Origin: Proteiniphilum saccharofermentans
Lineage (GTDB): Bacteria > Bacteroidota > Bacteroidia > Bacteroidales > Dysgonomonadaceae
NCBI RefSeq assembly: GCF_900095135.1
Contig: NZ_LT605205.1
Coordinates: 2,666,001-2,730,000 of the forward strand
Reading direction: 5' to 3'
DNA: 64,000 nt
The notes under the pieces are model-generated. The model saw only the letters and a program-made list of their open reading frames with translations, made no database searches and had not been told where the DNA came from. Each line of letters starts with the position of its first letter. Positions within the stretch are counted from its first letter, which is position 1. A program made the translations under genes and the position numbers. Positions 1 through 64,000 of this stretch are shown here, one piece after another.

Positions 1-193
1 TTTAAATGATATCCGGGCCAGACTGTCCTCGACGTCAAACAGTTGGATAGGGGCTATCATTTTTGTGATGAACCTGATCCGGCACATGAGGGATATTCCC
101 CTGTCTTATTTTGTCTCGTTACTATTGAAGCTGATGAAAGTGAGAAATATAAACATTTATCCACTCGGGCCACAAATGAAATTGTGTGCCTGA
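1..193 (+). CDS. C-terminal fragment of an unrecognised protein
   Basis: An open frame enters from the left edge and stops with TGA at 191-193, giving about 63 residues. It contains a hydrophobic stretch (SWIGAIIFVMNLI) followed by a basic segment, so it could be the end of a membrane-associated protein. I do not recognise a family, and the fragment is short enough that the frame could be open by chance. In Porphyromonas a T9SS gene (porQ) precedes cmk, but this fragment does not look like an outer-membrane barrel end. Confidence 0.3.
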   Translation, partial: LNDIRARLSSTSNSWIGAIIFVMNLIRHMRDIPLSYFVSLLLKLMKVRNINIYPLGPQMKLCA

Positions 194-601
194 TTGGGAT
201 TTAATAAGCAGACCCTACATAATCTCAATAGCAGGATGATAATGCCAGGGAACAATGAAATGAGGCAGGTCTTCTATATAATAATGTATATGACTATCTA
301 CGGGAAATGGCAACTCCTGGAACATCGGTTTCATAACTTCTCCTTTCTTTATTATGCTATTTCAACGAAACATACACTTTATTAGCGACCGTAATGATAC
401 AAAAATAAAACTTCAAGACAAAACCTGGATGACTTTTAACATTATCATCCATACATTTTAACAGGGATAAATATCCATTTCTGTTAAAAGATATTCTTAC
501 AAAAACATTCTATCTTTGTACTTTGTTTATCTCATTCGGGATATTTACCCATTGCAGGTTATCGCAGGGAAACAACGGATAAAGAGATTGATCATTTGGA
601 T
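194..601. other. Intergenic region before cmk
   Basis: About 400 bases, AT-rich, with no convincing gene. A 63-codon frame with a TTG start runs through 194-385 but has no recognisable composition or family. The only signal I can support is a Bacteroidota -7 box at 511-518, about 85 bases upstream of cmk. Confidence 0.5.
511..518 (+). promoter_or_regulatory. Promoter -7 box for cmk-ispH
   Basis: TATCTTTG matches the Bacteroidota -7 consensus TAnnTTTG exactly. It lies about 85 bases upstream of the cmk ATG. No clear -33 TTG was identified at the usual spacing. Confidence 0.5.
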
Positions 602-1309
602 ATGCACGCAAAAAAGATTAATATTGCCATCGACGGTTTTTCCTCGTGCGGCAAAAGTACAATGGCTAAAGACCTGGCCAGAAAATTGGGTTATACCTAT
701 ATCGACAGTGGAGCCATGTATCGCGCTGTTGCCCTGTACGCTATCAGGAAAGGGTGGATCACGGAAACAACGATGGACGAAGAAGCCCTTCGCGAACATG
801 TTTCAGAGATAAAGATAACATTTGCTCCTAATGCACAGGGCAGCCAGGATACTTACCTGAACGGAGAAAATGTGGAGGATGATATCCGTACTTTAGAAGT
901 GGCTAACGGTGCCAGCCGGGTAAGCACGCTCGGGTTTGTACGGAAAGAACTGGTTCGCCAGCAGCAGGAGATGGGGAAAGAGAAGGGGGTGGTGATGGAT
1001 GGCCGCGATATAGGTACGGTTGTTCTTCCGGATGCCGAATTAAAACTCTTCGTCACTGCCCCACCAGAAATACGGGCACAACGCCGTTTTGATGAGATGA
1101 AAGCCAAAGGGATCAACCCACCGGCTTATGAAGATATATTGGCGAATGTAAAGGAACGCGACTTGCGTGACACTACGCGGGCCGAGAGTCCGCTACGTAA
1201 GGCCGATGATGCAATTGAACTCGACAATACGCACGTAGATATCGAGGGACAACTGCAATGGGCATTGGATATGTTTAACAGAATCACAGTAAAAAATGAA
1301 CAAAATTGA
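602..1309 (+). CDS. cmk: Cytidylate kinase
   Basis: Phosphorylates CMP and dCMP with ATP to the diphosphates in the cytoplasm, part of pyrimidine nucleotide recycling. The protein is 235 residues, normal for the family. A P-loop GFSSCGKST sits at about residues 12-20, followed by the IDSGAMYR substrate-binding motif at 34-41 and the MDGRDIGTVV motif near the middle. A TTG codon at 596 is in frame, but the ATG at 602 gives the standard start just before the first beta strand. The stop overlaps the ispH start by 14 bases, so the two are probably translationally coupled. The cmk-ispH pairing is common in Bacteroidales. Confidence 0.95.
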   Translation: MHAKKINIAIDGFSSCGKSTMAKDLARKLGYTYIDSGAMYRAVALYAIRKGWITETTMDEEALREHVSEIKITFAPNAQGSQDTYLNGENVEDDIRTLEVANGASRVSTLGFVRKELVRQQQEMGKEKGVVMDGRDIGTVVLPDAELKLFVTAPPEIRAQRRFDEMKAKGINPPAYEDILANVKERDLRDTTRAESPLRKADDAIELDNTHVDIEGQLQWALDMFNRITVKNEQN

Positions 1310-2189
1310 AATAGACAGGCAGTCCGGTTGCTGTTTCGGGGTGGAGAAAGCTATTATCAGAGCGGAAGAGGAGCTGAAAAAAGGAGGCACCCTCTATTGC
1401 CTGGGTGACATCGTACACAACAACATAGAAGTAGAACGTCTGGAAAAGATGGGGTTAATCACCATCAATCATGAGCAGTTCAGGGAATTAAAGAACGTGC
1501 GGGTACTGCTTCGCGCACACGGCGAACCGCCCAGCACTTATGAAATAGCCAAACAAAACAATATTGAGTTGATTGATGCTTCTTGTCCCGTAGTACTGGG
1601 ATTGCAGAAACGGATCAAGAAAAAATACACACATGCGGAAAGCGACGATGCCCAGGTTGTTATTTTCGGTAAAAAGGGACATGCGGAGGTGAACGGACTG
1701 CTCGGGCAGACTGATGAATCGGCCATTGTAATCGAGAGCAAAGAGGAGATAGACAAACTGGACTTCACAAAAGACATCAGCCTCTTTTCTCAAACGACCA
1801 AATCGCTTGAAGGTTTTCGTGAAGTAGGAGAACTGATCAAATCCCGTATGCAGGGCGACGCTAAATTTGAATTCTACGACACCATCTGCCGTCAGGTATC
1901 GAACCGGGTTCCCAATATACAGGAGTTTGCGGAAAATCATGACCTCATCTTCTTTATTGCCGGGGAGAAGAGTTCCAACGGTAAAGTCCTGTTTGCAGAA
2001 TGTAAGAAAAAGAATCCCAACTCATACCTGATCCATCATCCGGATGAGATAGATCCATCCCTTATAAAAGAGGATATCAGTATAGGTATTTGTGGGGCAA
2101 CTTCCACGCCTATGTGGCAAATGGAGGCTGTAGCCCAAAACATCGCAAAACTACAACCCCAGATGCAAGTCGAAAAAGCTGCTTTTTAA
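1296..2189 (+). CDS. ispH: 4-hydroxy-3-methylbut-2-enyl diphosphate reductase
   Basis: Last step of the MEP isoprenoid pathway: an iron-sulfur enzyme that makes IPP and DMAPP from HMBPP. The 297-residue protein has the three cluster cysteines in conserved settings: GCCFGV near residue 13, DASCPVV near 96, and DTICRQVSNR near 197. Late motifs SSNGK and GATSTP bind the diphosphate. It starts inside the end of cmk in another frame. The stop codon lies in the loop of the downstream terminator hairpin. The methylerythritol route is expected in Bacteroidota. Confidence 0.95.
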   Translation: MNKIEIDRQSGCCFGVEKAIIRAEEELKKGGTLYCLGDIVHNNIEVERLEKMGLITINHEQFRELKNVRVLLRAHGEPPSTYEIAKQNNIELIDASCPVVLGLQKRIKKKYTHAESDDAQVVIFGKKGHAEVNGLLGQTDESAIVIESKEEIDKLDFTKDISLFSQTTKSLEGFREVGELIKSRMQGDAKFEFYDTICRQVSNRVPNIQEFAENHDLIFFIAGEKSSNGKVLFAECKKKNPNSYLIHHPDEIDPSLIKEDISIGICGATSTPMWQMEAVAQNIAKLQPQMQVEKAAF

Positions 2190-2203
2190 GCAGCTTTTTT
2201 TTG
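2173..2203 (+). terminator. Rho-independent terminator of cmk-ispH
   Basis: A perfect 12-bp stem (2173-2184 with 2188-2199) around a 3-base loop, followed by a T run to about 2202. The ispH stop codon is within the loop and descending arm, so the terminator overlaps the coding end. Confidence 0.85.
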
Positions 2204-2223
2204 TATGCATCATTAAAAAAATC

Positions 2224-2231
2224 TATCTTTG
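2224..2231 (+). promoter_or_regulatory. Promoter -7 box for pfkA
   Basis: TATCTTTG, an exact match to TAnnTTTG, 20 bases after the ispH terminator and about 78 bases before the pfkA ATG. Confidence 0.6.
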
Positions 2232-2308
2232 CGCTTCGTTATTTAAAAGGATTATTCAAAAAGATCAGGTAAATAACACCCAAATCTTCAAAGATTAACA
2301 TTTCAATT

Positions 2309-3292
2309 ATGGACTCTAATATAAAAAGTGTAGGTGTCCTCACTTCCGGAGGAGACGCACCCGGCATGAATGCCGCCATTCGTGCGGTAACACGTGCCGG
2401 GATCTTCAATAACATGAAAGTGTACGGGATTTACAGGGGATACAGGGGATTGATTTCTGACGAGATTATGGAATTCAAGACCAACAGTGTAAGCAACATC
2501 ATCCAACAGGGAGGAACCATGCTGAAAACAGCCCGTTCGGCAGATTTTATGACTGAGGAAGGGAGAAGGATCGCATACGAGAACATGCAGAAACACGGCA
2601 TCGAAGCGTTAGTAGTGATTGGTGGCGACGGTTCTCTGACGGGTGCTGCTATTTTTGCCAATGAGTACAACATACCTGTGGTAGGTCTCCCCGGCACTAT
2701 TGATAATGACCTGAACGGTACCGACACAACTATCGGATACGACACAGCACTGAACACCATCATGCAGTCGATGGATAAAATACGGGATACAGCCACTTCA
2801 CATGAGCGTTTGTTCTTCATAGAGGTAATGGGCCGTAACTGTGGCTACCTGGCGCTCAACAGTGCCATTGCTTCAGGAGCCGAAGCAGCTATTATTCCGG
2901 AAATAAGTATCGAAAAAGACCAGTTGGCAGAACTCATTGAGCAGGGATTCCGCAAATCAAAAAACAGTAGCATGGTACTTGTCACTGAAAGCGAAGTGAC
3001 CGGTGGCGCCATGAAGTTGGCAGAAAGGGTAAAAAAGGAATATCCGCAATACGACGTACGTGTGTCCATACTTGGGCACCTGCAGCGTGGCGGCTCACCT
3101 ACTGCACAGGACCGTATCCTTGCAAGCCGTATGGGGGTTGCAGCCATACAGGCATTAATGGAATATCAGCGTAACGTGATGATTGGCATCCGGGAAAACG
3201 AGATCGTATATGTTCCATTCAAAAGAGCAATCAAGAAAGACAGGGAGATTAGCCGGGAAATGTTGGAGGTATTACGTATCTCCTCTATCTGA
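2309..3292 (+). CDS. pfkA: ATP-dependent 6-phosphofructokinase
   Basis: Phosphorylates fructose 6-phosphate to fructose 1,6-bisphosphate in glycolysis. The 327-residue length fits bacterial PfkA. The N-terminus has [10 protein letters not shown], the nucleotide loop reads GGDGS (Gly, as in ATP-dependent enzymes rather than the Asp of pyrophosphate types), and the catalytic PGTIDND loop has Gly where PPi enzymes have Lys. The ribose/effector region GHLQRGG is present. It stands alone between its own promoter and a promoter for the next gene. Confidence 0.95.
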
Positions 3293-3363
3293 TAATTACT
3301 ATTTTCTTTCTGTCCTACAAAAATAAATATGCGTTTTTTATTCTTTTTTATGATTGAAAGACG

Positions 3364-3371
3364 TACATTTG
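3364..3371 (+). promoter_or_regulatory. Promoter -7 box for methylmalonyl-CoA operon
   Basis: TACATTTG, an exact TAnnTTTG match, 36 bases before the epimerase ATG at 3408. Confidence 0.55.
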
Positions 3372-3407
3372 CAGTCAAACTCTGAAATATCATAAGATTA
3401 TAATAAT

Positions 3408-3815
3408 ATGAAGATTACACACATCGAGCACATTGGGATAGCCGTAAAAAGTATTGAAGAGCAACTCCCTTATTATGAAGGGATTTTAGGACTAAAATGC
3501 TATAACATTGAGACAGTAGAAGATCAAAAAGTTAAAACTGCATTTTTCATGGTGGGACAAACCAAAATCGAATTGCTGGAACCAACCGATGAGGAAAGCA
3601 CTATTGCCAAATTTATTGAAAAGAGGGGTGAAGGAATACATCATATAGCCTATGCCACTGAAAATGTAAATGAAGCTTTAAAAGAGATGGAAGATAAAGG
3701 AGTACGGTTGATAGACAAGGAAGCACGTGGAGGTGCTGAAGGGTTGCGTATCGCTTTCTTACATCCCAAATCTACCGGTGGCGTCCTCACCGAACTATGC
3801 GAACATCCCGAATAA
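3408..3815 (+). CDS. mce: Methylmalonyl-CoA epimerase
   Basis: Interconverts the R and S forms of methylmalonyl-CoA, linking methylmalonyl-CoA mutase to the decarboxylase encoded next door. The 135-residue protein is a vicinal-oxygen-chelate fold: HIEHIGIAV at the N-terminus supplies the first metal histidine, GEGIHHIAY near residues 75-83 another, and GVLTELCE at the end the glutamate. It is the first gene of the propionate-branch locus, 212 bases before the decarboxylase alpha subunit. Confidence 0.93.
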   Translation: MKITHIEHIGIAVKSIEEQLPYYEGILGLKCYNIETVEDQKVKTAFFMVGQTKIELLEPTDEESTIAKFIEKRGEGIHHIAYATENVNEALKEMEDKGVRLIDKEARGGAEGLRIAFLHPKSTGGVLTELCEHPE

Positions 3816-3949
3816 TCCGGAGAAACTTCTTTTCCAACACTATCATCTAGAAAAATTCTTACACCAAACAATATAGTAAAGCAACAGGTCTCAAAAGATA
3901 TTAGTCATTTGTTCTCAACAACAAAGAGCTGTTGACTATGAACTGAAAC

Positions 3950-3970
3950 AAAAAACAAACTTGTTTGAAT
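3950..3970. repeat. Palindrome CAAACTTGTTTG upstream of mmdA
   Basis: A perfect 12-base palindrome (two CAAAC/GTTTG arms around TT) in the mce-mmdA gap. The same core occurs at about 10736-10749 and 28594-28607, so it is a dispersed element rather than a local operator. Confidence 0.5.
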
Positions 3971-4027
3971 TTTAGTGAAGCAAAAGCCGTTGCAAAAACC
4001 TATTTCGTTTTAAATAAACATTTTTAT

Positions 4028-5590
4028 ATGAGCAACCAACTCGAAAAAGTCAAAGAGCTTATCCAACTACGTGAAAAAGCTCGTTTAGGGGGTGGCGAAA
4101 AAAGAATCGAAGCGCAACACCTCAAAGGAAAGTACACCGCGCGTGAAAGACTCGACATGCTTCTGGATGAAGGAAGTTTTGAGGAATTCGACATGTTTGT
4201 GGAACATCGTTGCCACAACTTCGGAATGGAAAAAACTAAATTCCTGGGAGACGGGGTGGTAACAGGTTATGGAACCATTTACGGACGTCTGGTGTATGTT
4301 TTCGCACAGGATTTCACCGTATCCGGAGGATCCCTGTCAGAGATGCATGCACAAAAGATTTGTAAAGTAATGGACCAGGCACTGAAAATGGGCGCTCCTC
4401 TTATCGGTATTAACGACTCAGGAGGTGCCCGCATCCAGGAAGGTATCAATGCGTTGGGAGGTTATGCCGAGATATTCCAACGTAACATCCTCGCCTCGGG
4501 TGTGATCCCCCAGATTTCAGGGATCTTCGGGCCTTGTGCCGGAGGTGCAGTTTACTCCCCTGCCCTTACCGACTTTATCATCATGACCCAGGGAACTTCT
4601 TATATGTTCCTCACCGGGCCGAAAGTAGTAAAAACCGTAACGGGTGAAGATGTGACTCAAGAACAACTGGGAGGTGCTTCAGTTCATTCTTCCAAATCAG
4701 GAGTTTCCCAATTCCAGGTACAAACCGAAGAGGACGGGTTGAAACTGATCCGTCAACTGCTCAGCTTTATTCCGCAGAACAATCTGGAAGAAGCACCTTT
4801 GCAGCCTAATGATGATCCAATCGACAGGCTGGATGACGCACTCAACGATATTATCCCCGACAGTCCCAACAAACCATATGATATGTATGAGGTGATTGGT
4901 GCTATCATTGATAAGGGAGAATTCCTGGAAGTACATGCCGATTATGCAAAAAATATCATTGTAGGTTTTGCCCGTTTCAACGGTCAATCGGTCGGGATTG
5001 TAGCCAACCAGCCTAAATTCCTTGCCGGTGTGCTCGATATCAATGCTTCGCGTAAAGCAGCCCGTTTTGTCCGCTTCTGCGATGCTTTCAATATACCTAT
5101 CGTCTCATTGGTAGATGTACCCGGTTTCCTTCCCGGAACAGGACAGGAATATGGTGGAGTAATCACCCACGGCGCTAAATTGCTCTACGCTTATGGCGAA
5201 GCGACTGTGCCGAAAGTAACCGTTACGTTACGCAAATCTTACGGTGGAGCGCATATCGTGATGAGTTGTAAACAACTCCGGGGCGATATCAACTACGCAT
5301 GGCCTACAGCTGAAATTGCTGTTATGGGAGCGGATGGAGCTGTGGAAGTACTTTACAGCAAAGAGATAGCAGCAGAAAAAGATCCGGAAAAAATGACTGC
5401 AGTGAAGGAAGAAAAGAAGAATGAGTACAACGACCTCTTCACAAACCCGTATGTAGCTGCACGTTATGGATATATCGACGATGTAATTGAGCCGCGGAAC
5501 ACCCGTTTCCGTGTCATTCGTGCATTGCAGCAACTGCAAACCAAAAAATTGCAGAATCCGCCCAAGAAGCACGACAACCTACCTCTTTAA
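4028..5590 (+). CDS. mmdA: Methylmalonyl-CoA decarboxylase alpha subunit (carboxyltransferase)
   Basis: Carboxyltransferase subunit that moves CO2 from (S)-methylmalonyl-CoA to the biotin carrier, giving propionyl-CoA; the beta subunit then uses decarboxylation to pump sodium out. About 520 residues, the usual length. It has two crotonase-like halves, with the oxyanion-hole motifs [11 protein letters not shown] and [12 protein letters not shown] in the first half and [10 protein letters not shown] in the second. An in-frame TTG at 3965 would add 21 residues, but the ATG at 4028 ([11 protein letters not shown]) matches the family N-terminus. The context of epimerase, biotin carrier and beta subunits supports methylmalonyl-CoA over other acyl-CoA substrates. 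Confidence 0.93.
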
Positions 5591-5602
5591 AAGCAGTTGA
5601 AT

Positions 5603-6508
5603 ATGAGAAATTATACAATAACATTATTTCTTTTCACCGCAGTACTGTTGTTCTCCGGATGTAGTTCCAAACTGAAAAATCCGGCCTGGATCATCAACGA
5701 GGTCATGGTTCTCAACGAGAGCAGCTATATGGATGATTATGGACAACGGAACGGATGGATTGAAATATACAACAATACGGCAAGAACGCAGGACTTGGGA
5801 GGTCGATACCTGACCAATGACCCCAATAATCCGAAAAAGTATCCGATTCCGCGCGGAGACGTCCTCACCAGGATACCCCCTCACCAGCATGCTCTTTTCT
5901 GGGCGGACAACGAACCTTTTAACGGAACGTTCCACGTGAGTTTCAAACTCGACCCCACAAAAGAGAACTATATCGCACTCTATGATAACGACGGGAAGAC
6001 ATTGCTGGACGAAATTGTGATCCCGGCCGGGATACTGGCCGATCAGACCTATGGCTACATTCAGGATGGTATAAAATACGACGCGGAAGGTAACATTCTT
6101 GCTACCCGTCTTGAAAGGGTAACTCCCAGCAGCAATAATGCCATTCTGGAAGAAAACCCCAAAGTGGTAAATCTTCAGGAAACCGATGCATGGGGTGGCA
6201 TGCTTACCATCACCTCCATGTTAGTGGTATTTTTCGCTCTGATTGCTTTGTATCTCTTCTTCAAATTATCGGGGAATATAGCCAAGAGAATGTCGGAAAA
6301 GAAAGTGGCCCAAAGTGGCACACTCTCTGCTGTGAGAAGCCATACTCATCTGTCGGGTGAGGTATTGGCCGCTATCTCTGCCGCCATCCACGAGATGAGA
6401 GAAGATGAGCATGATCTGGAATCCACAATCCTCACCATTCAACATGTGAAGAGGAATTATTCACCATGGAGCTCCAAACTTCAGTCATTAAGGCAGTTAC
6501 CGAAATAG
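5603..6508 (+). CDS. OadG-type decarboxylase lipoprotein with lamin-tail-like domain
   Basis: Probable gamma (anchoring) subunit of the sodium pump. About 301 residues. A lipoprotein signal ends at the lipobox-like FSGCSS near residue 20. Residues about 27-165 look like an extracytoplasmic beta-sandwich of the lamin-tail type (WIEIYNNT, LGGRYLTNDPNNP, PPHQHALFWADNE, VSFKLDPTKE). Then comes one transmembrane helix (LTITSMLVVFFALIALYLFF, about 205-224) with a cytoplasmic tail rich in E/K/H and ending in a segment typical of OadG tails. An in-frame TTG at 5597 was passed over for the ATG at 5603. The fusion puts a large periplasmic domain onto a normally tiny subunit. Confidence 0.75.
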   Translation: MRNYTITLFLFTAVLLFSGCSSKLKNPAWIINEVMVLNESSYMDDYGQRNGWIEIYNNTARTQDLGGRYLTNDPNNPKKYPIPRGDVLTRIPPHQHALFWADNEPFNGTFHVSFKLDPTKENYIALYDNDGKTLLDEIVIPAGILADQTYGYIQDGIKYDAEGNILATRLERVTPSSNNAILEENPKVVNLQETDAWGGMLTITSMLVVFFALIALYLFFKLSGNIAKRMSEKKVAQSGTLSAVRSHTHLSGEVLAAISAAIHEMREDEHDLESTILTIQHVKRNYSPWSSKLQSLRQLPK

Positions 6509-6509
6509 T

Positions 6510-6558
6510 AATTACTAATTACCAATTACCAATTACCAATTACTAATTACTAATTACC
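6510..6558. repeat. Period-7 tandem repeat, unit AATTACN
   Basis: Seven consecutive 7-base units, each AATTACC or AATTACT, beginning two bases after the stop codon of the OadG-type gene. It belongs to the set of intergenic period-7/8 repeats found throughout the window. Confidence 0.85.
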
Positions 6559-6630
6559 ACGTTAATATTTAGATATTGCTGCATAATACAGATATCTTAT
6601 ACAACGAAATAAAAAAGATAAAATAATAAT

Positions 6631-7068
6631 ATGAAAGAGTTCAATTATAAAATCAACGGTGCCCCCTACAGGGTAGTGGTTAACAAATCAGACACAGATT
6701 TAGTGGAACTTGAAGTGAACGGTACACCCTACACGGTTGAAATAACACCAAAAGTAAAAAAACCAAAAGCTGTCGTACAGCGCCATAGTACACCCGCAAC
6801 ACCAGTACAGAGTTCAACTAGTCATCTTGTAACAAAGCCAGCCGGTCCTGCCGGTAAGAATACCATTCAATCCCCACTTCCCGGTGTCATACTGGATATA
6901 CGTTGCAAGGTGGGTGATACGGTAAAAAAAGGACAAACCCTGATGATCCTTGAGGCAATGAAAATGGAAAACAATATCCTTGCCAACGGAAATGGAAAAG
7001 TAACGGAAATTCTTATCCAGAAAGGAGATTCAGTTCTCGAAGGAGCTGATCTCGTAGTCATTGAATAA
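6631..7068 (+). CDS. mmdC: Biotin carboxyl carrier subunit of methylmalonyl-CoA decarboxylase
   Basis: Carries the carboxyl group on biotin between the alpha and beta subunits. 145 residues: an N-terminal beta-rich region (1-45), a Pro/Ala/Thr/Ser-rich flexible linker (about 50-75), then a biotinyl domain (76-145) with the biotinylation motif EAMKM, lysine at about 111. The QSPLPGVI and VKKGQTL motifs are typical of the fold. It sits between the gamma-type subunit and the first beta subunit. Confidence 0.93.
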   Translation: MKEFNYKINGAPYRVVVNKSDTDLVELEVNGTPYTVEITPKVKKPKAVVQRHSTPATPVQSSTSHLVTKPAGPAGKNTIQSPLPGVILDIRCKVGDTVKKGQTLMILEAMKMENNILANGNGKVTEILIQKGDSVLEGADLVVIE

Positions 7069-7083
7069 AATCAAGGATTGATT

Positions 7084-8241
7084 ATGAACACATTATTATC
7101 ATTAACAGACAATCTACGAACGTTCTGGGGCTACACCGGATTTGCGAATGCCGAAACGGGCCATATTGTAATGATCCTCGTGGGGTTGTTCTTTATCTAC
7201 CTTGCCGTAAAGAAAGAATACGAACCCCTGCTACTGATCCCTATCGGATTTGGTATCCTTATCGGAAATATTCCTTTCAATGAAGCTGCCAACCTGCAGG
7301 TGGGAATTTATGAAGAAGGTTCCGTATTCAACATACTATACCAGGGAGTAGTGCAAGGATGGTACCCACCATTGATCTTCCTCGGTATCGGGGCCATGAC
7401 GGACTTCTCTTCTTTGATAGCCAACCCTAAGTTGATCCTCATTGGAGCTGCCGCTCAATTCGGGATTTTTGGAGCTTATATAATCGCTTTGCAACTGGGG
7501 TTTGCTCCCAACGAAGCAGGGGCGATCGGTATCATTGGTGGTGCAGACGGCCCTACAGCTATCTTTACCACATCCAAGCTGGCCCCACACCTGCTGGGGG
7601 CGGTAGCCATCTCGGCTTACTCCTATATGGCGCTGGTTCCTGTGATACAGCCTCCTTTTATGCGGATGCTGACAACAAAAAAAGAACGGGTCATCAAGAT
7701 GAAAACACCTCGGGTGGTTTCACAAACGGAAAAAGTGCTGTTTCCCATTATGGGGCTATTGCTGACTGCGTTTCTGGTACCCTCCGGACTTCCCTTGCTG
7801 GGGATGCTATTCTTCGGTAACCTGTTGAAGGAATCGGGGGTAACCCGCCGTCTTGCCGAAACGGCACGCGGGCCGCTGATCGATACCATCACTATCCTCT
7901 TGGGACTCACCGTGGGTGCTTCCACGCAGGCCACCACTTTCCTACGGATAGAATCGCTAAAAGTATTCGCTATCGGGGCCCTTTCATTTATTATTGCCAC
8001 TTGTACAGGAATTCTTTTTGTGAAGATATTCAATCTGATATTACCGAAAGAGAAGAAAATCAATCCGTTGATCGGAAATGCAGGTGTTTCCGCCGTGCCC
8101 GATTCAGCCCGGATTTCTCAGGTTCTTGGTCTCGAATATGAACCCAGCAACTACCTGTTGATGCATGCTATGGGTCCCAATGTAGCCGGTGTGATCGGTT
8201 CGGCTGTAGCTGCCGGTATCCTGTTGGGATTCCTCTATTAA
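7084..8241 (+). CDS. Sodium-translocating decarboxylase beta subunit, copy 1
   Basis: Integral membrane subunit that decarboxylates carboxybiotin and exports sodium. About 385 residues with many hydrophobic helices. It carries the conserved GGADGPTAIF stretch holding the essential Asp of the ion site (near residue 160), the AYSYMALVP motif, and a second inverted-repeat half with the motif GVSAVPDSAR. An in-frame TTG lies at 7078 but the ATG at 7084 is preferred. A second, homologous beta gene follows after a 101-base gap containing a strong hairpin. Confidence 0.92.
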   Translation: MNTLLSLTDNLRTFWGYTGFANAETGHIVMILVGLFFIYLAVKKEYEPLLLIPIGFGILIGNIPFNEAANLQVGIYEEGSVFNILYQGVVQGWYPPLIFLGIGAMTDFSSLIANPKLILIGAAAQFGIFGAYIIALQLGFAPNEAGAIGIIGGADGPTAIFTTSKLAPHLLGAVAISAYSYMALVPVIQPPFMRMLTTKKERVIKMKTPRVVSQTEKVLFPIMGLLLTAFLVPSGLPLLGMLFFGNLLKESGVTRRLAETARGPLIDTITILLGLTVGASTQATTFLRIESLKVFAIGALSFIIATCTGILFVKIFNLILPKEKKINPLIGNAGVSAVPDSARISQVLGLEYEPSNYLLMHAMGPNVAGVIGSAVAAGILLGFLY

Positions 8242-8262
8242 GAAAAGATTATACGTTATTTC

Positions 8263-8290
8263 AAGAGGTGGGGCAGTAGCCTCGCCTCTT
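8263..8290 (+). promoter_or_regulatory. Strong intra-operon RNA hairpin between the two beta-subunit genes
   Basis: A 12-bp stem (8263-8274 with 8279-8290, including two G-T pairs) with an AGTA tetraloop. It has no following T run, so it is not a classical terminator. It may stabilise or process the mRNA and set relative expression of the two beta subunits (inference). Confidence 0.6.
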
Positions 8291-8342
8291 TACATAACAC
8301 GAAGTAGCGCATACAAAACTGAATTTAAAAGATTACTATCTT

Positions 8343-9500
8343 ATGGGCTTAGAAGAATTGTTACCGGCGATAGCCGGCATGACCTGGCAGCATTTGGTGA
8401 TGATTGGCGTAGGACTCATCCTGATTTATCTTGCCATTGCCAAGAATTACGAACCCACGCTATTATTACCAATGGGATTTGGCGCTATCTTAGTAAATAT
8501 ACCACTCTCTTCGGCACTCACCCAAATTGATCCGGCTACAGGGCAAGCTGTAGAAGGCGTACTCAACGTCTTCTTCGAAGCTGGTATTGCCACCGAAATC
8601 TTCCCGTTATTGATATTTATCGCCATCGGGGCTATGATTGATTTCTCACCACTGTTCCGGAACCCATCACTATTATTGTTCGGTGCTGCTGCACAGTTCG
8701 GTATTTTCCTCACGATGATGTTTGCCACTTTACTCGGATATGATATCCGCGAGGCAGCTTCTATCGGTATTATCGGTGCGGCAGATGGACCGACCTCTAT
8801 TGTGGTGGCTTCCCGTTTCGCCCCCAATTTGCTGGGGCCTATCTCTGTGGCAGCCTACTCCTATATGGCGCTCGTACCCATTATACAGCCGCCCGTCATC
8901 CGGCTGCTGACTTCCCGTAAGGAACGCCTCATCAGGATGTCATCAGCCACCCACAACAACAAGAAGATATCGAAGAAAGCCCTTATCGCCTTCCCCATTG
9001 TAATTACCATTGCAGCAGGTATTATCGCACCCTCTTCCCTATCGTTAATCGGCTTCCTGATGTTTGGTAACCTGATCCGTGAATGTGGCGTGTTAAACAA
9101 GTTATCGCAGTCAGCACAGAATGAATTGTCTAGCCTGGTCACCATATTACTGGGTATAACCATTGCCAGTACAATGACGGCCGACCGGTTTATCCGCACG
9201 GATACACTGATTATTATTGCGTTAGGGCTTTTCGCCTTTATCTTCGATACTTTTGGCGGTGTGATCTTCGCAAAATTCCTGAACCTGTTCCGCAAGGAAG
9301 ATAACAAGATCAACCCAATGATAGGTGCCTGCGGTATTTCGGCATTCCCGATGTCAGCACGTGTAATCCACCAGATGGGACAGAAAGAAGATCCCTATAA
9401 TTATCTGCTTATGCCGGCCATCAGTGCCAACGTTGGAGGCCAGATAGGTTCGGTAGTAGCAGGAGGTATTATATTGACGTTAGTTCCTTTACTCGCTTAA
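8343..9500 (+). CDS. Sodium-translocating decarboxylase beta subunit, copy 2
   Basis: Second beta-type membrane subunit, 385 residues, clearly a paralogue of its neighbour: it shares LIYLAIAKNYEP, GAADGPTSIV (the ion-site Asp), AYSYMALVPIIQPP and GISAFPMSAR. The two proteins are collinear, but loops and N-termini differ, so this is an old duplication or a separately acquired copy rather than a recent one. It could pair with a different alpha subunit elsewhere in the genome, or form a mixed pump. The 58-residue membrane peptide immediately downstream may be its own small subunit. Confidence 0.9.
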   Translation: MGLEELLPAIAGMTWQHLVMIGVGLILIYLAIAKNYEPTLLLPMGFGAILVNIPLSSALTQIDPATGQAVEGVLNVFFEAGIATEIFPLLIFIAIGAMIDFSPLFRNPSLLLFGAAAQFGIFLTMMFATLLGYDIREAASIGIIGAADGPTSIVVASRFAPNLLGPISVAAYSYMALVPIIQPPVIRLLTSRKERLIRMSSATHNNKKISKKALIAFPIVITIAAGIIAPSSLSLIGFLMFGNLIRECGVLNKLSQSAQNELSSLVTILLGITIASTMTADRFIRTDTLIIIALGLFAFIFDTFGGVIFAKFLNLFRKEDNKINPMIGACGISAFPMSARVIHQMGQKEDPYNYLLMPAISANVGGQIGSVVAGGIILTLVPLLA

Positions 9501-9511
9501 AAACAGAAACT

Positions 9512-9688
9512 ATGACACCGACAATACAAACAGCATTGTTCATCGCCATCGTAGGGATAGCAGGGATTTTTATTTTTATGTCCTTCTTCTATATGATTAT
9601 CCTTGCGCTCGACAAATACCTTCCCTATCAGGAAGAAAAACCTGTGGAAGAGTTTATTGAGGAGACATTTGAAGACGAAGAGGAATAG
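9512..9688 (+). CDS. Small single-span membrane protein with acidic tail
   Basis: A 58-residue frame starting with ATG 11 bases after the second beta-subunit gene. Residues about 7-31 form one transmembrane helix (IAIVGIAGIFIFMSFFYMII), followed by DKYLP and a highly acidic C-terminus (EEFIEETFEDEEE). This layout, one helix plus a charged tail, is that of small OadG/MmdD/MmdE-type subunits that hold sodium-pumping decarboxylases together. Its position and tight spacing support that role; no sequence motif proves it. Confidence 0.75.
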   Translation: MTPTIQTALFIAIVGIAGIFIFMSFFYMIILALDKYLPYQEEKPVEEFIEETFEDEEE

Positions 9689-9718
9689 TCTTTCAGCGCA
9701 AAAGATATTTCCCGGTAT

Positions 9719-9768
9719 AATAAAGAAAGAAGCGGAATCTTAAAGGGTTTCGCTTCTTTCTTTATTAA
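9719..9768. terminator. Bidirectional terminator between decarboxylase operon and nadK
   Basis: A perfect 16-bp inverted repeat (9719-9734 with 9751-9766) whose arms are A-rich on the left and T-rich on the right, so it can end transcription from both convergent sides. Confidence 0.8.
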
Positions 9769-9791
9769 TTGGGCTACAACGCAAATATCTG

Positions 9792-10688
9792 CTATTTCTG
9801 TTGTTTTCTGACGTCCGCACCCCACATCAGTTTATCTCGCAATGTTTCGTAAAAGGTATGCCCAACCCGCTTCACTACGCGGAGTGTATAATCGTCCTTT
9901 CTGACTTGAATACTGACTGATTCATCCAGGACACGCGATTCGCCATCCACTGAGACAAGGAACATATGGCTGCGGCTCTCCACTTTCAACGAGATGATGC
10001 TGCTATCGTCTACGACTAACGATCTAGAAGTCAGGTTATGAGGAGCAATTGCTGAAAGGATAATACTGGGAGTGGTGGGTGATAAGATAGAACCACCGAT
10101 ACTTAAAGAATAGGCAGTGGATCCGGTTGGCGTCGATATCACTAATCCGTCAGCCTGATAAGATGTCAGATAGTCGTTGTTAATATAGGCATGGATCGAA
10201 AGCATAGAAGCAGTATCCTGTTTCAGGATAGCCACTTCATTGAGAGCATGCACATTAAAATGTTCCGGGGGAAAGGATTCGTCTGTAGATAGTTTCAGTA
10301 ATGTACGATCTTCTACTTTATATGCCCCCTCCATCACCTCCTGTAATGTCTCTTCCATATCGGCATAATTAATAGCTGCCAAAAATCCCAAACGCCCCGT
10401 ATTGATACCCAGAATAGGGATACCCGAATCACCTACTGTACCGGCCGTTCTCAAAAAAGTACCATCTCCGCCCACACTCACAGCCATATCCACAGGGGGT
10501 AATTTTTCCTCAAGAGTACAGAGCGGAGCGATCCGTTGGCGGAGAGGGGCAGGCAGGCTATAGAAAAAGTTCACAGGTAAACACAACTCACCGCCGTTTC
10601 GACCAATAGCCTCACATACCCCACATATCTGCTCTTCTGCTTTGGCAGTCCTGTCGGGGAACATACTCCCAAATAAAGCAAATTTCAT
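9792..10688 (-). CDS. nadK: NAD kinase
   Basis: Phosphorylates NAD to NADP in the cytoplasm. 298 residues. The diagnostic GGDGTFLR motif is at about 73-80, followed by GINTGRLGFLA (about 95-105), NEVAI, the DGLVISTPTGSTAYSLS segment that binds NAD, and an SPTTPSIILSAIAPHNLTSR stretch typical of the C-terminal beta domain. It faces the decarboxylase operon tail-to-tail and lies 98 bases downstream of an ACT-like gene on the same strand. Confidence 0.95.
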   Translation of the reverse strand: MKFALFGSMFPDRTAKAEEQICGVCEAIGRNGGELCLPVNFFYSLPAPLRQRIAPLCTLEEKLPPVDMAVSVGGDGTFLRTAGTVGDSGIPILGINTGRLGFLAAINYADMEETLQEVMEGAYKVEDRTLLKLSTDESFPPEHFNVHALNEVAILKQDTASMLSIHAYINNDYLTSYQADGLVISTPTGSTAYSLSIGGSILSPTTPSIILSAIAPHNLTSRSLVVDDSSIISLKVESRSHMFLVSVDGESRVLDESVSIQVRKDDYTLRVVKRVGHTFYETLRDKLMWGADVRKQQK

Positions 10689-10732
10689 CTTTTTATTTTT
10701 AAGAAGTTAGAATTTTCTTAGGAACGAGTGCA

Positions 10733-10755
10733 AAAGCAAACTTGTTTGCATTATG
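10733..10755. repeat. Dispersed palindrome element (core CAAACTTGTTTG)
   Basis: In the gap between nadK and its upstream neighbour. The string from AGCAAACTT through GCATTATGCC is repeated almost unchanged at 28592-28615. The CAAAC-TT-GTTTG core is a perfect palindrome. Confidence 0.6.
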
Positions 10756-10786
10756 CCAAGTGACAACAGAAATTGGCACATTGAAA

Positions 10787-11164
10787 TCACATTTCCAAAT
10801 AATACATCAACTCATCCAACCGTTCCTTTTGTTTGTCCGTCACTTCTCCCTCTTTCATGAAATAATAAACTACATTATAATTAAATCGTTCAAAACTTCT
10901 TAAAAGCACGGTCACATCATCGATGTCGAGCTTTAAAGAGATCAATAGAAACTCTCCTCCGGAAATTGGCATGACGCTGAGAGCCGTTATATGCGCATTA
11001 TTACTTTCTACAATCCTTGCTATCTCCGTCAGCGTATAATCCTTCAACGGAACCTCCAGTATGATAAGGGAGTTTTCCGTCCTGGAAAGTTCTGTAAACT
11101 GCCCGGGGGTAAACGATGAACTGAATTTTTCCACTTGCTCTTTGATAAATTCTTTGGTCGACAT
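10787..11164 (-). CDS. ACT-like domain protein lacking the usual CBS pair
   Basis: 125 residues. From family memory, Bacteroidales usually encode a protein of about 220 residues between pdxJ and nadK, with two N-terminal CBS domains and a C-terminal ACT-like domain. Here only the C-terminal part is left: LIILEVPLKDYTL, IARIVESNNAHI, LRSFERFNYNVVYYF and ERLDELMYYLEM match that domain, while the first about 30 residues are a short helical leader with no CBS motif. The gene is intact with a clean ATG, so it seems a domain-loss form rather than a pseudogene. A regulatory ligand-binding role is likely but the ligand is unknown. Confidence 0.7.
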   Translation of the reverse strand: MSTKEFIKEQVEKFSSSFTPGQFTELSRTENSLIILEVPLKDYTLTEIARIVESNNAHITALSVMPISGGEFLLISLKLDIDDVTVLLRSFERFNYNVVYYFMKEGEVTDKQKERLDELMYYLEM

Positions 11165-11187
11165 TGCGCAAAACGGTTATTTCGTAT

Positions 11188-11195
11188 TACTTTTG
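11188..11195 (+). promoter_or_regulatory. Promoter -7 box for pdxJ
   Basis: TACTTTTG matches TAnnTTTG, 71 bases before the pdxJ ATG. On the other strand CATCTTTG (11214-11207) is a seven-of-eight match that could serve the divergent ACT-like gene. Confidence 0.45.
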
Positions 11196-11266
11196 TATCT
11201 GATTTACAAAGATGGCAAAATTTTGCCTAATTGAAAGTTCCCACGGGTTTTTATTTTTTTCTTTTT

Positions 11267-11998
11267 ATGACCAAACTCAGTGTAAATGTAAACAAAGTAG
11301 CTACTTTGAGGAATGCGCGCGGTGGAAATATCCCCGATCTGGTGCAGGTGGCTACCGATTGTCAACTTTTCGGTGCCGAAGGGATTACAGTGCATCCCCG
11401 CCCCGATCAGCGCCATATCCGCTATAACGATGTCTTTGATTTGCAGGCAAAAGTATATACGGAATTCAATATCGAGGGGAATCCTACGCCGGAATTCATC
11501 TCTTTGATCAGAAAGATCAGGCCCACGCAGGTAACGCTTGTACCCGACGCCCATGATGCTATCACCTCAGATGCCGGATGGGATACTGTTACACATAAAG
11601 GTTTTCTGACCGATGTTGTCAATGAGTTTCAGGCGATGGGGGTACGCACTTCTATTTTCATCAACGCAAATCCGGAAATGGTACGGATGGCATCGCAAAT
11701 CGGCACGGACCGGGTTGAACTCTATACCGGCCCTTATGCCGAAGCATACCGGGCAGACAGGGAAAAGGCTATAGCGCCCTTTATTGAAGCTGCCACTCTG
11801 GCGAAAAACCTCGGATTAGGCGTAAATGCAGGACACGATCTGAATCTGGAGAATCTCGCTTATCTTTACCAGAATATCCCCTGGCTGAAAGAAGTATCAA
11901 TAGGTCATTCGCTCATTAGCGATGCACTCTATATGGGGTTGAAAGAAACAATAAAAGCGTATAAAAATTGTTTAAAAGAGTCTCCGGAAGAGGTTTGA
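11267..11998 (+). CDS. pdxJ: Pyridoxine 5'-phosphate synthase
   Basis: Condenses 1-deoxyxylulose 5-phosphate with 3-amino-2-oxopropyl phosphate to make pyridoxine 5'-phosphate. 243 residues, normal length. TIM-barrel motifs: LSVNVNKVATLRNARG at the start, GAEGITVHPRPDQRHI (about 37-52), VTLVPD, GVRTSIFINA, GVNAGHDLNLEN, and EVSIGHSLISDAL near the end, with the catalytic glutamate and histidines present. An earlier in-frame ATG at 11231 would add an unlikely hydrophobic leader; the ATG at 11267 fits the family. Confidence 0.94.
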   Translation: MTKLSVNVNKVATLRNARGGNIPDLVQVATDCQLFGAEGITVHPRPDQRHIRYNDVFDLQAKVYTEFNIEGNPTPEFISLIRKIRPTQVTLVPDAHDAITSDAGWDTVTHKGFLTDVVNEFQAMGVRTSIFINANPEMVRMASQIGTDRVELYTGPYAEAYRADREKAIAPFIEAATLAKNLGLGVNAGHDLNLENLAYLYQNIPWLKEVSIGHSLISDALYMGLKETIKAYKNCLKESPEEV

Positions 11999-12066
11999 CA
12001 ATCTAAATTAACTATCTTTATCCACAAGTTTTCGCTAGTAAAATTTTCTTTTAGAATAAGTATAAA

Positions 12067-12780
12067 ATGAATCTATTGCAAATACCTGTGCCGGGAGATA
12101 CAGCCCAGGCAATTTATGACACTATGCAGCAAGTAGCGACTGCCGAGACTGAAGCTGTCACAATGAACGCTTTCGATCTTGCCTTGAAAGGCGGTTGGTT
12201 GATGGTCGTTCTGCTCATCCTTCTGCTGATGACTATTTATGTTCTTATTGAGAGAACATTGGTCATCAACAAAGAAAGCAAAGAGGACAATTCATTCATG
12301 AATCGCATCAAAGATTATATCCACGACGGTAAAATCGATGCTGCAGTTGCACTCTGTCGCAATACCGACACTCCTTCAGCCCGTATGGTGGAAAAAGGTA
12401 TTTCCCGTTTGGGAAGGCCGACTGCCGACGTAATGTCAGCCATTGAAAATCAGGGCAATATTGAAATATCAAAACTGGAAAAAGGGTTGCCCGTATTGGC
12501 TACTTCTGCATCGGCGGCTCCTATGGTTGGATTCCTGGGTACTGTGACCGGAATGGTGAATGCTTTTATGAGTATGGCAAACGCAGGGGCCAACGTAAGT
12601 ATAACCACCCTCTCCGCCGGTATTTACGAAGCATTGGTGACTACCGTTGCCGGGCTTATCGTAGGGATTATCGCACTATTTTCGTACAACTACCTTACTA
12701 CCCGGATCAAGGGAATTGTAAATAAATTGGAGATGAGGGTGATGGAGTTCATGGATATCCTCAATGAACCGGCAGTATGA
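12067..12780 (+). CDS. exbB: ExbB/TolQ-type proton channel protein
   Basis: Inner-membrane component of the energy-transducing complex that powers TonB-dependent outer-membrane uptake. 237 residues with three predicted membrane helices: about 42-62, 150-172 (ATSASAAPMVGFLGTVTGMV) and 190-212. The GFLGTVTGMV and TTVAGLIVGI motifs are typical of the MotA/TolQ/ExbB family. It heads an operon with exbD and tonB, which would serve the SusC/SusD systems. Confidence 0.92.
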   Translation: MNLLQIPVPGDTAQAIYDTMQQVATAETEAVTMNAFDLALKGGWLMVVLLILLLMTIYVLIERTLVINKESKEDNSFMNRIKDYIHDGKIDAAVALCRNTDTPSARMVEKGISRLGRPTADVMSAIENQGNIEISKLEKGLPVLATSASAAPMVGFLGTVTGMVNAFMSMANAGANVSITTLSAGIYEALVTTVAGLIVGIIALFSYNYLTTRIKGIVNKLEMRVMEFMDILNEPAV

Positions 12781-12836
12781 TTGATTAGTTGATTTATTGA
12801 TTTACTGATTGTTAAATCATCACATTAGCACATTAG
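12781..12836. repeat. Period-8 repeat filling the exbB-exbD gap
   Basis: The sequence from 12781 reads as seven 8-base units (TTGATTAG, TTGATTTA, TTGATTTA, CTGATTGT, TAAATCAT, CACATTAG, CACATTAG). It occupies the entire gap up to four bases before the exbD ATG, so it also is the untranslated leader of exbD. Confidence 0.8.
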
Positions 12837-12840
12837 TTTT

Positions 12841-13248
12841 ATGGCTTTAAAACAACGGTTTACAATAGAGACTAATTTCAGCATGGCGTCCATGACGGAT
12901 GTGATCTTCCTGCTGCTTATTTTCTTTATGATTACCTCCACCTTCGTCGTACCTAATTCCATACAGGTGTTATTGCCAAGGTCTCAGCAACAAACCCAGG
13001 CAAAACCTATTACACGGGTAACCATAGACAAGGATCTCAACTATTACGTGGCAAATGCCAATGAGACGGAACGGCAGGTATCTTTCGAAGATATCACGCC
13101 TTTCCTGCAATCGGCCTATTCGGCCGATCCCAGTATATTCGTCGCACTCTATGCAGATGAGACCGTGCCCTACCGGGAGATTGTCCGTGTGCTGGATATT
13201 GCCAATCAGAACCAATTCAAAATGGTACTGATGACGCGACCGAATTAA
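12841..13248 (+). CDS. exbD: ExbD/TolR-type biopolymer transport protein
   Basis: Single-span partner of ExbB. 135 residues: a short cytoplasmic N-terminus, one membrane helix (about 16-36) carrying the essential Asp in the motif MTDVIFLLLIFFMIT, then a periplasmic domain with TRVTIDKDLNYYV and a C-terminal VRVLDIANQNQF segment. Its leader is made entirely of period-8 repeats. Confidence 0.93.
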   Translation: MALKQRFTIETNFSMASMTDVIFLLLIFFMITSTFVVPNSIQVLLPRSQQQTQAKPITRVTIDKDLNYYVANANETERQVSFEDITPFLQSAYSADPSIFVALYADETVPYREIVRVLDIANQNQFKMVLMTRPN

Positions 13249-13260
13249 AAGGAACAACCA

Positions 13261-13920
13261 ATGAGAAAGGCTCCGTCATATCCCAGTCGACTCAGGAAAA
13301 ACATTGTAAAGGTTCCTGAGATCATCGACACCTGTTCGGGGATCAACATCTTCGGGCAGTTGTTGAAGTCTTTCTTGTTCAGCACTGATGTCGCTATCAT
13401 CCGCAATACCAATGCCGACGCGATTATAGCAGTTTATCCGTTTACACCTCAACCCCTGATATCGCATGCGCTTATCCTTGCTGCCGACAAACCGATATTC
13501 TGCGGTGTAGGCGGAGGCATCACTTCCGGGGAAAGAAGTGTAGAGCTTGCCATCGACGCGGAATTTCAGGGCGCCCTAGGTGTCATATTGAATAAACCCA
13601 CAAAGAACGACACGATCAAAAAGATGAAAAAGAAGATAGATATTCCTATCATCATTACCATCGTATCGGGAAAAGACGATATAAAAGAACGCCTCAAAGC
13701 GGGGATAAATATCTTCAACGTCTCAGGAGCGGAAAAAACAGCGGATATTGTGAAAAAGATCAGGGATATGGATGACAATATTCCCATCATTGCTACAGGC
13801 GGAAAAACCGACGAGACCATCCGGCAGGTAATTGAAGCCGGTGCCAATGCGGTTTCCTATACGCCCCCTACTACAGCCGAATTATTCAAGGAAATAATGA
13901 TACGGTATAGAAGCGAATAA
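13261..13920 (+). CDS. TIM-barrel protein of unknown function inside the tonB operon
   Basis: 219 residues, all cytoplasmic. The pattern of strands and glycine loops (PIFCGVGGGITSG, IIITIVSG, INIFNVSGAEKT, IIATGGKTDET, ANAVSYTPPT) indicates a phosphate-binding TIM barrel like NanE or ThiG. Database annotations for similar proteins, mostly in Firmicutes as I recall, say only 'hydrolase'. It lies 12 bases after exbD and 45 before tonB on the same strand, which is an unusual place for a soluble enzyme; transfer from a Firmicute is possible. The reaction is unknown. Confidence 0.7.
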   Translation: MRKAPSYPSRLRKNIVKVPEIIDTCSGINIFGQLLKSFLFSTDVAIIRNTNADAIIAVYPFTPQPLISHALILAADKPIFCGVGGGITSGERSVELAIDAEFQGALGVILNKPTKNDTIKKMKKKIDIPIIITIVSGKDDIKERLKAGINIFNVSGAEKTADIVKKIRDMDDNIPIIATGGKTDETIRQVIEAGANAVSYTPPTTAELFKEIMIRYRSE

Positions 13921-13965
13921 AAGCGCCCTGATCATAAGTATACACTAAATTCAGTTATCAGAAAC

Positions 13966-14742
13966 ATGATTACAAGAGAAAAAATAGGAGGAATAATAGG
14001 AACGGCAATTTTTATGATATTGCTTTTCCTCATCTTGTTATTCTCTGTTTTCACATTATCATTTCCACCCGAAGAACTGGAAGGAATACCGGTAATGTTC
14101 GGAACGACTGAAGATGCTTTCGGCATTGTCGAACCTCCCATTACAGAGATAACACCTGCACCTTCACCTGAGATCCCCCCTTATTCTCCGGCTGAACCGT
14201 TAATTACCCAAACAACGGAACCTACCATCGATGTGGAAGCTCAACGGGAAGAAGAACGACGCAGGGCACAATTGGAGGCTGAACGCAGGGCGAGGGAAGA
14301 GGCTGAGCGACGCCGGAAAGAAGAAGAAGCACGTAAGCGTGAAATCAACCGCCAGATGTCAGGACTCTTCGGAGAAAGTTCGGAAAGCCGCGGTAATACT
14401 GAAGGGGAAGGAACACAGGGTGTTTCTACCGGAAACGCTACGCAAGGCTCACCCTCCGGTAATGGAGGAATAGGCTCCTATGATTTGGGTGGACGCAGTT
14501 TGGGCAGTGGTGGGCTTATTCAACCCCGGTATACTGTGAACGACTATGGGACTGTCGTTGTCAATATTACAGTGGATCCTGCCGGCAACGTGATCCACAC
14601 GGAAATCGGACGTGGCACGAACACCCCCAGCGCCACTCTCCGTGAAGAAGCATTACGAGCAGCCCGAAGCACTAAATTCAATGCGATAAACTCTGCTAAT
14701 AACCAGCAGGGAACCATTACTTATCGATTTAATCTCAATTAA
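13966..14742 (+). CDS. tonB: TonB-like energy transducer
   Basis: Spans the periplasm and passes ExbB/ExbD energy to outer-membrane receptors. 258 residues: a membrane anchor (about 12-35), a Pro/Thr/Glu-rich stretch (60-90), a charged coiled coil rich in EERRRAQLEAERR (about 88-130), a Gly/Ser/Asn-rich linker (130-175), then a C-terminal TonB domain (about 180-258) with VVVNITVDPAGNV and the final TITYRFNLN. It closes the exbB-exbD operon. Confidence 0.85.
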   Translation: MITREKIGGIIGTAIFMILLFLILLFSVFTLSFPPEELEGIPVMFGTTEDAFGIVEPPITEITPAPSPEIPPYSPAEPLITQTTEPTIDVEAQREEERRRAQLEAERRAREEAERRRKEEEARKREINRQMSGLFGESSESRGNTEGEGTQGVSTGNATQGSPSGNGGIGSYDLGGRSLGSGGLIQPRYTVNDYGTVVVNITVDPAGNVIHTEIGRGTNTPSATLREEALRAARSTKFNAINSANNQQGTITYRFNLN

Positions 14743-14824
14743 AAGATATACAGGTAAACCCCAAAATATCTTACTCTCTCTATAAGGAGAGATATTATTT
14801 AAGTTTCACTAAAATACTGCAATC

Positions 14825-15370
14825 ATGAAGAAAGTAGCCCTCTTTTTAGCAAACGGTTTTGAAGAAATTGAAGCGCTCGCGACCGTAGATATTTTAAGAA
14901 GAGCGCAGATACCGGTTGAGGCTGTATCGATTTCAGATACAAAAACCGTGACCGGTGCACATAACGTGACAGTCATTGCGGATACAACCTTTCAGCAAGC
15001 CGACTTTTCAAATGTTGAGGTATTAATCTTGCCGGGTGGAATGCCGGGCGCCAAAAACCTCAACGAACATGAAGGGTTAAAAGAACTGATCACAAAGTCT
15101 AACGGAGAAGGAAAACAAATCGCCGCTATTTGTGCAGCACCAATGGTATTGGGTGGACTTGGCCTGCTTAATGACAAACGGGCCACCTGCTATCCCGGGT
15201 TTGAAGCCGAACTGGCAGGTGCGCAGACAACAGGTGAAAATGTAGTGGTCGACGGCAATATTACCACAGGAAGGGGCCCGGGACTGGCATTCGAGTTTGC
15301 ATTAAGGTTGGTAGAGCAGATCGCCGGCCTCAAAACAAGACAAGAGGTGCAGAACGGACTGTTACTCTGA
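14825..15370 (+). CDS. DJ-1/PfpI family protein (ThiJ-like)
   Basis: 181 residues of the DJ-1 superfamily. ANGFEEIEA (about 9-17) contains the conserved glutamate, VLILPGGMPGA lies mid-protein, and the nucleophile cysteine is in AAICAAP (about residue 102). Family members act as deglycase/glyoxalase-type enzymes or chaperones; the exact activity cannot be read from sequence. It stands alone, followed by a hairpin and the rpsA promoter region. Confidence 0.88.
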   Translation: MKKVALFLANGFEEIEALATVDILRRAQIPVEAVSISDTKTVTGAHNVTVIADTTFQQADFSNVEVLILPGGMPGAKNLNEHEGLKELITKSNGEGKQIAAICAAPMVLGGLGLLNDKRATCYPGFEAELAGAQTTGENVVVDGNITTGRGPGLAFEFALRLVEQIAGLKTRQEVQNGLLL

Positions 15371-15380
15371 TCAATGAATA

Positions 15381-15425
15381 GGGCTAAAGCAGAGTCCTTT
15401 AGATATTTTGTGGTCACAAAATATC
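15381..15425. repeat. Dispersed repeat CTAAAGCAGAG...GATATTTTGTGG with hairpin, copy 1
   Basis: The stretch from CTAAAGCAGAG to ATTTTGTGG recurs with few changes at 47590-47619. In this copy its right part is a perfect 11-bp inverted repeat (15402-15412 with 15415-15425), which could fold in the transcript after the DJ-1 gene. Confidence 0.6.
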
Positions 15426-15496
15426 GTCAGATAAAGATTTAGTCGTATTCTGACCTGCAAATACTATCCGGAACCGTTTTCACTCAAAAAATTAAT

Positions 15497-15548
15497 GGTG
15501 CAAATAGTTGTCTATTAACAAAGAAACAACTACCTTTGCACCGTTTTT
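15497..15548 (+). promoter_or_regulatory. rpsA promoter embedded in an inverted repeat with terminator-like T run
   Basis: TTG at 15508-15510 and TACCTTTG at 15531-15538 with a 20-base spacer make a full Bacteroidota promoter 60 bases before rpsA. Both boxes lie inside a long inverted repeat: 15497-15511 pairs with 15526-15542 except for two extra C. The right arm is followed by GTTTTTT. The same DNA may therefore terminate the upstream gene and promote rpsA, or bind a dimeric regulator. Confidence 0.7.
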
Positions 15549-15598
15549 TATCAATATAATGTCTCACTTATTTAATTGAAAAAATTATTTCACAACAA

Positions 15599-17653
15599 AT
15601 GACAGAAAATTTAAACAATGTGGCTCCAATGGAAGATTTCGACTGGGCCGCCTATGCTGAAGGTGATTCTTACAGCAAAGAAAGTAAAGAAAAACTTACC
15701 GAAAGCTACGACAACACCTTGAATAAAATCAATGACAAGGAAGTAGTAACAGGTACTGTGACCTCCATGAACAAACGCGAAGTGGTTGTAAACATCGGTT
15801 ATAAATCCGATGGCGTGGTATCGATGAATGAGTTCCGTTACAACCCGAACCTGAAAGTTGGTGACGAAGTAGAAGTTTACATCGAAAGCCAGGAAGATAA
15901 AAAAGGACAGTTGATCCTTTCTCACAAAAAAGCACGTGCTTCCCGCTCTTGGGATCGGGTCAATGCCGCGCTTGAAAACAACGAAGTTATTAACGGATAC
16001 ATCAAATGCCGTACAAAAGGTGGTATGATCGTAGATGTATTCGGTATCGAGGCGTTCCTCCCCGGTTCACAAATCGACGTGAAACCTATCCGCGATTACG
16101 ACATCTTTGTCGACAAGACAATGGAATTCAAGGTAGTTAAAATCAACCCTGAATACAAGAACGTGGTGGTATCTCACAAAGCCCTTATTGAGGAAGAACT
16201 CGAACAGCAGAAAAAAGAGATTATCTCGAAACTCGAAAAAGGACAGGTACTCGAAGGTGTCGTGAAAAACATCACTTCTTACGGTGTATTCGTCGACCTT
16301 GGCGGTGTGGACGGTCTTGTACATATCACCGACCTCTCCTGGGGACGTATCCAGCACCCGGATGAAGTGGTGAAACTGGACGACAAGATCAACGTGGTAA
16401 TCCTCGATTTCGACAACGAGAAAAAACGCATCGCACTTGGTCTGAAACAGCTGACCCCGCACCCATGGGATTCATTGAGCGAAACCCTGAAAGTAGGTGA
16501 CATCGTCAAAGGTAAAGTGGTTGTGATTGCTGATTACGGCGCATTTGTAGAAATAGCACCGGGCGTAGAAGGATTGATCCACGTTTCAGAAATGAGCTGG
16601 ACACAACACTTGCATAGCGCACAAGACTTTATGAGCGTAGGCGAAGAGGTAGAGGCAGTCATCCTGACTCTCGACCGCGACGAACGTAAAATGTCTCTCG
16701 GTATCAAACAACTCAAACCCGACCCATGGGAAGATATCGAACAGAAATATCCGGTTGGCAGCACTCATACTGCAACTGTGCGCAACTTCACCAACTTCGG
16801 CGCATTTGTTGAAATTGAAGATGGTGTAGAAGGATTGATCCATATCTCCGACCTCTCCTGGACGAAGAAAATCAAACACCCGAGCGAAGTGACCGAGATC
16901 GGTGCTCCGATTGAAGTACAGGTACTCGACATTGACAAGGAAAACCGTCGTTTGAGCCTCGGCCACAAACAACTGGAAGAAAATCCCTGGGACGTATTTG
17001 AAACTATCTTCACTGTAGGTTCCATCCATGAAGGTACTATCATCGAAATGCTCGACAAGGGTGCAGTTGTATCTCTCCCTTACGGCGTAGAAGGATTTGC
17101 TACTCCCAAACATCTTGTGAAAGAGGACAACTCCCAGGCTCAGATGGATGAGAAACTGGAATTCAAAGTGATTGAGTTCAATAAAGATGCAAAACGTATT
17201 ATTGTCTCTCACAGCCGTATCCATGAAGATCTCGCTGATGACTCCAGAAAGAAGGGCAATAATAAACGTACCGGTGGCAGAAAAGAAGGTGGAAATGAAA
17301 CCGCTGCCGCTATCCCTGCAATGGAAAGAACCACTTTGGGTGATATCGAAGAATTGGCTGCTTTGAAAGAAAAACTCGACAGCCAGAAAATTGAAGCACT
17401 CAATAAGAAGGTGAAACAGGAAGAAGCTGCCAAAGAGGCCAAAGAGGCCAAAGAGGCCAAAGCTGCTGAAGCAAAAGCGGAAGAGGTGAAAACTAAAACC
17501 GAAGAAGTGAAAGCAGAAACCGAAGAGGTAAAAGCAGGAACTCCTGAAGTTGCCGAAACTAAGGCAGAAGTGAAAGCGGAAGAAACTACTTCGGAAGAGT
17601 CGAAAGCAGAAAACAAAGCTGAAACCGAAAAACCCGAAACAGATAAAGAATAA
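15599..17653 (+). CDS. rpsA: 30S ribosomal protein S1
   Basis: 684 residues. Six S1 RNA-binding repeats can be picked out at roughly 46-115, 131-200, 216-287, 301-374, 388-460 and 474-545; the middle ones show the classic motifs YGVFVDLGGVDGLVHITDLSW and YGAFVEIAPGVEGLIHVSE. S1 brings mRNA to the small subunit, which matters in Bacteroidota where Shine-Dalgarno sites are weak. After about residue 560 comes a long low-complexity tail of Lys, Glu and Ala (about 120 residues) partly built from a 9-base DNA repeat. Confidence 0.95.
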   Translation: MTENLNNVAPMEDFDWAAYAEGDSYSKESKEKLTESYDNTLNKINDKEVVTGTVTSMNKREVVVNIGYKSDGVVSMNEFRYNPNLKVGDEVEVYIESQEDKKGQLILSHKKARASRSWDRVNAALENNEVINGYIKCRTKGGMIVDVFGIEAFLPGSQIDVKPIRDYDIFVDKTMEFKVVKINPEYKNVVVSHKALIEEELEQQKKEIISKLEKGQVLEGVVKNITSYGVFVDLGGVDGLVHITDLSWGRIQHPDEVVKLDDKINVVILDFDNEKKRIALGLKQLTPHPWDSLSETLKVGDIVKGKVVVIADYGAFVEIAPGVEGLIHVSEMSWTQHLHSAQDFMSVGEEVEAVILTLDRDERKMSLGIKQLKPDPWEDIEQKYPVGSTHTATVRNFTNFGAFVEIEDGVEGLIHISDLSWTKKIKHPSEVTEIGAPIEVQVLDIDKENRRLSLGHKQLEENPWDVFETIFTVGSIHEGTIIEMLDKGAVVSLPYGVEGFATPKHLVKEDNSQAQMDEKLEFKVIEFNKDAKRIIVSHSRIHEDLADDSRKKGNNKRTGGRKEGGNETAAAIPAMERTTLGDIEELAALKEKLDSQKIEALNKKVKQEEAAKEAKEAKEAKAAEAKAEEVKTKTEEVKAETEEVKAGTPEVAETKAEVKAEETTSEESKAENKAETEKPETDKE
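17429..17464 (+). repeat. 9-bp tandem repeat coding for the KEA tail of S1
   Basis: Four consecutive copies of GCCAAAGAG (the last ends in CT) encode AKE units in the S1 C-terminal tail. Repeat number could change by slippage without breaking the frame. Confidence 0.85.
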
Positions 17654-17677
17654 TAATTCTTTATCTACATAATGTAA

Positions 17678-17708
17678 AAACTGTCCGGAAATCCGGGCAG
17701 TTTTTTTT
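17678..17708 (+). terminator. Terminator of rpsA
   Basis: Stem 17678-17688 with 17693-17703 (one G-T pair), AATC-type loop, and a run of T to 17708. Confidence 0.85.
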
Positions 17709-17779
17709 ATGGATTTATTTTATAAAAAAAATCGACCGGGTTATGTAAGAATTTCCCATTATATTCGTCTATATAGTAT

Positions 17780-18301
17780 ATGAATGTCCGGCAGTTCCAA
17801 TATCAGATCCTTTGCCTCTCCGATAAATCATATCGGATGGCACTATCGATCCTAAAAGATGAAAGCAGTGCAAAAGATGCATTGCAGGAACTTATGATGC
17901 GGCTGTGGGAAAAGCGCGAGCAATTGGATGCCATTGCCAATTATCAGGCATTTGTACTCACATCGATGCGTAATCTGTGCCTCGATATGATCCGGAAGTC
18001 AATTCACACACATGAAATTCCGGACGACACTGAATACAACGCTCCCAATCCGCATCAACAAACGGAACAAGCTGATATGATAAACCACATCGGTAGTATG
18101 ATCGATACACTGCCCGAAATGCAACGAACTATTCTCCGCATGAAAGATGTGGAAGAGATGGAATTGGAGGAGATCGCCCGGATAATGTCGATGACGGAAA
18201 ATGCCGTCACCGTAAACCTCTCCCGGGCGCGGAAAAAACTTCGCGATATGATTATAAACAACCGAAAAAAGGAGAATAAAGTATATGAACGATATAGATA
18301 A
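17780..18301 (+). CDS. ECF-type RNA polymerase sigma factor
   Basis: 173 residues with sigma-70 region 2 (about 10-80; AKDALQELMMRLWEKR and YQAFVLTSMRNLCLDMIRK) and region 4 (about 110-165; LPEMQRTILRMKDVEEMELEEIA, then a helix-turn-helix NAVTVNLSRARKKLRD). It overlaps the next gene by 17 bases, which points to coupled translation with a membrane partner, the usual sigma/anti-sigma layout. Confidence 0.88.
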   Translation: MNVRQFQYQILCLSDKSYRMALSILKDESSAKDALQELMMRLWEKREQLDAIANYQAFVLTSMRNLCLDMIRKSIHTHEIPDDTEYNAPNPHQQTEQADMINHIGSMIDTLPEMQRTILRMKDVEEMELEEIARIMSMTENAVTVNLSRARKKLRDMIINNRKKENKVYERYR

Positions 18302-18806
18302 TCTGCTTGAGAAATACTTCAACGGCGTGTCATCAACCGAAGAAGAGAAAAGGCTGAAGAACTATTTCGAGGGAACAGGGATACTTCCCGAACACGAAAT
18401 ATACAGACCGGTTTTCGCTGCTTTCAACACGGAAAAACAGATAAAGGCGCCGGTGATGACCTTCCCTGAAAAGAAAACAAGGAGACCTGCGATTACACGA
18501 CGTATAATCATTCTACTGGCAGGATCAGCCGCGATAGGACTACTGGCTGTCGCATTCTCTAACCTGCAGTACGCACGCTCACAACATCCTGAATATATGG
18601 TTATTGTAAACGGCAAACAGGTCGTCAATCAGCATAAAGCACAGCAATACGCCGAGCATATGCTTTCGGAAACGGACAAGATCATTGAGAACTCCTATCA
18701 GCTTTTCCGTGAAGCGGCCACTATAAATCAAGATCTTAATGCCGAGAAGATATTAAAAGAGACAGATCAAAAAATAGAATGTATAAAAACAAATTATAAA
18801 CAATAA
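18285..18806 (+). CDS. Putative anti-sigma factor / single-span membrane protein
   Basis: 173 residues. The N-terminal part (LLEKYFNGVSSTEEEKRLKNYF, about 6-27) resembles the sigma-binding start of Bacteroidota anti-sigma proteins, and one membrane helix is at about 70-88 (IIILLAGSAAIGLLAVAFS). The remaining 85 residues would be periplasmic and helical. Position right after, and overlapping, the sigma gene supports an anti-sigma role; no zinc-binding motif is visible. Confidence 0.65.
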   Translation: MNDIDNLLEKYFNGVSSTEEEKRLKNYFEGTGILPEHEIYRPVFAAFNTEKQIKAPVMTFPEKKTRRPAITRRIIILLAGSAAIGLLAVAFSNLQYARSQHPEYMVIVNGKQVVNQHKAQQYAEHMLSETDKIIENSYQLFREAATINQDLNAEKILKETDQKIECIKTNYKQ

Positions 18807-18818
18807 ATCCAACACATT

Positions 18819-19283
18819 ATGAAGAAATTATTTTCAATTATGCTTATAATGCTGGTATTTTCAGCAGTAGCATCAGCACAACAGGTAGAGAAATTATTCG
18901 ATAAATATATGGAAGATGAACGCTTCAATTATGTATATAGAAAAGGAAGTGCCGGCTCTGTGTTGGATAGGGCAGACCTGGAAAATCTGAAAACAGATGC
19001 ATTTAATATCCGGTTTAAATCGGATCGTAACAAGGAAAATGAGAAAATGCTTATTCTGAATTCAGCCAATGAAAGTTTTCAGAAGAGTTTTATGGCCGAA
19101 GTGGATAAAGCCTTGGAGAGTGATAAATTTGAAAACACGTCCTATGTCCGCAATGGTAAAGACAATCGTGTATCGGAATATATACGCAAATCATCCGATA
19201 AGATGGAAGAAGTGCGGGTTATCAAAAACGGCAGTGGAAATGTCGTTCTGAAATGGGAATTATACACGATCAGGAAAAAATAA
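18819..19283 (+). CDS. Exported protein of unknown function (DUF4252/DUF6108-like)
   Basis: 154 residues with a clear signal peptide (about 1-20, ending in VASAQQ). The mature part is charged, with no cysteine and no known catalytic motif, and ends in KWELYTIRKK. The overall look is that of small exported proteins that follow ECF sigma/anti-sigma pairs in Bacteroidales, but I cannot name the family with certainty. It is 12 bases from the anti-sigma gene and is likely its co-transcribed target. Confidence 0.6.
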   Translation: MKKLFSIMLIMLVFSAVASAQQVEKLFDKYMEDERFNYVYRKGSAGSVLDRADLENLKTDAFNIRFKSDRNKENEKMLILNSANESFQKSFMAEVDKALESDKFENTSYVRNGKDNRVSEYIRKSSDKMEEVRVIKNGSGNVVLKWELYTIRKK

Positions 19284-19324
19284 CCGGTTAATTAACTCTA
19301 CTTTTTTTAATATATAAATTTCTG

Positions 19325-19372
19325 AACGGGAATGCGGCGTGAGCCATATTCCCGTTATTTCAGTTTTATTTC
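19325..19372 (+). terminator. Terminator hairpin of the sigma operon
   Basis: Outer 9-bp stem (19325-19333 with 19348-19356) and an inner GGC/GCC stem, followed by a T-rich stretch. Confidence 0.7.
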
Positions 19373-19455
19373 TCTCCCCATATATCGAAAACATTTTACT
19401 CCTACAATTGTTTAAGATAGAGGTTTAATATCCCACCATTATTATATCAACAAAT

Positions 19456-20433
19456 TTGACGATCGTGTTCTCAAACGACAAACCATATCGTGATTTTGCC
19501 GAATTCCTTTCAGCAAAATTCCCCTATAAAGTACAAAAAATTTCCGTCAATGCCGGCTTTACCTGTCCCAACCGCGACGGCAGCAAAGGACGTGGCGGAT
19601 GTACCTATTGCAACAACCAGAGTTTTAGCCCCGGCTATGGCAAACCGACCAAAACTATTTCAGAACAACTGGCCGACGGTATCAATTTCTTTTCTCACAA
19701 ATATCCGGAGATGAAATACCTCGCCTATTTCCAATCCTATACCAACACCTACGACAGTCTGGATTCTCTTATCTCCAAATATGAAGAGGCTCTCTCCTAC
19801 CCCAACGTTGTAGGATTGATAGTAGGTACCCGCCCCGACTGTATGCCAAAAGAACTGCTCGATTATTTTGAAGCACTCAGTAAAAAAACGTTTGTCATGG
19901 TGGAATATGGCGTAGAATCAACATTGAATAAAACGTTGGAGAGGATAAACCGTCAGCATACTTATGAGGAATCCGCAGAAATGATCGAGGAAACTGCCGG
20001 ACGAAACATTGTGACAGGTGCACATATGATCCTGGGATTGCCGGGGGAAAGTACTGAAGAAATACTCTCTCATGCAGACAAGCTTTCACAACTACCTCTG
20101 ACAACCCTGAAACTGCATCAGTTACAGATCATCAAGGGAACCGCCATGGCAAAAGAGTTCAGGTTATTACCGGAATCGTTTCACCTTTTCGAACTGGATG
20201 AATATGTGGATCTGTGTATCGACTTTGCGGAACGGCTGAAACCGGAAATTTATATCGAACGGTTCACCTCCCAATCTCCAAAAAAACTGTTGATTGCACC
20301 TGCTTGGGATCAGAAGAATTATGTGGTAACGGAAAAAATCATGAAACGCTTCCGGGAAAGGGATACCTGGCAGGGACGACTGTATGGCCAATTACAGGAA
20401 TATTCCCAACCTGTAGTAAATCCTTTTACGTGA
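19456..20433 (+). CDS. Radical SAM protein, TIGR01212 (YtqA) family
   Basis: 325 residues if the TTG at 19456 is used; a GTG at 19465 is the other start, and no ATG fits. The iron-sulfur cysteines are in CPNRDG...GGCTYCNN (about residues 36-54), followed by the family motifs FQSYTNTYDS, GLIVGTRPDC, VEYGVES, GAHMILGLPGE and KLHQLQIIKGT. In the TIGR01212 family only some members have been studied and the substrate remains unclear. It stands alone, tail-to-tail with the lipoate ligase gene. Confidence 0.85.
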   Translation: MTIVFSNDKPYRDFAEFLSAKFPYKVQKISVNAGFTCPNRDGSKGRGGCTYCNNQSFSPGYGKPTKTISEQLADGINFFSHKYPEMKYLAYFQSYTNTYDSLDSLISKYEEALSYPNVVGLIVGTRPDCMPKELLDYFEALSKKTFVMVEYGVESTLNKTLERINRQHTYEESAEMIEETAGRNIVTGAHMILGLPGESTEEILSHADKLSQLPLTTLKLHQLQIIKGTAMAKEFRLLPESFHLFELDEYVDLCIDFAERLKPEIYIERFTSQSPKKLLIAPAWDQKNYVVTEKIMKRFRERDTWQGRLYGQLQEYSQPVVNPFT

Positions 20434-20463
20434 AATTCCAGAACCGTCCCGGCTAAATAGCTA

Positions 20464-21192
20464 TTACATCCTGTAATTCCACATCCTTTGTATATACTTG
20501 TCTCTTTGTAATACTTCTATCTTCTCTTTCTCACGGCTTCCAAAAGAGTCGATATTCCCTGTCCCCAGTACCAGGCCCACCTGCTGCACAAACTGCCGGA
20601 AAAATTGCTCAGGCTCAGGACTGATTCCTTTCATATTTTCTAAATATGACCGGATATTTTTCACGGGACTGGGAACCGAAGCGGTTGCCTTCCTGACCAG
20701 ATCCCTCTTTTCAGGGTTGAGAGCCTTCAAAAGCATCTCCAAGTCAGTATCATAAAGCAACGTACCATGATGTATCTCCCGACCTTTAGAAAGATGTGAT
20801 GCAGTACCGGATATTTTATAGCCCTCTAACCAAAGATCCTTTCGTTTCCTTACTTCAACGGGAATATCCAAAGTACGCAATGTCTCCACTACCGGATCAA
20901 GGAAACGAGTGCTCAACGGCTCCCCTGTTTTTCCATGAATAAAACTGTAATTCAGGTTGCCTGTATCATGATACACTGCTCCCCCACCCGACAATCGACG
21001 TACAATACGGATATCGTGTTCAATGCAGAAGTCCTGGTCAACCTCATTCAATACAGCCTGATTAGATCCGATGATAACACTTGGTTCATTGACATACAGC
21101 AGTAAGAAATCTTCTCCTATTCTTGAGAAAAGATGTTCTTCTGCGGCTAAGTTAAACGAAGGTGACCTAGATTGAGACAGGATAATATTCAT
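20464..21192 (-). CDS. lplA: Lipoate-protein ligase A
   Basis: Activates free lipoate with ATP and attaches it to lipoyl domains. 242 residues, with the signature RRLSGGGAVYHD (about 66-77), the NLNYSFI motif, and the lysine in DLWLEGYKISGTA. The start codon overlaps the stop of the LacI-type gene by four bases (ATGA), so the two are co-translated. The E2 protein encoded at 52998-54344 has a lipoyl domain and is a natural client, although the loci are 30 kb apart. Confidence 0.93.
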   Translation of the reverse strand: MNIILSQSRSPSFNLAAEEHLFSRIGEDFLLLYVNEPSVIIGSNQAVLNEVDQDFCIEHDIRIVRRLSGGGAVYHDTGNLNYSFIHGKTGEPLSTRFLDPVVETLRTLDIPVEVRKRKDLWLEGYKISGTASHLSKGREIHHGTLLYDTDLEMLLKALNPEKRDLVRKATASVPSPVKNIRSYLENMKGISPEPEQFFRQFVQQVGLVLGTGNIDSFGSREKEKIEVLQRDKYIQRMWNYRM

Positions 21193-22256
21193 GACATGAA
21201 ATTGAACTGGTTGTAATAACCGATAGTCTCTTTGGTTAGAATATCAAGCTGTGTGTAATTCTCTACTTTTACCGGTTTCCGGTATATCAGATATTCAATT
21301 AATGTTTTCATTGCCAGAAAACCCTGGTGTTCCGGTTCCTGCCCGATCAGAAAATCGATATATCCATTTTTCAATCCCCTTATATTGGGTGCCGTAAGGT
21401 CCAGACAAACCAGCCTGATATCATCGATCCCGTTTCTATCGAAATAATCGGCAATAAGCCCTCCCCTCGAGTTAAGTACCACTATTCCCCCAATATTCTG
21501 CTGGGTCTGAAAAAATTCTTCCAACTGTTGGTCAAATTTTTCCGGTTCCATAGCAGTAAAAGGTATTCTCCGCACACTGTTGGTGATGCCCTTTTCGCTG
21601 AGATAATCATTAAATCCTTGCTTTCTCAGTATACTCGTATTGGCACTCTGGGCTCCTATCCTCACAGCCTGCAACATCCCAATATCACTCCCTGAAGGAA
21701 TGATGGAGGTAATCAGTTTGGCCACCAGATAACCGCAAATATAATGGTCGGAAGTGAAGAAAGCGAGCGGTGAAGTATCCTCCAAGGGAGAGTCAACAAA
21801 AACATAGGGGATTTCTCTTTCATCCAACTGTTTCGTCAGGCGGACGGTCACTTCCTTGAAAGTAGCACCGATAATGACCGCATCGGCATCTGTTTGTGCT
21901 ATCTGGTCATGCACCTCCCTGCAGGAATAAATATCATATTGGTTATAAGTATATATCAAACACTGTACCCGGATATTTTCAAACTCTTCCAAAGCATGGC
22001 GGATACCGGAATGGATACTCTCCCAATATTCCCCCTCCATCACATGCGGAGTAGTGATTACCACCTTGTATTTTCTCTTTAATGATAATCCGGAGATATG
22101 GATATTCGGCTTGTAATTTACTTTCTTCAGCACCTTCTCAACAGCAATACGTGCCGATTCAGATACATTTCCCCTGTTATGAAGTATCCGGTCGACCGTG
22201 CCTGCCGAAACTCCCGCCATTTGCGCAATATCCTTAATACGAACTTTTCGTTGCAT
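21189..22256 (-). CDS. LacI-family transcriptional regulator
   Basis: 355 residues. The N-terminal helix-turn-helix reads IKDIAQMAGVSAGTVDRILHNR (about 7-28), and the rest is a periplasmic-binding-protein-like sugar domain (about 65-340), with VVITTPHVMEGEYW at its start. The variant 'AGTVDRILHN' in place of 'TVSRVLN' is typical of Bacteroidales regulators of this subfamily. It sits between an AraC regulator and lplA on the same strand; the effector is unknown, though the neighbouring uronate genes suggest a sugar acid. Confidence 0.88.
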   Translation of the reverse strand: MQRKVRIKDIAQMAGVSAGTVDRILHNRGNVSESARIAVEKVLKKVNYKPNIHISGLSLKRKYKVVITTPHVMEGEYWESIHSGIRHALEEFENIRVQCLIYTYNQYDIYSCREVHDQIAQTDADAVIIGATFKEVTVRLTKQLDEREIPYVFVDSPLEDTSPLAFFTSDHYICGYLVAKLITSIIPSGSDIGMLQAVRIGAQSANTSILRKQGFNDYLSEKGITNSVRRIPFTAMEPEKFDQQLEEFFQTQQNIGGIVVLNSRGGLIADYFDRNGIDDIRLVCLDLTAPNIRGLKNGYIDFLIGQEPEHQGFLAMKTLIEYLIYRKPVKVENYTQLDILTKETIGYYNQFNFMS

Positions 22257-22397
22257 ATAGGGTGATTTTATAGATATTTAATAAACACAAACATGTTAGT
22301 GAATAAACAAGATAAGTGTAATTGTTTTTACAAAGTAACGAATTAATTTTGAATTTATGTGAGAATACAGAAACGGTTCCGGTACACGGAAATATAT

Positions 22398-23282
22398 TTA
22401 CACAGCCTTATTAAACTCCAGTATATATTCTGTAGGCGTATAACCCATTATCTTTTTGAACTGCCTGTTAAAATTGGAAATATTATTATACCCTGTTTCG
22501 TAGCAAATCTGGGTTATCGTCAGCCTTCTTTCCAACAACAGTTTACATGCATAACTGATCCGGAGTTCGTTGATATATTGAAAACAGGTCTTACTCGTTT
22601 TTTCCAGAAAGTAACGACAGAATGCACTTACATTCATCCCTGCGATATCTGCAATATCTTGCAGTGTAATTGCTTTAGTATATTCACGATGCAGGAAAGC
22701 TTTGACTTTAATTATACGGGGATCTTTATCATGGATATTTATAAGAGTATCTTCACTCTCATCCCTCAATAACCTCTTTTCTTGTGACTGGCTCATCATG
22801 GAAAGAATTTTTATTGTCTCCAAAAGTAAGTCAAGCCCACTTAACCGAAGTGCCTTTGTTATTCTTTTTCTTATTGTCTTATTCGCATCCTTCTCAAAGT
22901 AAATGCCGTATTTAGCATCCTCCAGTAATTTTTTTATCTTGGAAAATTCCGGATACTGTTGAAGGGAATAATGAAAAAAATCCTTGGAAAATTGAAGGGT
23001 AATAGCATTCACCCTGTACTTCGGGTCATTCTGATAATATTGAATATCATTTCTGTACATATGGGGGACACTGCTTCCAAGCAGCACCAAATCTTCATCG
23101 GAAAACAGCTCGACATTATTCCCCACAAATCGCGTACCGGTACTTTTCAATATATATACAATTTCATACTCTTCATGAAAATGCCAGGGAAATTTGAAAT
23201 AATCATAATCACACCATTTTATCTTCACCGGTGACCCGCTGCTGAGATTCAGCTTCTCATGCATTATTTTTGCCATAGCCAT
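22398..23282 (-). CDS. AraC-family regulator with cupin sensor domain
   Basis: About 294 residues from the ATG at 23282 (MAMAKIMHEKLN). An in-frame start at 23390 would add 36 residues that resemble no family, and the -7 box at 23294-23301 argues against it. A cupin-like sensor (WHFHEEYEIVYIL, about 28-40) precedes two helix-turn-helix motifs near the C-terminus (ITLQDIADIAGMNVSAFCRYF and ITQICYETGYNNISNFNRQF). Divergent from the mannonate dehydratase gene, which it probably controls. Confidence 0.85.
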   Translation of the reverse strand: MAMAKIMHEKLNLSSGSPVKIKWCDYDYFKFPWHFHEEYEIVYILKSTGTRFVGNNVELFSDEDLVLLGSSVPHMYRNDIQYYQNDPKYRVNAITLQFSKDFFHYSLQQYPEFSKIKKLLEDAKYGIYFEKDANKTIRKRITKALRLSGLDLLLETIKILSMMSQSQEKRLLRDESEDTLINIHDKDPRIIKVKAFLHREYTKAITLQDIADIAGMNVSAFCRYFLEKTSKTCFQYINELRISYACKLLLERRLTITQICYETGYNNISNFNRQFKKIMGYTPTEYILEFNKAV

Positions 23283-23293
23283 ATAATTTGCCG

Positions 23294-23301
23294 CAAATAT
23301 A
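23294..23301 (-). promoter_or_regulatory. Promoter -7 box for the AraC gene
   Basis: On the minus strand TATATTTG matches TAnnTTTG. It is only 12 bases from the ATG at 23282, so the leader would be very short, or a later ATG (23276 or 23264) is used. Confidence 0.4.
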
Positions 23302-23326
23302 GTATTAATAATTGCAAATATCAAAC

Positions 23327-23358
23327 TTGTCGGATATTTATAAATATGAATACATTTG
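23327..23358 (+). promoter_or_regulatory. Promoter for mannonate dehydratase
   Basis: TTG at 23327-23329, a 21-base spacer, and TACATTTG at 23351-23358, 50 bases upstream of the ATG at 23408. It shares the intergenic region with the AraC promoter. Confidence 0.55.
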
Positions 23359-23407
23359 TAAACTGAATAACACCGCCGTCTATCGGCCATAAAACATAGA
23401 ATGAATC

Positions 23408-24625
23408 ATGTTGTTGGAAAGGACTTGGAGATGGTTTGGCATGGACGATACAATCAGCCTGTCCGATTTAAAACAGATCGGCGTAGAAGGTATCGTCACC
23501 TCTTTGCATCACATAAAGCCGGGTACTGCCTGGCATGTCGATGACATCCTGCCCGTAAAAAAAATGATTGAACAGGAAGGCCTTAAGTGGAGTGTTGTGG
23601 AGAGCCTGCCGGTATCGAACGACATAAAATTAGGAACGGATAAGCGGGATGAACATATGGAAAATTATAAAACTTCCCTGGTTAATCTGGCCCAATGCGG
23701 TATCAAAACCGTCTGCTATAATTTTATGCCTGTGTTGGATTGGGTAAGGACGGATCTCCGTTACAAAGACAGCGATGGCACGGAAACAATACTGTTTGAC
23801 TATCACACTTTTGCCGCTTTTGACCTGTACATTCTAAAGAGAGAGGGTGCAACCGATGATTATCCGGAAAGCATTATCCTGAAAGCAAGGGAAATATACG
23901 AGTCTATGGATAATGAGGAGAAAGAAAAACTTGCCTACAATATCATCATAGTTACGCAGGGTTTTATCAATAGTGACGTTGAAGATACCAATAATTATAA
24001 AAAGTTATTCCTCCATTCAATAGGACAATATAAAGCATTAGGCCCGGATAAGTTCAGGGATAATCTTTCCTTCTTCCTGAAAGAAGTGATACCGGTTGCC
24101 GAAAATCATGGAATACGATTATGTATCCATCCTGATGACCCTCCCTTCTCTTTGTTAGGATTACCCCGCATTGCCAGTACAATAGAAGACTTTGAGCGGA
24201 TATTCTCACATAACAACTCCCTTGCCAATGGACTTACTTTTTGTACCGGCTCTTTGGCAGCCAGAAAGGACAATGACTTACTTCAGTTTATTGAAAAATT
24301 CGCAGACCGGATTCATTTTGCACATCTCCGGAATCTGAGATTTTTAAATGATCATTGCTTTTATGAATCGGGACATCTGGATGGAGATATAGATATGTAT
24401 CCGATCGTGAAATTATTATTGAAAGAACAATACAGGCGAAAAAACGAAGGACGCGAAGACATAAGAATCCCGTTCAGGGCAGATCACGGAAAGAAAATGC
24501 TGGATGATTTCCATAGAAAATCCAATCCCGGCTATCCACTGGTCGGGCGAATAAGGGGACTGTCGGAAATCAGGGGATTACAAACGGCAATAGAGCAGAT
24601 TGTGAAAAGTAAAATAAATCCGTAA
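23408..24625 (+). CDS. uxuA: Mannonate dehydratase
   Basis: Removes water from D-mannonate to give 2-keto-3-deoxygluconate in glucuronate breakdown. 405 residues, full length. Family features: TWRWFGMDD near the start, GVEGIVTSLHHI, VVESLPV, the metal/substrate site LCIHPDDPPFSLLGLPRI (about 234-251), TFCTGSL, and HFAHLRN with FYESGHLDGD near the end. Its divergent AraC neighbour is the likely regulator. No other glucuronate gene (uxaC, uxuB) lies in the window. Confidence 0.93.
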   Translation: MLLERTWRWFGMDDTISLSDLKQIGVEGIVTSLHHIKPGTAWHVDDILPVKKMIEQEGLKWSVVESLPVSNDIKLGTDKRDEHMENYKTSLVNLAQCGIKTVCYNFMPVLDWVRTDLRYKDSDGTETILFDYHTFAAFDLYILKREGATDDYPESIILKAREIYESMDNEEKEKLAYNIIIVTQGFINSDVEDTNNYKKLFLHSIGQYKALGPDKFRDNLSFFLKEVIPVAENHGIRLCIHPDDPPFSLLGLPRIASTIEDFERIFSHNNSLANGLTFCTGSLAARKDNDLLQFIEKFADRIHFAHLRNLRFLNDHCFYESGHLDGDIDMYPIVKLLLKEQYRRKNEGREDIRIPFRADHGKKMLDDFHRKSNPGYPLVGRIRGLSEIRGLQTAIEQIVKSKINP

Positions 24626-24961
24626 AGACGCTCCAAAGCGGCGGTTTTAACTACTATAGTGGAATATAAAAATCAACGGACCGAATAATTCCTGCAAATT
24701 TTATACCTTCATATGCAAAAATAATATTTTGTTTTAACACAACACCAAGCTATTTTTGTGATCTGAGCCTTAATGAAAATTAATTGAAGATTTACCTTGG
24801 CTGTTCACGTACACAAAATATGCGTTAGGGTAGATATTAGGGAGAATATAAGCATTTTTTAATAAAGTGACAGACAGTAATGGAAATAAGTGGATAAGTT
24901 CAAGTTTGTCTGTAAATAACAGTTTACGTAAATACTATATAAATCTAAACAAATCAGGGAA
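24626..24961. other. Intergenic region before the DUF6807-SusCD operon
   Basis: 336 bases, AT-rich. I see no gene. It contains one good promoter (24728-24758); between that and the start codon lies a leader of about 200 bases with no clear structure. Confidence 0.5.
24728..24758 (+). promoter_or_regulatory. Promoter of the DUF6807-SusCD operon
   Basis: TTTG at 24728-24731, a 19-base spacer and TATTTTTG at 24751-24758, an exact -7 consensus match. Confidence 0.55.
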
Positions 24962-26239
24962 ATGAAAAGGAAAACTTCAAATCTATCAAGAGGAATGTTG
25001 CTCACACTTGTGTGGATATCTTCTTTATGTGTATCTGCCCAAACAATAAACTTTTCAATTATTATTAAAAAACCTTGCGTTAATACGCCTGTTTCGATTT
25101 CGGTAGATGATTTAATAGCTGATATAACCAGTGAAACATTCGCATTATATGAGGTCACCCCTTCAGGAGAAAAACTTATACACAGCCAACTGGAATCGGA
25201 TTACACTTCTCGCCTTTGGTTTATATTAGAAGGTTTTTCCGCAAAAAATTCAACAAGGAAATTTGTGCTTAAATTTCAAGAACAGGATTCTCCCAATAAA
25301 TCAAATACTGATATTCACATTTATAAATCGGGAGAAAACCTCACCCTTCGTCAGAAAGAGCAGCAGATTTTAAGCTATCGTTTTGGTACGATGTACCCCC
25401 CCGAAGGGGTTGATCCTTTGTTTAAGCGCTCAGGATTCATCCATCCCCTGTGGTCTCCGGGAGGTGAAGTATTAACCCGTGTGCAGGCTCCCGATCATTA
25501 TCACCATTATGGTATTTGGGGGCCGTGGACATTAACTCATATAAATGACCGGAAAGTCGATTTCTGGAATTTGTATGAAGGCCAGGGGACGGTGAAGTTT
25601 GCCGGGTTCTTGTCCGAAACAACCGGAAGTGTATTCTCAGGTTTTCGCGCGTTGCAGCAACATATTGATTTTGGAGCAAAGGGAGAAGACCAGATAGCAA
25701 TCAATGAGATTCTGGATGTGAGAGCCTGGAACATACACGACGGAGTAAGGATCATTGACTATACCACTATATTAAATACGCCATTGCCGAACGGTATCAT
25801 GCTCGACGCATACAGATATGGAGGTGGCATTGGTTTCAGGGCAACAGAAAAATGGACGAAGGATAATTCTACTGTGCTGACATCTGAAGGGAAAACAAGG
25901 ATAGATGCGGATGGCAGCAACGCACGTTGGTGTATTGTGGAAGGGGAATCGGAAGTACAGGAAGGCCGGTCGGGGATTCTCTTTCTGAGCCATCCTTCAA
26001 ATCGTGCACATCCTGAACCTATGCGCGTTTGGCCTCTCGATGCAAATGGAGGCAGAGGTGACATGTTCTTCGAATTTACCCCTATTCGCCATAGATCGTG
26101 GGAACTGCAGAAAGGAAGTAATTATATTCTTAAGTACAGGATGATAGTCTTTGATGGAAAAATCGACAAAGAGGCAGCAGAAATGTATTGGAATAGTTTT
26201 GCCGCAACACCTGAAATTAAAATTGACTCAAAAAAATAA
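24962..26239 (+). CDS. DUF6807 (PmoA-like) secreted protein, first copy
   Basis: 425 residues with an N-terminal signal peptide (about 1-27, cleavage near CVSAQ). The main domain (about 130-415) shows the DUF6807 landmarks: SGFIHPLWSPGGEVLT, DHYHHYGIWGPW with a histidine cluster, VDFWNL, and a C-terminal HPSNRAHPEPMRVWP. The family is widespread beside sugar-modifying oxidoreductases in Bacteroidota and Planctomycetes, but the activity has not been settled to my knowledge. First gene of an operon with another DUF6807 and two Gfo/Idh/MocA-type genes. Confidence 0.8.
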   Translation: MKRKTSNLSRGMLLTLVWISSLCVSAQTINFSIIIKKPCVNTPVSISVDDLIADITSETFALYEVTPSGEKLIHSQLESDYTSRLWFILEGFSAKNSTRKFVLKFQEQDSPNKSNTDIHIYKSGENLTLRQKEQQILSYRFGTMYPPEGVDPLFKRSGFIHPLWSPGGEVLTRVQAPDHYHHYGIWGPWTLTHINDRKVDFWNLYEGQGTVKFAGFLSETTGSVFSGFRALQQHIDFGAKGEDQIAINEILDVRAWNIHDGVRIIDYTTILNTPLPNGIMLDAYRYGGGIGFRATEKWTKDNSTVLTSEGKTRIDADGSNARWCIVEGESEVQEGRSGILFLSHPSNRAHPEPMRVWPLDANGGRGDMFFEFTPIRHRSWELQKGSNYILKYRMIVFDGKIDKEAAEMYWNSFAATPEIKIDSKK

Positions 26240-26250
26240 ATTATAAAAAC

Positions 26251-27144
26251 ATGAAAAAGATCGTATTATTCATTTTTTTTACCGGGCTTATTCATAATGC
26301 CGCCCTTCCCCAACCAAAAGTAACTGCAGAAAAAACTGGAGATAAAATTGAGATAAAAGTAAACGGGAACCTATTTACAAATTATATTATTTCGGAACAT
26401 GAGAAATATCCCTTTTTCTTTCCGGTGAATGGCCCTTCAAACGCTTCCGTAACCTCAATGCGCAATGCAAATTATCCACATCATAGTTCACTCTTTTTCG
26501 GGTGCGACAGGGTAAACGGAGGCAATTACTGGCAGGAGGGCTTAGAGAGGGGGCAAATCATTTCCCTGAGAGCCGATATTATTGAAACAGGCAATGATAA
26601 GGTAGTAATCGAAAACGAATGCATCTGGAGGCGTCCCGGCGCCGATGCTCCCATCAAAGACAAACGGATTATTACTATTTCCGCCCCGTCAAAAGGCAAA
26701 TTCCAAATCGATTTTGATGTCACGATGGAAATACTGATAGATGTGGTGATCGAAAAAACAAACCATTCGCTGTTCAGTGGACGCATGGATCCTGATTTGG
26801 CAGTGATTAACGGGGGAACAATAGTCAATGCCGAAGGGGAGACCGGAGAAAAAGCTACTTTCGGGAAACGTTCCCCGTGGATAGACTGTCATGGTAAAAG
26901 GCAAGGAAAAATAGAAGGAATGGCTATCATGCAGCATCCTTCCAACGACTGGTACCCCGCTCCATGGTTCACGCGCGATTATGGTTTTTTTTCCCCCACT
27001 CCTATGTACTGGCCGGAGAATGATAAAACTACCACGCTGAAAAAGGGGGAAGTGATCAAACTCAGATATCGGGTGCTTGTGCACAGCGGCAACCATATCG
27101 AGGCCGGAATAGCCGGGGAGTTTGAAAAATATAAATCAGAATAA
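26251..27144 (+). CDS. DUF6807 secreted protein, second copy
   Basis: 297 residues with a signal peptide (about 1-20). It is a shorter relative of its upstream neighbour: FFFPVNGPSNASVTSMRNANYPHHSSLFFGCDRVNGGNYW carries the histidine pair, and MAIMQHPSNDWYPAPWFTRDYG matches the late HPSN motif of the first copy. The two probably act on the same periplasmic substrate or as partners. Separated by 11 bases from the first copy and 12 from the next gene. Confidence 0.78.
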   Translation: MKKIVLFIFFTGLIHNAALPQPKVTAEKTGDKIEIKVNGNLFTNYIISEHEKYPFFFPVNGPSNASVTSMRNANYPHHSSLFFGCDRVNGGNYWQEGLERGQIISLRADIIETGNDKVVIENECIWRRPGADAPIKDKRIITISAPSKGKFQIDFDVTMEILIDVVIEKTNHSLFSGRMDPDLAVINGGTIVNAEGETGEKATFGKRSPWIDCHGKRQGKIEGMAIMQHPSNDWYPAPWFTRDYGFFSPTPMYWPENDKTTTLKKGEVIKLRYRVLVHSGNHIEAGIAGEFEKYKSE

Positions 27145-27156
27145 ATTCAAATAAAA

Positions 27157-28539
27157 ATGAAAAGAAGAATGTTTATAAAAAAAGCAGCGGCAACAGCAGT
27201 CGGAACAGCGGTTTTTCCTACCATTGTTCCTTCATCGGTGTTCGGCAAAAATGCACCAAGCAATAAAATTCATATCGGACAGATTGGTTGTGGCAGAATT
27301 GCCCGGGATCATGATATGGCAGAGACAATAAAATATGATAAAGCGCAATTCATGGCTGTTTGCGATGTGGACAGCAAACGTCTGGCGGATGGGAAAAAGT
27401 ATGTGGATGAATATTACACGAAAAAGACCGGTAAAAAATCCTATTCAAATGCGAAAATGTATGAAAATTACATCGATATGCTATCCGATAATGAAATTGA
27501 TGCTGTAATTATCAGTACACCGGATCATTGGCATGCCGAACCTGCCATCCGCGCTGCTTTGGCTAAAAAGGACATATATTTGCAAAAGCCCACATCGTTA
27601 ACTGTTGAGGAAGGTAGGCTTTTAAGCGATGTGGTACGTCGTCAAAATGTGATCCTCCAGGTAGGAACGCAGCAACGTTCATCTCCCCAATTCAGGATAG
27701 CGGCAGAATTGGTGAGAAACGGGAGGATTGGCAAGCTTCATACTGTGAAAATAGGATTACCCGGTGACCCTTCCGGTCCCGAAGCAAGTGAAATGCCTGT
27801 TCCTAAGAATTTGAATTACGACATGTGGCTCGGATCAACCCCTGAAGTTTATTATACCGAAATCAGGGTTCATCCCCAAAACAACTATGGCCGTCCTGGA
27901 TGGTTGCGTTGTGAGCAGTTTGGTGCGGGTATGATTACCGGATGGGGACAGCATCATTTTGATTCGGCCGCATGGGGTATGGATACGGAATACACAGGCC
28001 CTGTTTCTGTGGAGGCTATCGCGCAATTCCCCAAATCGGGGCTGTGGGATGTGCACGGCGATTTTATGGTAAAAGCGGAGTATGAAAACGGAATAACCAT
28101 GTACACAAGTGGAGGTTATCCCAACGGCATCAGATATGAAGGCACCGATGGATGGATTTTCGTTTCCCGGGGTAATTACGTAGCATCTACAAGTGATCCG
28201 GTGGCTCAGGGAAATAATGCAAAAGCGTTGGATGCCAGTGATCCGAAAATTTTGACTTCAGAAATCGGTGAAAATGAGATTCATTTGTATAAGAGTGACA
28301 ATCAACACGGGAATTGGCTTAACTGTATAGAATCGAGAAAAGAACCCATATCGCCGGTAGAAATCGGGCATCGTACCTGCACCGTCTGTCTGATCAGTCA
28401 TATCGCAATGAAAATTCCGGGCAGACTGGAATGGGATCCGAAACTCGAGAAGTTCAAAAACAGTGAATTGGCAAACTCTATGCTGAGAAGACCGCAGAGG
28501 GCCCCATACGGTACAGATTATATTCAACTATCTCAATAA
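27157..28539 (+). CDS. Gfo/Idh/MocA-family oxidoreductase with Tat signal
   Basis: 460 residues. The N-terminus KRRMFIKKAAATAVGTAV is a twin-arginine export signal, so the enzyme folds with its NAD(P) in the cytoplasm and works in the periplasm. The Rossmann motif is GQIGCGRIARDHD (about 44-56), STPDHWHAEPAI follows, and the usual catalytic EKP motif is QKP (LQKPTSLTVEEG), a variant seen in some secreted members. A late GHRTCTVCLISHIAMK segment is typical of the subfamily. It would oxidise or reduce a sugar ring, perhaps with the DUF6807 proteins. Confidence 0.85.
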   Translation: MKRRMFIKKAAATAVGTAVFPTIVPSSVFGKNAPSNKIHIGQIGCGRIARDHDMAETIKYDKAQFMAVCDVDSKRLADGKKYVDEYYTKKTGKKSYSNAKMYENYIDMLSDNEIDAVIISTPDHWHAEPAIRAALAKKDIYLQKPTSLTVEEGRLLSDVVRRQNVILQVGTQQRSSPQFRIAAELVRNGRIGKLHTVKIGLPGDPSGPEASEMPVPKNLNYDMWLGSTPEVYYTEIRVHPQNNYGRPGWLRCEQFGAGMITGWGQHHFDSAAWGMDTEYTGPVSVEAIAQFPKSGLWDVHGDFMVKAEYENGITMYTSGGYPNGIRYEGTDGWIFVSRGNYVASTSDPVAQGNNAKALDASDPKILTSEIGENEIHLYKSDNQHGNWLNCIESRKEPISPVEIGHRTCTVCLISHIAMKIPGRLEWDPKLEKFKNSELANSMLRRPQRAPYGTDYIQLSQ

Positions 28540-28552
28540 GCTAAATGAGCAG

Positions 28553-28668
28553 AACTAAGCTTGCTTGAATGTTTTCGATAAGCGATGTGCGGAAAGCAAA
28601 CTTGTTTGCATTATGCCGTCGCGAGAAAACAACTAAGTTTACTTGAACTAGCCATAGCGAGAGATAGT
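28553..28668. repeat. Cluster of dispersed short palindromes
   Basis: Within the 162-base gap between two oxidoreductase genes lie three related palindromes: AAGC-TT-GCTT (about 28558), CAAAC-TT-GTTTG with its GCATTATGCC tail (28592-28615, same as 10733-10755), and AAGT-TT-ACTT (about 28634). They look like copies of one interspersed element family inserted in or next to each other. Confidence 0.6.
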
Positions 28669-28701
28669 CTAACTTAAATGAAATTTTAAAGAATTGAAGT
28701 A

Positions 28702-30138
28702 ATGAGAAATATTCTTTATAAACTGGTGATTATTCTTGGAGCCCTTTTACTCTTTTCATGCAATATGCGTAAAGACACAGAAAAAGAACAATCGCCGACT
28801 ACGTTTACAGGTCAGGACGGAGAGATCAGATTAGTGGTATTGGATCCAGGTCATTTTCATGCCAGTCTGCTTCAGAAATTTCCACAGCGTCAGGTCAACG
28901 ACACCGTACACGTATATGCGCCTGAGGGGAACGAACTTGATCAGTATCTGGAAAGTATTGAAAGTTATAACCAGCGCCCGGAAAACCCGACTAATTGGCA
29001 GATAGTGTTATATGCCGGGAAGGATTATCTCGAGAAGATGATTGAAGAGAAAAATGGAAATGTAGTGATTCTGGCTGGAAATAACAGGAAAAAAACCGAG
29101 TATATTTTCCAGTCGCTCAATGCCGGATTCAATGTCCTTTCAGATAAGCCGATGGCAATCAATAAGGAAAATTTCAATCTACTCAAGGAGGCTTTTAATT
29201 CTGCGGACGCACATGGCTCATACTTGTTGGATGTTATGACGGAAAGGAACGAGATCATCAATACACTTACCCGTAAACTTGTGAACAGGAAAGAACTGTT
29301 TGGAGAATTACAAGCCGGCACCCCGGATAATCCCGGAATAGCCATGGAAAGTGTGCATCATTATTATAAGGAAGTATCCGGAAATACACTGGTTCGTCCG
29401 GCATGGTTTTACGATGTGGAACAACAGGGAGAAGGAATTGCAGATGTGTCGGTACATTTAATAGATCTAATCAACTGGCAGTGCTTTCCTGACCAGATAA
29501 TCGATTATACCAACGATGTACAAATGACAGCCGCAAGTCATTGGCCCACCAAATTGACGTTGCAGGATTTTTCCCGGTCAACAAAGATGAATGCTTTCCC
29601 CGATTTCCTGCAGAAATATATCAATAATTCAGTATTGGAGGTTTATGGTAACGGAAAAATCGATTATCAGGTAAAAGGAAAAAATATATCAATGACCGTT
29701 CTATGGAATTATGAAGCTCCCAAAGGAGGTGGTGATACTTATAATGGCCTTATCAGGGGAACGAATGCGTCTATTGAAATTACTCAGGATCAATCGGTTA
29801 ACTATATAAAAGAATTATTTATTCAAAAAGAGAAATCTTTTGATGAACAAACTTTCGATTCTAATATAGTGAAAGCAGTGACAGATCTGCAAGCATCGTA
29901 TCCTTATGTATCGGCAGAGAAAGTTGCGGAAGGAAGGTATAAGATCATTGCTCCTTTGGAATTCAGAAAAGGACATGAAGACTATTTTGGAATGGTAGCC
30001 GAAAAATATTTCGGGTATCTTGTGAACCGGGATATGCCGGAATGGGAAATATCAAACACCATAACAAAATATTATATAACGACAACCGCTTTAGAAATGG
30101 CGAAAAATATTAATCACCCTGAATCTCACAATAATTAA
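28702..30138 (+). CDS. Lipoprotein oxidoreductase, Gfo/Idh/MocA type with Oxidoreduct_C domain
   Basis: 478 residues. A lipoprotein signal ends at LLFSCNM (Cys about 20). The N-terminal half has a Rossmann-like fold (IRLVVLDPGHFHASLLQ, VVILAGNNRKK, NVLSDKPMAI with the KP motif) and the C-terminal half looks like the 'putative oxidoreductase C-terminal' domain, with VSVHLIDLINWQCFPDQ and ending in YFGYLVNRDMPEWE. It precedes SusC by 35 bases of leader. A degraded copy of its 3' end lies after SusD at 35350-35402. Confidence 0.8.
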   Translation: MRNILYKLVIILGALLLFSCNMRKDTEKEQSPTTFTGQDGEIRLVVLDPGHFHASLLQKFPQRQVNDTVHVYAPEGNELDQYLESIESYNQRPENPTNWQIVLYAGKDYLEKMIEEKNGNVVILAGNNRKKTEYIFQSLNAGFNVLSDKPMAINKENFNLLKEAFNSADAHGSYLLDVMTERNEIINTLTRKLVNRKELFGELQAGTPDNPGIAMESVHHYYKEVSGNTLVRPAWFYDVEQQGEGIADVSVHLIDLINWQCFPDQIIDYTNDVQMTAASHWPTKLTLQDFSRSTKMNAFPDFLQKYINNSVLEVYGNGKIDYQVKGKNISMTVLWNYEAPKGGGDTYNGLIRGTNASIEITQDQSVNYIKELFIQKEKSFDEQTFDSNIVKAVTDLQASYPYVSAEKVAEGRYKIIAPLEFRKGHEDYFGMVAEKYFGYLVNRDMPEWEISNTITKYYITTTALEMAKNINHPESHNN

Positions 30139-30172
30139 ACCATTTATTATTTATTTTTTTAATTAGATCATT

Positions 30173-33100
30173 ATGAAAGAAAAGAATGAATTTTTTCTCT
30201 ATTCAAGAAAGTTGAAGATGGGAGATGGGACCATGAAACTGACGTTGGCCGGTTTTATTATGGCCTTACTTTTCTCTTTCCCTATAAGCTCTTTCGCTTT
30301 AGGTGAATACTCTACCCCCCCCCCCCGCAATCCAACCAATTGAACAACAGCAAGTTACAAGGACAGCAAGCGGTCGTATCATTGACACTCAGGGCGAATC
30401 CCTGGTCGGTGTAAATGTAATTGAAGCCGGAACAACCAATGGAACCGTCACCGACATAGACGGGAATTACACATTAAAACTCACCACCTCAGATCCAATG
30501 TTGAATATATCTTATATCGGATTTGAAACACAAACAGTAAATGTGGGAAACAGAAGCGTTATTGACATTACTTTAAAAGAAGAGACAAGCTTCCTGGATG
30601 AAGTAGTGGTCATAGGATACGGAACCATGAGGCAGAAAGACCTGACGAGTGCCATATCTACGATTAAAACGGAAGCGCTCAAAGCGGAGAGCCCTCGTTC
30701 CATTCAGGACCTGCTACGGGGTAATTCTGCTGGATTAAATATTGGTTTTGCCAATTCGGCAAAAGGAAGCGCGGGACTGCAAATTAGAGGTGTGAATACG
30801 TTAAAAGCCGGTTCAGAACCTCTTATCGTGTTAGACGGAGTTATTTTCGAGGGAGCTTTAACGGATATCAATCCTATGGATGTAGCTTCTATTGATATTT
30901 TGAAAGACGCCAGTTCTGCAGCCGTTTATGGAGCCAAAGCGGCCAGCGGGGTAATCGTTATTTTAACACAAAAAGGAGGGCGAGGCGGCAAACCTTTAGT
31001 ATCTTTCAATACTTCAACGGGTTTCGTGCAGTCGGCCAATCAGCCTAAGTTATTAGATGCAGAAGGTTTCATGCAATATCGAAGAGCCTATGAGATAGGT
31101 AAAAATACGGATGCATATCTGCAACAATATCCCGAAATTTTTGAAGATCCACGTAAACTTCAAAATGTAAATCAACGCGACTGGTTCAACTATGACAAAC
31201 AAACACCGGTAGAAACCTTTACCGAAGAAGATCTTTTAAGAACCTGGGCGTCCCGTTTAGAACTCAAAGCACCGGAAATCGACAACTTTATCCTTAACAG
31301 GACGACCGATTGGGCGAAAAAAGTATTCCACATAGGCTTACAGCAAGATTACCAGGCAGCTATATCAAACAGAACCGACGATGTCTCTTACTATTGGTCA
31401 TTAGGTTACTCTGATAGAGAAGGAATCATTGTAGGAGATCGATTTAGCACTTTCAGAACACGACTTAATCTGGAGTCTACAATTACTCCTTTTTTGAAAA
31501 TAGGTTTGAATTCAGGTTTCTCATCCAGAAATGAAGGCTATCTACAAGCCGATTGGGGACAAATGGTTAGAATATCTCCCTACGGAGCAGATGAGATCGG
31601 CAATCCGGAAGTGGAGGAATATATCTGGAAATATCCCACCTCGGACGTAACCCCGGTAAACCCTTTCTTCGATAATTTATACAGAGACCGGAAGGACGTG
31701 TACAGTGCTTTGAATGCAAATTTATACGCTATTGTGACACTGCCTTTCGAAATAGAATATCAGTTTAACTACATTCCATATCTTGAGTGGCGGGAATATT
31801 ACAACCACGAATCTTCCAAGAACTTTTCATGGGCGGCAAGCGGGGGAAGGTCTGAACGCACAACACATAAAATCTATTCGTGGCAGGTCGATAATGTATT
31901 GAGATGGAAAAAGAGGTTCAATGGGATTCATAATATTGAGACCACTTTTTTGGTAAACGCTGAGCAAAGACAATATTGGAGTCAAAAAATGACTGCCACA
32001 CAATTCTCGCCAAACGATATTTTGGGATATCACCGGATACAGGCAGGAACTGTTCCACTGAATGAAAGTAATGATACATACCGTACGGGAGATGCCTTGA
32101 TGGGAAGGTTGTTTTACTCGTTAAAAGACAGATATATGATTACCACATCCGTTCGGAGAGACGGTTATTCCGCCTTCGGGCAGAGAAATCCCCGGGCTGT
32201 TTTTCCGGCTGTAGCCTTAGGATGGATCTTTACAGCAGAAAAGTTTTCAGAACCGATAACGAGTTGGTTCGATTACGGCAAACTGCGTTTCTCCTGGGGT
32301 GAAAACGGGAACAGGGATATCGGGCAATACGAAGCATTATCGGATATGGTATCCGGACCACACCCCTACATCGACCAAAACGGGAATGTGTATATCACAT
32401 CACAGATCTATGTGAACAGGATGTCCAATGTCAATTTGAAATGGGAGCGTACAGCTTCCGTCAATGTTGGACTGGATTTCTCTTTCCTGAATAACAGGAT
32501 CAGCGGCGCTTTGGAAGCTTATAAAGCCACCACAAACGATTTGTTGGTAGATAGGGCGCTCCCCGAGATTATCGGATATAACAGTGTGGCCGCAAACCTG
32601 GGGAAATTAGAAAACAGGGGATTTGAAGCAACGGTAAATGCAAATATCATTTCGAGTCCTAAGTTTGACTGGAACGCTTCCGCTAACTTCTCGCTGAACA
32701 GAAGAAAAATCGTAAGCCTCTATGGTGATATGATTGATATAATAGATGACAACGGGAACGTAATCGGACAAAAAGAAGCCGATGATATTAAAAACAAATG
32801 GTTTATCGGGCAAGACCCCGACCGTATATGGGATTATGAACATATAGGTGTCTGGCAAAAAGAAGAGGCAACGGAGGCTGCTATATATGGTTTACAACCG
32901 GGTGATTTTAAATACAAAGACCAAAATGAGGATGGAGTAATGACAGATGAAGACAAGATATTTCAAGGGTATACTACTCCTCGCTTCAGATGGACATTAC
33001 GTAACGAATTCGTTTTTTATAAAAACCTCTCTTTATCAACCATGATATATTCTTATTGGGGACAATACGGCTCATTTAACCGTGCAGCAAACGTTTCCAA

Positions 33101-33413
33101 CTTTCCAGACAGATGTTCGGAATATGTTCAGCCTTACTGGACTGCTGAAAACAAAATAAATGATTATGCCCGTATAGGCTCTAAAAATATTGGGACAGTG
33201 TATAAAGAGAAATCATTTATCCGGCTCGAAAACATCACATTGTCATACAATGTGCCCAAAACGTTGATTCAGAAAATATCTGTTCAGGATATGCGTTTAT
33301 CACTCTCTGTTAGAAATGTAGCTGTATTTTCTCCTGACTGGAACTTCTGGGATCCCGAATTGAGCGAGCCTACCCCCCGAATTTACAATATCAGTTTAAA
33401 TTTCACCCTTTAA
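30173..33413 (+). CDS. SusC-family TonB-dependent receptor, out of frame at a poly-C tract
   Basis: Outer-membrane glycan importer paired with the next gene. The ATG at 30173 opens a signal peptide (MKLTLAGFIMALLFSFPISS) that in this sequence runs into TPPPRNPTN and a stop. The body is open in another frame from 30303 (GTG) for 1036 residues: a CarboxypepD_reg-like domain (GRIIDTQGESLVGVNVIEAG), a plug (VIGYGTMRQKDLTSAIS, LQIRGVNTLKAGSEPLIVLDG) and a long barrel ending in NISLNFTL. The two frames meet at a run of 12 C (30315-30326). Removing one C or adding two restores one protein of about 1079 residues. It is therefore off as written, either through phase variation or a sequencing error. 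Confidence 0.9.
30315..30326 (+). repeat. Homopolymer tract of 12 C inside susC
   Basis: Twelve C in a row directly after the signal peptide region. With 11 or 14 C the peptide reads STPPPAIQPIEQQQVTR and continues into the receptor; with 12 it stops after 56 residues. Tracts of this length are prone to slippage. Confidence 0.9.
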
Positions 33414-33426
33414 TATTTCAAATAAT

Positions 33427-35343
33427 ATGAAGACATTATTATCAAAACATAATAAAACAATACTCCTGTTGGGGATATTTATCTTAACATGGAGTTGTTC
33501 TGATAGCTGGCTGGAGCCAAGACCCTTGTCTTTTTATACTCCGGAAAATACATATGTCGATGCTGCGGGTTTTTATGCCGCATTAACCACATGTGAACGC
33601 AATATGAGACACGAGTATTTCGGAGACGGATCTCCCATTCTGACGGAATTTATTCTGTCGGATATGGCTGTGGAAGGAACCACCGATAAAGCCGGTCCTC
33701 AAATGGATCTGGATGTTACACTTTTACCGGATGCTAATCTGAACAGCGAGAATACAACAAGAATAGGATGGTATTGGTACGAAGGTTATAAAGGTGTTAA
33801 ATACGCGAATGTTGTAATTGCAAGAATTGATGAGGCCCAATATAAGGATGAAGCTGAAAGAAACGCGGTGCTGGGATCAGCTTATTTCCACAGGGCATAC
33901 CGGTATTATAAACTTACCCACCAGTTCGGCAACGTTCCTTATCTGGACTGGGAAATAGTAGAACCCAAATACGATTTTTACTCGTATGACCGATGGTCCA
34001 TTCTGGAGAAAATGCTTCCTGAACTTGAGTTTGCCTATCAATGGGTTCCTGAGAAAGTAGACCGTGGAAGAACGTCTAAAGCAGCTTGCGGAGTATTGCT
34101 GATGAAAGTTTGCATGGCGTTGGGAGAATTTGACCGAGCTATTGAAGTGGGTAATGAAATTGTTGCCAAACACCCGTTAATGACCCAGCGGTTTACGGTA
34201 AACCGGACAAAACCAGGAACAAACCTGATGCACGACCTTCATAGTGTAGAAGCCAAACTTGACCTGAGTAATACAGAAGGATTGATGTATGTGGTTGCAT
34301 ATCCTGAAGTTGACGGTTCTGCCAGAATTCAAACCATGCGCAATGGTGTGCCTTTTTGGAACAGTGGGAACGTGAGGACACCCAACGGAAATGCAGGGAC
34401 AAGTGTTAGCATCCATGCTTCAGAAACCGATCCTTTGATGGATTTGAACAAAAGCTACGGAAGAGGAATTGGTCGCTTACGCCCGACATATTATTATACC
34501 AATAAGGTCTGGACGGAAAAAGAGATGAATGATTTGCGTGGAATTTATAATCGCGATAGTTGGAAAAGCCCCGAAGACTTAAAGTATAACCACCCCAATT
34601 TATTAACATCGAGCGATCCATTGGTCAAGGAATGGTACGGGAAAAACATGATTAAACCTGTGGCAATGTCGGTAGAAGACACTATCCGCTGCTGGTTCTC
34701 ATGGCCCCATTATAAACTCTTTGTTCCTGATCCACTTCAAACACAGTGGGCCGGAGGAGAAACCCCCTGGTACATTTATCGTTCTGCCGAAGTATATATA
34801 ATGATGGCAGAATGTTATTACTGGAAAAGTCAACCCGCACAGGCGGCTGAAGCTTTAAACGTAGTCAGGGTAAGAGCGGGAGCCGATCCTTTGACAGCTG
34901 CAGATATAAATATCGGCGCTATTCTGGATGAAAGGGCAAGGGAGTTGTATTATGAAGAAAACAGAAAATCCGAATTAACAAGAGTAGCATATACCTATGC
35001 AAAGACCGGAAAACCTTGTGAAGTATTTGGCGGCAGAGTGTACAGGCTGGATAATTTCTCCGGACCGGGAGGAACAGGGGCAAATATAAAACAGGAAGGA
35101 ATTAACTTTTATTATGATTGGATAATGAAACAATCCAATTTCTATAACAAAGGCGTAAAACATACATGGGCAGAATATAAAATGAGCGTACATCATGTTT
35201 TATGGCCCGTTCCTGCAAATGCTATAAATACAAATATAAGAGGAATCATCAATCAGAATATTGGTTATCCTGGAGCAGAAAACAATGTTGAACCTTTAAT
35301 AGTTCCCAAAGAAGGAACTGTGCTTGGACCGGATACGAATTAA
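33427..35343 (+). CDS. SusD/RagB-family nutrient-binding lipoprotein
   Basis: 638 residues. The lipobox is TWSCSD (Cys about 24), so it sits on the outer membrane over its SusC partner. The SusD N-terminal part has WLEPRPLSFYTPENTY and a TPR-rich helical core (NAVLGSAYFHRAYRYYKLTHQFGNVPYLD; EFDRAIEVGNEIV), and the C-terminal RagB domain includes AEVYIMMAECYYWK, ALNVVRVRAGADP and ILDERARELYYEE. It starts 13 bases after SusC. Its ligand is the glycan of this locus, unknown from sequence. Confidence 0.93.
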   Translation: MKTLLSKHNKTILLLGIFILTWSCSDSWLEPRPLSFYTPENTYVDAAGFYAALTTCERNMRHEYFGDGSPILTEFILSDMAVEGTTDKAGPQMDLDVTLLPDANLNSENTTRIGWYWYEGYKGVKYANVVIARIDEAQYKDEAERNAVLGSAYFHRAYRYYKLTHQFGNVPYLDWEIVEPKYDFYSYDRWSILEKMLPELEFAYQWVPEKVDRGRTSKAACGVLLMKVCMALGEFDRAIEVGNEIVAKHPLMTQRFTVNRTKPGTNLMHDLHSVEAKLDLSNTEGLMYVVAYPEVDGSARIQTMRNGVPFWNSGNVRTPNGNAGTSVSIHASETDPLMDLNKSYGRGIGRLRPTYYYTNKVWTEKEMNDLRGIYNRDSWKSPEDLKYNHPNLLTSSDPLVKEWYGKNMIKPVAMSVEDTIRCWFSWPHYKLFVPDPLQTQWAGGETPWYIYRSAEVYIMMAECYYWKSQPAQAAEALNVVRVRAGADPLTAADINIGAILDERARELYYEENRKSELTRVAYTYAKTGKPCEVFGGRVYRLDNFSGPGGTGANIKQEGINFYYDWIMKQSNFYNKGVKHTWAEYKMSVHHVLWPVPANAINTNIRGIINQNIGYPGAENNVEPLIVPKEGTVLGPDTN

Positions 35344-35349
35344 AAGAAG

Positions 35350-35402
35350 AAGTATCTTCGGATATCTTGTTAACCGGAATATGCCAGAGTAGAAAATATT
35401 GA
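35350..35402 (+). pseudogene. Relic of an oxidoreductase 3' end
   Basis: Just after the SusD stop the DNA reads FGYLVNRNMPE followed by a TAG and KILK, matching the end of the lipoprotein oxidoreductase (FGYLVNRDMPEWEIS) at 30007-30060 in DNA at about 80 percent. The rest of the gene is missing. It looks like the leftover of a duplicated or replaced gene in this locus. Confidence 0.7.
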
Positions 35403-35443
35403 AACAGTAAAAAATCGATTTATCATCTCTTTCAAATCCTGGC

Positions 35444-35490
35444 CCACTCCGGAAAGTCAATATACCTGACTTTTCCGGGGTGGAGTTTTT
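35444..35490 (+). terminator. Terminator of the SusCD operon
   Basis: A 16-bp stem with one bulge and one G-T pair (35444-35459 with 35467-35483), a 7-base loop, and a GAGTTTTT tail. Confidence 0.75.
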
Positions 35491-35530
35491 ATGATCATGC
35501 TGCAAACCAAAAAAATGACGTTACGGCTAT

Positions 35531-35555
35531 GAAGGCGCTTGAGTCAAGCGATGCG
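35531..35555. repeat. Short palindrome CGCTTGA-G-TCAAGCG
   Basis: An inverted repeat within the gap after SusD, enclosed in GGCG...CGCC arms. It resembles the TCAAGC/GCTTGA palindromes at 54392-54405 and near 28558. Confidence 0.45.
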
Positions 35556-35795
35556 CCACATATGATCACAAAAAAATGAGATAGTATCCTCTTAATTTTC
35601 GACTGCATAATTACCTGTATCATAAACAATGGATCAAATAATATAAAGATGAGAAATAAAGTTTCAGAATACGACAGAAATAGGAAAATACATGGATTCA
35701 ACCACACGCATGCCTCTGGAGCAGGAGGAAATTCAAAATATGGTAATATCCTGGTAATGGCAACCCGTAGTGAAATTGATGTATATAACTATGGC

Positions 35796-35810
35796 CTAAG
35801 TTCAACTTAG
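35796..35810. repeat. 15-bp palindrome abutting the left IS30 end
   Basis: CTAAGTT-C-AACTTAG, perfect, immediately left of the left inverted repeat. IS30-family elements often choose palindromic targets, so this could relate to target choice, but no matching half is visible on the right. Confidence 0.5.
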
Positions 35811-35892
35811 AAGTGCAACATCCACGTGTTGTTTTTTGAAATGATTCTTCACAACAATCATGAAAAACACCGCGGGGGTTTGCCTAACGGCC

Positions 35893-35910
35893 GGGGGCGC
35901 GCAAGCCCCC
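35893..35910 (+). promoter_or_regulatory. GC hairpin upstream of the transposase
   Basis: GGGGGC (35893-35898) pairs with GCCCCC (35905-35910) around a 6-base loop, inside the IS left end. Such hairpins limit read-through into transposase genes. Confidence 0.6.
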
Positions 35911-35973
35911 GAAGAGAGTCGGACAGCAACATAAAAGAAAAAGGAGACCGAAGTCTCCCTAAAATTAACTATT

Positions 35974-36933
35974 ATGTTGCTTATGAAAAAATACAAACAG
36001 TTAACTTCAGAACAAAGGTACGCGATTTATTTAGGTTTAGAAAACGGTGACACCCAGCGGACGATCGCGAGCTTGATAGGTGTCAGTCCTTCAGCGGTGT
36101 CCAGGGAGTTGCAGCGCAACAAGGACAAGCGCGGGGGCTACTCGTGGCGACTGGCCCACGAGATGGCGATGGAGAGAAGGGAACGCCTGCCCGGCAACCG
36201 GGCCACCCCGGAATGGATCAAACAAAAGGTGATCCGGCTCGTGCGCAAGGACTGGTCGCCCGGGCAAATCAGCGGACACCTGAGAAAGAAGGAGAATATC
36301 CGGGTCTCCCACGAGACCATCTACAAGTGGATCCGGGAGGACAAGAAGGCCGGGGGCGACCTTTACAAGCATTGCCGTCACAGGCTCAAGCACCGCAAGA
36401 GACCGGTGGGCTCCGTTAGAGGCATCCCCAACCGCAGGAGCATCCGGGAAAGGCCCGTGGAGGCCGACGGGAAGCGCTTCGGCGACTTCGAGATGGACAC
36501 GATGATAGGGGCCGACCAGTCGGAGGCGATACTGACGGTGACGGAAAGGAAGACGAACCTCGTGATGATCGGGGAACTGCCCCGCGGAAGGGACTCGAAA
36601 GGGTTGGCCAAGGTGCTGTGCCGCATGTTGCTACCCTACAAGGACGTGATAAGGACGATCACCACGGACAACGGCTTGGAGTTCGCGGCGCACGAACGGA
36701 TCACGGAGATGCTGGAAGCCCCGGTGTACTTCACCGACCCCTATTCGGCATGGCAAAAAGGATCGATCGAAAACGCGAACAAGCTCATCCGGCAATACAT
36801 CCCCAAGGGGGCGTCCTTCAAGGACTATCCACCCGACAGATTGAAGCGGATACAGCACAGGCTGAATGAAAGACCGAGGAAAAAATTGGACTTTAACACA
36901 CCCAAAGTTGAGTTTTACAAACAATTAATGTAA
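35974..36933 (+). CDS. IS30-family transposase
   Basis: 319 residues, intact. An N-terminal helix-turn-helix (LTSEQRYAIYLGLENGDTQRTIASLIGVS, about 10-38) is followed by a DDE integrase core: FGDFEMDTM (first D), TTDNGLEF (second D) and GSIENANKLIRQYIPKG (E). A start at the in-frame ATG 35983 (MKKYKQLT) is equally possible. The gene's G+C and codon choice differ strongly from neighbours. Probably still active. Confidence 0.94.
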   Translation: MLLMKKYKQLTSEQRYAIYLGLENGDTQRTIASLIGVSPSAVSRELQRNKDKRGGYSWRLAHEMAMERRERLPGNRATPEWIKQKVIRLVRKDWSPGQISGHLRKKENIRVSHETIYKWIREDKKAGGDLYKHCRHRLKHRKRPVGSVRGIPNRRSIRERPVEADGKRFGDFEMDTMIGADQSEAILTVTERKTNLVMIGELPRGRDSKGLAKVLCRMLLPYKDVIRTITTDNGLEFAAHERITEMLEAPVYFTDPYSAWQKGSIENANKLIRQYIPKGASFKDYPPDRLKRIQHRLNERPRKKLDFNTPKVEFYKQLM

Positions 36934-37066
36934 ATTGCACTTGCTGCTTGACTCTGCCTGGATCTGAAAGAATAAATGAATTTGCAGAACCCGGTTTCTT
37001 TTCAGTCGACTGCCAAAGGCAACAGAAGCAGGATAAATCTCATTTTCATACGCAGCAAACTTTCTT

Positions 37067-37405
37067 TTAAATAAAATCTTCCCGCATGGGGCTGAACGCA
37101 TCTATTAACATTCCCGACTCAATGCATTTCGTACTATGCTTTATATTCGGAGGAATATATATTCCATCCCCTTCTTTGACCTTTTTCATGATCCCGTCCA
37201 CAGTGAATTCAAAAACTCCACTTGCCACGTAGGTACTTTGAGAATGATAGTGAGAATGTTCAGAACCTATCGCTCCTTTTTGAAATTCTACTTTTACAAG
37301 CATAATTTGGGTATCAAATCCCATAATTTGCCTTCGTATCCCATCACCGGCCGGACACCACGAAATTTCATCCTTAAATAAAAATAAATCACTGCAAGTT
37401 TCCAT
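37067..37405 (-). CDS. Cupin protein, KdgF-like
   Basis: 112 residues. A single cupin barrel with the metal ligands in EHSHYHSQSTYVASG (about 49-63) and a late histidine in IPPNIKHST. KdgF proteins ring-open unsaturated uronates released by pectate and alginate lyases; sequence match is at family level only. With uxuA in the same region a role in uronate breakdown is plausible. Confidence 0.75.
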   Translation of the reverse strand: METCSDLFLFKDEISWCPAGDGIRRQIMGFDTQIMLVKVEFQKGAIGSEHSHYHSQSTYVASGVFEFTVDGIMKKVKEGDGIYIPPNIKHSTKCIESGMLIDAFSPMREDFI

Positions 37406-37513
37406 AAAAACACAGTTATAATTAGTAATTCTTTAAAATAAGTTATCAATATTGAAGCTCGTTAAATTTTGTTCGATTAATTAAACTATTACGTTAAAAA
37501 TCATGTGTTCCAA

Positions 37514-39568
37514 TTAGCACCTTCTTCTTCCATCGATATCTTGGAAATCAACTTTAAATACCTTACTATCAGAAATGGTAATAGTCGCGCCCAATGTGGA
37601 ATAACTTTTGGTCACATCTTCTATCTCAATATTCTTTATCGGATTCAACTCCTCTTCGGTCCAATCACTGTCATCCATCTTGTGTAGCATAACTGTCACG
37701 AGTAATTCCATAGGGGGGTTTTTGTCAAGACATTTTTTTCGGGCAAATATAACCGTACTTTCATCTGCTTCTGCATTCCGGTTCGAATGGACAAGACTTT
37801 CGAGTTGATCCCAACCCCTATAAGATATTAAAGCCAGGCTCCTACCGGGAATAGAAGCTGTAATTACCTTCCTATTGTCCTTCTCAAACTGTTTAACCAC
37901 TGCATTTTTTCCATCTAAGTGAGGTAAACCATAATGCCCGAGAGTAATTTCGTATTCAAAGGCCAAGCGTGTACGATCTACCCTGATAACTCCTCCAGGA
38001 ATAGCAATTTCTGCCAAGTCGAGAATGTATCCAACCCCATTATTGGGAGGCTTGCGCATTATGGCTTGCCGGTACAATACGTCGTCAATAACTCCATTGA
38101 ATACCATACTTTGCGAAATCGTGAATTTTTGATTTTCTAGCGCGTCATTGTCAACAGTTAGCCCGGTAAGGTAAAAATTCACATCATCTCCTCTCAAGTC
38201 GCGGGGATCAAGACTGCGGTAACAGTACTCCATGGCAGTACCTCCGGAAGGATCATGATCTTCCCATGGAAAATGTGTATTATAAGATAACTTTGAGTAA
38301 TTTGGGTCATCGTAATACACCTTCCCTGGAATTATTTCTGAAGTTCCCGTTTTTCCATGGTTTACTAACACGAGCCCCGGATTCTCAAGCACCAATTTAT
38401 TAGAATCATTGCCAAGGGATTCCCAGAGACCGTCATTTTCCTTTGCTGTCCAGAAGGGCGAATCCTCAGGAAGAGCCAAGCAAATAAAGGGCAGGAACAT
38501 CAAAAATGGACTTCCGGCGCAACTGTAGTTTTGCACCATATACTCCTTCTGTCCATAAAATCCCAGACTAGGAATTTCATTGTAATAAAAATCTTCACGT
38601 GTTACGAACTGCAATAAGGAGCCTGAGCAAAGACGCCTGGCCCATCCCGGATCCAGTAATTCCGGGTTTTTCAGCATAAACGAGACCGGGAAAGCCCCTG
38701 ATACCCAAGTCCGGTAACAGATACTCCGTGACCACATGTTTATATATCCATCACGACCAAAAAAACTGGGCAACGATTTCATGAGTTGCTGTGCAGACCT
38801 TTCAATTATTTCAGCAATTTCAGGGTAATATTCGTCTCCGAATGTTCGATTCCATATGGTTGTATAAACAATAAAAAGGCTGATTGAGTAATAATTATAA
38901 GTTTGCTCCAAATACCACCCGTTCCCTGAATGATAAGACGCTATCCATAGCAAATGACTTTTTAACAGCTCATCATCAATCTTATACCCATATTTTTTTA
39001 AAAAGGAAAGAGCTACAATGTTAAAAATACGCCAGTTATTTTGTGTAGTTCGGTGGTGAGCCCATTTTGATATGCATTCAACCATCTCATTTTTTTGTTC
39101 TTCGCTATAGTGTGTCCAAATAGTATCCGGCATCAGAAGTAACGTCTTGAATAATCCTCCAAACTCGCAAGTGAATTGATAATTGGAGTCGGGCAACTCC
39201 TCCGGTAGCGGTATTGAATTGGGATGACCGGGTGTAAAAGCTCTGTAAAAGTGTAAAGAATAATAATCTCTTAGATTAATTCCTTTGATCGTAGTGTCAG
39301 GATCAATCTGTATCAGCGGACCTGCTAATGTAAATGTTCGTTCTAAAGCCTCAAAATCAGCCGCCCGATATCGCCACTCGGGTGCGTTTGGCTGAGGGTA
39401 AGTCTTACCCGGGACAATGGGGAAACTCATATGCTGATCCATGGAATCAACGTGAGAAAAAGCTCCCTCCAGAAGAAATTTTGCCAAATCAATGTAATGC
39501 TCTCTTGTCATACCTGTCATAGGACTTAACTCTAGGTCAGGATTTGTTATTTCAAATTTTCTTTTCAT
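37514..39568 (-). CDS. DUF2264 family protein
   Basis: 684 residues with no signal peptide. DUF2264 members are about this size, with a helical N-terminal half that resembles (alpha/alpha)6-barrel sugar enzymes (SNYQFTCEFGGLFKTLLLMPDTIW; GNGWYLEQTYNYYSISLF) and a beta-rich C-terminal half. GYINMWSRSICYR and GQKEYMVQNYSCAGSPF hold candidate catalytic acidic and aromatic residues. They occur in polysaccharide loci; activity on rhamnogalacturonan-like substrates has been suggested for relatives, but it is inference here. Lies 108 bases downstream of the cupin gene's start on the same strand, so DUF2264 is transcribed first. Confidence 0.78.
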   Translation of the reverse strand: MKRKFEITNPDLELSPMTGMTREHYIDLAKFLLEGAFSHVDSMDQHMSFPIVPGKTYPQPNAPEWRYRAADFEALERTFTLAGPLIQIDPDTTIKGINLRDYYSLHFYRAFTPGHPNSIPLPEELPDSNYQFTCEFGGLFKTLLLMPDTIWTHYSEEQKNEMVECISKWAHHRTTQNNWRIFNIVALSFLKKYGYKIDDELLKSHLLWIASYHSGNGWYLEQTYNYYSISLFIVYTTIWNRTFGDEYYPEIAEIIERSAQQLMKSLPSFFGRDGYINMWSRSICYRTWVSGAFPVSFMLKNPELLDPGWARRLCSGSLLQFVTREDFYYNEIPSLGFYGQKEYMVQNYSCAGSPFLMFLPFICLALPEDSPFWTAKENDGLWESLGNDSNKLVLENPGLVLVNHGKTGTSEIIPGKVYYDDPNYSKLSYNTHFPWEDHDPSGGTAMEYCYRSLDPRDLRGDDVNFYLTGLTVDNDALENQKFTISQSMVFNGVIDDVLYRQAIMRKPPNNGVGYILDLAEIAIPGGVIRVDRTRLAFEYEITLGHYGLPHLDGKNAVVKQFEKDNRKVITASIPGRSLALISYRGWDQLESLVHSNRNAEADESTVIFARKKCLDKNPPMELLVTVMLHKMDDSDWTEEELNPIKNIEIEDVTKSYSTLGATITISDSKVFKVDFQDIDGRRRC

Positions 39569-39958
39569 ATGATTAAAATATTTATTTTCTATTTCATTAG
39601 ATTTTTTCTTCGCTCAACATAGTAAAAACAAGTTTTTCCTCTGTATTCACTTATCGAAAAAATTCAAAGGTATCATATGGAACTCGCGATAATCATGAAC
39701 TTGGGTAAAATCATTTTCATGCTCGTTTCATTGGAATTATATTAAATATCTTGTAAGTTCAATCGTATTATCATTTTTTTCATTTATACAAAAATATAGG
39801 TTTATAGCGTTAAAATAGGATATAATATTTGCATAAAAATGTATTATCTTTGCCGTCTATGTGGTTTTTTGAAGAAAATCATGTACATTTGCTTTGCAAC
39901 ATATGGCCACAACTTAAAATTTAAGGGATAACATATCTATTATCAACAATATACAATC
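39569..39958. other. Divergent intergenic region DUF2264 / GH140-like
   Basis: 390 AT-rich bases with no gene. It carries two plus-strand -7 boxes (39845-39852 and 39884-39891) and one minus-strand box (CAAAAATA at 39789-39796, TATTTTTG on the minus strand) that could serve the divergent DUF2264 gene. Confidence 0.5.
39845..39891 (+). promoter_or_regulatory. Two candidate -7 boxes for the GH140-like gene
   Basis: TATCTTTG at 39845-39852 and TACATTTG at 39884-39891, both exact TAnnTTTG matches, 107 and 68 bases upstream of the start codon. Neither has an obvious -33 TTG at standard spacing. Confidence 0.4.
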
Positions 39959-41353
39959 ATGAACACAAACTATAAGATCAGGGTATTATTTTTTGCTCTT
40001 GCACTCATTTTTTCTACGTATATTCTCCATGCCCAGGAAGATAAATGGCAAGGGAAAGCGGTTGATTTTTCACATGGCAGATTGGAAGTCCATCCCGACA
40101 AACGGTTTCTTTGCCATGCCGACGGCACGCCATTCTTTTACCTCGGTGACACGGCATGGGAATTGTTTCACAGGCTGGATGAAACGGAAATAGACACCTA
40201 CCTTGAAAACCGAAGGGAAAAAGGGTTTAACGTGATCCAGGCAGTAATCCTTGCTGAATTGGACGGGCTGAACACTCCCAACAAAAACGGTGACCGGCCT
40301 CTTCTTGGCAACGATCCCCGTAAACCTAACGAGGCTTATTTTGCATGGGTGGATAAAGTGATACGTAAAGCCGCAGGAAAGGGAATGTATATTGGCCTGC
40401 TGCCTACATGGGGTGATAAAGTAGATGTTCAATGGGGCACAGGCCCTGTAATATTCGATACCGACAATGCTTATACTTACGGGCAATATTTAGGAGAACG
40501 CTACAAGGATTTCCCTAATATCATATGGATCAACGGAGGGGATCGCAGTGGTGGTGGCAGGAACAAAGATATTTGGGATGCCATGGCTAAAGGGATCAGA
40601 TCGGCAGACAACAATCATCTTATGACCTTCCACCCGATTGGTGCGGAAACATCCGGAAGTTGGTTTCATGATTACGATTGGCTTGATTTTAATAGTTGCC
40701 AGACCGGACACGCCTATTATACCTACGATATTTTTGAAAAGTTGATTGCCGGGGATTATAACAGGCAACCCACTAAACCGGCTATCAATCTGGAGCCTTG
40801 TTACGAAGATCATCCGGTAAGAGGGCAACCTGAAGGTGTCGATCTTTGGTTCGATGAAAGCAATGTGCGGCATGCATTGTATTGGAGTCTGTTCAGTGGG
40901 GCATTTGGACATACTTATGGTTGCCATCCCGTATGGCAGTTCATGGCTCCTGGCTATACCCCGGTAGGAGGAGTCCGGAACAACTGGTATGATGTCCTTG
41001 ACCTGCCGGGAGCCTGGGATCTGATACATGCCCGCAGGTTATTCGAATCATATGATTTTTTCAGCAGGCAACCCGATAACACCATTATTTTAACGCCACA
41101 AACAGAGAGCAAGGACTACGCCATCGCGACAAAAGGAGATGGATATGCATTGATATACCTTCCACATGGAAATAGTGTGGAGGTATCACTGGAAAAAATT
41201 TCCGGAACGAAAAAAATAAAGCTTATCTGGTTTAATCCCCGTACAGGTAAAAAAACCGGGATAGGTGCCAAGGCAGCCAAAGGTTCTTTCGTGGCAACTC
41301 CGCCGTCATCAGGAAAAAATAACGATTGGATATTGATTATGGAAAGGTACTAA
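39959..41353 (+). CDS. DUF4038 glycoside hydrolase, GH140 (apiosidase)-like
   Basis: 464 residues with a signal peptide (about 1-25, cleavage near LHAQ). The TIM-barrel part begins with FLCHADGTPFFYLGDTAWELFHRL (about 50-73) and has the conserved FNVIQAVILAE, PNIIWINGGD and KPAINLEPCYE (candidate catalytic Glu), then a small beta-sandwich C-terminal domain (DYAIATKGDGYALIYLP; LIWFNPRTGKKTG) of the 'collagen-binding' type. GH140 enzymes cut apiose from rhamnogalacturonan II. The substrate assignment is by family similarity only. Confidence 0.82.
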   Translation: MNTNYKIRVLFFALALIFSTYILHAQEDKWQGKAVDFSHGRLEVHPDKRFLCHADGTPFFYLGDTAWELFHRLDETEIDTYLENRREKGFNVIQAVILAELDGLNTPNKNGDRPLLGNDPRKPNEAYFAWVDKVIRKAAGKGMYIGLLPTWGDKVDVQWGTGPVIFDTDNAYTYGQYLGERYKDFPNIIWINGGDRSGGGRNKDIWDAMAKGIRSADNNHLMTFHPIGAETSGSWFHDYDWLDFNSCQTGHAYYTYDIFEKLIAGDYNRQPTKPAINLEPCYEDHPVRGQPEGVDLWFDESNVRHALYWSLFSGAFGHTYGCHPVWQFMAPGYTPVGGVRNNWYDVLDLPGAWDLIHARRLFESYDFFSRQPDNTIILTPQTESKDYAIATKGDGYALIYLPHGNSVEVSLEKISGTKKIKLIWFNPRTGKKTGIGAKAAKGSFVATPPSSGKNNDWILIMERY

Positions 41354-41374
41354 ACGAATCTCTTCACCTGTCCC

Positions 41375-42331
41375 CTACAACCTTTTCGCCATTTGTTCCT
41401 CGAGTTTCTCTAAGTCTTTCGTGAAGTTTCTGATCCCTTCCGCCAGTTTTTCCGTGGCCATGGCATCTTCGTTTATCATCCACCGGAACGTTTTTTCATC
41501 GATGCTGATTTGTTCAATCTCAGATTGTCTGGCAGCCTCCTCGTTCAATTTCCGGACTAAGACACCTTCGGTATTCTCCAGCTCTTTGAGGAACTTTGGA
41601 GCAATAGTCAACAATTCACATCCGGCAAGTTCCACTATCTCTCCGATATTACGGAAGCTGGCTCCCATTACCTGGGTCTTATAACCAAATTTCTTGTAAT
41701 AATTGAAAATCTTTTTCACAGAAAGCACTCCCGGATCTTCATGAGCGGCAATTTCCGTAACACCCTGTTCTTTTTTGTACCAATCCAGAATCCGGCCTAC
41801 AAAGGGAGATATCAGACGAACACCCGCTTCGGCACACGCAACCGCTTGTGCAAAAGAGAAGAGAAGGGTCAGGTTACAATGAATTCCTTCTTTCTCAAGT
41901 ATTTCTGCGGCCTTTATCCCTTCCCAGGTGGATGCGAGTTTTATTAATATCCGTTCTCTCGAAATCCCCGATATCTCATAGAGAGCTATCAATTCCCGGG
42001 CTTTGATCACCGACGCTTCAGTGTCAAACGACAACCGGGCATCTACTTCAGTAGAAACCCTTCCTGGAACAATTTCCAAAATCTTTAATCCGAAATTCAC
42101 GGCCAACTTATCTATCGCTTTTGCCAATTGCCCGGATTTGTCGGTTAGCTGCGTTTTACCATAGGCAATAGCATCATCTACCAGCGAAGCATACTTCGGG
42201 TCTTGCGATGCAGTATAAATCAAAGAAGGATTCGTAGTTGCATCGACCGGTTTGTATGCTTCAATAGAGGCAAAATCGCCCGTATCAGCCACTACTTTGG
42301 TATACAGCTTCAACTGCTCTAATAAATTCAT
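41375..42331 (-). CDS. tal: Transaldolase, TalB type
   Basis: Transfers a dihydroxyacetone unit between sugar phosphates in the pentose phosphate pathway. 318 residues, the long TalB form. [10 protein letters not shown] near residue 30 and the Schiff-base lysine in [11 protein letters not shown] (about 132) are present, as are the [10 protein letters not shown] and MGASFRN motifs. It is the last gene of the long minus-strand cluster and follows the double aldolase gene by 53 bases. Confidence 0.94.
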
Positions 42332-42335
42332 AGGT

Positions 42336-42378
42336 CATGATATTTAATCAACCATCATCAACCATCATCGAAAATGTA
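42336..42378. repeat. 10-bp direct repeat ATCAACCATC
   Basis: Two and a half tandem copies of ATCAACCATC in the gap between the double aldolase and transaldolase genes. Confidence 0.7.
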
Positions 42379-42384
42379 TTATTG

Positions 42385-43683
42385 TCATTTTACATTAAAC
42401 GCGATGCGCAGTTCGTCGATCTCCTTGTCACCCATGGGTTGCAAAGAACCGATCGAAGAGGCCATCACCAGCGAGTTAGCTGAAAATTCAGCTACTTCCA
42501 GATAGTCGAACGTATTCAACAATTTATCACCTGTCACAAAAACACTGTCGTTTTCTACCAGAATAACCCGATTGTGGTTAAACATTTTCGCCACACTATC
42601 CACATCATTATAGATCAGCCCGAAAGGAATGGAGGGGACATCCTGGAGGAAGATCCAACTTTCGGGGATTGTGCGTACATCAAATTTTGAGCCGCTCACC
42701 GCGTGTGCCATCAGATTCACCGATTGTGTGCAGATGATAGAGTTGATATGCGGGTTCAGCTGGTAAATACGTTGATGAAGGGCTACCGACCTGCTGGGTG
42801 TTTTTCCCGCTTCGGCCATACCGTTCTTTATCTGGACAATATCACCCGGCACAATATCCCATCGCGCCACATTACTTGGTGTAATCAGGAAATCGTCACC
42901 TCTCCAGCGTACGGATACCGTACCGTAAGTCGATATCATCATCCCCTGGTCACAGGCCCGGCGGATAATATTCACCATCTCCGTACGGATTGCCCGCTCA
43001 TCGGAAGGATGATCAATATCCATAAAATGGGAAATATTGGTCGGTAAGTGATTTACATATTGCGACACCTGCTCATCACTCAGATAATTCACCTGCCCGA
43101 GTCTTTTGGCATTCACAATCGTCCGGCAACAAAACTCCAGCGTTTCAAACCGTTGATAGGCATCCATCATATCAGTCCCACCCAACACTATCCCATGATT
43201 CTCCATGATCACCGCCTTATAACGGGTATCCTTGAACTCAAAAGCGATTTTCTCGCCCAGATCCTCACTACCGGGAGTTCCATAAGGTGCAAATCCTATA
43301 TCCCCGCAAATATTGTGTGCCTGAGGAACGATTTTGGTGTCGGGTACAATGCCGGCAATACTGAAAGCTACCAGCGCAGGCGGATGGGCGTGGATGATAG
43401 CGGTTATTTCAGGTCTGGCTTCATAAATAGCCTTATGGAAAGGGAGCTCCGAAGAAGGCTTATGTAACCCGATAATGGTTCCATCCCTCTTCACCTGCAT
43501 AATATCTTTGGTAGTAAGCGACCCTTTATCCACTCCCGAAGGGGTAATCCAAATATCACCATTCTTATCCCTGATAGAGATATTCCCTCCCGAAGTAGTG
43601 GTCATCCCACGACTGTATATTCTTCCGATGATCACATTGATCTGTTCCACCGGATGCATTAAATTCACATCTAATTGTTTCAT
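42385..43683 (-). CDS. Tandem class II aldolase/adducin protein with degenerate second domain
   Basis: 432 residues made of two class II aldolase domains. Domain 1 (about 8-205) is complete: TTSGGNISIRD, ITPSGVDKG, the zinc pair in IIHAHPPAL and the third histidine in MENHGIVLGG. Domain 2 (about 232-425) keeps the fold (YGTVSVRWRGDDFLITPSN) but has ICTQSVNL in place of the HAH ligands and LVENDSVFVTG in place of ENHG, so it should not bind metal. It may regulate or structure the enzyme. Substrate would be a ketose 1-phosphate such as fuculose- or ribulose-phosphate. Confidence 0.85.
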   Translation of the reverse strand: MKQLDVNLMHPVEQINVIIGRIYSRGMTTTSGGNISIRDKNGDIWITPSGVDKGSLTTKDIMQVKRDGTIIGLHKPSSELPFHKAIYEARPEITAIIHAHPPALVAFSIAGIVPDTKIVPQAHNICGDIGFAPYGTPGSEDLGEKIAFEFKDTRYKAVIMENHGIVLGGTDMMDAYQRFETLEFCCRTIVNAKRLGQVNYLSDEQVSQYVNHLPTNISHFMDIDHPSDERAIRTEMVNIIRRACDQGMMISTYGTVSVRWRGDDFLITPSNVARWDIVPGDIVQIKNGMAEAGKTPSRSVALHQRIYQLNPHINSIICTQSVNLMAHAVSGSKFDVRTIPESWIFLQDVPSIPFGLIYNDVDSVAKMFNHNRVILVENDSVFVTGDKLLNTFDYLEVAEFSANSLVMASSIGSLQPMGDKEIDELRIAFNVK

Positions 43684-43689
43684 TTTTAT

Positions 43690-43789
43690 TGAATAAAGAG
43701 TAAAATTGATTAGTAGATTTATCTATGTACTGATTAGCAGATTATAAACACTAATCAGCACATCATCAAATCAGTAAATTATCACATCA
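43690..43789. repeat. Period-8 repeat block between double aldolase and dehydrogenase
   Basis: Most of the gap reads as degenerate 8-base units such as ATTGATTA, ACTGATTA, GCAGATTA, AATCAGTA and CATCATTA, with the same vocabulary as the blocks at 12781, 48781 and 51308. Confidence 0.7.
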
Positions 43790-45058
43790 TTATTTGCTGT
43801 TAGCCAGCAAATAAGCTTCCGCTTCTACGTTCCACAATCCCTTATGGCGACTACAGATAACAGCCAGTTCTTTAAAAAGTTCGTTGGTCCCACCAAGCTT
43901 TTCAAAGTCGGATATCGGAGTGAGCGGCATATCAATATGTGTATAGATCAGCTTCTTTCCACCCGGGATATTGGGCAGGTTGTTGGTCGCATCGGCTACT
44001 GCATTCAATCCACCAATATGGGTAATCAGTCCGGCTGGATCAAGTCCTTTACTCATAATATCGAGTGCTTCCACCATATCGTCGTTATTACCTCCACTGG
44101 TGCCGACAATATGTGTATAGGCATAATGTACATTGTAGAAATTGAACGTGGCGCTGAAATTGGGGTCACTGGGTCCGGCAAAGAAATTGAGGCAACCGTC
44201 GAATGCCAGTATAGCATCCCCCTGCTCTACTACCGGCCTGACCGGTGCAAAGACAAACACATCATCATAACCGGAATTACCACTCAGAGTTTTCAGTTCT
44301 TTCACCGGGTCTTCCATCGCACGGGTATTGATATAGTGGAGATCAATTCCCCTAGATGCGGCAAATTCAACCGTATAAATTGAGGCAGCTCTGTCTAACC
44401 GAGCCTGGTCTACATCGGTCACTACTAACAGTGATGGTTTACGGTCTTCACGATGGAGCACATAGTTGATAGCTGCAAGTCCCATTGGACCGACACCCGC
44501 AAGAATAGCCATCTTTCCTCCATCCACAATCTCCATCTTGTGCTTATAACTGCCGGGAGTAGTATGGTAGTTGGCATGCATCGCACCGATTACACAGGAG
44601 AGCGGCTCTGCCAGCGATGCAGGATAATATCCCTCACCCGTAAATTTCAATAAGCAGTCCTGCTCCATCACTTCGTTAGGAATAATCACATAGGTGGCAT
44701 CTCCGCCGATATATTTGTAACTATAACCGGGAGCGCTCAGAATACCAACGGGGCCATTCTCGTAGTAGAGCGCCGGTTGAATGGAGAACTTATCCCCTGC
44801 TTTAAATTTATGAGCCCATTGGGAACCCACTTCCAGCAATTCACCGGCGAATTCATGACCGATGATAATAGGATTTTCCGCTACGTCATCGGGAATACGC
44901 TTGTGATCCGTCCCTTGTGAAGAAGCTTTATAGGATGACATGCACAATGAATCGGTCACCACTTTGGCCAGGATTTCATCCTCTTTGATGGGCGGCAAAT
45001 CAAATTCTTCCAGACGCAAGTCTTTTTTGCCGTACAATCTAACTGCTCTCGTTTTCAT
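43790..45058 (-). CDS. Zinc-type dehydrogenase, L-sorbose-1-phosphate-reductase-like
   Basis: 422 residues from the ATG at 45058 (MKTRAVRLYGKKDLRLEEF); an upstream in-frame start at 45085 adds nine residues of low value. A medium-chain dehydrogenase: CMSSYKA and IIIGHEFAGE supply zinc ligands, AEPLSCVIGAMHANY is a conserved loop, and AILAGVGPMGLAAINY is the NAD(P)-binding glycine motif (about 185-200). The start resembles SorE, which turns L-sorbose 1-phosphate into glucitol 6-phosphate; that assignment is by memory of the family. It lies in an aldolase operon, so a ketose phosphate substrate fits. Confidence 0.8.
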   Translation of the reverse strand: MKTRAVRLYGKKDLRLEEFDLPPIKEDEILAKVVTDSLCMSSYKASSQGTDHKRIPDDVAENPIIIGHEFAGELLEVGSQWAHKFKAGDKFSIQPALYYENGPVGILSAPGYSYKYIGGDATYVIIPNEVMEQDCLLKFTGEGYYPASLAEPLSCVIGAMHANYHTTPGSYKHKMEIVDGGKMAILAGVGPMGLAAINYVLHREDRKPSLLVVTDVDQARLDRAASIYTVEFAASRGIDLHYINTRAMEDPVKELKTLSGNSGYDDVFVFAPVRPVVEQGDAILAFDGCLNFFAGPSDPNFSATFNFYNVHYAYTHIVGTSGGNNDDMVEALDIMSKGLDPAGLITHIGGLNAVADATNNLPNIPGGKKLIYTHIDMPLTPISDFEKLGGTNELFKELAVICSRHKGLWNVEAEAYLLANSK

Positions 45059-45070
45059 ATAATTATTGTT

Positions 45071-45102
45071 AGAGCCAAGAACCAAGATCCAAGAATCAAG
45101 AC
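45071..45102. repeat. Left boundary period-7 repeat of the S23-type gene unit
   Basis: Units GAGCCAA, GAACCAA, GATCCAA, GAATCAA in a row. The first 16 bases recur at 52823. It is the inverted counterpart of the repeat at 45504-45534, so the S23-type gene lies between inverted repeats. Confidence 0.85.
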
Positions 45103-45143
45103 ATGAGAGTCATGATTTAGGACGGTTATATGACAATTTTATA

Positions 45144-45491
45144 CTATAAAGTGTCCTTGAAACCATTTATCATACGCTGCAATTCTGATAGTTTTTGTTG
45201 GAATTGTTCATATGTTTCAGCTTCAATATATGATAATTTAAAAGATACCAGTAACTCTGTCTCTAATTCATAAGCGGATCCAAGTGATATTTCAAGAAAA
45301 CGTGCAAAATCTTTATTACTTGACTTTGCTGAACCTTCGGCAATATTAGTAGGTATGGAAACTGCAGCTCTTTGCATTTGAGTAACCAATCCGAAACGTT
45401 CAATTTGAGGAAGCCTATTGACTAGCCGGTATATATCAGCAACAAATTCCACTGATTTATTCCAAATATCTAATTTTTTAAAATTATGCAT
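45144..45491 (-). CDS. Four-helix bundle protein (S23 / 23S-IVS family)
   Basis: 115 residues. The family pattern is complete: LDIWNKSVEFVADIYRLVNRLPQIERFGLVTQMQRAAVSIPTNIAEGSAK is split here as LDIWNKSVEF (7-16), FGLVTQMQRAAVSIPTNIAEG (about 33-53) and FARFLEISLGSAYELETEL (about 62-80). These small proteins were first seen in intervening sequences of 23S rRNA genes and are related to the Avd proteins of diversity-generating retroelements; their job is largely unknown. It sits inside a sugar operon with which it has no evident link and is bounded by inverted period-7 repeats. Confidence 0.9.
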   Translation of the reverse strand: MHNFKKLDIWNKSVEFVADIYRLVNRLPQIERFGLVTQMQRAAVSIPTNIAEGSAKSSNKDFARFLEISLGSAYELETELLVSFKLSYIEAETYEQFQQKLSELQRMINGFKDTL

Positions 45492-45503
45492 CTCAACTTG
45501 TCC

Positions 45504-45534
45504 TTTGTCTTGAATCTTGGTTCTTGATTCTTTT
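45504..45534. repeat. Right boundary period-7 repeat of the S23-type gene unit
   Basis: Units GTCTTGA, ATCTTGG, TTCTTGA in a row, the reverse complement of the left-boundary type. The first 17 bases (TTTGTCTTGAATCTTGG) recur at 52971. It ends three bases from the stop codon of the aldolase/dehydrogenase gene. Confidence 0.85.
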
Positions 45535-45536
45535 GT

Positions 45537-47537
45537 CTAAGAAAGCATCACCTGCCCGCCGGTAATCGGCAAAGCCTGCCCCGTCTCACCGCACTGCTCC
45601 ATCAGGTAAAGGACTCCCTTGGTTACATCCTCGGGCGTACATCCTTTTCCCATCGGGACTTTAGATAAATAGAACGCTTTCACATCCTCTATAGTTTTTG
45701 CTCCCGGCACCTTACCTGCTTTCAGGTATTGCACAAAGAGCCCGTTTTCCGGATCACTCCAGAGGGGTCCTTCATAGAAGTTTCCGGGACAAATGGCATT
45801 GACTTTGATACGGTCTGGCGCCAATTCCAAAGCAAAAGACTGGGTAAGCCCGATACCCCCGAATTTCCCTCCTGCATAGGCAAAATTGGCTTTACTGCCT
45901 TGTAAACCCGACTTCGAATTAATCTGGATGATATCGGCATAATAATCGACATAAGCATACTTTGTCTGCAACTTCATGACCTTGCTGACCATTTTCGTGC
46001 AATAAAAATAGGCGCTGTAATTTATTTTGGTGACGAAATCAAAATTTTCCGGTGTCATATCATCCAGGCCACCAGCGCGAAGTACACCTGCGTTACTGAT
46101 AAAGCAATCGATTGCTCCAAATTGGCACACCGTTTCGTGGATAAGATTCTCCAGGCTTGCTATCTCTGCCACATTTGTCTTTACGAAAAAAGCCCTGTTG
46201 CTTTTTACAATAGTATTGAATTTTTCTGCCGTCATTTTACCCACCTCTTCATTCAGGTCGGCAATCACAATATTAGCTCCTTCCTGTAACAGGCATCGTC
46301 CGATCCCCTCTCCGAAACCCTGGGCAGCACCGGTAATCACAATGGTTTTATTTTCCGCACGTCCCCGGGATATCCTAGCCGACACGCTACGACGATAATT
46401 CTCCACCTCCCAGTTGTCGATAAAATCTATCTGTTCCTGTGTCATTGGATGTGGACCTCCAAATGAATGGGCAAGATATGCGACCTTCATCGCATCTTCA
46501 AACACATCCAGAATGATATCGCACTGCCCGGCATTATCTCCTACGGCGACCAACCCGATCCCTTTTATCAGTATCACTTTAGGTTGGTAACCCAATTTAT
46601 CCGTAAAAGCAGGAATTACTTTCTGTGCCTCTTCCAACACGGCTTCGGGTGTCTCATCGTTCAGGAAAATATAATTCGATTTGCAATAAACAATGGCATC
46701 AGGCGTAAATGGTTTGGCAATATCCCGTTGTTTACCGGGATTGTCGTAAAAATATTTGATCAGTTCGTTTTTGCGTACTTTCAACGTTTTCAATCCGTTG
46801 CTTGATAGCATCATCCTCAATGCAGGCAGGATCTCTTCTGTGCAGTGACAAGTCTTTCTTTCTCCCATAAGTAACGGAGTAGAAACTGCCTGTTCCAGCT
46901 TTTGAAAGATTTCAGCATAGATCGATTGGATCTCGGCAATAGTATTCGCCGCGACAAAGATACCATGATTTTGCAGCCAGATTGCCTGCGGCTCCTCACC
47001 ATAAGCCGACCGATATCCTCTGATCCGGTCATAGACCTTTTTAAAAAGCACATAGCCCGGATCAGTATATTCCACATACAATGCTTTTTCACCGAAAAGC
47101 CGTTTCAATTCAGCTTCCGCATTCTGTGCACACATCAACCCGTTCACTGCTGTCGGATGCAGGTGTACCACAAAAGGATAGTCGATTATATTGTGCATCG
47201 ATGTCTCCACCGAAGGACGTCTCCCCTTAGTGAGGGTAGCTTCGGCCAGATCATTCTTCACCTGCTCTTCCCTCTCTGCCGGATCTGTACTATATATTTT
47301 CTCCGACATGCTGTCGAGTTTATTTCTGTCGAGCACTGCAAATCCCTCTTCGGTTATTGTAGCCAATGCAGCACCACTGGCCTTCACCCATATCTTTTCT
47401 TTGTTCTTGAAGGATGTATTACCACCACCGGCAATCACAAAACGGCTGTCCTGCCCGTAAAAACGTGATATATAAATTAAATCCCGTATTCCAAAAATAT
47501 CGTTCCCAGGGAGAAAGGTTTGAGAATGCTGTTCCAT
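45537..47537 (-). CDS. Bifunctional aldolase / short-chain dehydrogenase
   Basis: 666 residues. Residues about 1-390 are a class II aldolase domain (VIAGGGNTSFKN, VVHLHPTAVNGLM with zinc histidines, WLQNHGIFVA), and about 400-660 are a short-chain dehydrogenase (IVITGAAQGFGEGIG, NAGVLRAGG, and the Tyr-Lys pair YAGGK). The arrangement is that of RhaEW-type enzymes, which cleave rhamnulose 1-phosphate and oxidise the resulting lactaldehyde. A rhamnulokinase gene begins at the far end of the window, but the neighbours here do not include a rhamnose isomerase, so another ketose 1-phosphate is possible. Confidence 0.87.
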   Translation of the reverse strand: MEQHSQTFLPGNDIFGIRDLIYISRFYGQDSRFVIAGGGNTSFKNKEKIWVKASGAALATITEEGFAVLDRNKLDSMSEKIYSTDPAEREEQVKNDLAEATLTKGRRPSVETSMHNIIDYPFVVHLHPTAVNGLMCAQNAEAELKRLFGEKALYVEYTDPGYVLFKKVYDRIRGYRSAYGEEPQAIWLQNHGIFVAANTIAEIQSIYAEIFQKLEQAVSTPLLMGERKTCHCTEEILPALRMMLSSNGLKTLKVRKNELIKYFYDNPGKQRDIAKPFTPDAIVYCKSNYIFLNDETPEAVLEEAQKVIPAFTDKLGYQPKVILIKGIGLVAVGDNAGQCDIILDVFEDAMKVAYLAHSFGGPHPMTQEQIDFIDNWEVENYRRSVSARISRGRAENKTIVITGAAQGFGEGIGRCLLQEGANIVIADLNEEVGKMTAEKFNTIVKSNRAFFVKTNVAEIASLENLIHETVCQFGAIDCFISNAGVLRAGGLDDMTPENFDFVTKINYSAYFYCTKMVSKVMKLQTKYAYVDYYADIIQINSKSGLQGSKANFAYAGGKFGGIGLTQSFALELAPDRIKVNAICPGNFYEGPLWSDPENGLFVQYLKAGKVPGAKTIEDVKAFYLSKVPMGKGCTPEDVTKGVLYLMEQCGETGQALPITGGQVMLS

Positions 47538-47589
47538 CTTTATCTGTTTTTATATGTATCCTGTTTCGCTAATCTTATGATGATTGACA

Positions 47590-47619
47590 CTAAAGCAGAG
47601 ACCTCTAGATATTTTGTGG
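47590..47619. repeat. Dispersed repeat CTAAAGCAGAG...GATATTTTGTGG, copy 2
   Basis: Same element as 15381-15412 with a few substitutions. This copy overlaps the 3' end of the PHP gene and supplies its last codons (SPQNI and stop). Confidence 0.65.
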
Positions 47620-48774
47620 AGACCCGCTGCTTGCAATGAGTCGCTCTCCTAAAACTTCCAATTCATGCCGCTTAGATCGATCGGCATTACCATCCTCGTC
47701 TATGTATCCGTTCAATCCCTGCTTCACCAAGTGTTGGTGGGCAGCGATGACACATGCACCTTTGTAGTTAATTTCCATAAGCCTTTCGGTCAAAGGCGCT
47801 CCTCCCCGGGTGAATAGTTCAATTGGTTCCATAGCAGGGGTATTATGCTCACTGCCGAAAGTCACCACAAAACCTTGCTCATAGAGATAATCGGCATATT
47901 TTTCCAAAAGCCTGACATCATTGCGCGTTGTGATAAATTCCACTGAATGGAATCCTCTTTCGGCAAGTTGTTTTGCCACCCGCTCCAAGTCATTCTCAAA
48001 ATCGGTATAATTTCCATTCGCATCATCCGCCAGGAAGGGATAAGTAGGGATACCTCCGGCAGCAATGATAATTTTCTGGACAGTTTCCATCGGGAGGAAA
48101 GCAGTAGCCTCTTCCGGTACGAAGGCAGCCCCACCCGCTTTCAGCAGGTTACCACGTATCTCGTTCTCCACTGCAGCATGGTTATCTACTGATGACTTCA
48201 GCGTCTTTCCGTCGAAGAGCAACTCCAACAATTCCTTTATGCGAGTTTCATCATTGTCACAAGCATCATAGACACTTATGCGCAATGCTTTTGCCAGATG
48301 GCGTTCACGCACTTGTCCTTTTGTCAACTCATCAGTTATCTGTTTGAGGTCAAGCTCAAAATCACAGTTTTTGCGTCGAAGCAATTCATTCAGTTTTCCA
48401 CACATCGCCTCGACCTGTCGATTGGCTTCATCCCGTACGTCAGATAATATGGTTGCGTAGGGTTCCTCCAATCGGAAAGGATGTGACAATCCTTTTCCGC
48501 TCAGATAGGTACGCCCCGGATTTGCAGGATCGTTCACGCGTAGTCCCGCTTTTTGGTCCTCCTCATTCAGGCTGATAAATTCGATACCGAAAAGCGGGTA
48601 TAACTGCCGCTTATGACAACCATCGGCCCATTCCGGATATCCTTCCGTAGTGTAGAAATCGTTTATCCCTACCACTTTTACCTCCTCGGCAACTGCCCTG
48701 TCCAGCGCGTCATCCACATCGGAAAACGCACTGAACGAGTAAGGCGTATGCATATGCACGTTTACTTTCACCAT
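47605..48774 (-). CDS. PHP-domain metal-dependent hydrolase
   Basis: 389 residues from the ATG at 48774; the TTG at 48780 is rejected. The PHP fold shows VNVHMHTPYSFSAF (metal histidines, about 5-18), VVGINDFYTTEGYPEWA, FGIEFIS, and late VVTFGSEHNTPAM (metal His/Glu). PHP proteins act as phosphatases or phosphoesterases. It is embedded between the 2-oxoacid dehydrogenase E1 gene and the aldolase fusion, so a sugar-phosphate phosphatase step is possible. Its final codons come from the dispersed repeat at 47590. Confidence 0.8.
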   Translation of the reverse strand: MVKVNVHMHTPYSFSAFSDVDDALDRAVAEEVKVVGINDFYTTEGYPEWADGCHKRQLYPLFGIEFISLNEEDQKAGLRVNDPANPGRTYLSGKGLSHPFRLEEPYATILSDVRDEANRQVEAMCGKLNELLRRKNCDFELDLKQITDELTKGQVRERHLAKALRISVYDACDNDETRIKELLELLFDGKTLKSSVDNHAAVENEIRGNLLKAGGAAFVPEEATAFLPMETVQKIIIAAGGIPTYPFLADDANGNYTDFENDLERVAKQLAERGFHSVEFITTRNDVRLLEKYADYLYEQGFVVTFGSEHNTPAMEPIELFTRGGAPLTERLMEINYKGACVIAAHQHLVKQGLNGYIDEDGNADRSKRHELEVLGERLIASSGSPQNI

Positions 48775-48780
48775 CTTCAA

Positions 48781-48842
48781 ATCAGTAAATCATTACAACA
48801 TCACATCAACAAATCATCACTACTTGTCCCGACTTGTCGGTA
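48781..48842. repeat. Period-8 repeat plus CCGACTTGTCGG palindrome
   Basis: Units AAATCAGT, AAATCATT, ACAACATC, ACATCAAC, AAATCATC follow each other, then CACTACTTG and a CCCGACTTGTCGG palindrome. The same combination, in slightly different order, occurs at 59041-59093. Confidence 0.75.
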
Positions 48843-48847
48843 TCAAC

Positions 48848-51307
48848 TCAGACTCCTTTTTTCGCCCTTCTGATAAATTCCGCATCCGTAAAATTCTGTA
48901 CCGGAATATAATCCCTCAAGGGCAGGATTCGCTCGTTGATCATATCCAGGAACCAGCTTGGCTGGGGGAAGAAAGACTCTTCAAGTTCAAATGCGGGAGT
49001 GATCCAGTTGCGTGAACCTAACACACAGACGGGGGCATCGAGATAGTCGAACGCAAGCTGACTGATATTGGCTGCGAGATCATTGAGGAATGAACCACGT
49101 GCGGTAGCGTCTCCGGCAACAATAATTTTTCCGGTCTTCTTCACCGATTCCAATACTTTTTCATAGTTAAATGGTACCAACGAGCGGGCATCTATCACTT
49201 CTGCGCTCATACCGTATTTGTCTTCCAGTTCCTTCGCGGCTTCTAAAGCCGGATAGAGGGTATAGCCAATGGTCAGGAACGTAATATCCCTACCCTCTTT
49301 CTTCACATCCGGTTCGCCAATAGGTATTTCGTAGTAACCGGCAGGAACACCTCCTTCATGGAACTGCTCACCTATATCGTATATACGTTGGCTTTCAAAG
49401 AAAATCACAGGATCGGTACCCTGCAATGCGGCATTCATCAATCCCTTGGCATCATAAGGCGTCACGGGGAAGCACACTTTCAAGCCCGGGATATGGGCTA
49501 CAAGCGACGTCCAGTCCTGCGAGTGCTGCGCACCATATTTAGATCCCACCGATACACGAACAACCATCGGCATCTTGAGTACATTACCGCTCATTGCCTG
49601 CCATTTGGGCAACTGATTGAAGATCTCATCACCTGCACGGCCGATAAAGTCGCAATACATGATCTCCGGAATCACCCGTCCGCCACACATGGCATAACCG
49701 ATAGCCGTACCAACGATGGAGGCTTCCGCGATAGGAGAATTGAAAAGACGGTGATAAGGCAATGACTCGGTCAATCCGCCATAAACAGCAAACGCACCAC
49801 CCCAATCACGATTCTCCTCACCGTAAGCGATCAAGGAAGCATCTTTATAGAAACGATCGATAATCGCCTCAAAGAGGCCATCGCGCAAATGGAACTGCTT
49901 CATCTTACTGAAAGGCTTGCCTTCGGCATCGAAAGCAAAACGTTCCTTGTTTGCAATCTTTTTTACCCTTGGGTTTTCTTCCAGCGGGATCAATACTTCA
50001 GGTTTGGCGTCGGAAAAACTATCCACTGATCCATTGGAAAACATCATATCACCGATCACCTCAGGATTTTCCATCTTTGGGGAAATCTCATCATCAATCG
50101 CTTTCAAGAACATTTCATTAACCAATGCGCGTATATTGTCGGAAATCGAGTCGAGGTCGGCCTGTGTAGCTACTCCCGCTTCCAGTAACTGTTCACCATA
50201 GCTGCGGATACAGTCCTGCGATTCCCATGCCTCCACCTCCTCTTTGGAACGGTACGATGACGCATCGGAAGGAGAGTGTCCACTGTAACGGTAAGTGAGG
50301 ACATCCAGTAATACCGGGCCTCTCTTTTCTTCAATTATTTCACGTTTACGTTTATAGGCATCTATTACCGCCAACGGATTATAGCCGTCCACCCGTTCCG
50401 CATGCATCTGCTCCGGATTCACTCCGGCCCCGATACGGGCAGCGATACCATAACCCATCGTCTCACCACAGGTCTGGCCACCCATACCGTATTGGTTATT
50501 CATTATATTGATGATCACAGGAAGACCACCCTTCATGTCACCTTCCCAGAGTTGCTTAAACTGATCCATCGCGGCAAAGGTGATACCTTCCCATACCGGG
50601 CCGCACGCCATGGAAGCATCGCCGATATTGGCCACAACCAGTCCGGGCTTACGGTTCACTTTCTTGTACAATGCGGCACCGACAGCTATATCTCCCGACC
50701 CACCCACGATGGCGTTGTTGGGATAGACACCGAACGGAGTGAAGAAGGCATGCATTGATCCTCCTAACCCCTTATTGAAACCGGTCTTCCGGGCAAAGAT
50801 CTCGGCCAATGTACCATATACCAGAAATCTTTTTGCCAGTTCTTTGACCGATCCTTCAAAATCTTTTCTCACGATCTCATAGATCACACCATCAAAAAAA
50901 TTCTCCATGATATCCATGAGCTGATGGTCATCCAGTTGATGGATGGCTGACATTCCTTTGGCCAGGATTTCGCCATGTGAACGGTGGCTCCCGAAAATAA
51001 AATCGTCCACCGTCAGCGTCCAGGCCATACCCACTGCCGACGATTCCTGTCCGATAGACAAGTGAGCGGGACCGGGATGATTATAGGGAGTACCGTTGTA
51101 TTCTCCCTGCGTCTTGATCAGATTCAACATGGTTTCAAATTCACGGATCAATACCATATCATGGTAAATCGCCTTGAATTCCTCTGTGGTAAAATTCTCT
51201 TTTTCATCTTGTACCGTTTTCTGGTACTGGTTGACAGGTATCGGTTGAAACTCCACAAAGCCGGGTTTGCGTGCTTCGGTCGGATCTATAAGTTGAACTT
51301 TGGGCAT
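48848..51307 (-). CDS. Thiamine-dependent 2-oxoacid dehydrogenase E1, alpha-beta fusion
   Basis: 819 residues. The alpha half has the thiamine diphosphate motif GDASMACGPVWEGITFAAMDQF...NIMNNQYGM (about 225-270) and SYRYSGHSPSDASSYR; the beta half starts near 480 with AYGEENRDWGGAFAVYGGL and includes NSPIAEASIVGTAIGYAMCG and a C-terminal VPFNYEKVLESVKKTGKIIVAGD. This fused architecture is used by branched-chain 2-oxoacid, acetoin and pyruvate complexes; the substrate cannot be fixed from sequence. Its E3 and E2 are encoded just upstream in the same direction. Confidence 0.88.
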   Translation of the reverse strand: MPKVQLIDPTEARKPGFVEFQPIPVNQYQKTVQDEKENFTTEEFKAIYHDMVLIREFETMLNLIKTQGEYNGTPYNHPGPAHLSIGQESSAVGMAWTLTVDDFIFGSHRSHGEILAKGMSAIHQLDDHQLMDIMENFFDGVIYEIVRKDFEGSVKELAKRFLVYGTLAEIFARKTGFNKGLGGSMHAFFTPFGVYPNNAIVGGSGDIAVGAALYKKVNRKPGLVVANIGDASMACGPVWEGITFAAMDQFKQLWEGDMKGGLPVIINIMNNQYGMGGQTCGETMGYGIAARIGAGVNPEQMHAERVDGYNPLAVIDAYKRKREIIEEKRGPVLLDVLTYRYSGHSPSDASSYRSKEEVEAWESQDCIRSYGEQLLEAGVATQADLDSISDNIRALVNEMFLKAIDDEISPKMENPEVIGDMMFSNGSVDSFSDAKPEVLIPLEENPRVKKIANKERFAFDAEGKPFSKMKQFHLRDGLFEAIIDRFYKDASLIAYGEENRDWGGAFAVYGGLTESLPYHRLFNSPIAEASIVGTAIGYAMCGGRVIPEIMYCDFIGRAGDEIFNQLPKWQAMSGNVLKMPMVVRVSVGSKYGAQHSQDWTSLVAHIPGLKVCFPVTPYDAKGLMNAALQGTDPVIFFESQRIYDIGEQFHEGGVPAGYYEIPIGEPDVKKEGRDITFLTIGYTLYPALEAAKELEDKYGMSAEVIDARSLVPFNYEKVLESVKKTGKIIVAGDATARGSFLNDLAANISQLAFDYLDAPVCVLGSRNWITPAFELEESFFPQPSWFLDMINERILPLRDYIPVQNFTDAEFIRRAKKGV

Positions 51308-51355
51308 TTTATCTTGATTTATTAATTTGCTAATTTATTGATTTGAAGATTATAC
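51308..51355. repeat. Period-8 repeat just upstream of the E1 start
   Basis: Units TTGATTTA, TTAATTTG, CTAATTTA, TTGATTTG, AAGATTAT begin one to eight bases from the E1 ATG. Confidence 0.75.
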
Positions 51356-51401
51356 TACACTCAGAAGTCAAGAAGTATAGAAAAGAGAAAATTTAGAAGT
51401 T

Positions 51402-51450
51402 TTAGTTCTTAATTCTAAGTTCCAAGTTGTAAGTTGTAAGTTCTAATACT
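51402..51450. repeat. Period-7 repeat between E3 and E1 genes
   Basis: Seven units: TTAGTTC, TTAATTC, TAAGTTC, CAAGTTG, TAAGTTG, TAAGTTC, TAATACT, ending nine bases from the dihydrolipoyl dehydrogenase stop. Confidence 0.85.
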
Positions 51451-51458
51451 CCTTTCCA

Positions 51459-52811
51459 CTATAAAAAGACGGTTTCTTTAATAATCTCACTCACGGTAGG
51501 ATGCGGAAAGACCACTTCTTGCATCTCTTTCAGCGTCATTTCCTGTTCAATAGCGATACAGGCTCCGTAAATGATTTCGCTGACGGGATTACCCAGCATG
51601 TGTACGCCGATCACCTCGCCATGCTTTTCACCGACCAGCACTTTGCACAGTCCGCTTCCTCCCTCGTTTTCAGCGACAAAACGTCCGGCATAGGCCATGG
51701 GCAACTTGGCTACCTTATAGGCAATATTTTTTGCCTTGGCCGACTCTTCGGTCTCTCCTACTCCGGCCACTTCCGGATTAGTATAAACCACGCCCGGAAT
51801 AGCATTATAACGCATGATATCGCTTCTACCGGTAAGGTTATTGACCACTACCTCACCCTCACGACTTGCCGTATGGGCCAGCAATGAGAAGCCGGTCACA
51901 TCTCCTGCTGCATACACACCGGGAACATTGGTGCGCATCTTTTCATCCACCTTGATGCCACCTCGTACTAACTCCACACCCAGGTTTTCCAGGCCGAATC
52001 CTTGCGTAACGGGGCGACGGCCGACACTCAACAGTATCTTTTCACCTTCTATGGTGTCGGTTTTTCCCTCTTTCTCAAAAATGACCTTGTTTCCGTCGAC
52101 CTGTGTCACTCTCGCGTTGAGATGGAATGTAATACCCTTCTTGGTATATATCCCACGGAGCATGGCCGATATTTCAAAGTCGAGTCCTCCAAGAATTTCG
52201 GGAAGCATTTCTACAACAGTAACATTTGTACCCAGACTATTGTAGAAACTGGCAAACTCCATACCGATCACCCCTCCGCCAATGACGACAAGCGATTCCG
52301 GCCGTTCGGTTAATTCCAGTATCTCACGATTGGTAACAATAACCTCCCCTGCTTCCTGCAGTCCGGGTATTGGTGGTACAGATGCCTCCGATCCTGTACA
52401 GACAAGAAGATTCTTTCCAATATATTTTTCACCATTACTGGTTATCTCAATCCCCTCCGATGAGCGTCCGTTGATAACGGCTTCTCCCTTTATTACCGTC
52501 ACTTTATTGGCTTTCATCTTGCTTTCCACACCAAGTACAAGTTTACGTACCACTTTCTTTTTACGGGAGACCATTTTTCCGTAATCAAAACGGATATTAT
52601 CTCCAAAAACACCATAGAGATCCCCGTGCAAAGCGTTTTCATAAGTCTTGGCACTATAAAGCAGTGTTTTGGTGGGAATACAACCTTCATTCAGACATAC
52701 CCCACCCATCGCTTTTTTCTCAAACAGTATCACATTCAATCCTTTATGTCCGGCCCGTTCCGCCGCAACATACCCGGCAGGGCCTCCACCGATAATCAGT
52801 AAATCGTACAT
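51459..52811 (-). CDS. lpd: Dihydrolipoyl dehydrogenase (E3)
   Basis: Reoxidises the E2 lipoyl arm with NAD. 450 residues. FAD motif GGGPAGYVAAE (about 8-18), redox disulfide CLNEGCIPTKTLL (about 38-50), NAD motif VVIGGGVIGMEFAS (about 174-187), YAAGDVTG, and the C-terminal His-Glu pair in HPTVSE. Clustered with E1 and E2 of the same complex. Confidence 0.95.
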   Translation of the reverse strand: MYDLLIIGGGPAGYVAAERAGHKGLNVILFEKKAMGGVCLNEGCIPTKTLLYSAKTYENALHGDLYGVFGDNIRFDYGKMVSRKKKVVRKLVLGVESKMKANKVTVIKGEAVINGRSSEGIEITSNGEKYIGKNLLVCTGSEASVPPIPGLQEAGEVIVTNREILELTERPESLVVIGGGVIGMEFASFYNSLGTNVTVVEMLPEILGGLDFEISAMLRGIYTKKGITFHLNARVTQVDGNKVIFEKEGKTDTIEGEKILLSVGRRPVTQGFGLENLGVELVRGGIKVDEKMRTNVPGVYAAGDVTGFSLLAHTASREGEVVVNNLTGRSDIMRYNAIPGVVYTNPEVAGVGETEESAKAKNIAYKVAKLPMAYAGRFVAENEGGSGLCKVLVGEKHGEVIGVHMLGNPVSEIIYGACIAIEQEMTLKEMQEVVFPHPTVSEIIKETVFL

Positions 52812-52822
52812 AATATTTTCTT

Positions 52823-53001
52823 TAGAGCCAAGAACCAGGAATCAAGAGCCAGGATTATAAAGGCTATATTCAGACCGGTTACCGGCATAATTTATTATTT
52901 AAAACATTTCTAAAACCATTTACCATATATAACAACCAAGCACCCAACAATTCATTAAAACTTTGTATCTTTTGTCTTGAATCTTGGCTCTTGGTTCTTA
53001 T
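52823..53001 (-). pseudogene. Internally deleted second copy of the S23-type unit
   Basis: The E3-E2 gap is bounded by the same repeats as the intact S23-type locus: the left end shares AGAGCCAAGAACCA with 45071, the right end shares TTTGTCTTGAATCTTGG with 45504. Between them the minus strand still reads MVNGFRNVL and stop, against MINGFKDTL and stop in the intact gene, and the flanking 45 bases align well with the 3' flank there. The other end keeps a start-like ATACAAAGTTTTAA against ATGCATAATTTTAA. About 95 codons in between are gone. This is the layout of a non-autonomous deletion derivative. Confidence 0.65.
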
Positions 53002-54344
53002 ATTTCAAATTCCAGATTTTCTATTTCTATGGCAATCTGCTTCAGGAAGCGTGTAGCTTCTCCTCCGTCTAATGAACGATGATCGTAAGTAAGACTCAGT
53101 CCGATAAAAGGAACAAAAGCATATACATCGTCTCCAATATCTTTTGGACGCGGTACGATGGTATTCACACCCAGGATAGCCGATTGAGGCAGGTTAATGA
53201 CCGGCGTGAACATCTCCACGCCATAATTTCCCAGGTTCGAAACGGTAAACGAACCCGCTTCCGGAGAAAGTATATCGGGATTCACGCTTCCGTTCCTGCA
53301 AGCAGCAGCAATTTCCTTGAACTGTCGGGCCAAACCGGTAATGGACAGATCATCAGCATTACGTATGACCGGCACCATCAATCCTCTTTCGGTGTCTACC
53401 GCCAATCCAAGATGTATTTTACTAAAATAGCGGATACTGTCACCCAGAAAATGGGTATTTACATTGGGAAACTTCTTCAGCGCCCTGATGACTGAGAAGC
53501 AGACCATATCGTTCAATGTGATATTGATGTCAAGGCTTCCCTCTTCAAGCATTGCTTTTGCTTTTTTTCTAAGCACTAATATTCTTCTGGCATCCGCACC
53601 CAAATGGTGGGTTAACTGCGCCGAATTTTGCAGGGAAGCGTGCATAGAACGGGCGATGATCTTGCGCATATTGGATATCTTCCGTTCTTCGTAATCCTTT
53701 CCGTAAACACTGTTCACAGGAACGGACAGATCGGAAGCCCGGGCCGTACCTGCAAGCCCCGTTCCGGACGACTGCGGCAGCATACCTTGTTCCGCAGCCA
53801 GTTTTTTTGCCAGCGGTGTCATCTTCGGTCGATCATGCAAGACCGCCTGTATATCCTTTTCTATAATACGTCCCTTAGGACCGCTCCCTGAAAGGCCGGA
53901 AGTATCCACAGCGTTTTTCTCTGCCAATTTTCTGGCACGCGGGGAAACAGGACTCCTTCCCGATTGTACGGTAAAGGGGGTAGAACTCTCTTTTTGTTCT
54001 TGTTTTTCACTTGTTAAAGAGTCTGCAGGTCGGGATTCCATAGACACGCCTTTATTCCCCTCAGCCGGCGATTCACGCCCGACCAACAATGAAGAAATAT
54101 CTTCTCCAGGTTCTCCGATCACCATCATATTTTCCAATACGGGCACTTCATCGCCTTCGCTGTAAAAACATTCGAGTACGACTCCCCCCGCAGGGGCTTC
54201 TTCTTCAAACGAAGCCTTATCCGTCTCATAAGAAAATAGTATATCTCCTTTTTGCACGGTATCACCTTTTTTCTTTTTCAGTTCGGTAATGATACAACTT
54301 TCCACTGATTGCCCCTGTTTGGGCATGATTACTACAACTGCCAT
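52998..54344 (-). CDS. Dihydrolipoamide acyltransferase (E2)
   Basis: 448 residues: a lipoyl domain (about 1-80) with the lipoyl lysine in ETDKASFEE, a long linker, a peripheral subunit-binding domain (about 133-170; SPRARKLAEKNAVDTSGLSGSGPKGRI), a second such segment near 178-205 (MTPLAKKLAAEQGM), and a catalytic domain (about 220-448) with the active-site motif DHRSLDGGEATRFL. First gene of the minus-strand cluster. The doubled binding segment is unusual. Substrate acyl group unknown. Needs lipoylation, for which lplA is at 20464. Confidence 0.9.
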   Translation of the reverse strand: MAVVVIMPKQGQSVESCIITELKKKKGDTVQKGDILFSYETDKASFEEEAPAGGVVLECFYSEGDEVPVLENMMVIGEPGEDISSLLVGRESPAEGNKGVSMESRPADSLTSEKQEQKESSTPFTVQSGRSPVSPRARKLAEKNAVDTSGLSGSGPKGRIIEKDIQAVLHDRPKMTPLAKKLAAEQGMLPQSSGTGLAGTARASDLSVPVNSVYGKDYEERKISNMRKIIARSMHASLQNSAQLTHHLGADARRILVLRKKAKAMLEEGSLDINITLNDMVCFSVIRALKKFPNVNTHFLGDSIRYFSKIHLGLAVDTERGLMVPVIRNADDLSITGLARQFKEIAAACRNGSVNPDILSPEAGSFTVSNLGNYGVEMFTPVINLPQSAILGVNTIVPRPKDIGDDVYAFVPFIGLSLTYDHRSLDGGEATRFLKQIAIEIENLEFEI

Positions 54345-54364
54345 TTACGCATGATTTAAGTATG

Positions 54365-54395
54365 CAAATATAATGAAAGCCGAGGGATAAGTCAA
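54365..54395 (-). promoter_or_regulatory. Promoter of the E2-E3-E1 cluster
   Basis: On the minus strand, TTG (54395-54393), a 20-base spacer and TATATTTG (54372-54365), 20 bases from the E2 start. The -33 TTG lies inside the palindrome at 54392-54405. Confidence 0.6.
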
Positions 54396-54414
54396 GCTTG
54401 CTTGAAGCTTATCC
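54386..54414. repeat. Interrupted palindrome over the E2 -33 box
   Basis: GGATAAG-TCAAGC / GCTTGA-AG-CTTATCC: 13 paired bases with a two-base bulge around TT. The TCAAGC-TT-GCTTGA core belongs to the same family as the palindromes near 28558 and 35531. It could be an operator or merely a dispersed element. Confidence 0.55.
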
Positions 54415-54713
54415 GAGGCGTATCTTATATTCTACAAATATACATAATTTTGACTACCGTCAACTGTGCTGAACTATGCTGACACAAAGATATCATTATC
54501 TATGGTAGAATCCAAAGATAAATGCCATTAAATTAATAGACAATATTTTCGGATATTTAAAGATCATTCTATTCATTACATTTAATTGAGCCACACAGAA
54601 AGCATCGGCAAATATACAGAATTTGCTTTCGCTGTCGATTCAATAATTGATCTTTCATATATTCTTTTTGATACAATACTTTATTTTAAAAACAAAATTC
54701 ATCAGATAAATAA

Positions 54714-56642
54714 TTATTCCATTTCTATTTTGCCGGTGGCTGCAGCCGGATTCTGACGGAGCCAGATCCGGTACAACTCAAAAAATGTCGGAGCATCCAG
54801 CAGTTCAATATCAGGGTCTGCCGAATGCAGTTCATCCATAAATTCAACATACCAGGTAGGTGTCTTAAGAATATTCCTGAACCAATGAAAAGGTACCGGT
54901 CTTACTCTTACCCTGTCTAACATATGCTGGACAGCAATTTTGGGATCATCGGCAATAATATCATAATCAGATCGTAATACAGGCATATCGCCATGTAACA
55001 GAGTCAAAGGCACTTTTTGCGGTACAATGCCGTCAGGACTGAATGAGGCATAACAATCAAGTCCTTCCTTAGAAAGACCCGGGGCGGTTCCGTCGATGAT
55101 AAAACCGGTGATTGTTAAATCCCAGCGCTCGTAGTAAGGTTTACAATGATTTGCCCAGCTATCTAATCCCGATTTAAAACCAGATTCTCTAGGTTCCTGT
55201 AACATTCCCGGCATAAGATAACCCGCGCCGTTGTCGGCAGCTACAAAATAGTCATTGTGTGTCGCACTTTCCCGGTAATAATCCAGCGCCATCGGCACCC
55301 TGTTTTCCAGCACCGGGCTAATCGCCCACATCATAGGCACTTTCCCCCTGTTTTCGTCATCCCAAATGGAGGGCGTACGTTGAACCACCCATGAAGAGGC
55401 ATCATAATCTCCCACATAAAATATAAAAAAGTTCCTTCCCTTGAAATCGACCTTTCCATCTTCATCTAAATATCCTCTTTGTTTCAACTCTTCCAGGGAC
55501 ACTCTTCGTTGAGGATATCTTTCCTTCAACGGGAAATGAGTCCAGAAGGAAGCATTTGCCAAGGCTCCGTACCCAATGGCATCGGCATCCTTAAACGCAT
55601 TATAGGCTCCGATCAATTTAGAAAATTCCCATTCGGTGGCTACATCTTCATGTATTCCCCCCGCGTGCTGCGTATATTTAAAAGCCCATGACGGGAAACC
55701 ACCTATATAGCACATCTTTTCACCCTTATTGATCCTGTAGGCCTCACTCAAGAACTCTTTCAGCGTATTCAGGTCGGTACCCGTTACCTGCGTTTCATCA
55801 TCAGTGGCCGGCTCATCACCCCAGGGAGATAAATCGAAGAAAAAAGCTTTCTTACTCACGAAGAAATCATGATTGGTAAGGGTATGATGGTTTACCACCG
55901 TAGCCGTTGGTTTTTCCCGCCATTTCTGGTCGATATAATAAGCACCAAACTCACCTGAACAGCGGTTAGTCTTCATATAATTCTCGATAAACCATATATA
56001 AGGATCATTTTTTAAGGATCCGGTCGACATCCGATCCGTCCCGGGTATAATGCCGGTGCCTGTAAAAAGGGGTGTACCGTTTTCTTTGATCAGCCTTGCT
56101 ATCACTTTCAGTTTAGGCCCATTGAGTACTATACGTGAATACAGGCTGTTAGGATCAGTATCATAACGAACAGCTATCAGATTTTCAATTCCCGCCACAG
56201 CTGAAGCCACGTTACTGGTCGATGCAATGGATGAATCATATAACACGACACCATTGATATCTTTTCTATATGCCTCTATCAATTGTATAATATCCTGATA
56301 TACCACAGTATCTTTTTCATGCAGCCATCTTCCGGGCTCCCGGTATTTATCCCACCAATAGCTGTCTATATCTATACCGTGGGTAACAATATAATGTATA
56401 AATAGGCGCGGACCTTTTCTGTTTACAATTCCCTGTAAAGTGGCGACAGCATGGATATCATCCCATAAACTCCCGACTTGCTGTGTATCATTCAAATCAT
56501 AAGAGAGGGTATATCTCAAATCATACACTCCGATAACATCGCTATTCTGTTCTTTACAAGAAATCAGAATACATAGAATAACGGGGAGCAGAACTAACGC
56601 TGCAGCCAGATAACCTATTGTTTTTTCATTTAAACAATTCAT
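54714..56642 (-). CDS. GxGYxYP-family lipoprotein, putative glycoside hydrolase
   Basis: 642 residues with a lipoprotein signal (LISCKE, Cys about 29). The N-terminal domain contains LQGIVNRKGPRLFIHY, and the main barrel shows FFIFYVGDYDASSWV, VPMMWAISP and the family motif as GAGYLMPG (Met in the second Tyr position). PF14323-type proteins are found in glycan loci and fold as TIM barrels; activity is not settled. It follows the GH92 gene by 21 bases. Confidence 0.8.
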   Translation of the reverse strand: MNCLNEKTIGYLAAALVLLPVILCILISCKEQNSDVIGVYDLRYTLSYDLNDTQQVGSLWDDIHAVATLQGIVNRKGPRLFIHYIVTHGIDIDSYWWDKYREPGRWLHEKDTVVYQDIIQLIEAYRKDINGVVLYDSSIASTSNVASAVAGIENLIAVRYDTDPNSLYSRIVLNGPKLKVIARLIKENGTPLFTGTGIIPGTDRMSTGSLKNDPYIWFIENYMKTNRCSGEFGAYYIDQKWREKPTATVVNHHTLTNHDFFVSKKAFFFDLSPWGDEPATDDETQVTGTDLNTLKEFLSEAYRINKGEKMCYIGGFPSWAFKYTQHAGGIHEDVATEWEFSKLIGAYNAFKDADAIGYGALANASFWTHFPLKERYPQRRVSLEELKQRGYLDEDGKVDFKGRNFFIFYVGDYDASSWVVQRTPSIWDDENRGKVPMMWAISPVLENRVPMALDYYRESATHNDYFVAADNGAGYLMPGMLQEPRESGFKSGLDSWANHCKPYYERWDLTITGFIIDGTAPGLSKEGLDCYASFSPDGIVPQKVPLTLLHGDMPVLRSDYDIIADDPKIAVQHMLDRVRVRPVPFHWFRNILKTPTWYVEFMDELHSADPDIELLDAPTFFELYRIWLRQNPAAATGKIEME

Positions 56643-56663
56643 TTATCACTCATTAAACAATAT

Positions 56664-58898
56664 TTAAAACCCCTGCATGTCTGCGGCCGATGGAGGAGGT
56701 GATTCCAATCCCCAGTCTTTATTCGGACGATCTCCCATGATCAGTTCCAATGTACCGCCATTGACTAAGTCCTCATGCATGAACCAGGTACGATTCAACG
56801 GTTGACCGTTCAGTGTAGCCGATTGTATATATTTATTACTCCCCGAAGCATTTTCGGCCTTCACAGTGAAAACCTTCCCATTATCCAGTTTGATGCTCGA
56901 TTTTGTAAAGATAGGGCTGCCAATCGTATAAACCGGGATGCCGGGGGATACCGGATAGAACCCTAATTGCGAGAAGACCACAAACGCGGTCATACCGCCG
57001 CCGTCTTCATCACCGGGGATACCCATCAGGTCGTTACGGAACCAGCTTTCAAGCAGCATACGTATACGTTTCTGCGTTTTCCATGGCTGACCGGCATAAT
57101 TATAGAGGTAAGGAATATGAAAACTGGGCTCGTTTCCCATTACAAACTGGCCGACATTCCCTGTAGCATCGGGATGGATGGCATAATACTGCCATTTGGG
57201 TAATTTCAAATCCTCCACAAACAATTGATCCAACTTTTCAATAAAAGGCTGATTGCCTCCGAACAGGTCAATCAGGTCGGCAATATTGTGGTGTACATCC
57301 CAGATATATGTCCAGGCATTGTTTTCATCATAGTAGGCCCTGGCACCGATCCCTCCGGAAAATATATAATCGAATGGCTGTATGAATTTACCCTCCTTAT
57401 CTTTCGGGTGAAAGAAACCCGTTTCTTTATTGAACAGATGGCGGTAGTTGAATGCACGGTTCAGGAAGAACCGGTAATCATCCTCTTTCTCCAGCGATTT
57501 TGCCATCTGTGCAATGCTCCAGTCATCATATGAAGCCGCCTGAGTTACTGCCACTGCATTTCGTTTTTCAAAATCACTGACAACAGGTACGGTCTCCTTT
57601 TCATCAGGATAAAGCGCAGGGAACCATCCATACTCGTGATAGAAATCATCCAGTTCCGTTTTTGGAGCGCGTGCCCAGGGGATCATAGTTTCGGTCAGCA
57701 CGGTAGTCTTCATCCCCTCGAAAGCCTTTTCCACATCAAATTGAATACCCTTGGCCAGTGCGTCGGCAAACATCACGGCGGCATGGTTGCCGTTCATACA
57801 ATGTGCATCACCGAATACACAGGGAAATGTAGGCATCCATTTCTCTTCGGAATGTTCATACATCCGGATATAGGAAGCCAGCTTTTCTTCCTGCGCCCTT
57901 GGATTCAGGATCGTTTGCAACGGATGCAGCGCCAGATAATTATCCCAGATCCAATCGTCTGTCCAGAACGGAATACCTTCATCATCGTGCACTTTCCCAT
58001 CGAAACCATTGTAATACTTCCCGTCTTCCGATATATTGATCATACGTTCGTGTGCGCGGTACAGTGAGGTATAAAAGACTGTTTTCTGGTCTTCGGTAGC
58101 ACCTTCCACCTCTATTTTCCCCAAAGTCCTGTTCCATTGCGCACGGGCAGCCTTTGTCAGTGCATCGATATCATAACCGGGAACCTCTTTTTCCAGATTC
58201 CGACGTGCCTGTTCTTCGCTGATATATGAGATACCGTATCGTATGCGCACTTCTTTCACGTTCTTATCGAATGCGGCATAACAGGCTTTCCGGCTTTCCG
58301 TATCCCGGTTGCCTGTCTCCACAGGCTCCTGGTCGAACTCAAGATAAAAATAGTGCTTTGTTCCATGATACATTTCATATCCGTGCATAGTATTACCCTG
58401 GGCATGTAATTCTCCGTTTCCGACCGTACGTAGCATAACATATCGGGGAGCCTCTTCCTCAAAAGTCAGGGCGAATACCGCTCCACGGGCAGCCGGTGCA
58501 AAACGGGCCGTGATGCCATGATCGTCCAGATATACCGAATAGTGATAGGGTGTGGACTCTTCATGGTCGTAACGATAATTCAGGTTGGGCGTCAGCCCAT
58601 CCGGTTCGCCGCAGTAGGGCATCAGGTACAACACATCACCCTGACGGTGCGAAGGTACATTCAGCGGCAATCCTTCCATACGGTCGGTGACAAATTCCCT
58701 ATGAGCAGGGATCATACGCAACATACTGTTAGGCAGGTGCGTCACCGGGAATGTGGGAACCAAAAGAATACTGATATTGCCGATACGGTTATTCACGTAA
58801 TCGACCGGCTCTTTTTTCCGGCTGGAAGTGGTTGTCATCTTCCCGCAACTATTCAATATTATTCCAAACAGGACTACGAATAAAATTATTTTCTTCAT
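56664..58898 (-). CDS. GH92 family glycosidase (alpha-mannosidase-like) lipoprotein
   Basis: 744 residues with a lipobox (ILNSCGK, Cys about 18). The GH92 beta-domain (about 30-270) is divergent: the usual GFSHTH motif is not seen. The (alpha/alpha)6 domain is typical, with WTDDWIWDNYLALHPLQ, GNHAAVMFADALAKG, GNEPSFHIPYLYNYAGQPWKTQ and PGDEDGGGMTAFVVFSQLGFYPVSPG, which contain the candidate catalytic acids. GH92 enzymes are calcium-dependent exo-alpha-mannosidases. The divergent first domain means another linkage or sugar cannot be excluded. Confidence 0.85.
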   Translation of the reverse strand: MKKIILFVVLFGIILNSCGKMTTTSSRKKEPVDYVNNRIGNISILLVPTFPVTHLPNSMLRMIPAHREFVTDRMEGLPLNVPSHRQGDVLYLMPYCGEPDGLTPNLNYRYDHEESTPYHYSVYLDDHGITARFAPAARGAVFALTFEEEAPRYVMLRTVGNGELHAQGNTMHGYEMYHGTKHYFYLEFDQEPVETGNRDTESRKACYAAFDKNVKEVRIRYGISYISEEQARRNLEKEVPGYDIDALTKAARAQWNRTLGKIEVEGATEDQKTVFYTSLYRAHERMINISEDGKYYNGFDGKVHDDEGIPFWTDDWIWDNYLALHPLQTILNPRAQEEKLASYIRMYEHSEEKWMPTFPCVFGDAHCMNGNHAAVMFADALAKGIQFDVEKAFEGMKTTVLTETMIPWARAPKTELDDFYHEYGWFPALYPDEKETVPVVSDFEKRNAVAVTQAASYDDWSIAQMAKSLEKEDDYRFFLNRAFNYRHLFNKETGFFHPKDKEGKFIQPFDYIFSGGIGARAYYDENNAWTYIWDVHHNIADLIDLFGGNQPFIEKLDQLFVEDLKLPKWQYYAIHPDATGNVGQFVMGNEPSFHIPYLYNYAGQPWKTQKRIRMLLESWFRNDLMGIPGDEDGGGMTAFVVFSQLGFYPVSPGIPVYTIGSPIFTKSSIKLDNGKVFTVKAENASGSNKYIQSATLNGQPLNRTWFMHEDLVNGGTLELIMGDRPNKDWGLESPPPSAADMQGF

Positions 58899-58910
58899 TT
58901 CAATTAAATT

Positions 58911-59093
58911 TTAGAACCAAGACTATAGAAATTTAAAATTCAAGATTCAAGATTTTTCAAACTAAATAATTTACTGATTATTAATACATTAAACCTACGC
59001 CATCTTCTTGACTTCTTAACTTCTTTATTAATTAGTACATTAATCAACACTACTTCCCGAAAAATCGGGACAAGTTATTCCGACTTGTCGGGA
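58911..59093. repeat. Period-7/8 repeats and CCGACTTGTCGG element between GH92 and the dehydrogenase
   Basis: AGAACCAAGACTA and ATTCAAGATTCAAG near 58911-58960 use the period-7 vocabulary of the S23-type boundaries; ACTTCTTG/ACTTCTTA/ACTTCTTT (about 59005-59030) is period 8; 59054-59093 holds a CCGA/TCGG hairpin and CCGACTTGTCGGG, as at 48825-48842. Confidence 0.65.
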
Positions 59094-59097
59094 TCAT

Positions 59098-60264
59098 TTA
59101 GTTTTTCCTTCCCACCTTCCCACTTTCCCACCTTATCTTACACACATTCTCCAATATATACCGGGGACCTCTTACTGCCTCCTCAAAGAACAATCTGTCC
59201 GAAGGGAAGTAATTACCGTTTTCATCTTTAGCCCTGAAAGATATTCCTGCGATAATTGCATTCAGGATCAGGTGATAAGGTTTTCCCAGCCGGACAGCAG
59301 CATGGACAGGAGCAGCCAATCGGTCTTCCGGGCCCAGTTTCCGGTACAGGTCACACCCCACACGAAACAGGGTATCTTTTAAACTTTTATTTCTGAATCG
59401 ACATATCAGGTCATCTATATGTTCTTTCAGCTGGGTCAGGGTAAACTCTTCCGGATATAATGACCGTAGGATTTCAGCAGATTGCAGCATTGTTTGCCTC
59501 ACGGTATCAAGAAGTTCTTGATCTTCGAGTACTTCACAGATATAAACGGCATCCGGATATTTTTTAAACCCAAGATAAGCCGTCGCAGCATGCCCTAAAT
59601 TGTGGATAAAAAGTTTGCGGTCGACCCAGGCTTTGATATTCTCTTTGGGCGCCAGAAAAGGAATATCGGGAATTGGGTTTTTAAATCCGTTTTTTGCAAC
59701 GATCAAAGAGTTATAAGATTCGGCAAATACCTGTAACGGATCCTCCTCGATATCCTTTTGTGTCATGATAGGCACCATCTTTCCAATGCTCGTTTCCACT
59801 AATCCCACCAATTTTTCCAATGGATAATCCGGCGGCAACTGTTTTTCCAATTCTTTCCGGATAAGCCTATCCGCGTTTCTTATATTCTCTGCTATAATTA
59901 TATCCAGGGGTACATCTCCATATTTTTCCCGTCGGACAACTAATAACCTGGCCAGCAGAGGAATCACTGTGCCTACTCCCTGTTGTCCCACGGAAAGGGA
60001 CATAATTTTTGTATTATTCAACTCGGACATAAGTTGTTCCTCTTCATCAAGGTATATACCTTTTATATTACGAATGATCAGCAACTCATCCTCTTCTCCG
60101 TTTTTGATGACTATCCGGTATTGTTTCTGTTGATTTATCAGATCGACCAATTGCTTATTGATATCCACAAAAACGACTTCATACCCTGACAAATTGAATA
60201 CCTGCCCTATAAAAGAGCGCCCAATCTTCCCGGCTCCAAAAATAACAATTTTTCTCTCATTCAT
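59098..60264 (-). CDS. mtlD: Mannitol-1-phosphate 5-dehydrogenase-like protein
   Basis: 388 residues. The NAD motif is FGAGKIGRSFIGQ (about 9-21) and the catalytic K-x-x-x-x-N-x-x-H pattern is KLFIHNLGHA (about 217-226). MtlD interconverts mannitol 1-phosphate and fructose 6-phosphate. The gene is five bases from the sugar kinase gene and shares its operon with the isomerase, so it may instead act on another hexitol or pentitol phosphate. Confidence 0.83.
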   Translation of the reverse strand: MNERKIVIFGAGKIGRSFIGQVFNLSGYEVVFVDINKQLVDLINQQKQYRIVIKNGEEDELLIIRNIKGIYLDEEEQLMSELNNTKIMSLSVGQQGVGTVIPLLARLLVVRREKYGDVPLDIIIAENIRNADRLIRKELEKQLPPDYPLEKLVGLVETSIGKMVPIMTQKDIEEDPLQVFAESYNSLIVAKNGFKNPIPDIPFLAPKENIKAWVDRKLFIHNLGHAATAYLGFKKYPDAVYICEVLEDQELLDTVRQTMLQSAEILRSLYPEEFTLTQLKEHIDDLICRFRNKSLKDTLFRVGCDLYRKLGPEDRLAAPVHAAVRLGKPYHLILNAIIAGISFRAKDENGNYFPSDRLFFEEAVRGPRYILENVCKIRWESGKVGRKN

Positions 60265-60269
60265 TGAGT

Positions 60270-61490
60270 TTATCTGTAGTCTGGTATGAACGGTCGATTT
60301 GTCTTCTGAAGTTGATAATCCCTGTAATAAGGTTCTATTAGTTCCCGTTTCTGTCCCGGATATTCTTCATAAAATGTTCCTCCATGATAGAAACAGGCAT
60401 ATCCGCCCGATACCGTAGCCCACGCAATCACTTCATCTATATTTACCCTTTCTTTATGAGGATCCATCATTTGCTCGGCAATAGAAGCAATTGCTCCCCC
60501 CGCAAAATTGTCTCCGCATCCTGTGGTATCACCTACCCGTTCAGGATAAAGGACAATCTCATTTCTCACCCTTTCTGAAACCAGCTTGCAACCCTCTGCC
60601 CTGCCGAACAATTTACTGTTACAGAAATAGTAAAGCGGGTTTGCTCCATGTGTAACAATCACTGCACCTACACCTGTTCTTTTGAAGAAAGAGAGGGCTT
60701 CTGCAATAGTTGCTTGTCCGCTCAATCGTAGGGCTTCCTCCATATCTGCAATCAACAAATCGATATAACGATAGGTCTCCACAGTAGATCCTAACGGCCA
60801 GGCTTTTCCTGGGTTACTCCTTTCGTTGAGAAAATCGTAAACAGTATTGACTACGGTAACAGATTTTTTAGCTTTGGCTTTTTTAAGTAATTCCAAGAGC
60901 GACCGGTGAATATGAGGGACTAGAGCAGTCCCTCCGAAAATGACCATGTCACTTTCGAAGAACGCTTCATCCATATCTTCAGGGTAAAGATCCCATGCGG
61001 CTCCGATATTGTTGATAAAGATACGTTCTCCCAACCCCTGGTCATAACCGGGATCCGAAAGTACGTCGGTAAAGGCTGTATATTGATCGGACACCTTGTA
61101 TTTTCCAGTCTTCAATGGTGTTTTCTGTAATCGTTCATCAATAAACAGCGCATCTTTGTCGCGCCCTTTACTACCGTAAAAGTAAACTTCCGCCACAGTA
61201 CCGTCCAGCATCTGAGCGGCATGAATCAACGAAACAATGGATGGTCCTCCGATATTCAATGTTAGCGGAGAGTTGCCCGCTGTGAGCAGCTCCCTCACTT
61301 CCATATAATCTCTACCGGAGAATGCTTCAAACTCGTCTCTGAAAACAAGCTTTCCGGGAGATAATCCTCCATCGCCCGGTCTCACGGATATATAACGGCT
61401 GAAAGTCTCTCCACTGAAGTTTACAGGGGTAAACAAATAATCTACCAAAGCACATCCTACTCCGGATATTTTAAAGTGTTTTTTCACCAT
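60270..61490 (-). CDS. PfkB-family sugar kinase
   Basis: 406 residues, longer than the usual 300-330. The substrate/anion motif DTTGCGDNFAGGAIAS (about 323-338) with the catalytic Asp, the NIGGPSIVSLIHAAQML substrate motif (about 79-95), and a late GGYACFYHGG are visible. Its ATG overlaps the isomerase stop by one base (TGATG). The likely substrate is the ketose made by the isomerase: D-xylulose or D-fructose. Confidence 0.85.
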   Translation of the reverse strand: MVKKHFKISGVGCALVDYLFTPVNFSGETFSRYISVRPGDGGLSPGKLVFRDEFEAFSGRDYMEVRELLTAGNSPLTLNIGGPSIVSLIHAAQMLDGTVAEVYFYGSKGRDKDALFIDERLQKTPLKTGKYKVSDQYTAFTDVLSDPGYDQGLGERIFINNIGAAWDLYPEDMDEAFFESDMVIFGGTALVPHIHRSLLELLKKAKAKKSVTVVNTVYDFLNERSNPGKAWPLGSTVETYRYIDLLIADMEEALRLSGQATIAEALSFFKRTGVGAVIVTHGANPLYYFCNSKLFGRAEGCKLVSERVRNEIVLYPERVGDTTGCGDNFAGGAIASIAEQMMDPHKERVNIDEVIAWATVSGGYACFYHGGTFYEEYPGQKRELIEPYYRDYQLQKTNRPFIPDYR

Positions 61491-62167
61491 CAGCCCAGAA
61501 ATTTTTTATAATCAGATACCAACAGATGTAACGGTTCCACATCTTCTTCTACAGACGGGAATCGCCCTACCGACTCGTAGAAGCAGTTGTCTGTAGAATC
61601 ATCATTTACCATACTGACTTCACCCACCAGGACCTTACCTCTCCCTTCTTCTCCGTAAAAACGATGGTACACACCTTGTTCCAACGTAATACTCTCGCCC
61701 GGGGCCAGTATTACCTTACCGCCTGCCGGAACAACCACACTCACACCATCTTTCTTGCATCGTACATCGGTCACGTCAAACCCATTATCAGGGGTAGAGT
61801 TGAATAATTCAATGACTAAATTGCCTCCGCCCCTGTTAATAATATCTTCCATCTTATACCAATGATAATGCATGGGGGTCTCCTGATTTTCCCCAACAAT
61901 CATTATTTTCTCGGCATAAGGTTTTCTATCCACATTGAGTTTGCCATTACGTAAAGTGAATAAGAATAATCCTCTTTTATAAAAATCTCCGGAACCAAAA
62001 TCAGTGATATCCCAACCAAGCATATTCTCCATCACTTCAGCAGCACTCTTTTTATTTTTTCCCCAGTCTGACAGGCTCCAATACGCCCATGGAGGCAATG
62101 AAAACTTCCATTCTCCCATAAATGCTTTTGCGTCCGAAATAATCCGATTGATCTCGCTACGTTTCAT
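61490..62167 (-). CDS. D-lyxose isomerase (D-lyxose/mannose ketol-isomerase)
   Basis: 225 residues, a cupin of the D-lyxose isomerase family. Manganese ligands are in TPMHYHWYKMEDI (about 97-109) and HRFYGEEGRG near 168. YWSLSDWG at 29-36 is conserved. Members convert D-lyxose to D-xylulose and D-mannose to D-fructose. Followed directly by a PfkB kinase and preceded by a LacI operator. Confidence 0.88.
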   Translation of the reverse strand: MKRSEINRIISDAKAFMGEWKFSLPPWAYWSLSDWGKNKKSAAEVMENMLGWDITDFGSGDFYKRGLFLFTLRNGKLNVDRKPYAEKIMIVGENQETPMHYHWYKMEDIINRGGGNLVIELFNSTPDNGFDVTDVRCKKDGVSVVVPAGGKVILAPGESITLEQGVYHRFYGEEGRGKVLVGEVSMVNDDSTDNCFYESVGRFPSVEEDVEPLHLLVSDYKKFLG

Positions 62168-62308
62168 CCTTTTTTAATTTTTAATATTAGACAATTGACA
62201 CTTATTTCTCTTTTCTTACAATCCTCATACCGTAAATAATAACATGCCTAAAGCTCCGACCGACCTAATAAGTAAGAGAGAACTGTAAGATATCTGATCC
62301 CTCACATT

Positions 62309-62323
62309 GCTAAACCGGTTAAC
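62309..62323. promoter_or_regulatory. LacI-type operator upstream of the isomerase operon
   Basis: GCTAAACCGGTTAAC, centred on a CCGG palindrome (AAACCGGTTNA). The same 12-base core lies at 63373-63387 in front of the LacI gene. Confidence 0.7.
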
Positions 62324-62369
62324 TTATTTATTATAAAAATTCTCCTATCAATAAATCAGTAAAATTCAA

Positions 62370-63368
62370 TCAGATTGAATATTCAATCTCGGCTTCGAAG
62401 ACGCACTCTTTTATTTCGTCTATTCCGCTCATCTGTTCCATAAGAATATCCACTGCTTTTTCCCCCATTTTCCTTATAGGTTGCTTAATGTAGGTAATAG
62501 GCATATTGGTGATAGAAAAAGAATCGATTTCGTCAAAACACACCACTTCCATCTCTTCGGGGATCTTTATGCCTTCCCTGTGCATATATTTTACCCCGGT
62601 AATAAATACCCTCCTGGAACAAAAAAATATTGCATCAACTTTGTCGGGATTATTTTTCAGGTCGATAATGGCTCTTTTTATCTCTTCTTCCTGGTTCTCA
62701 TAATTGATATTCTTTATCAATGCAGGGTCTAATAAACCATGACGGTCCAGTGCATCGATGTAGCCCTGCCGCCTGTCTGTCAATGCATTCAGATTAATAT
62801 CATAACAAACAACTGCAATCCTTTGCAAACCTTTTCTGATCAAAACTTCAATTACATCACGGGATACTTTATAATTATCAATAATGATGTAGTTGGCCTT
62901 AATATCCGGATAATAACGATCTACCTGCACCACTGGAAGATTTCTTTTCATGATTTTAAGGAGGACTTCCTGCCCTTCATCTACCGGAACTAGTATAATA
63001 CCGTCCACCTGCTTGTTCAATAATGTGGTAACCGCATCGTAAAACTCCTCCGGGCTTTCGTTTGTGTTTGAAGTAATCACCGTATAGCCGTATTTCTTCG
63101 CCTGTTCCTGTATATGGAAGGTAAGGTTTCCAAAAAATTCATTTGAGATATCCGTAATAACAACTCCAATAGACATGCTCTTTCCTGTACTGAGGCTACG
63201 GGCAATTTCATTCGGCTGATAGTTCATCTCAGCAGCCATTTGTTTAACCTTCCTGCACGTCTCCTCACTCACACGACTGCCTTTAGCCTTACCGCTCAAT
63301 ACAAGAGAGACTGTTCCTTTAGAAAGTCCCAACTTGTCTGCTATATCTTGCATGGATACTCGTTTCAT
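62370..63368 (-). CDS. LacI-family transcriptional regulator
   Basis: 332 residues. The helix-turn-helix is MQDIADKLGLSKGTVSLVLSGKAKG (about 6-30), then a hinge with MNYQPNEIARSLSTG and a sugar-binding domain (about 66-325) with IGVVITDISNEFFG and a late EVVCFDEIDSF. Two matching palindromes, one before this gene and one before the isomerase operon, suggest it represses both itself and that operon. Sensed sugar probably lyxose, mannose or a related ketose. Confidence 0.92.
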   Translation of the reverse strand: MKRVSMQDIADKLGLSKGTVSLVLSGKAKGSRVSEETCRKVKQMAAEMNYQPNEIARSLSTGKSMSIGVVITDISNEFFGNLTFHIQEQAKKYGYTVITSNTNESPEEFYDAVTTLLNKQVDGIILVPVDEGQEVLLKIMKRNLPVVQVDRYYPDIKANYIIIDNYKVSRDVIEVLIRKGLQRIAVVCYDINLNALTDRRQGYIDALDRHGLLDPALIKNINYENQEEEIKRAIIDLKNNPDKVDAIFFCSRRVFITGVKYMHREGIKIPEEMEVVCFDEIDSFSITNMPITYIKQPIRKMGEKAVDILMEQMSGIDEIKECVFEAEIEYSI

Positions 63369-63372
63369 ATTT

Positions 63373-63387
63373 GCTAAACCGGTTGAC
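63373..63387. promoter_or_regulatory. LacI-type operator at the lacI start
   Basis: GCTAAACCGGTTGAC, five bases upstream of the lacI start codon and downstream of its -7 box, an arrangement suited to autorepression. Confidence 0.7.
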
Positions 63388-63415
63388 TAAATCTATATAA
63401 AATAACTTTCCTTTG

Positions 63416-63423
63416 CAAACATA
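63416..63423 (-). promoter_or_regulatory. Promoter -7 box for lacI
   Basis: Minus-strand TATGTTTG, an exact TAnnTTTG match, 48 bases upstream of the lacI start. Confidence 0.5.
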
Positions 63424-63585
63424 ATATAATTCTTTTTCAGAAAACGCCGATTTTATTATTTTTTATTTATTTTATACTTTATAACCGAGGATGCAAAAAA
63501 ACTACAATAATTCCCCAAAATAAACCTGTCACCAAAAAGATCCAAATCATTATCAAAAAACACAGTCATAAAATCATTTATTTCA

Positions 63586-63616
63586 TTGCATATATTCAAT
63601 TTATCCTGTAAGTTTG
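63586..63616 (+). promoter_or_regulatory. Promoter for the rhamnulokinase gene
   Basis: TTG at 63586-63588, a 20-base spacer and TAAGTTTG at 63609-63616, 37 bases before the ATG. Confidence 0.6.
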
Positions 63617-63652
63617 CAGACAATCTTAAAAAAAATTGAATTTAACCTCATC

Positions 63653-64000
63653 ATGAGTGTAGATAATTTAATGTCATTCTTAGCAATCGATTTGGGCGCC
63701 AGCAGCGGAAGGGCAATGCTGGGAACTATACAAAATGATCAACTGGAGTTAAAGGAAATCAGTCGTTTCCCTAATCCTATAATCGAAGTGAACAATCGTT
63801 TATATTGGGATCTCTTCTATTTGTATAATCAGATTATAACATCACTACGGGAAGTCAAATCTCACAGGCTGCACGTCACATCCCTGGGTATTGATACATG
63901 GGGGGTAGACTTTGTCTGTTTCGGAAAGGATCGGGAACCATTGCGTATGCCTTACAGTTACAGGGATTCCCGGACATTCGATGCACCGGAGCGTTTTTTC
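63653..64000 (+). CDS. rhaB: Rhamnulokinase, N-terminal part (runs off the window)
   Basis: 116 residues are visible. FLAIDLGASSGRAMLG (about 9-24) is the phosphate-binding loop of the FGGY kinases in the rhamnulokinase form, and LGIDTWGVDFVCFG (about 78-91) with MPYSYRDSRT is typical of RhaB. It would phosphorylate L-rhamnulose at C1. An in-frame ATG at 63671 (MSFLAIDLG) is an alternative start. Divergent from the lacI gene, and the start of a likely rhamnose operon. Confidence 0.88.
   Translation, partial: MSVDNLMSFLAIDLGASSGRAMLGTIQNDQLELKEISRFPNPIIEVNNRLYWDLFYLYNQIITSLREVKSHRLHVTSLGIDTWGVDFVCFGKDREPLRMPYSYRDSRTFDAPERFF

Follow-up and report, generated by a model that had tools for sequence, protein, structure and literature searches.

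S23-family genes enclosed by clade-specific inverted heptad arms suggest a previously undescribed type of minimal mobile element in bacteria

The DNA analysed here is a single stretch of 64,000 nucleotides, referred to as the window, in which a small gene lies between an alcohol dehydrogenase gene and an aldolase gene and is enclosed by two inverted arrays of heptads (on the plus strand, CAAGANN to the left of the gene and TCTTGNN to its right). The features needed in what follows are, in window coordinates:

43790-45058, zinc alcohol dehydrogenase (ADH), ATG at 45058 (profile search)
45059-45536, minus strand, the whole unit, from the ADH start codon to the aldolase stop codon; missing from the orthologous gaps of relatives
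45071-45103, plus strand, 3' arm, the inverted copy (TCTTGNN in the S23 sense), with its outer edge some 13 nt upstream of the ADH start codon
45144-45491, minus strand, S23 (23S_rRNA_IVP) four-helix-bundle gene, 115 aa; PF05635, TIGR02436
45505-45536, minus strand, 5' arm (in the S23 sense), CAAGANN heptads directly past the aldolase stop codon (repeat and pattern searches)
45537-47537, bifunctional class II aldolase/short-chain dehydrogenase (SDR), stop codon at 45537-45539 (profile search)
52829-52854 (plus strand) and 52968-53000 (minus strand), second inverted CAAGANN pair, whose interior shows a 60-nt alignment with the S23 unit, in the same register

The gene is a member of the S23 family, as proposed in an earlier, sequence-only reading of this DNA, and it scores far above the curated cut-offs of both PF05635 (E=1.4e-38, 131.8 bits, cut-off 33.8) and TIGR02436, four helix bundle (4e-37, 126.8 bits, cut-off 24). 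Its relatives in the PDB are 2gsc (XCC0516) and 2rld. Profile searches recognised no catalytic, transposase or nuclease domain in the protein, and open reading frames and profile searches together indicate that S23 is the sole gene within the unit, which agrees with the absence of a recognisable transposase noted in that reading and leads us to reject an insertion sequence. One of the neighbours had been taken for an E3 gene, which the profile searches correct to the zinc ADH next to the bifunctional aldolase/SDR. Avd of the diversity-generating retroelements (DGRs), together with bAvd, is a four-helix family related to S23, and the window protein stays below the cut-offs of these profiles (38.3 bits against the 80 required by the Avd profile NF033474, and 22 bits with the Avd-related PF22296). 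A DGR was rejected on this lack of an Avd-level match; next to the unit there was no recognisable reverse transcriptase, template or variable repeat, and no Rfam match was found in 44500-46000.

The arrays have a period of 7 nt (4.4 copies at 45071-45101 on the plus strand, 3.6 copies at 45508-45532 on the minus strand) and the arms constitute a 38-nt inverted repeat with 82% complementarity (45066-45103 and 45506-45543). They extend to the ADH start and the aldolase stop, so that the description of inverted period-7 ends nearly touching the neighbouring genes holds. The pattern CAAGANNCAAGANNCAAGA, with up to two mismatches, matches 13 times in the window versus 0.14 times expected from shuffles, and in the predicted RNA fold the two arms pair as a long stem enclosing the entire S23 ORF (z=-3.98).

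Are such arms peculiar to the window? S23 genes are found in 111 of 148 genomes of the same phylum, with up to 15 copies each, and the scan of a genome collection for one S23 clade gave loci in many phyla. Arms were assessed by comparing the left arm with the reverse-complemented right arm, at a score of at least 15 (a threshold picked by the analyst), and matched inverted arms were found in 20 of 35 units of the genus, 29 of 68 of the phylum, 32 of 72 from many phyla and 19 of 24 from gammaproteobacteria and cyanobacterial plasmids. The corresponding values were 4/35, 3/68 and 6/72 (genus, phylum and many phyla, respectively) for the control in direct orientation, and 4/105, 2/204 and 17/216 for arms mismatched across units. 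With related loci included, inverted matched arms surround 100 of 199 S23 genes versus 10 of 311 non-S23 genes in the same loci, and within the window 1 of 50 other genes was positive. At this score, clear matched arms are lacking around about half of the S23 genes, and in some S23 clades the arms are octads instead of heptads. The nuclease family PF13366 (GxxExxY) was uninformative as a comparator, giving no matches in the genus or the controls, and the mixed S23 alignment offered no stretch of sufficient conservation for scanning. Judging from these genomes, the association of S23 with inverted tandem heptads or octads is a general pattern in Bacteroidota and more than ten other phyla.

These controls bear on the most trivial explanation, that replication slippage in AT-rich intergenic DNA produces heptads near any gene and the pattern is a low-complexity artefact. 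Heptameric repeats are indeed more frequent than expected in many bacterial genomes (cited in PMC4679880 and PMC4692102), and the flanks of other genes next to S23, used as a control at one stage, were weakly tandem in 33 of 104 cases, a value confounded by neighbouring arrays, for which reason it was replaced by the inverted-arm test on non-S23 genes. Nevertheless, the shuffles and the orientation, cross-unit and non-S23 controls all fall far below S23, so that a chance origin of the arms was rejected and the artefact as a whole is considered highly improbable.

Furthermore, the type of heptad follows the clade of the S23 protein. Arm similarity correlates with S23 identity (Mantel r=0.27, a value reached in 0 of 999 permutations), and whereas about 1% of pairs share an arm when S23 identity is below 45%, 26% do so at 55-60% and 47% at 60-70%; the wrong-orientation control also rises, but far less. 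TYAGCNN arms, for instance, occur in 30 of 67 members of one clade versus 2 of 101 others, and record titles place this clade in Bacteroidota, Chloroflexota, Cyanobacteria, Planctomycetota, Acidobacteriota, Nitrospirota, Omnitrophota and other groups. CANAGNNN arms characterize 7 of 11 members of their clade versus 0 of 157 others, AGTATNN arms are present in 6 of 16 members of theirs (and also in sister clades), and CAAGANN arms in 3 of the 4 members of the clade to which the window S23 belongs. Being matched left to right and specific in sequence to the S23 clade, the arms appear to belong to the S23 gene, and the simplest reading of clade-bound heptads would be co-transfer of gene and arms, or their strong co-maintenance.

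The orthologous gap in relatives shows the unit as a discrete entity. The aldolase was located in 61 genomes (the own genome and relatives), and the gap to ADH, which includes the stop codon, was read where the aldolase was found. Four genomes hold the full S23 unit (gap of 481 bp in G000, G021 and G010, and of 454 bp in G012), and in 14 relatives the gap measures 16-38 bp and contains neither the S23 gene nor heptads, which are the empty sites that the sequence-only reading had proposed to look for. Three more relatives carry remnants: the 144-bp gap of G007 retains one heptad and a fragment from the 5' end of S23, and those of G002 and G024 retain 3' pieces of S23 together with the 3' heptads. 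On the aldolase tree the state of the unit requires at least three changes, and the G024 remnant is nested in a supported clade of otherwise empty genomes; the support of the ADH tree is too weak to decide the history of the unit state. Comparison of empty and filled sites, whose junctions are blurred by divergence, revealed no recognisable target-site duplication. G000 and G021 are 99% identical in ADH and S23 and only 92% in the aldolase, a contrast that suggests a recombination boundary near the unit, and recombination or loss could be the source of part of the presence/absence pattern. In a few genomes the gap is occupied by other sequence. That of G016 (L044), for example, contains a short CAAGA-like remnant followed by an insert of 1,400 bp, whose ORF is a different one and looks DUF1016-type by eye, and G020 (L047) keeps a 3' piece of the G016-type insert; the junction seems to be used by different inserts.

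The same behaviour is found at other places in the genus, where PF05635 has 46 copies scattered over 21 of 39 genomes, most of them with flanks of tandem period 7 or 8 that differ between units and are matched and inverted within each unit. At nine further S23 loci the orthologous gaps were read in G000, G021, G010, G012 and G007: one locus has a 16-bp gap in G012 versus 482 and 585 bp in G021 and G010, respectively, and another has 45 bp in G012 versus 544 bp in G007. In decayed forms the gene is gone while both arms remain, as in the case of a 63-bp remnant in G010. Both presence or absence at orthologous sites and copies elsewhere are thus seen, as would be expected of a mobile unit in general. 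The sequence-only reading would have been abandoned had every relative carried gene and repeats at this one place, without empty sites or further copies, and the genomes contradict both parts. What stands of the small mobile unit that it suggested is the gain and loss of a discrete unit, to which arms accompanying the gene across phyla can be added, mobility being read from genome comparison.

The units also show an orientation bias within operons. Between co-oriented neighbours S23 lies in sense 137 times and in antisense 13 times (related loci included), the 5' arm often starts at the stop codon of the upstream gene, and the 3' arm finishes a short distance ahead of the following start codon. 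This bias and placement could derive from the insertion route or from selection for expression. In the host genome, heptads reach well beyond S23: there are 136 CAAGANN matches (with up to one mismatch) versus 11 for the reversed control, and S23 itself is represented by one full gene and one truncated, more distant copy. Most of these CAAGANN matches stand as single arrays that end in TCTAA some 14-24 nt upstream of a start codon, and S23 relics were mostly undetectable at solo arrays, the only one in the window being 52829-53000. The interior of that inverted pair aligns to the S23 unit with a modest score of 18, higher than all 300 shuffles, which makes it a probable decayed copy of the unit. 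Other heptad families were also noticed. A seven-copy AATTACN array (window 6509-6557) is of the type of S23-clade arms in G010 (L095), and AATTACN-type heptads also lie near the truncated second S23 of the own genome (genome 2518172-2518423). An AGTTCTA array at 51404-51446, with no S23 nearby, is of the type of the TTAGAAC arms of units in G021 and G010 (L084, L085). In the G010 genome the reversed CAAGANN control yields 108 matches, and therefore another heptad family of different sequence must be abundant there.

Do these data require mobility at all? The heptads might instead be regulatory sites through which S23, or another protein, controls the mRNA of its own operon, the distribution being due to vertical inheritance or homologous recombination with frequent loss. 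The pairing of the arms in the transcript and the sense bias would fit such a role, as would the position of solo arrays before start codons, which is also that of the TAACTGA arrays of Beggiatoaceae (PMC4679880), and the linked similarity of ADH suggests recombination of a block. We nevertheless regard this explanation as unlikely, given the clean 16-38 bp empty sites in many lineages, the unrelated operons hit in each genome, the arms on both sides in inverted orientation, and the way in which one S23 clade recurs with one and the same heptad across unrelated operons in many phyla. A second alternative makes the arrays the mobile (or slippage-made) elements and S23 a passenger captured between two inverted ones. 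In its favour, arrays far outnumber S23 (136 matches versus one full gene), some inverted pairs have no S23, and one DUF58 gene beside S23 is flanked by the same heptad; but the tie between arm type and S23 clade across phyla and the rarity of inverted matched arms around other genes (10/311) argue against it, and we rate it a shade lower than the regulatory one. The reading that we favour, and hold as probable, is that of a discrete minimal selfish unit of about 0.45 kb, consisting of S23 and its inverted heptad arms, which is gained and lost whole at operon junctions.

How could a unit of this size persist? Genome comparison shows its architecture, gain and loss, empty sites, clade-specific arms and codirectionality, and on that ground a mechanism can be outlined. 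Units would be gained or lost whole, or would decay by deletion, at junctions of co-transcribed genes, mostly in sense, and the operon transcript would fold into a long hairpin with the arms as stem and the S23 ORF as loop, as in the intervening sequences (IVSs) of 23S rRNA. S23, a four-helix bundle related to the Avd of DGRs, probably recognises its own heptads, which it may bind as RNA or DNA, and it may thereby keep the unit intact or guide its rare re-insertion with the help of enzymes of the host or of one provided in trans; the solo arrays would then be decayed units or arms spread in trans. Taken to its full extent, this would make S23 and its cognate arms a bacteria-wide, transposase-less class of mobile elements, in which S23 reads the heptad under a per-clade code, and which seeded the arrays of Xanthomonas, Cyanobacteria, Beggiatoaceae and Bacteroidota, an extension whose chances we judge to be evenly balanced. 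Small dispersed inverted repeats accompanied by one gene possibly acting on them are known from REP/BIME repeats with RAYT transposases and from MITEs. Unlike these, S23 has no transposase or nuclease domain, and the ends of its unit are tandem heptads instead of fixed palindromes or terminal repeats.

The closest known counterpart is the 23S rRNA IVS, exemplified by that of Coxiella burnetii, with 428 nt and an S23 ORF within terminal inverted repeats (PMC4990558); insertions in CPR rRNA sometimes encode an S23-type protein as well (PMC11270868). Like the window unit, the IVS has about 430 nt, one S23 ORF and stem-forming terminal inverted repeats, and it shares with S23 units a scattered distribution, having long been suspected to be selfish or mobile (PMC4990558). 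However, the window unit has protein-coding genes of an operon as neighbours and does not sit in an rRNA helix, and its arms are clade-specific tandem heptads; because of its location outside rRNA, it is classed as working like an IVS and not as one. Intergenic heptamer arrays have in turn been described for TAACTGA in Beggiatoaceae, Cyanobacteria and Bacteroidetes (PMC4679880), and for GGGAATC in Xanthomonas and GGGGAYT in Nostoc (PMC4692102). These, and the cyanobacterial STRRs, resemble the arms in their period of 7, their intergenic position near start codons and, in Xanthomonas, their frequent occurrence as inverted pairs, but neither report (PMC4679880, PMC4692102) names S23 or a similar protein as partner, whereas the window arrays bracket an S23 gene.

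Rehm et al. (PMC4692102) counted 186 GGGAATC heptad arrays in Xanthomonas campestris and 70 cases of inverted pairs, and do not mention S23; XCC0516 (PDB 2gsc) is an S23 relative of that species. The unit model predicts that genomes with the GGGAATC heptad should hold S23 flanked by arms of this heptad. In a pattern search, GGGANTN arrays turned up in 11 of 369 gammaproteobacterial genomes, and PF05635 was present in 8 of 10 array-selected genomes, compared with 17 of 369 for an XCC0516-like query at E<=1e-20, the two thresholds not being equal. The predicted arrangement was found in the gammaproteobacterium G578, where inverted GGGAATC arms enclose a truncated S23 within accB-accC, and G420 has a scrap of S23 between GGGACTC arms inside carA-carB (gene names inferred from translated ends).

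The S23 family and the heptamer arrays are each known, and what would be new is the element class, that is, a gene with clade-specific inverted heptad arms at operon junctions. Our search of the open-access literature found no paper linking the two, although an earlier report may exist, and the comparisons suggest that S23-heptad units are minimal mobile elements of a type not described before. They bring together two long-standing puzzles, namely the scattered orphan S23 genes and the heptamer arrays of distant phyla for which there was 'no mechanism evident' (PMC4679880). Should gene and arms form a single unit, S23 would have a role that can be tested, namely that of recognising a clade-specific heptad. 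There would also be a candidate source for the arrays, and bacteria would possess a mobile element of about 450 bp; the table of clades and heptads would give immediate binding predictions.

Some individual loci deserve mention. In L253 (1949-2813) a DUF58/VWA gene beside S23 has the same GTCAGAG-type heptads on its own two sides and may form with it a composite unit with cargo. On two cyanobacterial plasmids (L317, L318), heptad-flanked S23 genes lie between cas6 and cas4 of CRISPR loci, that of L318 being type I-D by its cas1d. In three gammaproteobacterial genomes (L326, L328, L329), a related S23 group lies just after the apparent end of rpsI and just before a tRNA-like sequence, a conserved insertion place.
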